From contig CM037460.1 of assembly GCA_021014325.1 (NCBI GenBank), forward strand, positions 22,974,044 to 23,038,043: a stretch of DNA of 64,000 nt, read 5' to 3'. A program made the position numbers and the translations under genes. Of the stretch, positions 1 to 64,000 are shown piece after piece. This DNA is from Plazaster borealis. Lineage: Eukaryota; Echinodermata; Asteroidea; Forcipulatida; Labidiasteridae. Position 1 is the first letter of the stretch. Every line of letters begins with the position of its first letter. The notes beneath the pieces are model-generated. The model had not been told where the DNA came from and searched no databases. It saw nothing but the letters and a program-made list of their open reading frames with translations.

Positions 1-524
1 CATAACATGCCGCCCTGATTTCTGCAATAGTCTTCTTCATGGTTTACCTGACTCAACAATCTCCAAATTACAGCGAGTTCAGAACTCAGCAGCCAGATTG
101 GTCACGATCCAAATGTGACCATATTTCATTTATTCTCCGTGGCTGGCACTGGCTTCTGGTTAGACAACGGATTGTGTACAAAACCCTTCTTCTGACCTAC
201 AGCTGTATCCATGGCAACGTACCAACATATTTGCAAGATCTTATTAACAAATATAAGCCTCCAAGAATACTCTGCTCCCAATCACAATCTCTGCTTGCTT
301 GTTCATCGGCATTGACAAAGTCTTACGGCCAGCGTGCTTTTTATACGTCTTCTCCCACTCTTTGGAACAAACTCCCCCAAAACATCAAAGACACAACAAT
401 CTCTATCAGTTTAAACACCTTCTCAAAACTCATTTGTTAAACTCTGATTAATTTGAGTGTTTGTTTTCTATTGACTTTGTACAGTGCCTTGGGACTCCGT
501 GTGTAATGCGATTTATAAGAATGG

Positions 525-578
<54 letters not shown>

Positions 579-588
579 GACCAAGTTG
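1..588 (+). mobile_element. 3' end of a jockey-type (CR1/L2-like) LINE, second copy
   Basis: The frame at about 120-440 encodes the C-terminal tail of a LINE reverse transcriptase (WHWLLVRQRI, a CIHGN block and SPTLWNKLPQNIKD). It is followed by a 3' untranslated end and a long (ATT)n tail at about 527-578. It is nearly identical to 6345-6900, and the DNA just after the tail (GACCAAGTTG, then a TGCGCTGCACAGTACAC block) is also the same. The pair therefore arose by duplication of the region, not by two insertions. Truncated by the window edge. Confidence 0.85.
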
Positions 589-624
589 TTTTTTCTATAA
601 AAATGCGCTGCACAGTACACTAAG

Positions 625-690
625 GTCAGCAGGGCAATTAACCTCAGGTGGTGTAACGTCAACTGAATTTAGACAAGATAGAAGCAAAAA
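625..690 (-). pseudogene. Relic of a second-type HYR exon
   Basis: On the minus strand this matches the first ~40 coding bases and the upstream intron of the intact HYR exon at 8179-8427: an AATTCAG acceptor, then codons like VDVTPPEVNCPAD. The rest of the domain is missing. Equivalent stumps lie near 1525-1595, 2425-2490, 3330-3400, 4215-4285 and 6945-7015. Confidence 0.75.
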
Positions 691-851
691 GAATTTTTTT
701 TAGTAATTTTGCATGTTGATAGTTTGGCAAAACAGACATGATATGATTCTTTTGCCCATATGAATAGTGCAATTTGATATAAAATTGGGACTGATTTGAG
801 ATTACCTTTACAGTCTTATAAAAAGGTTATAAATCCATATCAATGTATTAC

Positions 852-1100
852 CTTGCACAATATTTATTGTGAAACTGCATCCATTTCTGTTGTTAGCAGT
901 ATCCCTGTAGATGTATGTTACTGTGTTTGATCCAGCTGGGAAGAAGTCATTGGGATCGTTGGTATTTGACACCAAAAAGAAGCTTCCAGAATTGTCACTG
1001 ACAGTGGGGAGTTGCCAGGTAACCTGCCTTCCAGCAACACTGAATGCAACCTCAAATGTTTGGTCTTGTGGGCAAGTAACTTCAGGTGGTGTTCTGTCCA
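852..1100 (-). CDS. HYR exon 11 (last visible)
   Basis: 249 nt, 83 codons, phase 1-1, with acceptor TTTCAG and donor GTAATA. It carries the array-type domain: DRTPPEVTCPQD at the start, WQLPTVSDNSG in the middle, TVTYIYRDTANN near the end. The two conserved Cys flank the domain. It is nearly identical to the exon at 2656-2904, which lies exactly 1804 bp away. Confidence 0.85.
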
Positions 1101-4100
1101 CTGAAACAAAAGGAAAGTTGTTTGCTTTTAACCTTGTTTCGATTAACACTTTGCCTGTCAGGTGTCTTACAGCCATCCAAACATATAATCTCAATACTTT
1201 CTTCTGTTGATCTACAAAGAGGCAGATTTTTTTAAATGAATCTTTTTGTCTGTTGGTCTATTAAATTTTCTTTATCACTTATATTTGTGTTATGTTTACC
1301 GCATTTTTTTGAGGAATTTTCTAAAATCAGGTCTGAATTCAAGACCTCTTCATGTTCAGATCCAACATTTTTCCATTCTTCTCCGATGGTACCTTTCACC
1401 ACCATAACATGAATTTGTTTATATGAATTTTCTTTATTAAACAATTATCATTCATGTTACCCAAATGGAAAGAGAAAGTTGTCGGCTTGACGAAGCTGTT
1501 TTATCTATAAACCTGCGCTGCACAGTACACTAAGTTCAGCAGGGCAATATTAACCTCAGGTGGTATACTGTTAATTGAATTTAGACAAGATAGAAGCACA
1601 AAGAAAAATTCACAGTATTTTTGCACGTTGATAGTTTTGGCAAAACAGACACTACACGATTTACTTGGCCATATAAATAGTTGAATTTAGTCAAAAAATG
1701 GGACTGACTTGAGATTACCTTTACAGTCTTACCAAAAGGTTATAAATCCACATCAATGTATTACCTTGCACAATATTTATCGTGAAACTGCATTCATTTC
1801 TGTTGTTAGCATTATCCCTGTAGGTGTATGTTACTGTGTTTCTTCCAGCTGGGAAGAAGTCATTGGGATCGTTGGTATTTGACACCAAAAAGAAGCTTCC
1901 AGAATTGTCACTGACAGTGGGGAGTTGCCAGGTAACCTGCCTTCCAGCAACACTGAATGCAACCTCAAATGTCTGGTCTTGGGGGCAAGTAACTACAGGT
2001 GGTGTTCTGTCCACTGAAACAAAAGGAAAGATGTTTGTTTTTAACCTTGTTTTGATTGTCACTTTGCCTGTCAGGTGTCTTACAGCCATCCAAACATAAA
2101 ATCTCAATTCTTTCTTCTGTTGATCTACAAAGAGGCAGATTTTTTTAAATGAATCCTTTTGTCTGTTGGTCTACTAAACTTTCTTCATCACTTATATTTG
2201 TGTTAAGTTTACCATAATTTTTTGAGGAATTTTCTAAAATCAGGTCTGAATTCAAGACCTCTTCATGTTCAGATCCAACATCTTTCCATTCTTCTCCGAT
2301 GGTACCTTTCACCACCATAACATGAATTTGTTTATAGGAATTTTTATTATTAAACAATTATCATTCATGTTACACTAATGGAAAGAGAAAGTTGTCGGTA
2401 AACCTGCGCTGCGCAGTACACTTAGGTCAGCAGGGCAATATTGACCTCAAGTGGTGTAATGTCAACTGAATTTAGACAAGATAGAAGCACAAAGAAAAGA
2501 TTTCAGTAACTTTGCACGTTGAGAGTTTTGGCAAAACAGACATGACATGATTTACTTGGCCATATGAATAGTTGAATTTCATCCAAAATTGGGACTGATT
2601 TGAGATTACCTTTACAGTCTTATAAAAAGGTTATAAATCCACAGCAATGTATTACCTTGCACAATATTTATGGTGAAACTGCATCCATTTATGTTGTTAG
2701 CAGTATCCCTGTAGGTGTATGTTACTGTGTTTGATCCAGCTGGGAAGAAGTCATTGGGATCGTTGGTATTTGACACCAAAAAGAAGCTTCCAGAATTGTC
2801 ACTGACAGTGGGAAGTTGCCAGGTAGCCTGACTTCCAGCAACACTGAATGCAACCTCAAATGTCTGGTCTTGTGGGCAAGTAACTTCAGGTGGTGTTCTG
2901 TCCACTGAAACAAAAGGAAAGTTGTTTGCTTTTAACCTTGTTTCGATTAAAACTTTGCCTGTCAGGTGTCTTACAGCCATCCAAACATAAAATCTCAATA
3001 CTTTCTTCTGTTGGTCTACAAAGAGGCAGATTTTTTTAAATGAGTCCTTTAGTCTGTTGGTCTATTAAATTTTCTTCATCACTTATATTTGTGTTATGTT
3101 TACCATATTTTTTTGAGGAGTTTTCTAAAATCAGGTGTGAATTCAAGACCTCTTCATGTTCAGATCCAACATCTTTCCATTCTTCTCCAATGGTACCTTT
3201 CACCACCATAACATGAATTTGTTTATAGGAACTTTCTTTATTAAACAATTATCATTCATGTTACACAAATGGAAAGAGAAAGTTGTCGGCTTGACGAAGC
3301 TGTTTTATCTATAAACCTGCGCTGCACAGTACACTAAGTTCAGCAGGGCAATATTAACCTCAGGTGGTATACTGTTAATTGAATTTAGACAAGATAGAAG
3401 CACAAAGAAAAATTCACAGTAATTTTGCACGTTGATAGTTTTGGCAAAACAGACATGACATGATTTACTTGGCCATATGAACAGTTGAATTTCATCCAAA
3501 ATTGGGACTGATTTAAGATTACCTTTACAGTCTTACAAAAAGGTTATAAATCCACATCAATGTATTACCTTGCACAATATTTATTGTGAAACTGCATCCA
3601 TTTATGTTGTTAGCATTATCCCTGTAGGTGTATGTTACTGTGTTTGATCCAGCTGGGAAGAAGTCATTGGGATCGTTGGTATTTGACACCAAAAAGAAGC
3701 TTCCAGAATTGTCACTGACAGTGGGGAGTTGCCAGGTAACCTGCCTTCCAGCAACACTGAATGCAACCTCAAATGTCTGGTCTTGTGGGCAAGTAACTAC
3801 AGGTGGTGTTCTGTCCACTGAAACAAAAGGAAAGATGTTTGTTTTTAACCTTGTTTTGATTGTCAGGTGTCTTACAGCCATCCAAACATAAAATCTCAAT
3901 TCTTTCTTCTGTTGATCTACAAAGAGGCAGATTTTTTTAAATGAATCCTTTTGTCTGTTGGTCTACTAAACTTTCTTCATCACTTATATTTGTGTTAAGT
4001 TTACCATAATTTTTTGAGGAATTTTCTAAAATCAGGTGTGAATTCAAGACCTCTTCATGTTCAGATCCAACATCTTTCCATTCTTCTCCGATGGTACCTT

Positions 4101-7100
4101 TCACCACCATAACATGAATTTGTTTATAGGAACTTTCTTTATTAAACAATTATCATTCATGTTACACTAATGGAAAGAGAAAGTTGTCGGTAAACCTGCG
4201 CTGCGCAGTACACTTAGGTCAGCAGGGCAATATTGACCTCAAGTGGTGTAATGTCAACTGAATTTAGACACGATAGAAGCACAAAGAAAACATTTCAGTA
4301 ATTTTGCACATTGATAGTTTTGGCAAAACAGACATGACATGAATTACTTGGCCATATGAATAGTTCAATTTAGTCAAAAAATGGGACTGACTTGAGATTA
4401 CCTTTACAGTCTTACAAAAAGGTTATAAATCCACATCAATGTATTACCTTGCACAATATTTATCGTGAAACTGCATCCATTTATGTTGTTAGCAGTATCC
4501 CTGTAGGTGTATGTTACTGTGTTTGATCCAGCTGGGAAGAAGTCATTTGGATCGTTGGTATTTGACACCAAAAAGAAGCTTCCAGAATTGTCACTGACAG
4601 TGGGGAGTTGCCACGTAGCCTGCCTTCCAGCAACATTAAATGCAACCTCAAATGTCTGGTCTTGTGGGCAAGTAACTACAGGTGGTGTTCTGTCCACTGA
4701 AACAAAAGGAAAGTTGTTTGCTTTTAACCTTGTTTCAATTGTCACTTTGCCTGTCAGGTGTCTTACAGCCATCCAAACATAAAATCTCAATACTTTCCTC
4801 TGTTGATCTACAAAGAGGCAGATTTTTAAAAATGAATCCTTTTGTCTGTTCGTCTATCAAGTTTCTTCATCACTTATATTTGTGTAATGTTTACCATATT
4901 TTCTTGAGGAATTTTCTAAAATCATATCCGAATTCAAGACCCCAGCATGTATATCCAACACCTTTCCATTCTACTCCGATGGCAACTTTCACCAACATAA
5001 CATGCATTATTTTTACAGGAATTTTCATTATTAAACAATTATCATTCACGTTACACTAATAGAAAGAGAAAGTTGTTGTCTTCAAAAACCCTCCCATCAG
5101 TTGATTTGTCATCCGAACCTCTTGTTAATCGTTTTTCAAAGTTCTTTGCCCACAAAACACAGAGCATCACTACAAAACTTGAAGAAACTCCTGTGTTGGT
5201 AGTTTCTAAACCAGTATTCGACTCAAGCATCACTACCTTCCATCAGTTTGAACCACTATCCAAAAAAACTCTGTGAAAAACATTATTACTGCTTCCCCCT
5301 CTACAACATCTAGGCTTGATCCGATTCCCACATGGTTTTTGAAGAGGTGTTTAGATGAACTTGTTGCAATCATCAAGAATATCAATCAATTATCAATTGC
5401 ATGACCACTTTCCAGAAGCATCGAAACAAGCCCACGTCACTCCCTTGCTCAAGAAACCTAACCTGGATACTGAACATCTCAAGAATTACAGGCCCATTGC
5501 CAATCTTTTCTTTCTTTCAAAGACAATCGGACGTGCAGCCGCTGCCGAACTTCTAGATCACCTCTCGGACAACAATCTCCATGGAAATTTCCAGTCCACT
5601 TACAGAAAACATCATAGTGTTGAGACTGCCCTTCTCCGTGTTCATAACGACCTACTTCTAGCTGCGGATAAGGGGCAAGAATCTGTTCTAGTCCTCCTTG
5701 ATTACTCATCTGCCTTCAACACAATAGATCATGAAATCATGCTTCAGCATCTTTCAAACAGATACGGCGAATCCAGTCCGCAATCAGTTGGTTTGAATCC
5801 TACCTCAAAAACCACACCCAGAGTGTTGTCATCAACGATGATCTTTCGAACCCTCAAGTGACAATCTGTGGTGTCCCCCGGGATCTGTCTTGGGTCCTTT
5901 GTGTTTTACTCTGTACACATTACCCCTGGAAGACATCATTAAGGGCCATGATATTGATAGAATGATGTATGCCGACGACACGCAAGTCTATGTTATCATG
6001 AATGAGCAAGATCACCCAACTGTCATTCTACAGCTAGAAAACTGCCTTAAGGACAAAAGATCATGGTCTGTTGCAAATAAATTGAAATTGCATGAAGAGA
6101 AGACTGAGGTCATCCACGTTACATCTCGTTTCAGAAACTCTCCCCAACTTACACCTATCTCCATTGGCAGCTTTCCAATAAAATCTGTTCAGAAGGTGTA
6201 AGATCTATGTAGGTGTTACTTTTCAGAAAGATCTTCGGATGGACATCCAAGTGAGGAATGTCTGCAAATCTTCATACCTTGCATTACACAAGATTGGACA
6301 AATTCGTAATTTTCTTGACAAATCCACCAAAAAGCTTGCCACGCTTTCATAACATGCCGCCTTGATTTCTGTAATATTCTTCTTCGTGGTTTACCTGACT
6401 CAACATTCTCCAAATTACAGAGAGTTCAGAACTCAGCAGCCAGATTGGTCACACGATCCAAAAGATGTGACCATATTTCACCTATTCTCCGTGGCTGGCA
6501 CTGGCTTCTGGTTAGATTACGGATTATGTACAAAACCCTTCTTCTGACCTACAGCTGTATCCATGGCAACGCACCAACATATTTGCAAGATCTTATTCAC
6601 AAATATAAGTCTCCAAGAATACTCTGCTCCCAATCACAATCTCTGCTTGCTTGTTCATCGGCATCGACAAAGTCTTACGGCCAGCGTGCTTTTTGTACGT
6701 CTTCTCCCACTCTTTGGAACAAACTCCCCCAAAACATCAAAGACACACAATCTCTGGATCAGTTTAAACACCTTCTCAAAACTCATTTGTTAAACTCTGA
6801 TTAATTTGAGTGTTTGTTTTCTATTGACTTTGTACAGTGCCTTGGGACTCCGTGTGTAATGCGATTTATAAGAATGGTTTATTATTATTATTATTATTAT
6901 TGACAAAGTTGATTTATCTATAAACATGCGCTGCACAGTACACTAATGCCAGCAGGGCAATTAACCTCAGGTGGTGTACTGTCAACTGAATTTAGACAAG
7001 ATAGAAGCAAAAACAAAAATTCTCACTAATTTTGCATGTTGATAGTTTTGGCAAAACAGACATGATATGATTCTTTTGCCCATATGAATAGTGCAATTTG

Positions 7101-10100
7101 ATCTAAAATTGGGTTTGATTGAGAATACCTTCAGTCTATAAAAAGGTTATAAATCCACATCAATGTATTACCTTGCACAATATTTATCGTGAAACTGCAT
7201 TCATTTATGTTGTTAGCATTATCCCTGTAGGTGTATGTTACTATGTTTCTTCCAGCTGGGAAAAAGTCATTGGGATCGTTGGTATTGGACACCAAAAAGT
7301 AGCTTCCAGAATTGTCACTGACAGTTGGGAGTTGCCAGGTAACCTGCCTTCCAGCAACATTAAATGCAACCTCAAATGTCTGGTCTTGTGGGCAAGTAAC
7401 TACAGGTGGTATTCTGTCCACTGAAACAAAAGGAAAGTTGTTTGTTTTTACCCTTGTTTTGATTGTCACTTTGCCTGTCAGATGTCTTGCAGCCATCCAA
7501 ACCTAAAATCTCAATACTTTCCTCTGTTGATCTTCAAAGAGGCAGATTTTAAAATCTGAATCCTTTTGTTTGTTGGTCTACCAAGTTTTCTTCATCACTT
7601 ATATTTGTGTTATGTTTACCATATTTTTTTGAGGAATTTTCTCAAATCATGTCTGAATTCAAGACCTCTGCCTCTTCAGATCCAACACCCTTCCATTCTA
7701 CTCCAATTACAAACAACTTTTACATTTATGAATTAAAAGAGATTACATTTTCTTTATAAAAGTGCATGATCCACAGAATTTGCTTGTAGCGAACTCCAGA
7801 TACTTCTGATTTTATACAGAAATTGGCATCTGTAAAACTAAATTTGTGCGCACTGTTGTGCTGAATTCTTGGACGCTGTAAATGAGCGCTAAGTTCCGTT
7901 ATGGCATACATCATCAGTTTGGCAATAATAAATAAACAAATGCCAGGCACAGCAAGTTTTTAAACATCTTTCAACAATTTCCAAAGGCACAACTGAAAAA
8001 CAAAAAATCAGCTTATTAGCTGAAAACCTTTTTGACTGAATCTTTAATGAGCAAGAAAATAGATCTTCTATGGGTGAAATATTCAAAATATTCAAAAACC
8101 CATGAGCTAGGTATTGCTCTCATTAAAAAATAATACAAATTGTACAAACAAAAGACAAGATCAACTATTTGTACCAACCTCCCACAATCACTATGGTGAA
8201 ACTGCAGCTCATTCTGTTGTTAGAAGGATCACTGTAGGTGTATGTTACTGTGTTTCTTCCAACTGGGAAGAGGTCATTGGGATTGTTGGTACTTGACTCC
8301 AATAAATAGCTTCCAGAATTGTCCATTACTGTTGGAAGTTGCCAGGTCACCTGCCTGCCACTTGATCCGAATGGAACCTCAAAAACAATGTCAGCAGGGC
8401 AACTAACCACAGGTGGTGTTCTGTCAACTGAATTTAGACAAGATAGAAGCAAAAAGACAAATTCCTAGTAATTTTGCACGTTGATAGTTTTGGCAAAGCA
8501 GACATGACATGATTTACTTGGCCATACGATTAGTTAAATTTGATCAAAAATTGGGACTGATTAGAGATTACCTTTACAGTCTTACAAAAAGGTTATAAAT
8601 CCACACCAATGTAATACCTTGCACAATATTTATTGTGAAACTGCATCCATTTATGTTGTTAGCATTATCCCTGTAGGTGTATGTTACTGTGTTTCTTCCA
8701 GCTGGGAAGAAGTCATTGGGATCGTTGGTATTTGACACCAAAAAGAAGCTTCCAGAATTGTCACTGACAGTGGGAAGTTGCCAGGTAGCCTGCCTTCCAG
8801 CAACATTAAATGCAACCTCAAATGTCTGGTCTTGGGGGCAAGTAACTACAGGTGGTATTCTGTCCACTGAAATAAAAGGAAAGTTGTTTGTTTTTAACCT
8901 TGTTTTGATTGTCACTTTGCCTGTCAGGTGTCTTGCAGCCATCTAAACATAAAATCACAATACTTTCCTCTGTTGATCTACAAAGAGGCAGATTTTTTTT
9001 AAATGAATCCTTTTGTCTGTTGGTCTTCTAAATTTTCTTCATCACTTATATTTGTGTTATGTTTACCGTATTTTCTTCAGGAATTTTCTCAAAACATGTC
9101 TGAATTCAAGACCTCTGCATGTTCAGATCCATCGTCTTTCCATTCTACTCCAATGGGACCTTTCACCACCATAGCATGCATGATTTTTATAGGAATTTTT
9201 TTTACTAAATAATTATTATTGATGTTACACTAATGGAAAGAGAAAGTTGTTGGCTTGATGAAGCTGTTTTATCTTTAAACCTGCACTGCACAATACACTA
9301 GCTACGCTAATTCAAGTTGCCTGAATTGTGACAATTTGTAGCTCTTTGTCACTACCTGTAGGTGTAAGTTACTGCACTCCTTCCAACTAGGAAGAAGATG
9401 TTGGTACCTGACTCCAAAAAGAAGCTTCCAGAATTGTCATTAGATATAATTCTGGTAATGAATCCAAGGATGCCTTATAAGCAAACTTAATCACTGTAGC
9501 TCACAAGCCTAAGGAAACCTGTACACAACAAGGGTGCTTGCTTTGTCAACCAGAAACACTGGGGTTAACCCTTTTACACGCACTGACAAATTAATTGATT
9601 GTAACATGGGTCAAGAGACATAGTTATATATCGCGCTCGCAAAAATCTCTTCTTTTTTTCCATTGATCTCTGGGTGCGGGTTTGCCTGTTCTGTGTATCT
9701 TTCTGATAGATCTCCCACCAGGATCCTACTGGTCATAGTAGATTCAGAAATGAGGGCCAATGAGGAAAAAATACATAAAAAACCAGAGCAACTGAATCAG
9801 ATTCTACCGATCAAGTGTGGACGATCGCCATGCAAGGTACAGACTGATACAGCAATGTCATCTACTCGTTATGTAACAGCACAGAAGAGAGATACAATTG
9901 ATGACAAAAGAAAACAGCTCCAGGTTGCCCCTCATTACCAACAATTCTAGACAAAACAGTGACCCACAAATCTCAAGTGCCATAACCAATGACCCTTCGA
10001 TCTTGAAGTGTATCATCAAGCCCATAGCCATCCTTATTGCAGAGAAGAACATCAATGAGAGCTGTGGTCAACTGATAGACAAGTTGGCTGATAACCTGAT

Positions 10101-13100
10101 CAAACGCAAGACCTTCAGAGACTGTCACTTGCAACCACTGTACATGACATGGTTGCCCAGTAGATCTATGAATCCACCACTACGGATCTTAGTAGCCATG
10201 GGAAGGAACTTGATCAGCTTCGTCATCAATGCAACACCATCTCCAAAGACAATCATCTTCTCAGAAATGACCTTGATGATCTCGAGCAATACAGCCGTAG
10301 AAATTGTTTACTGTTACACGGAGTTTATGAATCAACCATTGGCGATGACACTGACAAACTTTTCATTGACATCATCAACAATAAGCTGAATGTGAATGTT
10401 GATCAAATTGAAGTTCTTGACCGCACACACCGAATTGACCCAGTTAAGAAGACATCAGGTTCCAATCCTACTATGCTACGCCCCATAATAGTCAAGTTCA
10501 TTAGCTACTGGACAAGATCAGCAGTTTTCAGGAAGAAGCGAATACTGAAGGGATCTGGCCTCCTGATCACTGAAAATTTGACTCGGCGACGCAACCAGCT
10601 ACTTCAAGAGGCATAACTCAGACCATCTGTAGAGAAGGCATGGACACAGGATGGTCGCATTGTCCTCCTTCTCAAGAACAAGAAAAAGGTGTCCATCTCA
10701 ACATGGAGTGAACTGGACAAGCTAAAATAGACATCTGTTAGCCTATACCTGAATGCTCCATATATGTACAATTACTGTACATTGTCTGAATCGGATATAG
10801 TCCTACATGAGTTCGCTTTCTTGTTCATTATCAATCATTTTGCAATTTATTTTGTTTCCATCATTGATTTATAATGTTCATCCCAATTTATTTGTATAAT
10901 TGAACTGTATCTTCAGCCGTTCTCCCCCTTTTTTAGTTTGTTTCCCACATTTGTGTACCTTACAACGAGTTTTAGTGTTTTTTTGTTTTGTCTCTTTTTC
11001 TTTCACTTTGTCTCCCAGAATTGCCCATGTGATTAATTTCAGATCCCTTTCTGCTGTCTTTTTTGTCTGTTAATCGAAGTAGTTTATACTTTTTGTTTCT
11101 CTTTTATTTATATATTTTGTTTTTGCTATGTTGTTCTCAGACCACAACCTCAGTTACATTCCAAATGAGCATGACTGTTATTAATCACAACTATCAGCAA
11201 ACCTAGGCAGAACCAGTCGTGGATGTCTCCAGCATTAGTGAATTCTTGTAACCACAAGAACAAACTCTATTTGTTTAGCAGTTTAGCCAAAAGAGTGATC
11301 AGTACATCATTAAACCAAAGGAGAGATTTTATGCTTAGACTTCAACTTAAACAGATCTATTCAAGTATTCTAACTCAATTATAAACAAATGTATAGTAGT
11401 AACTTCAATTTGGCAAGTGATTGTTTACTGTTACATGTATAATTATTTTGAGAAATTTTTACCCAAGTCTGGACACAAGAATTCAAAATACCTACCATTC
11501 TGGATTAGAACACCTAACTTCCCCCAAAGATGTAAAAAACCACTCGGCAGAATGAACAATCGCCACAGAGGGCATTTACACGTGTACGCTCCTAATCCAT
11601 CAAGCTCACCGGGTACTTCATACCAAATGATTCAACTGCTAAATCAACTATCAAGGTTGTTTACAAATATTACACCATTTAATGATTTGTTTAAAACCAA
11701 TACTTACCAAATGCTACAACAGTAACATCGATTCGGCATTCAGCTGTTAGTCCAGCATTATCGCCATAAATATATACAACTGTAGCTGTTTGTCCCACAA
11801 TGAACCTATCACCAGGCTGGTGTGATATCAAAATTGGAATAACTAATCCGCTGTTATCTGTAACTGTTGGTGGAACCCAAGTGACTGGTAAATCTGTGCC
11901 AGCATTAGCGGGTGCATTCACAGTAATAGGAGATGGACAGTCCGAGATGATTGGAGGATCAACATCCACTAAGGAGAAAGGTGCAAGTTTTCAATAAAGT
12001 AAGGAATTTACATCAATTTTGGAAAGATTTATCCCTTTTTAATAAACTTCAAGGGTTACAAATTCTCTCTTAGGAACATTACAGGGGGGGGGTGATCACT
12101 TTTGATCATGAATACATTTTGAGTTACTATGGCTTTTGAAGTTCACTTTATATAATTCTTACAAGGATTTACTGTAAAAAAAGAAGTAGTTTAAAGGTAT
12201 CGTACACATTTGGTAATGACTCAAAACAAATATTAGCATAACAACTTACTTGGTAACAAGCAACGGAGAGCTGTTGATAGTATAAAACATTGTAGGAAAC
12301 AACTCCCTCTGAAGTAACGTAGTTTTTGAGAAAGAGGTAATTTCTCACTAAAATAATAAAAACTTCTTGCAAGAAGTTTTTATTCCTATATCTGAAAGCA
12401 CACAAATTTATACAACAAGGGTGTTTTTTCTTTCATCATTTTCTTGCAACTTCGATGACCAATTGAGCCCAAATTTTCACAGGCTTGTTATTTTATGCAT
12501 ATGTTGGGATACACCAAGTGAGAACACTGGTCTTTGACAATTACCAAACGTGTTCAGTGCCTTCAAGCATCAATTATCACAATAAAAGCTTACCTGCTGC
12601 TGAAACAAACACTGTGAAACTGCAGCTATTCATGTTGTTGGCATTATCCCTGTAGGTGTACGTTACTATGTTACTTCCAACTAGGAAGCGGTCATTGGGA
12701 CTGTTGGTGCTTGACACCAGAAAGTAGCGTCCAGAATTGTCAGTGACAGTGGGTAGATTATAAAACACATCAATGCCAAGTGAACCAAAGGGAACCTCAA
12801 AGGAAAGGTCCTCGGAACATGTTACTACCGGTGCTTCGACGTCCACTGTAAGTTACAAAAAAGTGAATTAGAATTCACCATAATTTGTGTCATACTACAG
12901 ATTCTGTCATTTGTTCTCTAAAATAAACAAGGGTAAATCTACAAAAATTCACACACAAAAAAATCAAAATCCATAATAATCAGTGTTTAAGCAGAAAACC
13001 TGGGACAAACTTGATTTAACCCAGGAAAAAAAATTCAGAAGGAAGCAAAAGTATCCCCTTACAGTGATGGATGGTTTATATAGCGAAATACACTGTTTTC

Positions 13101-16100
13101 GAATTAGGTAGTGTTTTGTAAGTTTTTTAAAGTCATTTTTTAATTTATTTTTTTATATAGAAACTGCATTTATGAATACATAAATATTCACTGTCACAAT
13201 TGCATGATTCTCTTGTGTGTACAAATGCCCTGGGCATGTATTTGTTTATGGTCCTTTTTCGTGCTTTCACATGGGTACCCAGGTACGCGATCGATATATT
13301 CACCTTGGGTACCGGGCTTTAAAATTACCCGTGGTTGCACAGTGCTACCTTATTGTCTTTTCTTTATCAACTCAGGGTTTCATTGTGGCAACTATATTTT
13401 CAAAGGAAAAGATTACTCAAAAAGCTCAACAAAAATTCTGAAAAATTATACCACAGTTGGGCATGAACATTTTTTTTAAAAATACCAATGTGAAATAGTT
13501 AATCCAGAGGCTACATAGATTGTGGAGGTCTTGTGACTGATCTCAATTATGCACAATGTGCCTGCCATGCCCTCAAAGTACACACTCCAAGAAAAAAATC
13601 TGCAATAAATCCAAGGAGGACTTTCTTATTAGTATCCCTCATGCATGGTCTTACACATAAAGACCCCAAAGTACAACATTGTGCACCTCCAATACATGTA
13701 TATAGCATTTGAAATAGCCCTCCTTAAACAAAGAAAAAAAGAAAAAATGAGTACTTAATCAAGCTGGCATTTGTGCAAATTTAACTACATTTAAATACTC
13801 AAATGCCAGTGATAGTATGAACACATGTAGCGTAAATGACGGAGGCATAAGAGAAGCCTAATTAAAACAATGACCTATTGGAAAATGCTTGGTCATAGTT
13901 TTGGAAACTTATTTACGCCAAGTCAAAAGCCTTTTTCGGTGGGTAATAATTTATAATTCTATTTTACAAACTATTCAAAGTATTTTTTTCGTAACATTTT
14001 AAGTTGGTTTCACGGTTTCCAAAGACTAATTATTGGGAAAAATGCTGTTTACTCGTTTTTATAAAAGATATCCTGACACGGAGGTAAAAACAAGTATATT
14101 GTCTGCGTGTTAGTAGAAAAATAGTTTGAAAACATTGATATTACTAAATAAAAGCACATAAAAAGTAACATTTCATTCTGGTAATTTTCTATCTTAAAGG
14201 TAACAAATCCAAAAGGTGGGGGGGGGGGAGACAGTAGCTACTGCACGTACATGTATACATAATTTCACAGCTGACTCCCAAAACTCTTTTTTTTTGTCGC
14301 AACTTAACTTTCACAAAAGTAATTTTATATGGTCAGAAGGTGTGTCGTAACCAATACAAATGCATGAAGGGACAACTTCATCTGTCTTGTCGAGCGTTAC
14401 TGCTCGGATTAAAGAGACAAAGAATAATAACAAGAATACTTTATTGTTAGCTCTAACAATAACAATAACAATAATACTGAGTTCTTAAATAGTGCTTTAT
14501 CACACCCGATGGGCCTATCAAAGCGCTCAGTATTTTTTCCTGCAAGGTATGCGGAGCTACGTGTTGAAGTTTTATGTATTCCTTTATGGCACCCTGTAAT
14601 TGTTTACAAGGTGTTGTGGTGCAATAACCTGCCGATCAAACCAGGAGCATTGGGGCAAACCCCTTCTCTTTACGAAATGTGCACTGGGTTCTTTTACGTG
14701 CATTACACAACACAAAGGACTTTATGTCCCATCCGAAGGCACAGCAATTATGGTTTTTAGTGTCTTGCTTAAGGACCAAGGTTTTAGCCAGGATTTGGTA
14801 AAAGGGTGTCCAAATCTGCTGGAAATTGTAAAACTGGGTGTCTAAATTGTTCACTTACAATACATTTACATGCAAATGACAGATAAAACAGGGGGTCCAA
14901 ATTTAAAACAGGGTGTCCTGAAAAAGACACCCAGACACCCCTCTGGCTAACACTATGTTAAGGACACAAGTGTCTGCTGATCAGAAACACTAGAGCTTGA
15001 GTCCGGTGTTCTTATCCTCCATCTATTTTCTCTTCTTTTTACATGCCTGCATTTTAGTAAATCAACTTGCCATCAACGAATCCTTCACCTGAAATAATGG
15101 CAAGTTGATTTACGGAAAACCATACTTACCGAAAGATAGAGTAACACTGAAGACACATGTTGAACTTTGTCCAAGAGAATCTGTGAAAGTATATCTAACT
15201 TGTGTCGTTTGAAGGGTGAAAAATTGATTAGGTGAATGTGTTGAACTTGTGGTAATCTGGTTAACGTCTGTGGCTTGTGGTGGTATCCATGTGACAGTAT
15301 CACCGTTGGGATTAGGGGTTGTCAAAATTAAGTCAGTTGGACATCCGGTGACCACAGGAGGTGAATTATCAACTGCAATCGAACAGAAAAACAACAACAA
15401 TGAAATGCAAGCTTGATAACTTAAGGAAGCAACAAAAGCAATTGCCTCAATGCCCCTTGCCACTGCCTTAGCGCTCCTTGAAACATTCCAGAAGAAATGT
15501 TAAATTCCCTCAAAGAGGTGCTCTTCACTGAGGAAAAACTGCCATGCCCTTACAACAATAAAATATCAGGCCTGGGCTTGATTTCACAAAACATTAAGAT
15601 TCATCTTAAGATGATTTGTCAAAATCACCATAGTGACTTGTATTGTGACATCACACTCTGCTAAGCAATTAAGTTTGGTAAACTACCTTTTGTGAAATGG
15701 AGCTCTGTTTATGTACAGTGTACATAGTATGAAGAAACCTGTAAACAAGGGTGCTTGCTGTATCAGCCAGAGGCGCCAGCATTAAGCCCTAACCAGAAGT
15801 GTTCTGGGATTTATTTTTCCCTGGGCTATTTACCCAGGCCGGCTTGGGCTTCGGTAACAATTTTGCAGCGTATGCAGTGCGTGTGCATTTTGCACGGTGC
15901 TTCAAGATCAAACAAAGCCCTAAATTGGAGGAACAGACTGAGCCAAGGTTTGGAAAAAAATTCCCTATGTACACACAGGACCCCTGGCTCAATGCCCCAC
16001 CCAAAGGACAATGGTTAAGTATCTTGCTAGGACATAAGCATCATAACCACCCTGGTCAGAATTCAAACCCACATCATTTGTAAATGACTGAACTTAAAGG

Positions 16101-19100
16101 AACATTACAGAATTGGTTTTGCTAACAAACCAGTTGCTGGCAGTGTAAGCACTTTATATAATCCACCATATACATAAACTGACAAACCTTTAGAAGTTTG
16201 AGATCGATCGCCCATCTGGGTCACGAGAAAATAGTGAAAAACCGATTACACATTTGCATATGTGTTATACAATGCATGAATAAAACGCTCATGAGCGATA
16301 AACTCCAATCAGAAATTAGTTTTATTTATTTCTCATCAAATATGGGATTTCAGACAGAAATATTTCTAGGGATGTTTTCTACTATCATCATCATTAGACT
16401 GTGTAAGTTTTATGTAAATCTGTGATCTTAAAGAAAATTTTAATTACCAGTTCTGTAACTATCCTTTAAATACACATGAAAGCTCAGCTACAAGCCTCCA
16501 CATTGAAAACAAATGATGTGGGTTTGAATTCTGACTAGGGTAGTTATGATACTTATGTCCTTGAAGCAAGTAATTAGCCATTGTCCTTTGGGTGGGGCAT
16601 TGAGCCGGAGGTCCTGTGTGTACATTGGGAATTTTTTTTCAAATAAGAACAGGGCCCAATTTCATAGAGCTGCTTAAGCAGAAAATATTGCTTAAACATT
16701 TTTTGCTTAGCAGTTATGAGCAAGATACCAGTCACAAATTGTACATTTGACATGGTGTTTTGGCTGGTAACCCTGTTCTGGTAAGCATAATTTTGTTGTG
16801 CTTAAATACTTTTTGTGCTTAAGCAGCTCTATGAAATTGGGCCCTGATGACTAAACAACATTTTGTATGACCATTTAAACAATGGTATGCAAAATACAAA
16901 TCATATATACTTGGACTTACCAGCAGCCCATCTCACTTGGAAACCCTGTTGTGGAATGTTCTTATCAGTGAGAAAGTACATCCATATTGTATCTGTTCCC
17001 GTCACCGTGAAAGAACCAGGAACTTCATCGCCTTGGAAGAAGAACACATCCCCATTCTCATTGACAAGGCCTTCCTGGATAGCTTGAAAATCCACAATCA
17101 AACCTGAACCAACGTACAACTCATCTTTGTTCAGCTCAATTTGAAAGGGTGAATCAAAGGTGAATGTGAATCCGTTTGCTCGTGGCACGTAGATCAGATA
17201 AAGTGCTCTGTAGCGATTGGGGTAATTATTTGGGTAGCTGTTACTTTTAAAGACACCAGTTGTACAATCACTGCCATAGCAAGTGAACACCTCTTGATTA
17301 TCTGCAAGTGGGGAAAAAAATAAAATGTGGTCTCAATATGATTGTAACACACAAGATTAACACTCAAATTTAATTTGTTCATTATTTGTAGTTCAAAAGA
17401 TCACAGTGCAATTGCACTGTATCCTTTGAGGCGAGCATAATAGAAGCATGTGTGTGATAACTGCTGGTTTAGTAAACATATGGAAGTATGGACTAGTGCC
17501 AAGTTTGCATTTTCCACAACCAAACAACTTTTACAGTGCCACCAGGCGCCTTAAAGCCACCTGTGTCAAGTTCAACATGATTTCCCCCTTATTACCCTAA
17601 CTTTTCCTCCCTGCAGGAAAAACTAGCCCCCCCCCCCTCGATTTTTAACTCGTGTTTTTTTCCCACCCTTGGCGGGGTCCTGCAAGGTTCCCAACAAAGA
17701 GCCATAAAAAATTTAAAAGTGAAATCAACACCGACGTACCAGTGCCTCAGAAAACCAGCATAAAACTAGTCCGTGTAGTGAGGTTACAAATTTCACAACA
17801 CGGAGTGGATGAAGGTTGCTTATCTTTGTTGCTATGCATTTTCCATTGTCTTGTTTTGATCGGTCCGTAGTATGACACCACAGTGCTTTTTTGATTCGTA
17901 GGGGCTTTTCGTGAAACTTGTAATTTTTGCCCTGCTGTGTGACACTGATCAAAATATTTTTTATTTTTTACATTATACATTCATGAGAACTGCATCATTT
18001 GAATATTCAAATAAAAAAGGCACTCACCTGATGGAATTGAACAGTCAAACCCACTTCGATTTGGTAAAGAGCACTGGCAAACATATCTCTCAGCACTTTC
18101 TCTGACATGGCAAATGTCGGTGCCGCTACAAGGATTCGGATTACATGCATCTGCAATGAGAAAATATAACAAGTATGAATAATTCCATCTCCCAGACAAG
18201 TGCAAAGACATGACCAAACCCCAATCATGAAAACAGGCTAGACCGGAACAATCTTTTTTACAAGTTGTTGCATAGTGATTAGTTAACTCAATGAGTGCCT
18301 ACACCTTTAAGTTTACGCAAGTGCACTGATGTGGTATGACGTAAATGGGCAATCTGCCTCTCTCATTCATGGTGCTGGCTTTAAGTAAATTCATAAATAC
18401 CTGGGACAGTTTATTCATTCTGATTGGTCGAGAGGACATCACGTGGCCATGTTTAAACGTGTGATACAAACATGGCTAGTTAAACACAGTTTGCACAACG
18501 CGGAACGCACGTTCGGACATAATACGCGCCCTTCCATTTTGCCAGTCAAACTGTACACAAGAATCATAGAGTTGACTCCCTTACGTCCCAAACTGGAAGG
18601 GCGCACATCTTATTCGAACGTGTGTTCCGCATTGTGCAATAAGCCTTTTTGAGGTATGGCGGACGTGATACGCGCGCGTCACACGCCGCGACTGATGCCA
18701 CGCTCACCATGTTGGTGGTCATTAGGTTTACGTGTAAACGCCGCGTCGCCTAACATGCGCACTTCACTGAATAACATACGTTCTATTTCTATGGTCAATA
18801 CGCACAATTTACCACAACTTTACAGTGTTGTAGCATTGTGTCCGCCATACCTCAAAAAGGCTTATGGGTCTAGAAATTTAACACAGAATCAAAGTGAGCT
18901 GGGCCCAATTTCAAGGCTCTGCTTACCGCGGAATTCTGCGCTTACGCCCAGCTGCGTCCTATAGAAATACACACATTGCAATGTGCGTAAGCGCCAAATT
19001 ATTTTGTAAGCAGTGCCATGAAATTGGGCCCTGCAAATGACCAAAGGGGCAAAACTGTCCTATTTGTTCTCAACGTTTTACAGGTTTTTGTCTATATTTT

Positions 19101-22100
19101 CAAAGGGAAGATATTTATGAATGGGAATCAAAGTGTGTTGAATCGGTTTTAAACTAGTGGTTTAAACCCGCCGAGGCCTGGTTCTTGATAATTTTACCTC
19201 GACTTTGTCTCAGTAAAATTATCAAGAACCAGGCCAATTGAGACTGGTGTTTCGATCCTTAAATATAACGTGGACAAGTAATTTGAATCAGAACTACAAT
19301 TTACATCTGTAATTGCTAGATATTGAAAGAGTGAGTTTTGAATTACGGCTATTACGGTAAGAAAGCAAGACAAGTTCTCAAAGAACAAAATCTACCTAGC
19401 AAGTAGATATACACATGGTGTTACCGCAAACCAAATAAATATAAAACAATCATAATAAAAAGTAATTCAGGTTTTAAACAAAAAATCCACAAATTTAACA
19501 AACTTTTCCAACAAACTATAGTTTACAATGACTGCCACATTGACAACTGTCGACTGTGCGCCACCCTGCAATATGACAAAACTACAAAGTACAAATACAA
19601 TACCCACAGTATTTTCAAGTATCAATCATTTTGTTTTTAATAAAATTAATGTTTTGTTATATTCTTTTTAACATTAGCAGTAGCACTAACTAACCATGCT
19701 AGTTGCTAACTAGACACAATCGGACCGGAGTCACATGACTCATATAGTCGTTGTGGGTATAGGCCAACAATGTAAACAAACCAAGCAGCCATGCCCAGTG
19801 TGCGTGGTCAAGCATGGCTTCTTCCGCACCTACAGCAGAAGCACTCAGAAGCAGCCATGGCTGCTTTTCCACGCACACTTGCTGGTTTACATTGTATACC
19901 CACTAATTCAGTCACGTGACTCCGGTCGCCGATTGTCATTGTGTCTATTAATTCTACACCCCTAAACTCGCCATCCTTCTGCTGAGCTGAGGGACGTGAC
20001 CTACCAACAATTAAAGAGCTAAATAACTAGCTAGAGTAGTAGTAATAAACTATGTATGATACTCTCACCAGACACCACTACACACATACACTACTAGGCA
20101 AGTTATGTTTTAACAATAAAGAGCTATGAATATTACTCAGCGGAATACGAATACATCCAGCACAAAAATAATTTGACAAATTGAAACGACTAACATTTAC
20201 AACTGAGACCGAGTTTGTTACACTGCATGACACTTTTAGTCAGACAAGTTGATTAGACGTTAGTCACTGTCATGTATTGGAACTTAAGTTAGTCAACAAA
20301 AACTTTAAAAGTGTGCGTGATTGATTCACCACGTCCTGGAAAAAAAAGGCTTGATTTGAAGAAAAAGTGGAAGCAAACACATCGTCACTGACCAGCTGAC
20401 ACTGACAGTGACACTAGTTTTCAAAACATTTTAGTTGGTTTCAGCTAGATATGACATTTTGACAGCAGACATACATCAAAAGCCTCACACAGCAACAACG
20501 CCCACGTCCTGCACGCAGTCATGATTATTAACTTTTGGCCAATGGCGATATTTTGTGGTTTTTATCGTCTGCGAGATTTTTGGCCCAAATTATGATATTG
20601 GCTCCCTGACGACACCAATCCATTTTACATATAAAATTGACTATGGTACCAGTTCAGTGCTCGGGGCCCTTTTTTGATGACGAGATCTTTCTCGGGGCAT
20701 AGAAAAAGAAGGGGTAAAGCAACCTCGTTCTCATGAGTGATTAATCTCGCTGCACCATTTTCGAGTGTGGCAGCGAGTGGGTAAACTTTGCGGGCGGCCA
20801 AACCTCAGTGTCGCTTTTCTTAACTAAAAACCAAAACAACAACAACAAAACAACAACAGCCTTAGGCCAAATTTGAATTGGCGGCTGCAGTTACGGCTGT
20901 GGCTAGGTGTTGCTCTGGGCCTCCTGAGGACAAATCTTACATTTTTTATTTTTCAAAGTTTCAATTTTTTAATCTCATTTTTAAAAGACATATTTTGTTA
21001 TTCAGATCATACAGAAAAAATTCCAAGACTGATGGCTGGTACGCGCTTACACAATCATGCGCAACGTTTTGCTAGTTTTTTAAATATTTGTTTTAAAGCA
21101 AAACTGTTCAAAAACAGTGAAATTATACAATAATTTTCTTGGCTTAGCCATAAAACTAGCTAGATTTAAACCTTGTTTTGTATAGTTTGAACTTTGAGGA
21201 CTTTGTCCTTCCTCCACTTTGTCCTTCCTCCATGTATTGTGTTTCTGTTTCTTTTCTTTGAAGTCGCACGAGAACCTTACCTGACCTCCATGGTCTATGA
21301 TGCATGATTGTCAGATCCAATTCATTACTGGCTTGGACACAACAGCGCCCTCTTTGAACTACCAGATATCGGGTGAGTCCAAGGCTACGCTTCAATTAGT
21401 TTTGTTCACGATTTAATAATGCCTGAATGGCATCATGGTGTTATAATGGTGAAGAGGCCTACAGTTAGACGTGGGAATTTTACATACTAGTCTGCATGTA
21501 TACCACTAGATTTTCTCACAATCATCCAAACTCGTTAAAATGTTTGACCTTTAAGAAAGGGGTGTTGTTCAAGAACAGTGCAAATATTCTCACCCATAGT
21601 GAGGGGGGAAGACATAATATAAATTTACAAATAAAAAAAACCATGCAAGAATTGTTGGAACAAAATGGTTACAATTTCGGCAACACAGATAGATGTTTTT
21701 TGTTTTTGTTATACAGTTTCATGCATATGGCTTAGCAGAATGAGGCACAATGCTTGGAGATAACAATAATAACTATATTATGGTTCAGTTTCGAGCTGCC
21801 TTGCTTGGGGGAAATAATGGTACACGATCTTAAAGCACATGGACAACAATGGTAACTGATGTCAAGACTCAGTTTCCGCACTTTGTGTGACCGTTTGGCA
21901 ATGACTCAAAACATATATTAGCATTAAAAGTTACTTGGTAACAAGCAAAGGAGAGCTGTTGATAGTATAAAACATTGTAGGAAACGACTCCCTCTGAAGT
22001 AAAGTAGTTTTGAGAAAGAGGTAATTTCTCACTAAAATATTAAAAACTTCTTGCAAGAAGTTTTTATTCCTATCTGAAAGCACACAAATTTGTACAACGA

Positions 22101-24757
22101 GGGTGTTTTTTCTTTCATCATTTTCTTGCAACTTCGATGACCAATTGAGCCTAAATTTTAACAGGCTTGTTATTTTATGCATATGTTGGGATACACCAAT
22201 TGAGAACACTGGTCTTTGACAATTACCAAACGTGTACGATGCCTTTAAAAAGCATTGCAGAAGCTAACCCAATTTCATCACAAAAGGTTCCCATCATAAA
22301 AGCTCACAAAACTGTGACCAATGTTAATGGATTTGTCCATAAGTTCCTCACAAAGAGTAACATTATAAAAGGGAGGGTATACCTTTGGTAAATTATTATA
22401 AAATTAAAGACCATAAAATTGTTTTACACTATTTCAAGTTTTAAATTGTTTTAAACTATTTCAAGTAAACTTTTCCACCGTGACCACTCCGTTATACTAT
22501 GTAAGTTATGTGCAAATCTGTAAGCATCTATATTTCAATCTCACACCTTTCTCAAGGGTCACAATTATTTCAAAATGATTTTTTAATTTTAATTATTTTA
22601 ATTTTATATTTCTATCTGTATATAATTTTTTGGGTGGACCCTTTATAAACCAATTTAGGCCTATACGCGATGCTTCACCATGTTTTGTTTGTTTGTTTGG
22701 GGGGGGGGGGTTGTGTGTGATGTGTGCGTGGTTTTTTCTTTTCTTTTATGTAGTATCATGACAGGAAGAAATAGTTTCGAGGACGATTGTCAACCCGATC
22801 AATGGCAAATCAGTATAGCAGAATCGTGGAACAGTGATCTCCATGGTGGAATGGTCAATTTTACATTCCGAATCAACAAACAACTACAAACCATACAGTG
22901 ATGTGCAGGTATACAACTTTTAAATTGTAGACTCCAAGTGAACTGGTTTAAAAGTGGAGAAAATATTGATTGAATGCGTTATCCCTTTTAACTATTTTTT
23001 GGATAACCCAATAAGTCAAGGACAGTCCGCATGATGCTGCATGAGTCACAGTCACCTTCACAACATGGGCCGTTTCAGACAAGGAAATTTACAGGGTCGC
23101 CGTATAATAAGCATGTTGTCCATTGTGTTCTCTGCTTATTACAAGGTCAAAACCCTTTCCCCGTTTCTTTGTCAAAAACAACCAAACCTTTTGATTTCAT
23201 CTGACCATCTGACCCGGACTCAGTCGCTCTTCAAAACGTGGCAAAGTGGACGACCAAGTGTTTTTATCCCTTTCTGAAAAGATTAGTGCCCAAAGAACTT
23301 AAAAATTGTTCGGAAACCCCGGTGGCAATTAGTCTTTAAAGAAAGCTATAGAATTACTTTCTTCTTTGGAACACAATGATATTGCAGTTTATACTAATCT
23401 GCCCTTCATAATTATTGGCTTGTCTATTCATAAAGATAGGCCTACCGAAACTTTTGACCTGAATATTGGCCTACCGGTACTTGTGAACGGAACCTATACC
23501 TTCTGAGCTGAATTAACATACTTGTGACCGGAACATTCTTCAGAACTTGTGATTATCTTAGATCATAATGGCCGAACGCCTAAACCCATGCCATTGCCAC
23601 CTTTACCCCGTGGCAGATAGACCTATATGAATCAAACTCACGTTGTAAAAAAAATGGAATCAGACTTGTCCCCCTTTCAACCTCGTTTTGGCCACATTCA
23701 GCTGCTAAAGCAACAACAACAAATCAAAATGGCTGCCGACACCGTAACAAAGGTAACGCTGACCTAGTTTCGCAGTGTTGCTATAACAGATTTGCTACCG
23801 GTAAGGGAAAATTTTGTGCAATGCACTGATACGTGTTTTATTTCATTGATTGATTGATTAATTTGGTTTATTGCTATAATATATAAACAAATATATAAAC
23901 AAGTATACAATATAAATTGCCTTGGCACGCTTTGCTAAAGAAATAAATTTCTAATTATAATAATTAACACGATCAGTGCCGGTAGGCCTATAACTAACAT
24001 ATCTTGTTGAGAAAACATAAGCCTATAATTTCCCCTGCATATAGGTTTTGCCTGGAAAGATTCTTGCAAACCCCAAACACGTCTTCTTCAATGAGCAAGG
24101 GAGAGTAAGCAAGCAGAACAGTTCAAATATATTCATATTTTAAGGCAAACAATACAGTTGATTAATTTCTTTAGAGTTGAATTGAACTTACATCTTAACG
24201 AATTATTAACATATTTTGAAGTCGTAACATCAAATGATATTTACTTAAATTGATTTTCAGTTCTCTTTAAGTCTTTTTTTAAAATTGAATTTGACCAAAT
24301 TAAAAACAAATAAATAATATAAATTTACAAAATAAAAAAAGCACAAAGAATGGTGTGATTTTTAACAATTAATTTGTAACGTTTTGTTTCGTTTTAATCT
24401 CAAAATAATATACACTTCTTTCAACAACAAAAAATGAACAAAAAGGTACATGACACAAACTAATCAAGTTCCTGAGGACGTTAATAACAATATGCGTCAT
24501 CAAGTGTCACCAATTTAACGATTAACTCATAAAATGTCTTGCTTTTTGTCTAATAAATGCGAATGAAAATATAATTGTGTGTTTTTTTAACAGCAATATT
24601 GCTTAACACCGTAATGCGCTGCTATGTTTACTTTGAAGCTATGTGCTTATCAAGAACAACAAAGTTTTTTGAAAAGTTCTGGCTTTTAAAACTCACCTTG
24701 TCCAAAAGCACCCGTTGCCAGAAATACCACCAAACCTATTACGGCAAGACGTTCCAT
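852..24757 (-). CDS. Secreted EGF-CUB-HYR (hyalin-like) protein, 3' end outside window
   Basis: Fourteen exons can be joined with GT-AG borders: signal peptide 24697-24757, EGF 18028-18150, CUB 16921-17301, and HYR exons at 15130, 12594, 11708, 8618, 8179, 7172, 4448, 3569, 2656, 1765 and 852 (left ends). Every internal exon is phase 1-1, so exons can be gained or lost without breaking the frame. About 3313 nt (about 1104 codons) are visible, with no stop. HYR domains are Ig-like-fold modules of adhesion and extracellular-matrix proteins and are the main repeat of hyalin in the echinoderm hyaline layer. A secreted matrix or adhesion role is inferred. No TM segment or C-terminus is visible. 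The introns are loaded with mobile elements. Exon joins are my reading of splice sites, not transcript data. Confidence 0.85.
1765..2013 (-). CDS. HYR exon 10
   Basis: 249 nt, 83 codons, phase 1-1. Same domain type as its array neighbours. It differs from exon 11 by small changes such as PVVTC for PEVTC and GRNTV for GSNTV, and ends with NECSFTINIVQG. It pairs with the exon at 3569-3817 as members of the 1804-bp repeat. Confidence 0.85.
2656..2904 (-). CDS. HYR exon 9
   Basis: 249 nt, 83 codons, phase 1-1. Nearly identical to exon 11; one visible change is AGSQATWQ in place of AGRQVTWQ. Confidence 0.85.
3569..3817 (-). CDS. HYR exon 8
   Basis: 249 nt, 83 codons, phase 1-1. The closest relative is exon 10 (1765-2013). 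The upstream intron lacks the short ACTTTGCCTG block present in the other units, a small unit-specific deletion. Confidence 0.85.
4448..4696 (-). CDS. HYR exon 7
   Basis: 249 nt, 83 codons, phase 1-1. Array-type domain with AFNVAGRQATWQ. It is the first array unit after the LINE interruption when read in the direction of transcription. Confidence 0.85.
5078..6900 (+). mobile_element. Jockey-superfamily (CR1/L2-like) LINE, 5'-truncated, frame-broken
   Basis: Plus-strand pieces of one reverse transcriptase lie in order. 5355-5861 has the NYRPIANLFFLSK block and the LLDYSSAFNTIDH palm motif. 5890-6201 has MGPLCFTLY and the catalytic YADDTQ. 6445-6804 has the C-terminal tail. Stops or frameshifts lie near 5276, 5861-5890 and 6201, so it is dead. 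The 3' end has TGTAATGCGATTTATAAGAA and (ATT)n. It interrupts a HYR intron: array sequence stops near 5075 and resumes at about 6901. The clade assignment is by motif recognition only. Confidence 0.85.
7172..7420 (-). CDS. HYR exon 6
   Basis: 249 nt, 83 codons, phase 1-1. Array-type domain (DRIPPVVTCPQD, GSYFLVSNTNDPND). Its downstream intron holds a second-type HYR stump (about 6945-7015) and then the LINE. Confidence 0.85.
8179..8427 (-). CDS. HYR exon 5, the only intact second-type HYR
   Basis: 249 nt, 83 codons, phase 1-1. It is diverged from the array type: PPVVSCPADIVFEVPFGSSG at the start and SYLLESSTNNPND in the middle. It is the only complete copy of the exon whose stumps recur in the array. 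The donor at 8178-8177 reads GAG|GTTGGT, weak compared with the GTAA donors of the other exons. It is supported by the open frame, phase and length. Confidence 0.8.
8618..8866 (-). CDS. HYR exon 4
   Basis: 249 nt, 83 codons, phase 1-1. Array-type domain, the first of that type in transcription order. Donor GTATTA. With the exon at 8179-8427 it may represent the ancestral two-exon unit from which the array grew. Confidence 0.85.
9344..9445 (-). pseudogene. Decayed partial HYR exon
   Basis: The minus strand reads NDNSGSFFLESGTN, then a short deletion, then VGRSAVTYTYR, matching the middle of the HYR exons. Both domain ends and both Cys are missing and there are no splice sites. It follows another copy of the array flank (about 9230-9310), so it is probably a dead array unit. 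Confidence 0.7.
9490..9560 (-). mobile_element. SINE fragment
   Basis: A short piece (CCTGTACACAACAAGGGTGC, then CCAGAAACACTGGGG) resembles the SINE-related segments near 15735 and 42950. Too short for more detail. Confidence 0.4.
9663..10731 (+). mobile_element. LINE ORF1-type relic (coiled coil plus RRM-like)
   Basis: Read across frameshifts, the plus strand gives a leucine-rich coiled-coil region, then LEQYSRRNCLLLHGV, a VDQIEVLDRTHRID block, LRPIIVKFISYWTRSAVF and KGSGLLITENLTRRRN, ending in WTQDGRIVLL. That order is the ORF1 RNA-binding protein of L1/Tx1-like LINEs. There are stops near 9948, 10172 and 10617 and frame changes. No ORF2 is recognisable downstream to 11690. It lies in a HYR intron, antisense to the host gene. 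Confidence 0.7.
10740..11690. other. Intron sequence, nothing further recognised
   Basis: T-rich sequence after the ORF1 relic; no RT motifs and no HYR similarity seen. It may include the ORF1-ORF2 spacer of the same LINE. Confidence 0.5.
11708..11968 (-). CDS. HYR exon 3
   Basis: 261 nt, 87 codons, phase 1-1, with acceptor TCCTTAG and donor GTAAGT. A diverged HYR domain (DVDPPIISDCPSPITV, LPVTWVPPTVTDNSG, ATVVYIYGDNAG, AECRIDVTVV). It is outside the recent array, so it is an older domain. Confidence 0.85.
12191..12566 (+). mobile_element. TTAA-type MITE, family 1, copy 1
   Basis: Family 1 is ~360-380 bp. It has imperfect inverted ends (TTAAAGGTATCGTACACGTT at one end, AAACGTGTTCAGTGCCTTTAA-like at the other) and an internal CTTGCAAGAAG hairpin. 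It has no coding capacity. Most copies begin and end in TTAA, which suits a piggyBac- or Kolobok-mobilised element. This copy's right end reads CTTCAA. Confidence 0.8.
12594..12845 (-). CDS. HYR exon 2
   Basis: 252 nt, 84 codons, phase 1-1, with acceptor TTACAG and donor GTAAGC. A domain intermediate between the old and array types (DVEAPVVTCSEDLSFEVPFG, YNLPTVTDNSGRYFLVSST, NIVTYTYRDNANN). Confidence 0.85.
12860..14465. other. Intron without recognised elements
   Basis: AT-rich sequence with no HYR similarity and no inverted repeat I can define. A run of G lies near 14219-14229. Confidence 0.5.
14472..15015 (-). mobile_element. tRNA-derived SINE interrupted by a small MITE
   Basis: The minus strand starts with a tRNA-like head (AAGAACACCGGACTCAAGC, then TTTCTGATCAGCAGA) and ends with a tail containing GAGCGCTTTGATAGGCCC. 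A second full copy lies at 27606-28025. About 168 bp at 14783-14950, with inverted ends TTAGCCAG/CTGGCTAA, interrupts it between two TTAAGGAC blocks. Confidence 0.7.
15130..15372 (-). CDS. HYR exon 1
   Basis: 243 nt, 81 codons, phase 1-1, with acceptor GATTGCAG and donor GTAAGT. The most diverged HYR (DNSPPVVTGCPTDLIL, DTVTWIPPQATD, RYTFTDSLGQSSTCVFSV). It directly follows the CUB exon in transcription order. Confidence 0.85.
15585..15706. mobile_element. Short palindromic MITE
   Basis: It begins TTGATTTCACAAAACATTAA and ends TACCTTTTGTGAAATGGAG, inverted arms of a common type in marine invertebrate DNA. It contains no gene. Confidence 0.5.
15940..16640. repeat. Inverted pair of SINE-like segments around a MITE
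   Basis: 15960-16080 and 16490-16625 are inverted copies sharing GTACACACAGGACC, CTCAATGCCCCACCCAAAGG and TCAGAATTCAAACCCACATC. Between them sits the family 2 MITE at 16094-16469. Confidence 0.7.
16094..16469 (+). mobile_element. TTAA-type MITE, family 2, copy 1
   Basis: Family 2 is ~365-375 bp with ends TTAAAGGAACATTACAGAA and TTCTGTAACGTTCCTTTAA-like, and internal conserved GAGATCGATCG and ATAAAACGCTCATGAGCG blocks. It is non-coding. It shares only the terminal TTAAAGG with family 1. Confidence 0.8.
16652..16843. mobile_element. GGGCCCAATTTCATAG-type MITE
   Basis: Near-perfect inverted ends GGGCCCAATTTCATAGAGCT and AGCTCTATGAAATTGGGCCC, with inner GCTTAAGCA arms. Relatives lie at 18901-19031 and 43032-43313. 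Confidence 0.8.
16921..17301 (-). CDS. CUB-domain exon
   Basis: 381 nt, 127 codons, phase 1-1, with acceptor ACTTGCAG and donor GTAAGT. Features in order: TCYGSDCTTGVFKS start with two Cys, a YPNNYPNRY motif (the CUB P-x-x-Y-P pattern), LIYVPRANGFTFTF, DELYVGSG, and QQGFQVRWAAG as the last strand. Only the N-terminal pair of Cys is present, so the usual second disulphide is absent. CUB domains are found in extracellular proteins. Confidence 0.85.
18028..18150 (-). CDS. EGF-like domain exon
   Basis: 123 nt, 41 codons, phase 1-1, with acceptor TCATTGCAG and donor GTGAGT. It reads DACNPNPCSGTDICHV, then RYVCQCSLPNRSGFDC, with six Cys in EGF spacing. A short exon between the signal peptide and CUB exons. 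Confidence 0.85.
18490..18639. mobile_element. Inverted-repeat MITE, ends TTGCACAACGCGGAACGCAC
   Basis: Arms of about 50 bp (18490-18541 and 18588-18639) are inverted copies containing ACGTTCG and GCGCCCTTCCA. It abuts the next element at 18642, so the two inserted side by side or one targeted the other. Confidence 0.75.
18642..18862. mobile_element. TA-flanked MITE, ends AGCCTTTTTGAGGTATGGC
   Basis: Inverted ends of ~22 bp flanked by TA on each side (18640-18641 and 18863-18864). A shorter relative lies at 48041-48164. TA target duplications suit Tc1/mariner-type mobilisation. Confidence 0.75.
18901..19031. mobile_element. GGGCCCAATTTCA-type MITE
   Basis: Inverted ends with a GTAAGC/GCTTAC inner arm; a shorter relative of 16652-16843. 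Confidence 0.7.
19176..19236. repeat. Hairpin
   Basis: The arms GGCCTGGTTCTTGATAATTT and its reverse complement are separated by a short loop. Confidence 0.7.
19712..19947. mobile_element. TA-flanked palindromic MITE
   Basis: Inverted ends AGACACAATCGG with TA on both sides. Inner arms include GTGGGTATAGG/ATACCCAC and CAATGTAAACAAACCA. Nearly the whole 236 bp folds back on itself. Confidence 0.7.
19950..21880. other. Intron 1, no recognised gene or element
   Basis: No domain or inverted repeat seen in either strand; short ORFs here look like chance. Confidence 0.5.
21883..22248 (+). mobile_element. TTAA-type MITE, family 1, copy 2
   Basis: The left end is degraded (GTGTGACCGTTTGGCAATG); the right end GTACGATGCCTTTAA is intact. 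Confidence 0.75.
22250..24690. other. Intron 1, no recognised gene
   Basis: AT-rich sequence; poly-G near 22700. Nothing further supported. Confidence 0.5.
24697..24757 (-). CDS. First coding exon: signal peptide
   Basis: ATG at 24757-24755 has A at -3 and G at +4, a strong start context. Twenty codons encode MERLAVIG, then LVVFLATGAFGQ, a typical secretory signal with a small-residue cleavage region. The exon ends CAAG|GTGAGT in phase 1, which joins to the EGF exon as a GAT codon. No TATA box is evident upstream. Confidence 0.85.
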
Positions 24758-25325
24758 GATCGGAACAAGTGCCCCGCCCGGATTGTGCGAAAGAACCAGC
24801 ACGAAACTCCCGTCTAATACAGCGAGGGGGAGCTGTAGGACCTATACTGTGTGTAAAAACAATGTACTTTCTAAAATCGATACTCAACCAGAGGTGGCGA
24901 GAAACGACTATGGTTCAATGTGTCCAAGCCAAGCCCTTTTTACTACACACTTTCCGGCGTCTCACTTTTTCACCCAACCTCATCGTACAACTAATAAAAA
25001 AGTTCCACATTGTGAACAATCTATGAGACACGCCCCACTGCCTTTCGCGAATAGCCTTTTTTTTGTCCTGGTCAAGGTTTCAGTCAGTTTTTGTATTTTG
25101 TTGTGAGTTACTCTATCAGGACAGGCCTTTTGCCACCAACGAGGTTATATATTTTGCACTGTGCAGGGGTTGACTGCGGCAACTATAGGTGTTTCGTCAA
25201 GGCCTCGCAAAGTTGACCCGTTTTCCAGGACGAACAAAAATATTATTTGGCATCGACAGCAAAATGCAGTAGCATTAAAGAGCAGTCGGGTGCTGACATT
25301 CCGTCTAATTGCGACTTACTTCACG

Positions 25326-25351
25326 CATAGAGCAAGGTCCTTGCTCTATGC
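25326..25351. repeat. Short perfect palindrome
   Basis: CATAGAGCAAGG followed by CCTTGCTCTATG. A similar small hairpin (AGAGAAAGGAC) is seen near 58945. Confidence 0.7.
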
Positions 25352-25447
25352 TTCACGCATGCTCTTTTTTCTTCATTCGAACGTGTCTAGTCGATCGACT
25401 TTAGTTAAAATAGTTAGTCCATGTATTTTGTTTAGTGTAAGATGTGA

Positions 25448-25813
25448 TTAAAGGCACTGATCACGTTTGGTAATGGTCAAAGACCAGTGTTCTCATTTGG
25501 TGTAGCCCAACATTATGCATAAAATAACAAGCCTGTGAAAATTTGGGCTCAATTGGTCATCGAAGTTGCAAGAAAAGGATGAAAGAAAAAACACCCTTGT
25601 TGTACAAATTTGTGTGCTTTCAGATAGGAATAACAACTTCGTGCAAGAAGTTTTTATTATTTTAGTGAGAAATTACCTCTTTCTCAAAAACTACATTACT
25701 TCAGAGGGAGTCTTTCCTAATGTTTTATATACTATCAACAGCTCTCCGTTGCTTGTTACCAAGTATGCTAATATTTGTTTCGAGTCATTACCAAACGTGT
25801 ACGATACCTTTAA
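25448..25813 (-). mobile_element. TTAA-type MITE, family 1, copy 3 (inverted)
   Basis: Opposite orientation to most other copies; both TTAA ends are intact. Confidence 0.8.
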
Positions 25814-26734
25814 CGTAAACGTTAATGAAACAAATGGTTAGGCTCTCATTTTGAAATTTGATAATCCATCTTTATTGCAACTATTAATTAATTATCTCAC
25901 TGCGTAATGAATGATTGTCATATTGAACAAAACCTATCGTTAAACTACTCAATTGTGACGTAACATGCAAATTTGACAAGAGAAACAGTACATCGGGGGT
26001 AATTGGTCGACTTAGAATAGCTAGTCAAACCATGCAGCGTTCGGCTGACATCTAGATCGACTGTGGTTATGTCTAGTCGACTCTGTCACCCACCCAAACT
26101 TGATCAAAAGTTCAATTTATCCAATGCTGATGTATAACCTTTTTAGTTTCGCAATTACAAAAGCCTTCAGAACTGACAAAATTATCTGAGTTTTATTGAA
26201 ATACGCTGAGAACTTTCCATATTCGATGAAGGGAAGATTCTTCAACCAACTGAAGGACGGTGTTTTTGTTGAAGAAACTAGACATTTTAGGATGGGGCAC
26301 TCCACACAGTCAAATAACACAGTACGTCACGACTGCCAAGTTATTGTCACGTAAGATTAATAGCCCGATATATAGGCCTGTGTTTTAAAAAATTTGTAAA
26401 TTTCCAGGAGACCAAGTACTGGGCCAAATTAATGCTGTGGTTCTGTTTACCGTAAAGCGAAAAAGGGATGCTTACGGCAACAGAAAAATCCACGCTTAAC
26501 GTTTCAAATAGTAAGGAATTATTGATTTTCATGCGCGTACTTGACATTACTATATTATTCTTCTCTGACACAGCTAGCACGGACATTCCGGACGAACCTT
26601 GTAAGCGGAGATGATAACCACACTCACTCCCGGGTCCGAATTGTCCCATGGGGCCTGATCCATTTTTGGGTCAGTATGACCCAAAATCAGTGCAAAATGA
26701 CCCAGAAATTTGTCAAACTGACGCAGAATCTAAG

Positions 26735-27097
26735 TTATAGGAACATTACAGAATTGGTTTTTGCTAACAAAACAGTTAAGCACTTTATGTAATCCACCAT
26801 ATACATAAACTGACAAACCTGTAGAAGTTTGAGATCGATCGGCCATCTGGGTCACGAGAAAATAGTGAAAAACCGATTACACATTTGCATGTGTTATACA
26901 ATGCATGAATAAAACGCTCATGAGCGATAAACTCCAATCGGAAATTAGTTTTATTTATTTCTCATCAAATATGGCATTTCAGACAAAAATATTTCTAGGG
27001 ATGTTTTCTATTATCATCATCATTAGACCGTGTAAGTTTTATGTAAATCTGTGATGTTAATTTTTTTTTAATTACCAGTTCTGTAACGTTCCTTTAA
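26735..27097 (+). mobile_element. TTAA-type MITE, family 2, copy 2
   Basis: The left end has mutated to TTATAGG; the right end CGTTCCTTTAA is intact. Confidence 0.8.
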
Positions 27098-27605
27098 CAA
27101 TTCTTTCTCCGAGATAAATTCCAGTGTGGCACGTATCGAATGAGACTTAAGTCAGTCCCAAACACAAGCCTATATTAGTAATTCAGTATTGGAGAAAAAA
27201 AGGTTTTAAAAAAACTAATAGTGTGGTGTATTTCTATGTGTTTTGATGGTCTTTATCTTGCATGTAAAGTTACACCTCCAACATTGTATATCACTACTTT
27301 AAAGTTTCCTGTCACAGAGGTGTGGCAGGCGTAATTGATAGGTTAATAGGGTTTGGTCTGCCTTTTCTCAATGATTTCTTTAGCTAATTGTGTTGCTAAC
27401 CACATAAACTGTCGGCAAAAGATAACATTAACAAGACATTCATTCGCTACAAGCTCATTGAACCATAGAGCAAGGATCAAAGTCCATGCCTGGGCACAAG
27501 CGGTGACTTACTCACACAGAGATAGGATTTTGTGCATGTACAATCGGATTTCTTTTTTACCACCCCTCCTGACCAAATTGACGACCCCTACTGATTGACA
27601 CCCCT

Positions 27606-28025
27606 TCTAGAACTTAATAGTGCCTTCTTATATAGCGCACATATCCGTCACTCAGTGACGCTCAAGGCGCTTTAACGTTCATTATTTTCCTGCAAGGTAT
27701 TGTGGAGCTACGTTTTTGAAGTATGAGACCAAGTCCTTTACATAGCACCATGTAATGGTTTACAAGGTGCTGTGGCGCAATATGCTGCCGATCAAACCAG
27801 GAACACCGGGGCGAACCCCTTCTCTTTTCGATAAGTGCACTGGGTTCTTTTACGTGCATTACACAACACACGGGACCTACGGCTTAACGTCCCATCCGAA
27901 GGACGAAGCATGTGGTTAAGTGTCTTGCTTAAGGACACAAGTGTCACGACTGGGATTCGAACCCACACTCTGCTGATCAGAAATACCAGAGCTTGAGTTC
28001 GGTGTTCTTATCCGGTGTTCTTATC
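27606..28025 (-). mobile_element. tRNA-derived SINE, full length
   Basis: The minus strand runs from a tRNA-like head through a B-box-like GGGTTCGAATCCCAG, the conserved CACTTGTGTCCTTAAGCAAG block, CACTTATCGAAAAGAGAAGG and a tail ending GCGCTATATAAGAAGG. Not a functional tRNA. Confidence 0.75.
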
Positions 28026-28432
28026 TTATTACACTTGCGTAATGGTGGTACACTGTAGGATATCATGGAGTATCACGGGGTTGGGATCTACCATTTTGTA
28101 ATGGTTAGGTTTTCTTGATATGTGCCACAACTGTTCGGTAATGGGCCTCGTTTGAGGGTTTTAAAACCGCACAGCGCACGGTAGACGACCTTTTTCATGG
28201 GTAAATAATGTACACGCTGTTGAGAGGTTCATTTCATGTAGATGAAGAAACATATTAAATGACTCATGCGTGACTTATGTGATCGATAAAAGTAAAATAC
28301 ACGTTAAAGGACGAGGAAAACAATAGTCTCGAAAACACGAAAATAGTTTCCCAATGTTTTGAAAGGATATATCTGATGTTTCTGAACACTATACCGGTAC
28401 ACCTCGGAACTGGTTGATTACTTTTAAACCAC

Positions 28433-28977
28433 ACTGCAAAAACTGGGGTGTTAAAATTGACACCATGTGTGTTGTCACATAGCCCTTTTCACACTGTGTC
28501 TCTTATCCCCGTGGAATACAGCCCTGGGGAGGCCCCAGGAGTTCATTTACCCCACGGTTACCCCGGCGCACTTTGTCCCCGCCTAGGTCCCTATTCTACG
28601 GGGTTCCGGTTGCACATTTCAAGAATACCCCAGGGTTTTACCGCTTACCCCTACTCCAGAGCAGGGGGGTGGCTATTCCCCGGGGTATGCCCATTTGCTG
28701 GGGCAGATCAGGGGTAAAGCGATCCAAGTGTGAAAGGGCAGGTCTATATTCCCTGGGGTTGCCCCGGGGAATAGAGTAGTGTGAAAGGGGCTATAGATAC
28801 CTATAAGAGAGAATCAAACTTAACATCGTATGTGTTAAAATAACACCAATGTAATTCTGTTGGCAGAAATTAGTGTTATTTTAACACCTTATGGTGTAAT
28901 ATTTTGATTCTTTTTTCGTTATCTATTATGTGACAACACCCATGGTGTCAATTTTAACACCCCAGATTTTGCAGTGT
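28433..28977. mobile_element. Nested MITEs: outer CACTGCAAAA-type
   Basis: The outer ends ACACTGCAAAAACTGGGGTG and its inverted partner TGTTAAAATTGACACC-containing arm are intact. Removing 28480-28795 rejoins the outer left arm at GTTGTCACATA, matching the reverse complement of the right arm. Confidence 0.75.
28481..28792. mobile_element. Inner MITE, ends AGCCCTTTTCACACT
   Basis: Ends AGCCCTTTTCACACT and AGTGTGAAAGGGGCT, flanked by TA on both sides. The interior is rich in CCCCGGGG palindromes. It is inserted in the outer MITE. Confidence 0.75.
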
Positions 28978-29184
28978 ATGGAACGAAGGTGTCTTCACCA
29001 ATAAATGTATTACGTGAAGAAACTGAGATCTTCAGTGTTATGTCAGTTTAAAAAAAACCTTATGTCGCAAATGTTCTTGTTTAAAAAAAGCATGGGTTGA
29101 TTGATAGTTAACTTGTTGTTTCAATCATCCGGGGAAATTTCCCTTAGAAATACCGTCATTGTCACAATTGAAATGGACCTGGGG

Positions 29185-29340
29185 TCGATTTCACAAAACT
29201 CTTCCTAACTTAGGACTAGTCCTATAGGCAATGCTGAGAGATAGGACTACTCTTAAGTTAGGACCAGTACTTAAGACTAGTCCTATCTCTTAGCATTGCC
29301 TAGGACTAGTCCTAAGTTAGGAAGAGTTTTGTGAAATCAT
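29185..29340. mobile_element. Palindromic MITE with GGACTAGTCCTA arms
   Basis: The inverted ends TGATTTCACAAAACTCTTCC-like fold over repeated GGACTAGTCC motifs. A common MITE type in marine invertebrates. Confidence 0.75.
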
Positions 29341-29391
29341 TTATCTTATCATTGATATCCGTTAATATTTATCTAAGCATTAATGTAAATC

Positions 29392-29492
29392 AATGGACCT
29401 TATGCATTGACGTCATCATGCCGCTATCTTTGATGTAAAACGGTATAAAGTATGGCACTTTACTCAAATGACGTCATGTGCACAAGGTCTGT
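29392..29492. mobile_element. MITE with GACGTCA-containing ends
   Basis: Ends GACCTTATGCATTGACGTCA and TGACGTCATGTGCACAAGGTC. A longer relative lies at 40383-40559. Confidence 0.65.
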
Positions 29493-29679
29493 AATGACAG
29501 TAGGAGTGTGCAAAATATATAATCGGACTAAACGCAAACCGGATTTTTCTCTCTCGGGTCTTTAGAATGTACTCAAATGACGTCATGTGCACAAGGTCTG
29601 TAATGACAGTAGGAGTGTGCAAACTATATAATCGGACTAAACGCAAACCGGATTTCTCTCTCTCGGGTCTTTAGAATGT
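29462..29679. repeat. Two tandem copies of a 109-bp unit
   Basis: 29462-29570 and 29571-29679 are nearly identical (ACTCAAATGACGTCATGTGC to GGGTCTTTAGAATG). The unit includes the right end of the adjoining MITE plus flank. Confidence 0.9.
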
Positions 29680-29798
29680 TTACATGTTGTTTTTGGTGTA
29701 TTTATTGAAGGGATGAAAATTAGGTAACAAAAACCAATGGTGTAATTTAATTGCAACAAAAAAATAAAACAATTGCAAAAGGCTGCGACTGTCCTATG

Positions 29799-30175
29799 TT
29801 AAAGGTATCGTACACGTTTGGTAATTACTCAAAATATATATTAGCATAAAAAACTGACTTGGTAACGAGCAACGGAGAGCTGTTGATAGTATAAAACATT
29901 GTGAGAAACGACTCCCTCTGAAGTAACGTAGTTTTTGAGACAGAGGTAATTTCTCACTAAAATAATAAAAACTTCTTGCAATAAGTTTTTATTCCTACAT
30001 CTGAAAGCACACAAATTTGTACAACAAGGGTGTTTTTTCTTTCATCATTTTCTTGCAACTTCGATGACCAATTGAGCCCAAATTTTCACAGGCTTGTTAT
30101 TTTATGCATATGTTGGGATACACCAAGTGAGAACACTGGTCTTTGACAATTTCCAAACGTGTTCAGTGCCTTTAA
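29799..30175 (+). mobile_element. TTAA-type MITE, family 1, copy 4
   Basis: Both TTAA ends are intact; only ~60 bp separates it from a family 2 copy. Confidence 0.85.
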
Positions 30176-30236
30176 GTACAACATACAAAATGTCTGTAAT
30201 AAAGCGGTACCTATTTGTCCACAAATCTCAAATACA

Positions 30237-30611
30237 TTAAAGGAACGTTACAGAACTGGTAATTAAAATTTTCTTTAAGATCACAGATTTACATAAAACT
30301 TACACGGTCTAATGATGATGATAGTAGAAAACATCCCTAGAAATATTTCTGTCTGAAATGCCATATTTGATGAGAAATAAAGAAAACTAATTTCCGATTG
30401 GAGTTTATCGCTCATGAGCGTTTTATTCATGCATTGTATAACACATGCAAATGTGTAATCGGTTTTTCACTATTTTCTCGTGACCCAGATGGCCGATCGA
30501 TCTCAAACTTCTACAGGTTTGTCAGTTTATGTATATGGTGGATTATATAAAGTGCTTACACTGCCAGCAACTGTTTTGTTAGCAAAAACCAATTCTGTAA
30601 TGTTCCTTTAA
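30237..30611 (-). mobile_element. TTAA-type MITE, family 2, copy 3 (inverted)
   Basis: Both TTAA ends are intact; opposite orientation to the other two family 2 copies. Confidence 0.85.
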
Positions 30612-30725
30612 CTAGTAACCAAAATAAGCCATGGCCCAGGTATTTACTTGTTTTACGGCACTTATTTTTCATTTAAACCGAGATTCATATCTCGCTTGTC
30701 ATGCTGGTTTGAACACTGTGCTATA

Positions 30726-31264
30726 TGCAGGCTTCAACAGAATTATGGGTTCACATAAAAGTATATGCAGTTCTGTGTTGGCCGTGTAACATCTAATTTA
30801 ATGACCTCCATCCACGCTTCAACGAGATAGTACAAGCCTACGAATATTTTACCGGCTTCACAAATCCATTTATTTTTTGGGGGTACTTCACAACTCTTGT
30901 ATAGCCTATACCAAAGTAACCTGCAGGTATGCGTATTTAATCACACATGACCTTTTTTTGTGTGTCAGAGCATGGTCAGAGACCCTGTCACCCACCATTC
31001 TCCTCATAATAAGGTAACAAATTTGCAAATGAATAGCAAATGAATCGAATTGTTTGTGGTAGAAAAAGGGACCCAGCATGCAGGCTTGTACAGAATTATG
31101 GATTCACATAAGAGTATGCAGTTCTGTGTTGACCGTGTACGGCATTACATGCAATTTTAATGACCTCCACGCTTCAGCGAGATAGTTAGACCATGGTTAT
31201 ACAAGCCTACGAATATTTTACCGGCTTCACAAATCCATTTATTTGTTGGGGGGTACTTCACAAC
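30726..31264. repeat. Direct repeat of ~180 bp, spaced ~355 bp
   Basis: 30726-30897 and 31078-31264 share TGCAGTTCTGTGTTG, GAATATTTTACCGGCTTCAC and a GGGGGTACTTCACAACTC end. Confidence 0.8.
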
Positions 31265-31269
31265 TCCCT

Positions 31270-33820
31270 TAGCAGTGTTTCTTTTCGTTAAAATGTGTGG
31301 GAGGCGTTTGAGAACATTTCTTTATGGTGTCCACAAAGGTGTTAAGCAATTTTTTCTTTGGCTGGTATTTATTTTGAACTGCCGCAAAAGTACAATATTC
31401 AATCTGAGTATAGACGCTTTTCTTTTGAAATTTAACTTCACGTTGTATTGTTCTAAACAAGGGTATGGACAGCCCTAACTCCAGATTGGGAATTCTGTTC
31501 AAAAGTGGACGGTCCGTTGATAAAATCTGATGTATTGAACTATGATGTATACAATCTTTTGTCTCGGGAGCACAAAACAAGGGGACACCGTTTCATAAGT
31601 GTCCCACGTTCATGGAATAACCCAGCTGTCAAACGACCAGTGAATTTTTGTAAAAGAATAGGCGGTCACGTTCGAGAAATATATCAACTCCTAAAACGTT
31701 TTATGTTTTGTTTTCACCCCGGCAAAACAAATTGCTTTAAGTCTGTTATTATCGTATGTGTAGGCTTACATTAGCCTCTAACATGTTTTAGTTGATTTTA
31801 TCCAGAGTCCTGATAAACCATTCCTCGAGACGTTACAATAACAGATAAATCCATATTCCCTGATCAAAATATATGAACAGATTGAAATGTATAAAATAAC
31901 CACATAAACCATTCCATTAACCATTCGATCAATCAACGACACTTTACAATAACCGATACAACAAACAATTGAAATATAGTACATATAACATATTATTTAA
32001 CTAAAGGTTGTTAATTTTAACCAGATAAACCATTCCGTGAATCAATCGATCAATCAATGAGACTAATCGATAGAGTCCACTATCTCCTATCGAAGTAGAC
32101 ATATAGTTACTCTATGACTAAACAATGCATCATCACCTCCATGACATATAGAAAAGTTTCAACCATGCTCAAACATTATTGTGTCAAGAACAATGACAAC
32201 ATAAGACACGTCAACCGGCTGCTTGTTGATAAACAAAATGAAAATGAATCATAAATTTTATTTATAGGCTGGTTAACTTTGATGTGTGCTATATGGGTCT
32301 ACTTTCCTAAAACAATCGAGGGTATGACTCGAATATACAGTAACAAAATCAAGGAGGTTTTGTTCCTTTTGTCCGAAATAAGAGGCAAATAAATTAGCTT
32401 AGTGTTTAGCCTATTTTTGTATAGCAACGTAGTTCAAAACACCAAAACTTTAAATATCTTCCTCCTTCTAAGCTCAAGTTAGCTTTAATGGCTTGTCTGT
32501 TTTGTTTTTACATGCAACAAAAAAATCAAGAGCTGTTTTGTTTCCAAATTATAAAGTTTAATAAATAAATCTAGCCTTATAACACATTGTTTGAGTTGAT
32601 GGACGGGCGCCAAACACCAAAGATTCGTTTAGTCCTTGATCAAGGCTACCTACAACCATGTGTAATGTCCGTGGATTTTAATTTTCTTTCAGAACACGGA
32701 TTATCCGTTAGAATACATGACTGCATACGTTTGGTAATTGGAACCCAATGTTTGTTTCAATTCTATAGTTGTAGATATATACCATAAAACTAACCTGTGA
32801 AAATTTCATTTCAAAAGGTGTTAGCGTTTTTGAGATATTGCCGAAAATTAGGAGCGGTTATGTCCACGCAGGAAGAATAATCTGCAAATGGAATACACAA
32901 ACTAGGAAACGTTACTGTCAGTAACGCTTCTCAGATTCAAATTGTTTGGGATCAAAAGTGATATCTTTTTGCATAACCGCAGCACTTCTAAGTGAACAGT
33001 TTCTCAATATGCGTTTTACTATCCAAAGCTGCTGTACTTCTTACCGAGTAAGTTTTTATTGCCATTAATTTTCAGAGTCATTACCAATCATATACAGACA
33101 TTATAGGTAGAACTTTTAATCCAGTTGTATTTCGGAAAGGGCCTGTTTTTTTTTTGTTCATGTTAACAAAAGCACAACATTTCAAACAAACATAGGGACA
33201 CATAATTATAATCATTATATACACACGAACTTTACAGGCAGACCGGAAGCCACCAAATGGGAGTGCAACAAAATAGTGTTCCAGATGCGAATAATTGTTG
33301 TTTACATTCATGGTGACGAATGTAAACAAAAATAAACCACTGAAGTCGACCGCCAGTATACTGTTTGTCGCACACAATGTTTTGCTAAGCCACAGTCATG
33401 CAGTCCAATCACGTACTACAATGGATTTGAACAAAACGCCCCCAACAAGTTTAGCCGAGTTGTATTCAATGTCGTATTAGAAACCAGATGACCAAGGTTT
33501 CTGCATTCTTGTGCAATTCAGCTTGCAATCGCAGACAATTCAACCGAATACCGCACATAGTATAGCTGCCCCTCCTTCGGACTAGATACACTGCCCTCCC
33601 ACCCCGCTCGTTTATATTAATATTTATAGTCACCCTGATCTAAAAAAAACCTTTTAAGAGTGACCTATATATTTTTGTTTAACCCCGCAAGGATGGAAAT
33701 TGTGCTAAAAAGCAGATTTTCAAGACATTTTTACATAGGTTTTGGCTCGATGATCTCAAATTTAGATTTAAACAAAAACTATTATATAGCATATGTTGTT
33801 CATTTCATAAGTCGAGGAAT
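31270..33820. other. No gene recognised
   Basis: AT-rich sequence. 32725-33095 contains scattered pieces resembling a diverged MITE family (ACGTTTGGTAATTGG, then CCTGTGAAAATTTCA, then CTTCTCAGATTCAAAT). Confidence 0.5.
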
Positions 33821-33821
33821 A

Positions 33822-34484
33822 ACACTCTAAAAACTTCCGGTTCAAAATTGATCCGGATTCCGGGTCCCGCCGTGGGGCCTGACCCATTTCTGGGTCAGTG
33901 TGACCCGGAATGTAATACTAATAATAATATTAAAGAGAAATTTATAAAGTACAAACAGTTGCATATCGGCTCTGCCTCAAGGCGCATAATACAAGAAAAT
34001 GGATTAAACCCCCCCCCCCAAAAAAAAAAAAATTTACGTCTGGACCAGCCGAATAAACAGTAAGTTAAAAAGATGAACTAGTGAAAACATATAGTTGTAG
34101 AAACTGAATAATAAATAAAAACTTTCAATAAATTACAATATTACAAAAATATTGTTTGAAAAGATGAGTCTTAAAGACACTGGACACCTTTGGTAACTGT
34201 CAAAGACCAGTCTTCTCACTTGGTGTATCTCAACATATGCACAAAATAACAAACCTGTGAAAATTTGAACTCAATTGGTCATCGAAGTTGCGAGATAAGA
34301 AAAAACACCCTTGTCACACGAAGTTCCAAATTGAAGGAGCTACAATGCTGTCAAAGTGACCAAGAACTTTGGTCGAGATGACGCAGAATCCGAGTTAAAA
34401 ATCCCACTTTTAAACTACTTTGGATTAGGCCCCCTGGGACCCGGAATCGTGGTCAATATTGTGCCACGGTAGTTTTTAGAGTGT
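33822..34484. mobile_element. MITE with ACACTCTAAAAACT ends
   Basis: The inverted ends continue inward with a GGATTCCGGGTCCC/GGGACCCGGAATC arm. Inside, at 34171-34325, is a truncated piece starting TTAAAGACACTGGACACC that resembles the TTAA elements. Confidence 0.65.
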
Positions 34485-34581
34485 GGGGAAGCATAATGGA
34501 CTATGTGATACAAGGGATGTCCTCCTGTAACCACTGTTCCTGCCTGTAAGCCCATGCGATCGTTGCATTTATACGGTTACA

Positions 34582-34748
34582 CTCCTATATTTCGACACTC
34601 CTATGTTTAGACACCCCTATGTTCCAACAACCTTGGTGTTTTTTTCCTAATCATAACCAACCCTAAACCCTAACCCTAACCCTAGCGAAATCACATGCTT
34701 TGTTCGCGACATAGGGTTGTCGGAACATAGGGGTGTCGGAATATAATA
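34582..34748. mobile_element. MITE with TCCGACACCCCTATG arms
   Basis: The arms of repeated CGACA..CCTATGTT blocks are inverted. The centre holds a short run of CCCTAA. Confidence 0.65.
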
Positions 34749-35457
34749 GAGCAGTCACCCATTTATACAATGAACATTCATTATTTACAGCCTAGCCAAC
34801 GAACATACCCCCTTACAATACTGTTGGAAAGAGTATGCCCTATACATAATCTCCTTAAAGATGGGGTATGAGTATGGGCCAATTCAAAACGAAAATTTAA
34901 GATTTAGGTTGTTATAATATAGTTAATTTTATATACATTTGAGGAAGTTATAAGCTTTCATTTCAAGTATTGCACGAAAAGAAATCCGTCATTGATTTAA
35001 TCCGTTAATTAAAAACTAAGCACCATCTTGTGTGATGTGGCTTTTGGATTGTTTTTGTCTATAAATGACATTTGGAAAACAACTAGACAGTAATTTAGTT
35101 TACTATTCTGTAATCCTTCAGGTGTGCCATTGTCCTGTCTTTGGAATGTAGGCCTATTGTGTAATCTGCTGTTTATATTTTTATATTTCTTGTCTTTTGT
35201 ATTGTATGTATATTTTTGTAATGTAATTGTGATTTTTTTACCTGTGAAATTAATAAATGAAATGAAAAGCTACCTATTGTCAGGTCGGAATCCCGACATT
35301 ATTTTCCGTCGATCAGCCATGCACACAAACATTTATGTTGCATGCTTTTTACATGTTTTGTGTGCGGAATTGGTCGTGGCATATGCACAAGCTTGTGTAT
35401 GTTTTTCGTTTGGAGACAACATCATCTTGTCAACAATTGTTCGTAGAAAAACATTCT

Positions 35458-35834
35458 TTAAAGGTATCGTATACACGGTTGGTAATGACTCAAAACAAAT
35501 ATTAGCATAAAAACTTACTTGGTAACAAGCAACGGAGAGCTGTTGATAGTATAAAACATTGTAGGGAACGACTCCCTCTGAAGTAACGTAGCTTTTGAGA
35601 AAGAGGAAATTTCTCACTAAAATAATAAAAAACTTCTTGCAAGAAGTATTTATTCCTATCTGAAAGCACACAAATTTGTGCAACAAGGGTGTTTTTTCTT
35701 TCATCATTTTCTTGCAACTTCGATGACCAATAGAGCCCAAATTTTCACAGGCTTGTTATTTTATGCATATGTTGTGATACACCAAGTGAGAACACTGGTC
35801 TTTGACAATTTCCAAACGTGTTCAGTGTCTTTAA
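35458..35834 (+). mobile_element. TTAA-type MITE, family 1, copy 5
   Basis: Both TTAA ends are intact. Confidence 0.85.
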
Positions 35835-35839
35835 CACAA

Positions 35840-37735
35840 ACAAAATTAATAATCTTTCGGCGAAAATTGGGCCAAGCAATTTTACTGTATTTGTGTAATT
35901 TGCCAAATATCCCGTCTTGTAGCAACCAGAGTATATTTGTAACGGTTCATTTGTATGGTTTATGCGGGAAATCCCAATATTTATGTAAATATGGGCTACT
36001 GGGCTCTGTGACAACTCCCAAAAATAAACACCAATAAAAAAGTCATTATTTATTCCCGTAGGGAAAAAATAACAAATATTCAAACCTTTTAATTCTTTTA
36101 CAGGTTGCTGTGTGACGAAAGGAAAACATTGCCTCCCGCCCTGCTGGAAAGTCAGACTGAATTAATTTACATCATTCAATGGGTGTTGCTATTGGGCTAT
36201 AAATGGGGCAAAGAAAAACAACGGAACAACGAAACTCGAGGAGGGGCAGCGTAAAAAGTGTAAAAATAAAATGCTGTGCTAAATTGTTAAATCGTTTACA
36301 CCATGGAAATTTTGTTTCAACAATGTTCCTATACCTGGTCTTCGTAACTTCGCGATAACACTTTTTATTTTACTTTTTCGAAAGCTAAAATTGCATTATT
36401 GCGATGAATGTATTGCTCAAAATATATTTCGGGCCTTAGCTCTCATTAACCAATACTTTTGGAAAAATCTGCGTTTATTTTACAGGAGTGTTTGTTTGTT
36501 TGTTTGTTTGTTTGATTTCCATTTGTACAACAACAAAAGTACAAGAATAATGATTACAAGTAAATAAGTTATAAAATAAATTAAGTGCAAATTGGGGTTG
36601 CAACAGAGGAGGAGCAACATGTAATGGAGCACCCAAACTGCTTTGAAATGTTGCACTGGTTTAAAATAATGACAAGTAAAGCATAATAAGAAAATTAGTG
36701 TTAACAAAATTAATAATAAAGATGTGAACTTATGAAATTGTACACCTTTTTATTTGTTGTTTATGTCTTGCTCTTAAAGACATGTGTGACAATTCAAATT
36801 AGCACATGAAATAATTACACTTAGTTGAATACAAGTCTTTAAGTTGTTTAATCTAGCGCTTCTTTTGGATCATTAACAAAACTTTCTCTAAGTTAGGGTA
36901 AAAATTTAAGACTTTTGGAAAAATACAGCGATAATTGGATGAAACAACATCAACTCTATAAATACAAAAGGCGTGAAGTAGACTGCCTTGTCTTGTGGAG
37001 AAAGAAGTAAAAACTCTGTTCAAAGGAAAGAAATTAGGATTGATTACATTATCTGGAAGTAAATTATGAAGAGAATCAAAATAATGAGTTGCTATTTGCA
37101 CATTGTAGGCCTAAATATCTTCCAATTTCAGAATATTATGTTTATAACAATGTCCTTTCTGGCATAAATTTGTTATTGCTTAAATGCTAGGTCCGGGGTT
37201 TTTTTGGCCGATTTGACCAGAAAATTATGATTTAAAGTTTTAGTAGCTATTTTCATAGATTCGAGAAAGTATAAGCATTCATATTGCACGAAAAAAAAAT
37301 CGTCAATGATAAATGCTACCCACGGTTAATTAAACTAACTAAAAATGAATTAGGGCCTATTGTCTGGATCCCTATACATTAAATCACGTTCACCAACCAT
37401 GTACAAAACAATTTTGCATGTTACATGTATTTTGTGCATTGTCTGTGGCATATTATGCAAAAGTTTGCTCGGATGTTTGTTTTGTTTTTAAACAGCATCA
37501 CCTTAAAATTCGGTCCGAAAAAGATCTTTTAAAATCGGGCAATGCAACTTTAAACTTGTAACAGCCTGTTACGCAGGTATGCCTCATCAAAAAGAAAGAA
37601 AGAAACATAAGGCGACATTAACCTCTTAGGGGCAGTGAACTAATGACATGCCATGTAATAGGATCTTAACAAAATACAATGCCCGAACTTTTCAAAAAGG
37701 AAAAGGCTAGGCCTATTTAATGAGTTCGGGATAAG
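35840..37735. other. No gene recognised
   Basis: AT-rich sequence; (GTTT)n near 36490-36513. Confidence 0.5.
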
Positions 37736-37736
37736 T

Positions 37737-38112
37737 TTAAAGGCATCGTACACGTTTGGTAATTACTCAAAATATATATTAGCATGAAAACTGACTTGGT
37801 AACAAGCAACAGAGAGCTGTTGATAGTATAAAACATTGTGAGAAACGACTCCCTCTGAAGTAACGTAGTTTGTGAGAAAGAGGTAATTTCTCACTAAAAT
37901 AATAAAAACAATTCTTGCAAGAAGTTTTTATTCCTGTATCTGAAAGCACAAATTTGTACAACAAGGGTGTTTTTTCTTTCATCATTTTCTTGCAACTTCG
38001 ATGACCAATTGAGCCCAAATTTTTACAGGCTTGTTATTTTATGCATATGTTGGGATACACCAAGTGAGAACACTGGTCTTTGACAATTACCAAACGTGTA
38101 CGATGCCTTTAA
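37737..38112 (+). mobile_element. TTAA-type MITE, family 1, copy 6
   Basis: Both TTAA ends are intact. Confidence 0.85.
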
Positions 38113-38737
38113 TATCTGCTTTGCAAAGGCTTTGTAAAGTGAGTAAACTACAACCCGGGAAACCGTATAGGGAACATTTTTTTAAGCTACACTGGAACGC
38201 CAGTAGCCCATACAATGTGTACTATGTAAAAAGACACCATCTACTTGTGCAGCGCAAGTATAGGAAACTATGAAATAGGGTTATATAAATTTTATTTTAA
38301 TTTTGATGTCTGGTGCGCAAATATATTTCTGTCTGAGTGGGACTACAAGGTCAAATTCAGTTTTGTGATCCACTTCTTTTCCAATACACAGAGTCCCCAT
38401 AGAAGAGGAAAACAATTACAGGTCTCTACCTCTCACGTTAAAACAGTGTAAAATGCCACCGTGTTTAATACCCTTTAAGTGCAATTTTTGTAAAAATCCA
38501 AAATTGTTCGATGACGTCGAATTTCAAAAGATCTGTACCTTTTTGTGCATATAATTTTTAGTTCATTCCCGAATTGTGATAATATTCAATCAAAATGGCA
38601 TTGAATTTGACCTTTTGACTGGCGTTTAAGTCCTCTTTTGAATCTATAGACCCATTTGTTTTTACCTGTCCGATGACGTCATGTTTCAAGTTTTACTCTG
38701 AAAGAGTGTCAACATAAAATTACAATTGTACACCTTC

Positions 38738-39016
38738 TTAAAGGTATCGTACACGTTTGGAAAGACTCCAAACAAATATTAGCATAAAAACTTACTTGGT
38801 AACAAGCAACGGAGAGCTGTTGACAGTATAAAACATTGTAGGAAACGACTCCCTCTGAAGTAACGTAGTTTTTGAGAAAGAGGTAATTGCTCACTAAAAT
38901 AATAAAAACTTCTTGCAAGAAGTTTTTATTCCTATCTGAAAGCACACAAATTTGTACAAGGGTGTTTTTTCTTTCATAATTTTCTTGGAACTTCGATGAC
39001 CAATTGAGCACAAAAT
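38738..39016 (+). mobile_element. TTAA-type MITE, family 1, copy 7 (truncated)
   Basis: The left TTAA end is present; it stops after the GATGACCAATTGAGC block, lacking about 100 bp. Confidence 0.8.
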
Positions 39017-39646
39017 TCTCATTTTTTTTGCAGCAACCGGAAGCTGAGGTCAAGTTTAATTCTCGGGTTTTCTTCGTTAGTATTGTTGAATTGATTTTAC
39101 TTTCATATTTGTTATCACTAAGTATTACATTCCCAACAACATAAATATTTTTCTTGGTCATAAACCACGTTAAACTAAAATAATTGACAAAACAAAATCT
39201 TTCCCACGTAAATCTCCATATGGTTGGGACCACAATGGTCCCGGAAGTTCAAATATGCGCTAGACTTGCACAGTCTATACAGAACTAGCAAGAGGTGTGT
39301 TAGATGACAATTCAGCCAGCTACGTCTTGTTTGCTCTGCTTTGTTTGATTGTTTGGGTTTTTATTTCTAGTCAACGAAGGTGAATTTTTTTATTAACCAA
39401 CCAATTGCAACAATTCTGACTGATACTTGTTCGTTGTAAACTGCTCGGTGATTTTGATGTTGATAACAAAAATATAAAAAAAGAGAAAAGCGATGGATAC
39501 TATTTTAATCTGGGACATTCTCAAAAGGGTTACAATATCCCAGTGGCGCCCACAGGCTTGAAGCCGTACAATAGATAGGCCTTCACGAAACTGTTACCGG
39601 TATTTAATTTTAGCGGTCTCAGGCCTAAAGGTAGTGTCATAGATTG

Positions 39647-41013
39647 GTTTTTGTCGACGTAATGCTGATTATAGGTAAAATGATAAAGACAGATACAATA
39701 CAAGTTACATGTGAAACTTTCAACTGCATAGCCTACAGTGTCTATAGCCTACTTGCTGAGAAAATAGAAAAACAACAACTGCCACTGTGTTTTCGTAAGA
39801 ACGTCGAATCCATCCACGTTGAGCGATCGTTACCAACCGCATCTCCGGTCGCATCATTTGCGAACGGACACCAACCCTCAGGTCTCAGATTCAAACATTT
39901 GGGGGTGAACAATTATCCAAACCATGCGAATGAAATCCGTTCTCTAAATAGTTTTCATTATTAACAGCTGCAGTGCTTCTCACTGTGTATTTATCAATCT
40001 ATGACCCTATCTTTAATAATGGGTAAGCCTATCAAATTCCCTGATGTGCTTATAGACCATTGGGCATTATAGGGGTCAGATGGCATAAAAGCTTTTCATT
40101 TCTGTATGGAGAACGATGTATACCCATACTACTGTCTTGATCTTACTCAGTGAGGCGGATTATGAATTGACTTTTTTTTTGTCAGGCCATAAATTCCAGA
40201 GAAGAAAGGCAGTAGGAGATTGTATTATAATAAAAGGTACTTTTGTATAGTGTGAAGTCCGGACGTTTCGATTGAGCAGAGCGATGTGGCGTTTAATAAC
40301 GTTAAATTCGTAGAAGTATCGGATGGGGCGTGAAGTTTTGAACTTTAATTGTGTCAATGTCTACCTCCATGAAAATGACAACAATAGACCTTATGCACAT
40401 GACGTCATTTGAGTAGGGCGCCCTCGCCTAGAGGTCAAAAGGAGGTTGTTCATTGGCCAATCCTGTGCGCTGCGCGTACAAATTTGCGCGTTTCGATTGT
40501 TTCGTCATCGTTTTACCTCTAAGATGGCGGCTGGATGACGTCAATGCATAAGGTCTATTGACTTGTTGTATTTTCAAAGTTAGAGTCATATATTGTTTTT
40601 GTTGTTTTGTCAACGTAATGCTGATTTATAGCCCAAATTATCAAGAAAGATACAATAAAAGTCACCTGTAAAAGTTCCAGCTGATTATACAGTGTCAATG
40701 TTGAGAAAATAGCAAACAAACTGTTCCGGTATTTTCATTAGGAACGTCGAATCCATCCACGTTTAGCGAGGTGACAGCATTCGCGAACACGGACATTTGT
40801 ATTTTCAGTCAACCGTCAGAAATCTGAGAAACTATTCATGCATGATTCGTTTCTCAGATTCAAATGTTGTGGGGTGAAACAATTATCAAAACCATATTAC
40901 TTCAAAGGGAATCCTTTCTCAAAGTAGTTTATACTATCAACAGCGCTGCAATGCTTCTCACCAAGTAGGTTTCATGGTAATTAATTGTTGGAGTATTTAC
41001 CAATCTATGACCC
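39647..41013. repeat. Diverged direct duplication (~370 bp each)
   Basis: 39647-40010 and 40605-41013 share GTAATGCTGATT, GAACGTCGAATCCATCCACG, CTCAGATTCAAA and TATCAATCTATGACCCTA-like ends. Probably two copies of an old mobile element. The MITE at 40383-40559 lies between them. Confidence 0.7.
40383..40559. mobile_element. MITE with AATAGACCTTATGCA ends
   Basis: Ends AATAGACCTTATGCACATGA and TCAATGCATAAGGTCTATT, each next to a TGACGTCA-type palindrome. Confidence 0.8.
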
Positions 41014-41117
41014 TACTTTTTAAGTTGACTTTGGGAAATTGCGTCGTGTAATTTTCTTACGCCTTCTTCTGGTTTCATGGGATCAGACACCAGTTTAGTA
41101 TGTTGTTTATAAATCTA

Positions 41118-41580
41118 AACTGCTCACAAAAAATTAGGAAACTTTTTTTAATCAAGTATATTTTTATTATTTATTACTCTCTTTGTATATATTATATATC
41201 AATGCAAAAGCTGAGGTGTTCCTCTTTAAAATGATACCACATTTGCAATGATTACATGTTGCTGAATTTGGCTACATGAATGACAATGAGGCAAAGTCAC
41301 AAATCAAATGTGCCAAAATTACCGCATGTTTGAATTACAGTGTCAATTTGTTTGTTCACACAGTAACACAAAATTGCTAATTTTGGCACATTTGATTTGT
41401 GACTTTGTCTCATTCTCATTAATGTGGCCGAGTCCAGCAACATGTCATCATTGCACATTTGGTATAATTTTAAAGAAGAACACTTCAGCTTTCTATTGAT
41501 ATGCAACATAATACAAGAGGGTAATAAATAATAAAAATATACATGATTAAAAAAGGTTTCCTAACTTTTTGTGAGCAGTT
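41118..41580. mobile_element. 463-bp palindromic TA-flanked MITE
   Basis: Ends AACTGCTCACAAAAA and TTTTTGTGAGCAGTT with TA on both sides. Inner arms (ACAAATCAAATGTGCCAAAA and its inverse; the AGCAACATGT block) make almost the whole element a foldback. Suits a Tc1/mariner-type passenger. Confidence 0.85.
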
Positions 41581-42221
41581 TATTTAAGAGAGCTCCTCTA
41601 AACAGCAAGGGGGGGGCGGGTGTGTCTATGGCAAGATAGGTTTTGGGGCTGTAAATGACCCTTTTTTCACGATAAATTCATAAAACTCACAGATTAATGT
41701 CAACTAAACACTGCTGTTGTGTGAACGTAGGGGGTCAGCCCTCATATCAGAAGAGTCCAGTTGTATTAGAGAAACCAACATTCAAACTCAATTGGATTAC
41801 CTGGATTAAACATTCCTAAAATAACACACGCGGGTACGGCACTACTCAACAATGGCTGCATAGTGCAGCTAGTTTCGCACTGCACCAAAGTTACCTTTGG
41901 CAAGGAGTTTTAAACCCTGGTGTTTAAAAACCTTCAAATAATGCACGTTTTCAGCACATGCTGACATATTTTAATATTTCCATTGTCTTAACCACATCGT
42001 ACACACTGGTCAGCTTATAATATCCTAAGCTGGACCATGCCAGTGCCACACGTCCTATAGAGGGGGTGTCAATCAACAAGAGACTGTGGTTTGGTTAGAA
42101 AGAGCAGAACAAAACTTTGCCATCATCTTTGTGTACAAAATCGGTCCGTAAATTGTCTGTCAATTGTCAAAGCTAGATGAACCAAATTATAAACAATAAC
42201 TAATCATGCAAACAAGTATGC

Positions 42222-42591
42222 TTCAAAGGTATCGTACACGTTTGGTAATGACTCAAAACAAATTTTAGCATAAAAACTTACTTGGTAACAAGCAACGGAG
42301 AGCTGTTGATAGTATAAAACATTGTAGGAAACAACTCCCTCTGAAGAAACGTAGTTTTTGAGAAAGAGGAAATTTCTCACTAAAATAATAAAAACTTCTT
42401 GCAAGAAGTTTTTGTTCCTATCTGAAAGCACACAAATTTGTACAACAAGGGTGTTTTTTCTTTCATCATTTTCTTGCAACTTCGATGACCAATTGAGCCC
42501 AAATTTTCACAGGCTTGTTATTTTATGCATATAATGGGATACACCAAGTGAGAACACTGATCTTTGACAATTTCCAAACGTGTTCCTCAGG
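42222..42591 (+). mobile_element. TTAA-type MITE, family 1, copy 8
   Basis: Both ends are mutated (TTCAAAGG at left, GTTCCTCAGGCA at right). Confidence 0.75.
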
Positions 42592-42894
42592 CACTACCTG
42601 GACATGTAAATAATACACTTAGATAAAGAAATCGTTGGGAAAATGCAAAACAAACCCTTTTAACCTACGGGGAAAAAACTTGTCAGCATGTGTTGACAAT
42701 ATACCGGAGTTACGTTTGTCCCGATTAGGTGCTTCGTGTGAAGGTTTTAATTGATTCTCTTGGTAGGCCTATCATACGTAGAAACACCGAAACGGAGTTA
42801 ATTTCACCAAGGAAAACTAAAAACCGTGTCAATGTTGTCACACCGAAAAGAATCGATTTTAAGGCAGGTTAGATTATTATATCTGTTAATGAAA

Positions 42895-43375
42895 CTATAA
42901 GGGTGCCTCCAAGTGAACTTAATCATTGTAGCTTGCATGCATGAGGGAACTTGTAAACAAGGTGCATTACCAACTCTAGAACACTTGACCTACGGCTTAG
43001 TGTCCAATCCAAAGGATACTAAGGCTATGCTGGGCACAATTTCATAGAGCTGCTGAACGGTAAGCAAAATTTCGTGCTAACTGTAGCAGATAAATGTGCT
43101 TAGGTCTTGGCGTATTTCACAGGTTAGCAAGAAAATTAGGCGGCCATCTTGCGCGTTCACCATGATTTTGCATTGTTACGTCATTCATTTTCATACAGTA
43201 AGCAGCGGAAGGTTAGCGTGCCCTTTCGTGTGCTTACGGTTAGTAGCGCTATGAAATGGAAACTCGCTCAGTGAGCACAAAACGTGGGCTTAGCAGCTCT
43301 ATGAAATTGGGCCCAGATTAGAAACACCAGAATTTGAGTCCGGTGCTCTTAACCGCTCGGCCACGGTCATTTGCA
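42895..43375 (-). mobile_element. SINE split by a MITE
   Basis: SINE blocks (GACCTACGGCTTAGTGTCC, then at the far end GAGTCCGGTGCTCTTAACCG) are separated by the GGGC(A/C)CAATTTCATAG-type MITE at 43032-43313. On the minus strand the head reads GTGGCCGAGCGGTTAAGAGC, a Ser/Leu-tRNA-like A-box region. Confidence 0.65.
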
Positions 43376-44507
43376 GACATGAAACAAATGTAGACCTAAG
43401 ACGACTATACACTTTCAAGATGTCGTCATCTCGAGGGATGTCGTCATCTAGCGTTAATGATTTCATCATCCTGCAGTAAATTACCTCAAGATTTCAACAA
43501 ATTAGATGGCACTTCAAGAGCACCGTAGAAATTGGATCTTATTTAAGTATTAAGCACACACACATTCTATAATTATAACTTCATTCGCTGAGGGCGCTCT
43601 TTGAGCCAAGCAATCGCCCAACCTTGCCCCTTGCAATAAACACTTGACAATGGGCAAGTTTGGGGCTTATAAATTCAAGGCCAATGCCCCCGAGCAAGTG
43701 CAATTCAGGCACAAAGGCTTGCAGACTAAGAAGCACATAGCAGAGATTTCTATGCAAAGTTATGCGATGGATGTGGACTTCACAAATACTTTGTGTTGTG
43801 TACGTTTGGCCCTAAAGAAAGGTTGTCTGAAACCGTGACCTTTCCGCCAACCCTACGTATACAACAAACGATGTACATCGTTGTTCAACTTTAAAGGTAT
43901 CCAGAAGCCTGTATATATACCCGTAAGGGATTTTGGACAAAAGTGTTTAGACTCTGTGAATAGGGTTTTGACTAAGTGTTAAATAAACAATAACATTACT
44001 CGGGGTTATCAAAACTAAGACTTATGTGTAAATTGTCACTGAAGTATACAAATACTCACATCAAATGGTTTGAATGGTTGTGTTTGACAAGTATGTATAA
44101 GGTTTATATTGGGCTGCATGATAACGAAAACGTAACAAAATTTGTTAAAGTATAGGGCCTTATACCACAGCTCGACAAAGACTTTCCTTTCACACTTTAT
44201 ACATCCGCAATCACAAATGACCAATCGGCTTAGACTATATATGGTCCAGTGTTAAAAATAGAAAAGTTGAAACTATCAGCAAGCAAGAACAAAACCCCCC
44301 AAACACAAGCAAATTATACAAGGGAAAAGACAAAATACATGCAGTGAATTCTGAAACCAAAACACCACCAGACTATAAAAAGAGAGATGGGGGAAGGGTG
44401 ATAGAAAAACAAACTATACTTAAAATACACCATCTTGTTTTTAACATTACAAATAGATGAAGTATTTGGTTCCACACCATCGTTACAGAGGAATTTTTAA
44501 AGGGATT

Positions 44508-44632
44508 GTATATGTTTGGTAATTGGTAATGTTAAATCCTATAGTTGTAGATATATACCATAAATAAACCGGTGAAAGGGATTGTATATGTTTGGTAATT
44601 GGTAATGTTAAATCCTAAAGTTGTAGTGGCTT
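44508..44632. repeat. Two tandem copies of a ~74-bp unit
   Basis: GGGATTGTATATGTTTGGTA and GTAATGTTAAATCCTA recur at 44503 and 44577. Confidence 0.8.
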
Positions 44633-45194
44633 CATGATGGCTTTACCTCGAGAAGACTCCCTGCTCACCAGTATGGCTCTGATTACCACATAATTATGCG
44701 CATGGGCTGTACCAGGGATGAGATTGTATGAAAATGAAAAATCCTGAACATTTGATAACAATTTCCTCTTTGAGTGGAAATAAAGCTCCCTAAATGAAGA
44801 GAATGGTACATTTTAGAGGTTTACAGACTGTCTACATCTGTTCAAATAGTTATCTGAAGGTCTGGTCATAACAAAGACATGTCTTTTCATCTCTGGGATG
44901 GCAAGTTTGCTTCTTTCAAGAAAATCTTAAGGTGCAGGGAGATCAGTGAAAAACCCTGAAATCAGGAAAAATCCTGACAAATAACGTGCCTGCTGTAATC
45001 ACAGAATTCCCTGGTAAGCTTTGCTATATGAAATTTGGCCAAGACGTAAATTCTCTGGGGCCCACTTTTTGGACTGGATGGCCCATAGGATCACCCCATT
45101 CCACAAAAAAAATGCCGTAAAAATAACAAAAGAGTATGATTTAATACTCTTTACAAAATATTGAGGCTTAGCAATACGCTTTTAAACGCTTCCT

Positions 45195-45480
45195 TAAAGG
45201 CAGGGTACATTTTTTATTATTGTCAAAGACAAGTATCCTCACTTGTTGTATCCCAACATGTGCATAACATAACATACCTGTGCAAATTTGGGCTCAATTG
45301 GCCATCGAAGTTGCAAGCTTTCAGGATGAGAAAGGCTTCATTCCTGAACCTTTCTCAGATTCAATTTTTGGGGGTGAAAATTACTTCTTTATCTAAAACT
45401 ACACTACGTCAAAGGGAGTCGTTTCTCACAATGTTTGATACTATCAACAGCTCTTCAGAGTGCCCGTTACCAAGTAATTA
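45195..45480 (-). mobile_element. Diverged TTAA-type MITE, truncated
   Basis: CTTAAAGGCAGGGTAC start, GCTCAATTGGCCATCGAAGT and ACTATCAACAGCTCTTC blocks. It ends where the LINE at 45483 starts. Confidence 0.65.
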
Positions 45481-45482
45481 AA

Positions 45483-47080
45483 GTAATTAAGAAGAGCTGG
45501 AAATCTTCTTTTATTACCCCTCTACCAAAGGTCAGGAACCCGAAGGAAATAATGACTATCGCCCTATAGCACTTACATCCAATGTCATGAAATGTTTTGA
45601 AAGGCTTGTTTTAAACATGTTGAACAGCCAAGTTTCCCATTTCGACTCATCTCAGTTTGCTTACAGGAGTAACAAGGGTGTTGAAGATGCCGTGACCATA
45701 TTTCTTCAGACATTGTACAATCATTTAGATGCCCCCAAGTCTTTTGTTAGATCGATTTTTATTGATTTTTCAAGTGCTTTTAACTCAATTGTTCCACATA
45801 TCTTAATTGATAAGCTATTGAGTCTGGATGTATCACCACAGCTTGCTTTGGTTATTCACAATTTTCTCTTAGATAGACCACAGAGGTTAAAGTGTAATAA
45901 TATGGTGTCTAGCGTCAAATATTTGAATATAGGTGCTCCCCAAGGCTGCGTGGTGTCACCTGTTTTGTTTTCTCTGTACACCAGTGACTGTGTTAATCTT
46001 AGCCCCAACTGCAGTTTAATTAAGTATGCAGACGACACAGTTATTAGCGGTTACTTAACCAATGATTCCAATGAATACATTAGTGCTGTCAAAAAATTCG
46101 TCGACTGGTGTGAGCGCCATCATTTAGTGCTTAACGTCAAGAAAACCAAGGAAATGATCTTTGACTTCCGTCGCTCAGCTGCAGTCGATGAACCCTTGGT
46201 CATTCACAATCATCCTATTGAGCAGGTTTCAGAGTATTTAGGCACAGATATTGACAGTAAACTCAATTGGAACACTAATTCACAATTACTTTCTAGTAAA
46301 GCTAACCAAAGGTTGTACTTCTTGAGAAAACTTAAAGAGTTCCACGTTGACAATAGGACCTTAAATCTTTTTTACCAGTCACTGATTCAAAGTATTCTCA
46401 CTTTTTGTTTGATCTGTAATTTTGGTAATCTGTCTAAACAAAATGTAAAGAAACTTGAGAGACCTAGGAAAATCGCTCAGCGTTTAATTGGTACTGATCT
46501 GGATCCAATTGGTTCACTGTATGGAAAAAGACTCATGCTTAAAGTACACAAAATAATGCAAAACGTCTCTCACCCATCACTTAACAATTGTTTTAAATTC
46601 AATAGGTCAGGTATTCGTCTTTCTGTTCCTAGGACTTCACTATGCCGCACCAGACGATCATTTGTTCCTAATGCTATTCACATGTTCAACAACAATGCTA
46701 GCAGGGTTACTAAGGGTTGTTAGAACTTTTTACCATGGTTTTGTATTTAATGTTTTGTTCGCTCTGTTGGAATGGATTAGGTCGGGGCAGCGTCAGCTGG
46801 TCACGGGTGGCTACAAGGGGGTAGGAGTAGTGGGTTTTTTCCCCAGCCTGTTGTTGTCTTGATGTCCTTGCGACCTGTTGGCGTTGTTTTGGCTGGTGCA
46901 TTTTTTAGTGTGCGGGTCTTTTGTATTTTGTTGCTTTGTTTTTCTAACTTAACTTATTTTGTAACTTTATAGTTTTTATATTGATTGTATATACTTGTAA
47001 TTTGGCCAGTGGATGTCAAATTTCTATGTTTTTAACGTGGACAATAAAATTATTCTATTCTATTCTATTCTATTACCAAT
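45483..47080 (+). mobile_element. Non-LTR retrotransposon (Rex1/CR1-like), 5'-truncated
   Basis: Begins inside the RT fingers (SFITPLPK, then a one-base frame change near 45530). The long open frame follows, then a 3' untranslated region and a (TATTC)n tail at 47055-47078. Confidence 0.85.
45587..46723 (+). CDS. LINE reverse transcriptase, C-terminal 378 codons
   Basis: RNA-templated DNA polymerase of a non-LTR element. Motifs in order: DYRPIALTS just upstream of the first ATG, QFAYRSNKG, FIDFSSAFNSI (first catalytic Asp), GAPQGCVVSPVLFSLYTSDC, KYADDTVISG (the catalytic DD), LNVKKTKEM, LGTDIDSKLNW and a C-terminal connection domain. No stops across the frame, so it is younger than the other LINEs here. 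The ATG is not the real start; the frame is open to about 45530. Clade by recognition only. Confidence 0.85.
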   Translation: MKCFERLVLNMLNSQVSHFDSSQFAYRSNKGVEDAVTIFLQTLYNHLDAPKSFVRSIFIDFSSAFNSIVPHILIDKLLSLDVSPQLALVIHNFLLDRPQRLKCNNMVSSVKYLNIGAPQGCVVSPVLFSLYTSDCVNLSPNCSLIKYADDTVISGYLTNDSNEYISAVKKFVDWCERHHLVLNVKKTKEMIFDFRRSAAVDEPLVIHNHPIEQVSEYLGTDIDSKLNWNTNSQLLSSKANQRLYFLRKLKEFHVDNRTLNLFYQSLIQSILTFCLICNFGNLSKQNVKKLERPRKIAQRLIGTDLDPIGSLYGKRLMLKVHKIMQNVSHPSLNNCFKFNRSGIRLSVPRTSLCRTRRSFVPNAIHMFNNNASRVTKGC

Positions 47081-47140
47081 TTACCCAACCTTTAACATAT
47101 CCACCTGACTGAACACAGTACATGAATACTGTTTCTGTGG

Positions 47141-47300
47141 CAGGAGATTCTGTCCCCCCGGAGATTCTGCCCCCCCCCCCCATACGGCAAACTGTGCACA
47201 AACTTCTTTTGATAGCGCCCTCTTTTGAATCCTCCTCCTCCAGCCCATCCGTTAATTTTCCCGTATGGGGACAGAATCTCCGGGGGACAAATTTCCCTGG
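47141..47300. mobile_element. MITE with GAGATTCTGTCCCC arms
   Basis: Left arm GAGATTCTGTCCCCCCGGAG and CATACGG; right arm CCGTATGGGGACAGAATCTC. Inverted, C-rich. Confidence 0.65.
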
Positions 47301-47319
47301 GACACCGGCCTAAAGCCCA

Positions 47320-48035
47320 TGTAAACCTAAGTTATTGGTGCATGACAATGAACATATGCCTTGCAAACAAACACCCCCAACAATACTGCTGGAAAGAGTA
47401 CATGTATATGCACATAGTTCTTTTTAATGTAATGTACATTTTGCCATGTTTCCTATCTCGTATCACTAGTAATGAGAGCACAAAAAAAGACACTAACTAC
47501 TTTTATAGTTGGGCAGATACGGGTTACTTATTTCAAAAAATGACAGCATAAGTAAACAGAAAGTGTCAAAATAAAAATAAAATAAACAAGCATGTGATTT
47601 CTCAGGATTTCTTTTTCCTGATTTCAGGATTCTTTCAAAATCTTCCCGAACTTCAAAATTTCTCGAAAGAAGTAAAAGCAATCACCGAAGGGAGAGAGAA
47701 AAAAGTCCATATTGTGTCTAAACCTGTAGAATTTTGTGATGTACAGATAGTCTGTCAACCCGAAATATCTTATTCTTTTGGGTCTACAGTACATGCTCTT
47801 TCGTCAGAAATACCCTAGCCCTTGGAAAATATTTCCACAACCGGACTTGTTATTTTTTAGTATGGCAATCGAAACAAGCTTGTAACAGTATTTCTGGCCT
47901 GCAAGTCATTGAAGAATTTTTATATTCGTTAAATCTCATCCCTGAATAAAACTCCAAAACAAAAATACAAGACTGTTGTTATTTTTGTGTCAATACTGTT
48001 GTTTTTGTTGTTTTTTAATCAATACGTTTCGCTTA
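47320..48035. other. No gene recognised
   Basis: Nothing supported on either strand. Confidence 0.4.
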
Positions 48036-48040
48036 AAATT

Positions 48041-48164
48041 AATTAGCCATTTTGAGGTATGGCCGACACATTGCTAGGGCACTATTTGGTAAATTTGTCT
48101 GCATACACACAGAACCAAATGGTGCACTCCTATAGTGTCCACCATACTTCAAAAAGGCTAATTG
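48041..48164. mobile_element. Small MITE, ends AATTAGCC
   Basis: Ends AATTAGCCATTTTGAGGTAT and its inverse; short relative of 18642-18862. Confidence 0.7.
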
Positions 48165-49231
48165 CATTGAGGTTGCGTAAAAGGGACACTAAAATGGGTC
48201 TCATATTTCATAACTCCTCATAGGGCTACCCGTCATAAAAAAACTATATGTAATGCGCAGCGAATAATCAGCGCCACTTGGGTGTCCCTCTAATTGCTCA
48301 TCATTATCAGTAGGCCGACCCTTGTTGCATCAGGGTCATCCACTTCTATTTTGTAAAAGTGTTATATATATACTGTGAATTGTGGGAAAGTATTAAATGA
48401 TTTACTCTCGCCTCATCCATTTTTGTTCTTGGTTTTGTGTTTTCAAACACCTCACCATAGAGACTCAAGAGTGTTTTGGTGCAACTGCCGCGGGCTAGAC
48501 GTCGTTGAAAGTGCCTCTCCAAAAAAAGGACTTCAACCGTAAAAACCAACAGTGTACAGTGTATATATAAAAAATCCTTGGTTGTCTTGGCAGTACTTGC
48601 TCTTTTGTCAGAAAAATACCATAGCCCTGGGGAATATTTCCATTGTTTGATTTAAATAATGGTCATTTCTATTTTAACACTGGCTTGATTGTATAGCTCC
48701 GAGGTCTGGCTGTTTTTGAGTTTGGATTGAAGAGTTTTGGCAATGATCTGAATGATCGCAGAAGTGTTATTATATACCGGTTATTTCAATCGGACAAATA
48801 AATATTATTGACGTGAAGGGTTTTTCTATAATTATAATTTGATTGAATTGTGCATCAGTCATGTTGCACAATCGGGTTAAATAAACCAGGCCGCTGGAGG
48901 ACTTTTTTAAATGAAGAGTAGGCACAACAACCAAATTTGTGGGACGAGCAAACCAAGTTCCATCCAAGATCCTATTTAAAAAACACACGAAGAAAAGTAG
49001 CAATATGAAACAAAAAACCCCACACATTTATAAAATCAACCTGTGGATTTTTCGTGACTTGATTTATTGGGTTCACTTTTCTAGTGAAAACGACAAATAG
49101 CAATTTGTGTCTTCCCCGGGTTTTTGTGCACATCGCCACCGGACTTGTTAATTTTTGGTTGGCAATCGAAATAAGCATGTAATAGTATTTCTCCAGGGGA
49201 TTTGTGGATGGATATGAACTTTATGTCAGAC

Positions 49232-49586
49232 TTAAAGGTATCGTACACGTTTGGTAATGACTCGAAATAAATATTAGCATAAAAACTTACTTGGTAACAA
49301 GCAACGGAGAGCTGTTGATAGTATAAAACATTGTAGGAAACGACTCCCTCAAAAATAACGTAGTTTTTGAGAAAGAGGTAATTTCTCACTAAAATAATAA
49401 AAACTTCTTGCAAGAAGTTTTTATTCCTATCTGAAAGCACACAAATTTGTACAACAAGGGTGTTTTTTCTCACATCATTTTCTTGCAACTTCGATGACCA
49501 ATTGAGTCCAAATATTTACAGGCTTGGGATACACAAAGTGAGAACACTGGTCTTTGACAATTTCCAAACGTGTTCAGTGCCTTTAA
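49232..49586 (+). mobile_element. TTAA-type MITE, family 1, copy 9
   Basis: Both TTAA ends are intact; a short internal deletion after GGCTTG. Confidence 0.85.
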
Positions 49587-49883
49587 ACTCAATATTTTGT
49601 TTCGACAATTACCACTCATAATAGGCTTTCAACTTGAAAATACGGAGCGCAGTTATGATGTGGTAGCTATATCCATGGATGCCTATATGAAGGTTCCTAC
49701 ATAGGGTTAATGTGGTACCATTAATGAACGCACTGGTGTCTCTAAAATGATAGGACAAGCAAAGATGCTTGTAACAATGTGCAATCGTATGTTGCCAAAA
49801 CTATTACTCCATCCAGAGATTAACCCGGTTTTATAGAACTAGTTTACATTTTTGACACGTCGTCTGTAAAATAAAATTATAGT

Positions 49884-50806
49884 AAATAGGCTTGAAAAAT
49901 ACCACTGCCAAAACGATCACCCCTGACGGAGTGACCGATGTGTTCGAAATATTGGCAGGAGTTCTGCAAGGCGACACGCTGGCTCCATTTTTATTCATCA
50001 TCATGCTTGACTACGCCCTGAGACAAGCCCTCAAAGAACACGAGGAGCTAGGCTTCACCATCACCCCAAGAAAGTCTAGAGAATCGGCCCATTGACCCTC
50101 TCCGACCTAGACTTCGCAGATGATATTGCCCTACTGTCTGACAACATCATAGAAGCACAAGAGCTACTCAGCAGAGTTGAGTCGGAGTGTGAGAAGGTTG
50201 GTCTCCATCTCAATGCCAAGAAGACGGAGTACATGGCATATAACATTGGAAATCATGCTCCGCTTAAGACATTCGGAGGTGCATCACTCAAGAAGATGGA
50301 CGACTTCAAGTACCTCGGCTCCAGGATGCAGATCACTGAGAAAGACATCAATGTCCGTAAGGCGCTCGCATGGAAAGCCCTCCATGACATGAAGAAGATC
50401 TGGAGATCTCAGCTCCCCAAGGGTTTAAAACTGAGATTCTTTCATGCTACAATCGAAACCATCCTGCTGTATGGGTGCGAGTCCTGGACTCTCAACAAGG
50501 CAATGACCAAATCTCTCAACGGTTGCTACACCAGGATGCTACGGATGGCACAGAATGTCTCCTGGAGGGATCACATCACCAACCTGGAGCTTTATGGCAA
50601 CATCCCTCCACTGAGTGAGAAAGTTAAGGAGCGTCGGTTGCCCCTTGCTGGTCACTGCCTATACGACACCCAGAGCTATAGAGCCAATAAAGTCATCGTG
50701 TTGGAGCCCACCCACGGCAGGCGCGGTCCCGGAAGACCCACCAAGAATATGCTCAAGACCCTGATCGAGGATGCAGGATTAAACAACAAGGAGGAGCTAA
50801 TCAGTT
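49884..50806 (+). mobile_element. RTE-type LINE, 5' part of an interrupted copy
   Basis: A 5'-truncated reverse transcriptase: GVLQGDTLAPFLFIIMLDY, a frame break near 50090, DLDFADDIALLSD (catalytic DD), LHLNAKKTEYM, DFKYLGSRM, ILLYGCESWTL, HGRRGPGRPTKNM and KEELIS. The order and the HGRRxxGRP tail are typical of RTE elements. The frame is cut at 50806 by the DNA transposon and continues at 56914. Confidence 0.85.
50803..50806 (+). other. Target-site duplication AGTT, left copy
   Basis: AGTT here and at 56914-56917 flanks the transposon. With one AGTT kept, the LINE reads EELISCMQDRVVWR, an uninterrupted RTE C-terminus. Confidence 0.85.
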
Positions 50807-50837
50807 CGTCGCTGGTCCCACGAACTGACCTATCTCA
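50807..50837 (+). repeat. Left terminal inverted repeat
   Basis: Starts CGTCGCTGGTCCCACG and ends GACCTATCTCA; identical over 31 bases to the reverse complement of 56883-56913. Confidence 0.9.
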
Positions 50838-51026
50838 TTTTTGTCGTTTCGAGAAAAACGGGTTTAAAGTTAAGCTATTTTTGGATTGGTCATTTCCCAA
50901 GGAAATATTACTTCTTTTGGATTGATAATACTACAGCGGGAAGATTAATAGCTATAGATTCACACTGTATGGTTTAAATGCAAAAATGTCAAATATTAAG
51001 GTAAATATAAAGTGGTAAAGTTATCC

Positions 51027-51106
51027 GTCACTTCGTGAAATTATAACTTTCAGTTTTCTTACGCGCAGCGAGCAGCGTATCGCGATAGGTCACTTCGTGG
51101 GACCAG
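51027..51106 (-). repeat. Left subterminal repeats of the TIR core
   Basis: GTCACTTCGTGA at 51027-51038 and GTATCGCGATAGGTCACTTC to GGGACCAG at 51077-51106. The second is an inverted, one-base-different version of the TIR core (CTGGTCCCACGAACTGACC). Possible transposase-binding sites; inferred. Confidence 0.75.
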
Positions 51107-51403
51107 AAGTTCCATTTCTGCGCTCTGTGCCCGGCGACGTATCTGTTGTGCGCACGCGCAATACACTCTGTCTATGACACTCAATGCGTTTGTACGCGTC
51201 GATTTTGAAAATACTATCGGGGTCGGATCGGGGGGGGGGGGGTCAATGTGTGTTATAATCGGAAATGGGCATTTAGAAAAGACCACCTTATTAGACGGAA
51301 GTTTATTTGTTGCCTGTTTATTTTTCATCATGGGGAACGTCGGTTGGAAACTTCCATGGAAAATGTCATAATAGGAACTTTCACAGGGGTAATTTTGTAA
51401 TTC

Positions 51404-51995
51404 ACTGCGATTTAGTCCTTCATTGCTGTCAGTACATAATGTAATCGAATGAAAAGCCATCTATGTCTGTTTTAAGTTAACAATAACTTTTATTCATACA
51501 ATTAATTTAACAATTCATTCATTATAAAAATTCATTTAATTCAATGTACAAGTAATTCCAAAATTCTTCCATTGTAAATATTCACTTTAAAATTAACAAA
51601 ACACTTTGGTTTCATCCCGCTTTCACAATGATCTACTCTGGTATACATATTTCTTGTAAACATTATTTTGGACAATTAAGCACCATTTAAACCCACAAAT
51701 ACTGCGATTTAGTCCTTCATTGCTGTCAGTACGTAATGTAATAAAATGAAAAGCCATCTATGTCTGTTTTAAGTTAACAATAAATTTTATTCATACAATT
51801 AATTTAACAATTAATTCATTATAAAAATTCATTTAATTCAATGTACAAGTAATTACAAAATTCATCCATTGTAAATATTCATTTTAAAATTAACAAAACA
51901 CTTTGGTTTCATCCGCTTTCACAATGATCTACTCTAGTACACATATTTCTTGTAAACATTATTTTGGACAATAAAGCACCATTTAAACCCACAAA
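51404..51995. repeat. Two tandem 297-bp copies
   Basis: 51404-51700 and 51701-51995 are nearly identical (ACTGCGATTTAGTCCTTC to CACCATTTAAACCCACAAA). They lie inside the transposon, downstream of the transposase stop codon, and would fall in or near its 3' untranslated region. Confidence 0.9.
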
Positions 51996-52027
51996 GATCC
52001 TCAGAAAGATTGATTAGGAAAACCTGA

Positions 52028-54131
52028 TCAATGCGGAAGGTCTCTGTAGAATGCAACGTGATCGGGATGACTAATCACCGGAGTTGGGCCTTGACACAGA
52101 CTCATCAAGTCGTTGTACTTGCTCTCTGCAAGTTTAGGAGGGCTTCTAGGATAGGCAGGTGGAGGGTAATTCAGTTGGCCAATTGCTGTGAGCCTTGAGC
52201 TACCCTCGATGTCAATAGTGTCAAACGTTTCTTGGAGGTGCGAGAGTTTTACCATGATTTTAAGAGGTTTGCATTTTGTGACCTTAACTTGCATTACCCT
52301 TTTCCAGTCTACTGGATTACCTTCGACTGTTGACCGTACCTTTAGAATATGCAAGGACTGCCCGAATTCTTTCCAGTCATGGATGTCCCCTGTTTGCACT
52401 TCTGTTACATGATAGTTAGTAGGGTGTTTCCTAGATGTTCTGATGAGGATAGAGAGTTGGGAAGGGAGAAATACATCCCCCGCGCTGGACACTTGGCGCT
52501 CGATTGTACTATGAACGGAATCCCCTTCACTTTGACCATGGTTGGTCTCAAAAAATTACAAAGTTACCTCTTTCACTGTTTTAGATTGGGATACAAAGTA
52601 GGTCAGCATGGCCGGTAAAATTGAGTTCTTGTTTTGTCCCACGCAGCCGTCGCTAAAAAGATCAACGGTATCCTTTCCTTGGTTGTCCAGTGTTTGCAAA
52701 TACGTGTATAAATTGGACGCTATTTCGTTCGCACCGCGCTTCGCGATGCCCTCATGGTGGAGGAAGCAGAATCCATCCTTGCTACCTAATTCGTAGATAG
52801 TGAAATCGTAACATGAAAGCCTACGTTTGTAGAACAGCGTCCCTCTCTCCGATCGTGGCAAGTATATGACTTGCTGGAGGTCAAATACTGAGGCCTGGTA
52901 CGATTTGGGATTCATGAGTGCTTGTTTTTTCTTGTCCGCTTTTATTTCTCGTACTTTGTTTTTTTCATTCGTGTGACTCATGTATTGCACACTGATTCTT
53001 TCTTTTTCTTTATCATCCCCTTTGTGATACGTCTCGCAAATTCCACACTGATCCTTTTTGGGCTTGTGGAACTTTAATTTCATGTCATTCAACACCCTTG
53101 CATACAACGTTCTAGAAGCTTTTAGGTTTGGGTTTTCTGCAATGTACAGATCGTACATTTTGTTCACATTGAGATCAGAAGCCAAGTATTGGAAAGATGT
53201 GCTAGAGCGGCAGTAATGTGATTCAGCTCTAGGAAACCTGTTGATGTGAGCCTTGACCTCTTCTCTAAGATGTTTATCTTTCTCCTTTGTTTGCCTCCCT
53301 CCCCTTTGCTCTTGTGCAAGTGTGTTACACGGTCCAAGTTTTTTTACGACAGTACGTACCTGACGATCTGATATTCCTACTGTACTGAGAAACATTTTTT
53401 TACAAACCCGAAAGGGAGATGACATTATGCCTTCATCTTTAGGTAGGAAAAAATGAGTGTTCCTCTTCTTGCGTGAACTACCTTTACATGGCTCTGAAAC
53501 AATGTGATGTGCCACCCACTCTCTCTGTCCTTGCAGGCTACCAACTGAATAGAAAGCATTTCTTATTGATTCTCTTTGTTCTTTACTGAACTCATCACAC
53601 TCAAGTTTTCTGGCCTTGCACCATAAGCCGTTACATGTTGGTATCATTTGAGTTTTTCGTGCCGCCTTTAACCTGTCTGACTTTTCCGAATGGTAGGCAT
53701 CTCCACTGTTTCGTTTTTCTTTTACGGTTTTATTCTTGGCTTGTTTTGATTGGATTTCAGGGGAATCCCGTTCAAAATCCATCTCTATCTGTGGTTCTCC
53801 TTCCACAATAAAGTTCTCTGGTTGCAGAGGAACTGTGATATTTGCACTGGATGAAGCTGACTTTAAGTTATGTTCGATATTAACAACTGGAGTTGACACA
53901 TTGCTTAAATTAAGTAGTGCAGAAAATGTATTGTGAGACTCACAAGTATTGCTGGACCTTAAAAATGTTCAAAGCATAACAGACAGTCACAATTACTGCA
54001 AGCTGCAAAGATGTCCTCCTGACAAGTAAAATCTGAGCACTTCTGGACCACACCCTGTTGTGGAAATAGCGCTTCTTCGAGGTCAGGGGGGATTGTTGTT
54101 GTTTGAGATTCCGATATTGATGGGTTTGAGC
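52028..54131 (-). CDS. Transposase exon 6 (catalytic exon)
   Basis: Acceptor CACTGCAG, phase 1 entry as a Cys codon. Carries the Cys-rich segment, basic linker and D-D-E-like core. Correcting nothing, the frame is open 54131-53959, shifted to 53957-52559, and after TAA open again 52555-52031, the same frame as the preceding stretch. After the core comes a C-terminal ~130-residue part (QTGDIHDWKEFGQSL, PAYPRSPPKLAESKYNDLM) typical of the same protein type. Confidence 0.8.
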
Positions 54132-54424
54132 CTGCAGTGTGAGAAAAGAATAGATCAGTGACGTAGCTCATGTGTGTGTGGGGGTGGGGGGTCATATATT
54201 AGTACAAGACTTTCCCCAAAGAAGCCCATATTTCCGGAAATGAGAGACTGTATTTCCCCCAAGTTTAAAGATTAGATTTCCGATATACTCTCAAAGTGAA
54301 ATCCCAAATTTCAGAATACAGCCCAAATTTCTGAAATGTCAACCATAGTTAACGTTCAAATAAACAAATTTCTTTCATAATTATTTTGCTTTTAGCAGAA
54401 ACAATAAAACAAGGTATTTCTTAC

Positions 54425-54538
54425 AGGAATTGTTGGTCAGTTGGGATTCAAGCTCTTGTGGTGTTGTGTCCAATGCAGTAATGTCCAAAGTTGCATTCTC
54501 CTCGGGAATGCTGCTGATGCCCGAGTCACCCTCATAGA
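54425..54538 (-). CDS. Transposase exon 5 (duplicate of exon 3)
   Basis: 114 nt, 38 codons, acceptor GTTTCAG, donor GTAAGA, phase 1-1. Reads YEGDSGISSIPEENATLD, then a diverged end. Flanking introns also match those of exon 3. Confidence 0.75.
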
Positions 54539-54804
54539 CTGAAACAGAATAATGCAATAATGGTTTAATGTGGAGAAAGAAAACAACTTAATCCTACATT
54601 TTACATTACACCTGAAAATAAAGAACTATTGTTCGAATAAAAGACCCTTTCTATACACAAATTGAGAAGTAACACTAGACTTAGTGAGGAATCTGGATAT
54701 ATGCACGCTCAGTTGCAACATTAAAAAAAAAAAAAAAAAACATAACAGAATACTGTAATAAAGACCACATAATATTGATGATTAGGTATAACAGTAAAAC
54801 TTAC

Positions 54805-54873
54805 TCTCTGCTGCATGGCCTAGTAATGTGCTAAGAGGCATGTCGTCTTCACCACTATCCCTGTCCTCAGTTC
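54805..54873 (-). CDS. Transposase exon 4 (duplicate of exon 2)
   Basis: 69 nt, 23 codons, acceptor TCTACAG, donor GTAAGT, phase 1-1. Reads TEDRDSGEDDMPLSTLLGHA; one codon longer than exon 2. Confidence 0.75.
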
Positions 54874-54977
54874 CTGTAGAATTAATCCAAAAACCATGGA
54901 CTGATTATTGAAACAAATTTCATATACTTTGTGCTTTCAAACATAAAGTAGCAGGAACAAGTTAATCCAGAACTTAC

Positions 54978-55139
54978 TCTCTCCTGCATTCTTTTCTTGG
55001 GATTCAGCAGTTGTGTCCAATGTTGTTTGGTGTCCAATGTCTGGTGAGGTGTCTTGTGGTGTGGTGTCCAATGCAGAAACGTCCAATGTTGCATTCTCCT
55101 CGGGAATGCTGCTGATGCCCCCCGAGTCACCCTCATAGA
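54978..55139 (-). CDS. Transposase exon 3
   Basis: 162 nt, 54 codons, acceptor GTTTCAG, donor GTAAGT, phase 1-1. Reads YEGDSGGISSIPEENATLD, then a Thr/Asp-rich stretch. Acidic, probably disordered. Confidence 0.75.
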
Positions 55140-55271
55140 CTGAAACAGAATAATGCAATAATGGTTTAATGTGGAGAAAGAAAACAACTTAATCCTACAT
55201 TTTACATTACACCTGAAAATAAAGAACCATTGTTCGAATAAAAGATGATTAGGTATAAGAGTAAAACTCAC

Positions 55272-55337
55272 TCTCTGCTGCATGGTCTAGTAATGCGCTA
55301 AGAGGCATGTCGTCTTCACTATCACTGTCCTCAGTTT
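55272..55337 (-). CDS. Transposase exon 2
   Basis: 66 nt, 22 codons, acceptor TTTACAG, donor GTGAGT, phase 1-1. Reads ETEDSDSEDDMPLSALLDHA, strongly acidic. Confidence 0.75.
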
Positions 55338-55467
55338 CTGTAAAATGCAAGAAAACAACAGTCTGATTAATGAAACAAATTACATGTAGTTTGTGCTTTC
55401 AAAAATACTGTAGCAGGAAGAACTCTGAAATAATGCAAAATGTAAACAGACACTGACAAGAGCTTAC

Positions 55468-55652
55468 CTCCAGTGTCCTCCATGTTTATCACTGTTCCCT
55501 TCCACCATGCTCTCCCCCACCTCATCTTAACTGTCTGGTAAAGTTTCAATGGGGGATGAAATTTCAGGTGTTCAGATAGCACAACATTTCGACTCCTATC
55601 AGCCCACCTCACTAAAACATCCATTGCTAGCTCAGCCGGGTTGAGTCCAAGG
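55468..55652 (-). CDS. Transposase exon 1 (first coding exon)
   Basis: Acceptor CCACAG at its 5' side, donor GAG|GTAAGC, phase 1 exit. ATG at 55624-55622 reads MDVLVRWADRSRNVV, then VKMRWGRAWWKGTVI, which resembles a small Tudor/chromo-like beta fold. The upstream exon may be the short stretch ending at 56377 (CAT|GTGAGT), but its ATG frame does not join, so it is probably untranslated. Confidence 0.65.
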
Positions 55653-56658
55653 CTGTGGTAAAAACAAACTTTAAAAAGTTAACAAGTAGGCTTGTCACTC
55701 TTTATGTCTTAGTCCTAAAAAACATTAAGTTATTTTATAATTTCACATTGCAGGATGACTGTTTAACACTTTCCAGACTGTTTGTGCTGCAGTAATTCAA
55801 TGGAAAATTACTTTCACTTCCCAGCCGGATAATCCCATGAATTGTGAAAATTAACCAGTAAATAGCCTTAACAATCATAGACTATATCAATTTTTGTATC
55901 AACAACATGGAACATTCCTAAGTTAAGTTGTTTGTAGTGAGTTTTAAAAATTTAATATTTATCATTTAGCCTGCATTATGAATATGAGCCATCTTGACAA
56001 ATTTCTGCCAAAACGACATCATCAGTAACTTCATGACCGAGGCTACAAAGTACAATTGACATCGGTAATATTGTTATACTATCTACAGGCGTTTGTCACA
56101 CGATAGCATGAATAAAATTACAGTACACTAACAAGACTAAACACTATTACTAGGCCAAGCCAAGGTCAAGGTCGGACAAGGCCAGTAAAGTTTAAACTCT
56201 CTTTCAATATCCACCACCCGCCGCCATCCCATACACATGGCCCGACCAAATCTAAGCGTTGATTTGTCAAATAAGCCATCCGATTTTATAGTATTTATCA
56301 TAATTAGGTTAAATAACGAAACGTTAACGTAACGTTAACACAGTTTAAGTTATATTTTGATTGAAAATATACTCACATGATAACCCGCCATGTCGTTGTT
56401 AACTTGGACAGCTCCCATTCCACACATACACAATGTTAGTGTGCATTACGTTCAAATACCAGACCCGCGTCCTCCATAGAAATAGTATTTTATATGATTT
56501 TGTTTGATTCATTCACAAAAATACAGGTTACAAGGTTTTATTTGCAGCAGCACAACTCATGATACGTAATTTTAACAATATATTTATAAAAAATGATCTT
56601 AAAAAAAAAAAAAAAATACGGCTCTTGAAAAAGAATAATTATGTAAATATTCATGTAA

Positions 56659-56732
56659 GTCACTTCGTGAACTGCGCGTAACAGGGCAGTCTGATCCCAC
56701 GAAGTGACCTATCGTGATACGTCACTTTGTGA
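56659..56732 (+). repeat. Right subterminal repeats of the TIR core
   Basis: GTCACTTCGTGA at 56659-56670, GATCCCACGAAGTGACCTAT at 56693-56712 and GTCACTTTGTGA at 56721-56732. The middle one pairs inverted with 51077-51103 and with the right TIR. Confidence 0.75.
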
Positions 56733-56882
56733 GCCCCAAATTATCATTATTGACAATGCGTCGCTTTTGTTTACTACTGTAAACAACAATTTGAGATAAG
56801 GTTTCGTCCCAAAATTTTGAAAAAAAATTAAGACTTCACTTTTGTAATCCAAATATATAAAAAACTAATTTTCGCCAAAAAG

Positions 56883-56913
56883 TGAGATAGGTCAGTTCGT
56901 GGGACCAGCGACG
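56883..56913 (-). repeat. Right terminal inverted repeat
   Basis: Ends GGGACCAGCGACG; perfect reverse complement of 50807-50837. Confidence 0.9.
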
Positions 56914-57010
56914 AGTTGTATGCAGGATAGAGTTGTGTGGCGTGTCAGACTTCGAGCCCGACTCAAACATGCGGCAAAGCGACAACTTGGGTCGAATGAG
57001 TGAATGAAGT
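56914..57010 (+). mobile_element. RTE-type LINE, 3' end of the interrupted copy
   Basis: Starts with the second AGTT. Joined to 50806 it encodes SCMQDRVVWRVRLRARLKHA and stops at TGA near 56998, then a GAATGAGTGAATGAAG tail typical of RTE 3' ends. Confidence 0.8.
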
Positions 57011-57014
57011 GCTT

Positions 57015-58480
57015 AAAAAAACTTAAAAAACCCAAAACCCACATCAATCGTAAATAACAAGTCAATACATAAACCGCAGACATTTCGAAATGTCTTTCAT
57101 GTGCTTCTTTGTTAAACGAAAAATACCACTTGTATTTGATAACAACATAGGATTTGTACATTATTGATTTGAGACCTTGCTTTTCTTTTGATCTAAATAA
57201 TTGAGCTATTACAAAATGGGGAGCACGTATTCGGGCATGCCCGTTGCCATAAAGCGCTACACCATGTACAATAGTGCATTGTAATGATTAGGCCCACTGA
57301 CGTACCGTTCTGTCAACGAAAATCATGCTGGAATGCAACCCGACTTACTTTGCTGTTTATATTTATGTTAGTTTATTTCATTTTATAAAATCTTTTTTTT
57401 TTTTTACAACGAATAAAGACTTTTAGAGAAACTATACCGTGGAGCTTTCATTAGACGTATCGAAAACGAGAAAACAAGTCGAATGAATACGCTTCTCTAT
57501 CCGCTCTGAGGGGTATTTTGGTTTGATAATGATCTGCAAAAAGTTTCATATCCCGAAAATACGATTTCCCAGTCTGTGAAAACATTTCGAACGTGTGCTG
57601 TACCGAGATAAAGGATTACGTCATCACTCACTTAATGTTAATACATTTACCACGATAAGGGTTTCTAGATCTGTTTAAGGGGCCGGAATTTTTAAAAACG
57701 GTTTATTTGTCTTTTGTGAGTTATTGGTCTTTCTGTGTAATCTTATCTTATTCGCTTTAACTATTGCAACGGACGAAAGTGTACAGAGAAGCGCAAGCAG
57801 AGCAGCTCAAGCACGAAGGTGCATGCGTGAAAGCGCGCCCCGCACGAAGCTCACCACACGGCAATGGGGGTCGAGCGCCCGCTTGTGGCACCGGTGAAAC
57901 ATTTTTAAGATAAGGATTACCCTTCTTTGGTGCATTTGTAGACTGGTCCCCTGTCTTTATCTGCAAGGGTAAAGACAGGCAATGGTCTTACAGGCTCAAT
58001 GATTTCATTGGATACAATGATTTCATTGGATAAACGTGCAGTGACGTAAGCTTTCTGTATCTGTGTTATGATTGGTCCGAGGTTATGAGTTTGTCAGCTT
58101 GCACTTTCGATCGTCTGCATGCAGTTAGTTGTACATGTATGTAATGTTCTTTTATTCACTACGCAATTATGTGTACATGTACGTTTGAATTGACTGCGAA
58201 TCTCCGTGTGAAATGGATGAGAGGTCAAAGGTACATCTGGCAGGCGGGCAAGGCCGGTATCTGGCGTTATTCATGAGCCTCGAAGTGTGACGTCAGATGT
58301 TCAGGCTAGTGCATTTGCAGACTGTCTTAGTTATCTTTTGAGATTAATGGTTCGAACTGTGTTTTTACTCCACGCATTTGGACTCTTCTCAGTCGGAGAG
58401 TCATTGCGCGCCTCGTGCACATTCTTAATAACCCGGTCTGATTGTTTTCACAAATTTACTCATAGTCGCAAGACACATGG
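57015..58480. other. No gene recognised
   Basis: Nothing supported on either strand; short ORFs look like chance. Confidence 0.5.
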
Positions 58481-58486
58481 ATCTAC

Positions 58487-58643
58487 GGAAGTGTATTGCC
58501 GCCACATGAATAAAAAAATCTCTCTTATCGTGTACGTACACGATAAGTCCAAATTTATCGTGTGCGTACACCCAGGATAACTTATTGTGTATGTACACGA
58601 TAAGAGAGAGAATTTTTTATTCATGTGGCGGCAATACACTTCC
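58487..58643. mobile_element. Palindromic MITE with GGAAGTGTATTGCCGCC ends
   Basis: Inverted ends, with repeated TTATCGTGTACGTACACGAT motifs between them. Confidence 0.85.
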
Positions 58644-58849
58644 TAGTATTTGCTGTTATAAGTCGGACAAAATCGTGTGAAACGTTTTTCTCCAAAAGTG
58701 GAATCAAACGAATGGCTGATTATTGTCATATTGTAATAATTGGATTACATAAAATCAACAATCCACATTGTCCATCAGGGAATTTCTTGTAATTTATAAT
58801 TATTATGCAAAAACAATTACGTGAATTCGAATGATCTGATTCATGCCTG

Positions 58850-59055
58850 AAGCCTTTCTCAGATTCAATTTTGTTGGGGTTGAAAAACTACCTCTTTCTC
58901 ATTGCTTCAAAGGGGGTCGTTTCTAACAATGTTGATTAAATCACAGAGAAAGGACTGTTGTCCTTTCTCTATGATTAAATCAACAGCTCTTCAGTGCTCT
59001 TTACTAAGTAGGTTTTTATGAGCATATTAACAAGTGGAGTGATTACCAAAAGTAC
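58850..59055. mobile_element. Diverged MITE fragment
   Basis: TTTCTCAGATTCAATTTT, GGGGTCGTTTCTAACAATG and ATCAACAGCTCTTCAGTGCT blocks, matching 45340-45470. A 30-bp AGAGAAAGGAC hairpin is inserted at 58945-58972. Confidence 0.65.
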
Positions 59056-59475
59056 ACATAGCCTTTCAACATTTTGTACAATGTACATTGTACACGTAAA
59101 AGTTCACACATTGCACACCTATAATACGCATACTGTGTGTATGCTATAGCATTATAGATATTTTATTTTGACCGTCAAATCGGCCTTTAATCGGGCTATG
59201 CATTTGCATAATGGAGGGGAAGATAAATCAAGACGGGGATTATCCCGAGAGGGCGCCCTGCAAACCAGCCTCATTCATCACTTCCAGGGGTTACAACCGA
59301 GCAAGGCGGTTCGCTACTTCGGCAAAACATTGACCTTAAGTCGGTACTCTGAGAAGCTATAGGCCTACTATGCAGAAGTGTTGGTTTTAGTTTCAAAACA
59401 AGAAACACCTAAAGATACATTATTATGCATTGCAACGAAGAAACAATTGTGGTAAATGAAGACAAATTTACGGGG

Positions 59476-60600
59476 AGTCCAAGTGGCTGATGAAGTTCAA
59501 TGCTAAGAAATGCCAAGTCCTACAAATCACTAACAAACAAAAAACAACCGAGCATCTTACACTGCTCATGGTCACACCTACCCTCGAGGTACTAGATTCA
59601 GCGAAGCACCTTGGAGTCCACCTCGATTCTCATCTCGCCTTAAGTACGCATGTTGACTCAATCACTAGAAAAGCAAATTCTACCGATCCTTCATAATTTT
59701 CCAAAACGAGAGGGCGCTATCATCCACAAACAGCCAGAGCCGTATATTGAGAGAGTTGCGACAACTTGCGATTAGAAGCCATTTTGTCTCCAAAAAATGC
59801 ATTGGCGAATACAGGGTGCCAGACTAGTCTGCCCATTGGGTTGTGCTGCATTTGGGAACAAAATGGCGTCCAGCAACCACGTGACCGGAGAAAGCTGGTC
59901 CCTCCATGTCGCAACTCTCTCAATACACAGCACTGCAAACAGCTCTCACCACACGAACCGCTCCAAGAGAAGGTCTTGGGAATCTTTCATCAGACGCCAC
60001 CGAAACCGGTAGCAAACCACTGTGCTTGTGGAAAATTGTGACAAGTCAATAAGAGAAGGTCTTTCACCAATACTATCCTTTCCCAAAATCTCAGGCATTG
60101 CAGTCGCATGATTAAAGAAACTGCATACGCCACGTTTGTAAGAACAACAGTGGAATACGCTATTATTGTATTGGACACACACACACACAGCGCAATTATA
60201 AGAAGGTTGGAACCGGTTCAGCGCAATCCAGCCCGCTTTGTCACATGGGTCTTATGACAGGAGTGCTCTGCTATATTCTTCAAGAATAAAACTGGCCATT
60301 CCTACAGGACCGACACACTCTCAGTCGCCTGGCCATGATGTACAAATTCTGCGACGGTTTCGTCGACATTGTGTGGAACCAGTACCTCGTCCGTCAAATC
60401 AAATCAACCAGAGGTCACAACTCCCGCTTTCTCATTCCTCACATTAAATCTACAGTGTTCGCTAACTCCTTCGAATTCATGCGTACCATCTGGGACTGTA
60501 ATAGCCTGACGATAGACCCAGTACAAAAATCTCTCGACGCCTTCAAGCTCGCGCTGAGAGTTCACCCACCGAAGTAGCTCATCAATACCAACCTACTCGC
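59476..60600 (+). mobile_element. Decayed CR1/jockey-type LINE RT fragment
   Basis: MKFNAKKCQVLQITNKQ, EVLDSAKHLGVHLDSHLALS and RKANST (59490-59690), then ~340 bp of unrelated sequence. The LINE continues in several frames (FHQYYPFPK near 60063, SRLAMMYKFCDGFVDIVWNQ at 60330, stop at 60575). Multiple stops; dead. Confidence 0.75.
59693..60050. mobile_element. Unidentified insertion in the LINE
   Basis: Sequence not matching LINE coding. It contains GAGAGAGTTGCGAC at 59748 and its inverse GTCGCAACTCTCTC at 59907, so probably an inverted-repeat element. Exact ends unclear. Confidence 0.5.
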
Positions 60601-61454
60601 ACTATCTGTACATATTTCCGCACTTGACTGCATTTCCTGCTTTTTTACTTAAACCCATGCACAACACGCAGTGCATCTTATCCGCACGCATGTGAGGCTG
60701 CATTGTCTCAGGAAGGAAATTTACCTTGCCCCCTTTTTTTGCCTTTTCTCGTTGAAAATCCAATAATGTGCGTGCGCAGGTTGAAAGAGACTTGCTAGTT
60801 TCGGTTTGGCGCCCTCTTGTGATAACAATTGAACGCGACTGTGACTCTTTTTTTCAAAAGCTGTCTTGTAAGAGATTTGAAAGTATACTATATTTTATTT
60901 TAGATAAACAGTATTTTGGGAGTCTTGGATCTCTAAAGTATTCAAAACTGAGGTGTTTAAAATGAGTATATGTAATGTCTGAAGATTTGTAATGAATAAA
61001 CAAACAAATAAAAGCAATAAATAAACTATACATTAGGTGTCCTTGGACGAACTCAAAACTGTTCCAATTTTATTTTGTGATTATGCGATCCAGACCCTGA
61101 AACTGACTGGTTCAGGAACTATGGTATGGACAGAAAGGAAAGTTCAATGTGGGGTCATCATTGTGAATAAAATGTCAAATGTGTGGTAAGCTACCAGACA
61201 GCACACAGATTATGACTTTATATAAGACATGGTTTAGTTATATTTGTAAGTTGAACTTCCTGTTTGGACCGGAATGAAAAGTCAAAGTGGGATCAGGTTT
61301 AAAAAAAAGCATGTGTCATGAGTTACATGACACGTATGTACACAATAGTGTCTAGACTCCGAAGTTTTACGTAGTGTAGGGCCTTTACATTGTACAAAAA
61401 TAGTAGTAACTAGAAATGTGTTTGTGCACAAACACAAGCTGTTTCGATATGTGC

Positions 61455-62420
61455 CAAGGGTTCTATAACTGAAAAGTAGTTTAAAAATCGGTTGTGTAGT
61501 TCTTGAGTTATGGTCCCACTTCCGGTTGACCTGGAAGTAAAGGTGAACATGTGGTCACGGTTACCCAAGGCTAATCTTCAATGCCAAAGGAATCTTTAAC
61601 TGAAAAAAGTTTACAAATTGGTTGTGTAGTTATTGAGATATGGTCCCATTTCCGGTTGACCAGGAAGTAAAGGTCAACATGGGGTCACGGTTACCCAAGG
61701 CTAATCTCCCATGCGCAAGGAGTCTATAACTACAAAAAATTGAAAATCGGTTGTGTAGTTCTTGAGGTATGGTCTCACTTCCGGTTGACCCGGAAGTAAA
61801 GGTCAACATGGGGTCACGGTAGCCCAAGGTAATCTCCAATGCCTAAGGAGTCTATAACTGAAAAAGTTCGTAAATCGGTTGTGTAGTTCTTGAGATATGG
61901 TCCGACTTCCAGTTGACCCGGAAGTAAAGGTCAACATGGGGTCACGGTTACCCAAGGCTAATCTCCCAGCCAAGGAGTCTATAACTGAAAAAAGTTTGAA
62001 ACTCGGTTCTGTAGTTCGTGAAATATGGTCCGACTTCCGGTTGACCCGGAAGTTAAGGCCAACATGGGGTCACGGTTACCCAAGGCTAATCTCCAATTCC
62101 CAAGGAGTCTATAACTGAAAACAGTTTTAAAATCGGTTGTGTACTTCTTGAAATATGGTCCCACTTCCGGTTGACCCGGAAGTAAAGGTCAACCCGGGGT
62201 CACGGTAACCGAAGTTTAATCTTTAATGCTCAAAGGATCTATAACTGAAAAGAAATTGAAAATCGGTTGGGTAGTTCTTGAGATATGGTCCGACTTCCGG
62301 TTGACCCGGAACTAAAGGTCGACATGGGGTCACGGTTACCCAAGGCTACTTTCCAATGCCCAAGGAGTCAATAACTGAAAACAGTTTGAAAATCGGCTGT
62401 GTACTTCTTGAGATATGGTG
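61455..62420. repeat. ~130-bp satellite, eight units
   Basis: Anchored on GGTTGTGTAGTT-like starts at 61491, 61621, 61750, 61878, 62006, 62136, 62266 and 62396 (steps of 128-130). Each full unit holds the near-palindrome ACTTCCGGTTGACCCGGAAG and a GGGTCACGGTTACCCAAGG block. Confidence 0.9.
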
Positions 62421-62767
62421 CTGCAAAGATTAACTCATTAAAGCTTTTAATTACCGTAATTTGACACCTGATGACGTCACAGTAACAAAAATGTGTTTTT
62501 CATACTAATAAATTTGATAAGGTACACGATGGTGTGTAACTTATCCCAATCCAATGCCTTTTAACGAAAACCCTATTACAACGTACGTATATCACCACGA
62601 CAGTCTTTGACGCCTAGCCGTGATTGCGCAATCACAAAATGCATCTTTAATGTTACGTAACCCCACATCTGATGACGTCACGATCACGAATTTCTTCTAG
62701 GACCATCTGTGGGTGGTGTTCTAAGTGTGTACCAAGTCCCAAATCTATGGTGTTCCAAAGACGACAG

Positions 62768-62858
62768 GTCGCGTCGCCGTCGCCGTCTCCGTCGCCGTCG
62801 ACGTCGACGTCGCATTTAGCCTATTAACTTGTGCATAAACAGGGGGGACGGAAATGTT

Positions 62859-62896
<38 letters not shown>

Positions 62897-62898
62897 AA
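62768..62898. repeat. CGTCGC microsatellites
   Basis: Two arrays of CGTCGC/CGTCGA repeats (62768-62813 and 62859-62896) with a unique spacer. Confidence 0.9.
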
Positions 62899-63064
62899 TT
62901 TCTGAACTCTTGAGGGCGCAACAGTACATTTCACTTAGATTGCTTGATCGATTGCTGTCACCAGACCGTAGTCAGCACTAAATTTGGTGCTGGCAAGAAA
63001 TTTAGTGCCAGCTCCAAATTTCAAAAAACCTTGTCGACGACCGTCATTGACAGTTCGATGGGAA

Positions 63065-64000
63065 TCCCGAATTCTCGTGTTATTTCCTCGTTTTCAATTG
63101 CAATGTTTTCATCTTAAACACGTGAAATCGTAATGTTTTTTTTCTCAGATGTCTTTCTTATGTCAAACCATACTGCATAGGCGCCCCCAATAAATTAGTC
63201 GACTGGTTAGCTCAGTACAACTAATTAAACAATTGCATAATCATAGCCCGTTTGTGAATTTACTACACGAGTTGTAGCATAAACTCGCAACTACCTAATT
63301 TTCATTTGAAATTCATAATTTTATTGGGGCGCCCTGTGGATTATGGTTTGGGATACAAGTAAGACATCAATGTGAAGGATTAGGTAGACGTATAGAATTC
63401 GCACACGGGCTATATTATCAAAATATGTAATTACTTTGGCTGACCTATATAACTAACCAATTTAATTGGGGCGCCTAATATGAGTTATATAGTTTGGGAT
63501 ACAGGGAAGACATCTATGAGAAATAAACTTCAGATTTCGTTGTTTTATTATGACTACTTTTCAAAAAAAATTGGGTAGTTGCGTGTTTAATCTACAACTT
63601 TTATAGTAAATTCGCACACGGGCCATGTTATGCAGATATTTAATTAGTTGGGCTGAGCTAGTTATAGTGAACCAATTTAATCGGGGCGCCTATGAGTTAT
63701 GGTTTGGGATATAAGAAAAACAACAACTAAAGATTTTATGGGTTTTCGATGACTATACTTTTCAAATGAAAATTAGGTAGTTGCGAGTTTAACCACCTAC
63801 AACTCGTGTAGTAAATTCGCAAACGGGCTATGATTATGCAATTGTTTAATTAGTTGTGCTGAGCAGCTAAACAGTCGACTAATTAATTGGGGTTGCCTAT
63901 GCAGTATGGTTTGGAATATAAAAAAGACATATGTGACGAAAACCATTACGATTTCACGTGTTTACGATTAAAACACTGCAACGAGTTAATAACACGAGAA
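63065..64000. repeat. Long foldback built of ~200-bp units
   Basis: 63065-63312 is the inverse of 63757-64000 (GAATTCTCGTGTTATT..., AAACACGTGAAATCGTAATG, GCATAATCATAGCCCG, AACTCGCAACTACCTAATTT). Between them the same unit recurs directly, with TTGGGTAGTTGCG at 63571 and TTAGGTAGTTGCG at 63773, and GGGGCGCC at 63327, 63468 and 63683. The right end is cut by the window. Confidence 0.8.

Follow-up and report, generated by a model that had tools for sequence, protein, structure and literature searches.

A transposon nested in a sea star LINE points to DUF7869 as the core of a DDD transposase with bacterial relatives

Introduction

The window analysed here, a stretch of 64,000 nucleotides from the sea star Plazaster borealis, contains a segment of 6107 bp that interrupts the reading frame of a LINE, and the question that this locus raises is what kind of element the segment is and which protein moved it. 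The gene that it carries encodes a DUF7869 domain (PF25273), which Pfam catalogues as being of unknown function and which here belongs to an element whose ends and target duplication are defined. A full-text search of the open literature found no paper on DUF7869, and Repbase may already include the family under Sola. The open-literature matches for the catalytic motif, for PF25273 and for "Sola2 transposase" bear titles on unrelated subjects, and among the entries returned for Sola in sea stars, the only match was a sea cucumber preprint.

The insertion and its borders

The 3′ part of the LINE reading frame, which encodes the reverse transcriptase (Pfam RVT_1, E 3.5e-8), lies to the left of the insertion on the plus strand (50080-50802), and a joined-frame alignment places the end of the same frame to the right of it, also on the plus strand (56918-57003). 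The AGTT that follows the left part (50803-50806) belongs to the LINE frame and recurs on the other side of the segment (56914-56917). When the element and one AGTT are excised in silico, the frame reads EELIS-CMQDRVVWR across the join and reaches its stop at 57001-57003. An alignment of the joined protein with P0157 (source name Asterias amurensis) spans 266 columns, is ungapped at the join and shows 79% identity; by this comparison of sequences, it amounts to a related empty site at the protein level. P0157 is the closest LINE relative among the best 120 of 1035 matches, in which further named relatives come from Patiria miniata (58%), a brittle star and an eel. The nested position inside the LINE makes the border of the element unambiguous.

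The transposon copy occupies 50807-56913, as defined by its terminal inverted repeats and the flanking AGTT. The repeats are perfect over 31 bp (50807-50837 on the plus strand and 56883-56913 on the minus strand), and the inward sequence at each terminus is CGTCGCTGGTCCCACGAACTGACCTATCTCA, in which the 31 perfect bases are followed by one mismatch and four further matches. A sequence-only reading of the window had described 31-bp perfect repeats, AGTT on both sides and the frame of a LINE, putatively of the RTE clade, that closes exactly; direct checking found the repeats and the AGTT to be exact to the base, and the join and the gapless alignment to P0157 bear out the closure of the frame. 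Inside the borders, inverted copies of the end motif are found at 51084-51106 on the plus strand (GATAGGTCACTTCGTGGGACCAG), about 280 bp from the left border, and at 56691-56713 on the minus strand, about 200 bp from the right border, and both are possible binding sites for the transposase. The left part of the element also contains a tandem duplication with a 297-bp period (51404-51995).

Copies in the genome

Each end of the element was used as a query against the 561-Mb assembly (717 contigs), and the counts that follow are lower bounds. The left-end and right-end queries returned an identical set of at least six copies, of which two are on C6 (0.6 Mb apart), two on C7 (0.1 Mb apart), one on C18 and one on the small contig C493. 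The 31-bp inverted repeat is perfect in each of these copies, with an identical left end throughout, and five of the six are flanked by matching tetramers (AGTT, AAGT, AATT, ATAT and TTCT in the orientation of the element). Given the base composition of the window, the probability that at least five of six copies would have matching 4-bp flanks by chance is about 2e-11. Genome-wide copies with other borders or another duplication length had been named as what would count against the first description of the element, and the borders are the same in each of the six that were found, with a 4-bp duplication in five. Four of the five duplications have the form A..T, TTCT being the exception.

The pairwise divergence among the six copies is 0.11 to 0.53%, with a mean of 0.355% over 15 pairs. 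Such low values mark the family as young, and the near identity of the sequences suggests very recent movement. The close pairs on C6 and C7 would fit short-range hopping, for which they are too few to support a claim, and the pair on C7 may represent one insertion followed by a rearrangement.

In the sixth copy (L013), the two flanks differ, TTCT against ATAT, and 1031 bp are deleted internally; no other shortened derivative was seen among the matches to the two element ends. The similarity of L013 to L014 runs through the element and into 335 bp of one flank, at 98.8%, and the two diverge beyond that point. The unequal flanks of L013 look like those of a hybrid produced by recombination between two copies; against a simple event of this kind, the second junction is left without an explanation, and ATAT does not lie directly at the junction. 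The remaining matches to the end queries are only 43 bp on C4 and 44 bp on C20, and the end motif is absent, within four mismatches, from the C4 stretch (L015).

The gene and its integrity

The gene lies on the minus strand and has about six predicted coding exons. Its predicted first coding exon (55468-55624), which begins MDVLVRW, resembles the N-termini of the relatives P0020, P0047 and P0122. Four short predicted exons with GT/AG borders follow on the same strand (55272-55337, 54978-55139, 54805-54873 and 54425-54538); each has a length that is a multiple of three, and the last two form a pair that duplicates the two exons preceding it. The predicted last exon (52028-54131, minus strand) starts with a Cys/His-rich stretch (53962-54131, minus strand) and continues into the last long transposase frame (52028-53968, minus strand), which has 646 aa and contains the DUF7869 catalytic core. 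The open-reading-frame listing showed no second long gene on the element.

In the window copy, the frame of the Cys/His-rich stretch differs from the frame that follows it, with the break near 53962, and an in-frame stop is found at 52556-52558. The other five copies lack this stop and have interruptions of their own in the last exon. Within the region of the 646-aa frame, the longest open stretches in the six copies are 470, 612, 294, 326, 473 and 236 aa, and the last coding exon is uninterrupted in none of the six as assembled, which implies that some copy either was mobilized in trans or moved before it was damaged. Given that near-identical copies have different interruptions, the damage looks later than the spread of the family, or else reflects errors of assembly; the indels in the gene, likewise, may be due to decay or to assembly error. 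Relatives with an uninterrupted frame do exist, for example P0002 and P0020.

The catalytic core

The read-through last exon scores 31.5 bits for Pfam DUF7869, whose curated cut-off is 26 bits, and no other Pfam domain reaches its cut-off there. The 470-aa frame before the stop, taken alone, gives no Pfam match, NCBIfam has nothing above cut-off for the protein or for its bacterial relatives, and the sequences of solved structures contain no match to the protein.

In a structure comparison, the core is predicted to fold like integrases, with a catalytic core of the RNase H type that it would share with retroviral integrases, Mos1 and SETMAR, at an identity of 7 to 14% in the aligned parts. Foldseek alone found no match in the PDB at E <= 0.001; its best row is the IstA transposase (E 0.0017), closely followed by nucleases, namely NurA and the herpesvirus terminase. 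Against viral models, a phage viroplasmin-type protein alone passed the same threshold, and the rows that follow include RNase H, MutS, terminase and RuvC.

Conservation points to a D-76-D-42-D triad made up of D363, D440 and D483 (P0121 numbering). In the eukaryotic alignment, the first two acids are 76 residues apart in 42 of 50 rows and the last two 42 residues apart in 41 of 50. Two other candidates for the third catalytic acid were rejected: E481, which is S or G in all six aligned bacterial relatives, and E490, where the glutamate is present in just 49 of 89 rows. The S or G at position 481 in bacteria makes D483 the likelier third acid. Judged by conservation and predicted fold, the DUF7869 core thus qualifies as that of a DDD transposase. 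The D-D-E-like core that the sequence-only reading had proposed therefore stands as far as its transposase type is concerned, which the predicted integrase fold supports, and is corrected in its third residue, D-D-D being the better description; a match to a non-transposase family, which was to speak against it, did not emerge from the structure comparison, the predicted fold being that of integrases and transposases. The protein may also have a helix-turn-helix-like part, for which the relative P0020 shows weak matches to PaaX and HTH_29, both under the cut-off.

RNase HI has a four-acid D-E-D-D active site. E406 of the DUF7869 core is nearly invariant (89 of 92 rows have the glutamate, as do all 57 of the alignment that includes bacteria), which would favour a similar D-E-D-D site here; its replacement by Q in three of the 92 rows argues against this.

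Bacterial and animal relatives

Named protein matches place the DUF7869 family in molluscs, insects, echinoderms and other animals. In bacteria, a scan of genome contigs gave 311 pattern matches, and eight loci encode a relative: two in Thiomargarita nelsonii, four in Deltaproteobacteria and Desulfobacterales, one in Legionellales and one in a Nitrospirales bin. Viral contigs gave 71 pattern matches, none of which encodes a relative, and three protein queries found no match among plasmid records. All six bacterial proteins tested match DUF7869, with 52.9 to 88.9 bits. One bacterial protein also has a weak match to ISAzo13, whose 14.5 bits stay under the cut-off of 26.9.

Six of the eight loci were aligned, leaving out L016, in which the frame is split in two, and L018, which encodes 542 aa near a contig start. 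D363, E406, D440 and D483 are kept in all six, and the acids of the triad are spaced 78 and 41 residues apart in each of them.

Inverted repeats are present at six of the eight bacterial loci; at L018 and L023, no inverted repeat was found within the flank searched, which was at most 700 bp. With the borders placed by eye at a G-rich start, three of the six have perfect flanks (L019 AAAT/AAAT, L022 AATT/AATT and L016 ATTT/ATTT) and three have flanks with one mismatch (L020 ATAT/ATTT, L021 ATAT/ATTT and L017 ATAT/ATGT). All 12 flanks have the form A..T, and the three perfect ones fit AWWT. From these features, the bacterial relatives look like insertion sequences. Furthermore, full-length bacterial DUF7869 frames sit between the inverted repeats, and this position, together with the predicted integrase fold and the conserved acids at their expected places, argues against the idea that the DUF7869 protein is a passenger on an element moved by a transposase from elsewhere. 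The lack of an uninterrupted last exon in the assembled sea star copies would favour such a passenger, which we nevertheless regard as highly improbable.

The main contribution here is the assignment of DUF7869 as the putative core of a DDD transposase with insertion-sequence-like relatives in bacteria. It would recast an animal domain of unknown function as a transposase that is open to testing and whose ends and stagger are defined, and it links the animal family to bacterial elements through the same three acids and a similar 4-bp target.

Proposed mechanism

We give a probability of roughly 85% to the reading in which the DUF7869 protein is the cut-and-paste transposase of the element, with a DDD core and a 4-bp stagger. 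The protein, made from the spliced gene on the minus strand, would bind the 31-bp ends and probably also the subterminal copies of the end motif, and its helix-turn-helix-like part could carry out this binding. Excision would be catalysed by the RNase H-type active site formed by D363, D440 and D483, possibly with help from E406. Joining of the ends would then take place at target phosphates with a 4-bp spacing, in most cases within A..T tetramers, and repair of the gaps would leave the 4-bp duplication. We infer the binding sites, the chemistry and the excision from these features, and, likewise, that the six copies were moved by the DUF7869 protein of the element or by a near-identical one.

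Affiliation of the element

The borders shared by all six copies found, the 4-bp duplications and the predicted integrase/transposase fold support the original suggestion of a Sola-like or unnamed cut-and-paste family. Sola elements make 4-bp duplications, encode a DDD transposase, are mostly 2 to 9 kb long, have inverted repeats of 11 to 1124 bp and occur in bacteria and animals, according to the parts of two reports that describe them (PMC10741241, PMC4455052). The present element is alike in its duplication length, its DDD acids, its 6107 bp, its 31-bp repeats and the occurrence of its DUF7869 family in bacteria and animals, as far as a comparison by description goes. Since the features that could be tested fit, it would work like a Sola element and is probably one, short of being filed as a proven member; Sola, and more precisely a Sola2-like type, is the most likely name, set by description and not by sequence comparison.

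Alternatively, the DUF7869 transposons could lie outside Sola as a separate superfamily whose sister is an unclassified family of bacterial insertion sequences and whose active site is of the D-E-D-D type. Apart from DUF7869 itself, no profile library names the family, and the prokaryote-eukaryote links listed in the relevant passages of PMC10045372 omit both Sola and the DUF7869 family, in favour of this idea. Given that every testable Sola feature fits and that Sola is itself reported from bacteria in the account cited above (PMC10741241), we consider a separate superfamily unlikely, and slightly more so in the form of an unrecognized bacteria-to-animal superfamily with D-E-D-D, a preference for A..T tetramers and a 4-bp stagger.

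The duplication length by itself would also permit, in the descriptions at hand, another superfamily with duplications of around 4 bp, such as piggyBac, Kolobok, Academ or IS481EU. None of the five duplications is TTAA, on which ground piggyBac and Kolobok were rejected; the ends of the element start with C and not with the RR given for Kolobok in the excerpt available, and DUF7869 is the sole Pfam domain that reaches its cut-off in the read-through last exon. This alternative is the least probable of those considered here. Zator was rejected as well, its duplication being 3 bp in the relevant part of PMC10045372, against the 4 bp found in five of six copies, and mariner duplicates TA, as stated in the abstracted text of PMC5199201, against 4 bp here.

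To return to Sola, the sections of PMC3627910 on social amoebae describe Sola2 elements with AWWT duplications (ATAT, AAAT and ATTT), inverted repeats of 12-13 or 21 bp and, in some cases, Fanzor1. Their 4-bp, AT-rich duplications closely resemble the ones that flank the bacterial DUF7869 elements, whereas the sea star element differs from these Sola2 elements, so described, in its 31-bp repeats, in showing no second long gene and in fitting AWWT in just two of five duplications (AATT and ATAT). Finally, a survey of bivalves reports Sola1 and Sola2 elements in the portion that concerns them (PMC10294476), so a Sola element in a marine invertebrate would not be without precedent.

Copies and internal structure of the element

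Two of the six genomic copies of the element that were found, L013 and L014, both on C7, lie 0.1 Mb from each other and have in common the element together with 335 bp of one flank (bases 1-335 of L024 and L025) at 98.8% identity, beyond which they diverge. The 4-bp flanks of L013 are unequal (TTCT and ATAT), and it is likely that we are dealing here with a hybrid or rearranged copy.

Within the predicted transposase gene, we also observed that a pair of exons and the surrounding introns are present twice (window 54425-55337), around 460 to 600 bp apart, a duplication that repeats an acidic stretch of the DSEDDMPLS type.

Additional observations

Two DUF7869-like relatives, P0033 and P0144, carry the precomputed Pfam label PF04236, which denotes a Tc5 transposase C-terminal domain. 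At two of the bacterial loci, the DUF7869 genes are adjoined by other transposase-like frames (L018 1888-2823 and L023 2308-3627, the latter on the minus strand), which, judged by eye, appear to be of the IS630 and ISL3 types.

In the window itself, around 280 to 380 bp of a repeat at 49232-49590 were found again, with 86 to 94% identity, at eight more sites (near 12191, 21892, 25448 on the minus strand, 29799, 35458, 37737, 38737, and 42225), and thus it represents an abundant interspersed repeat.
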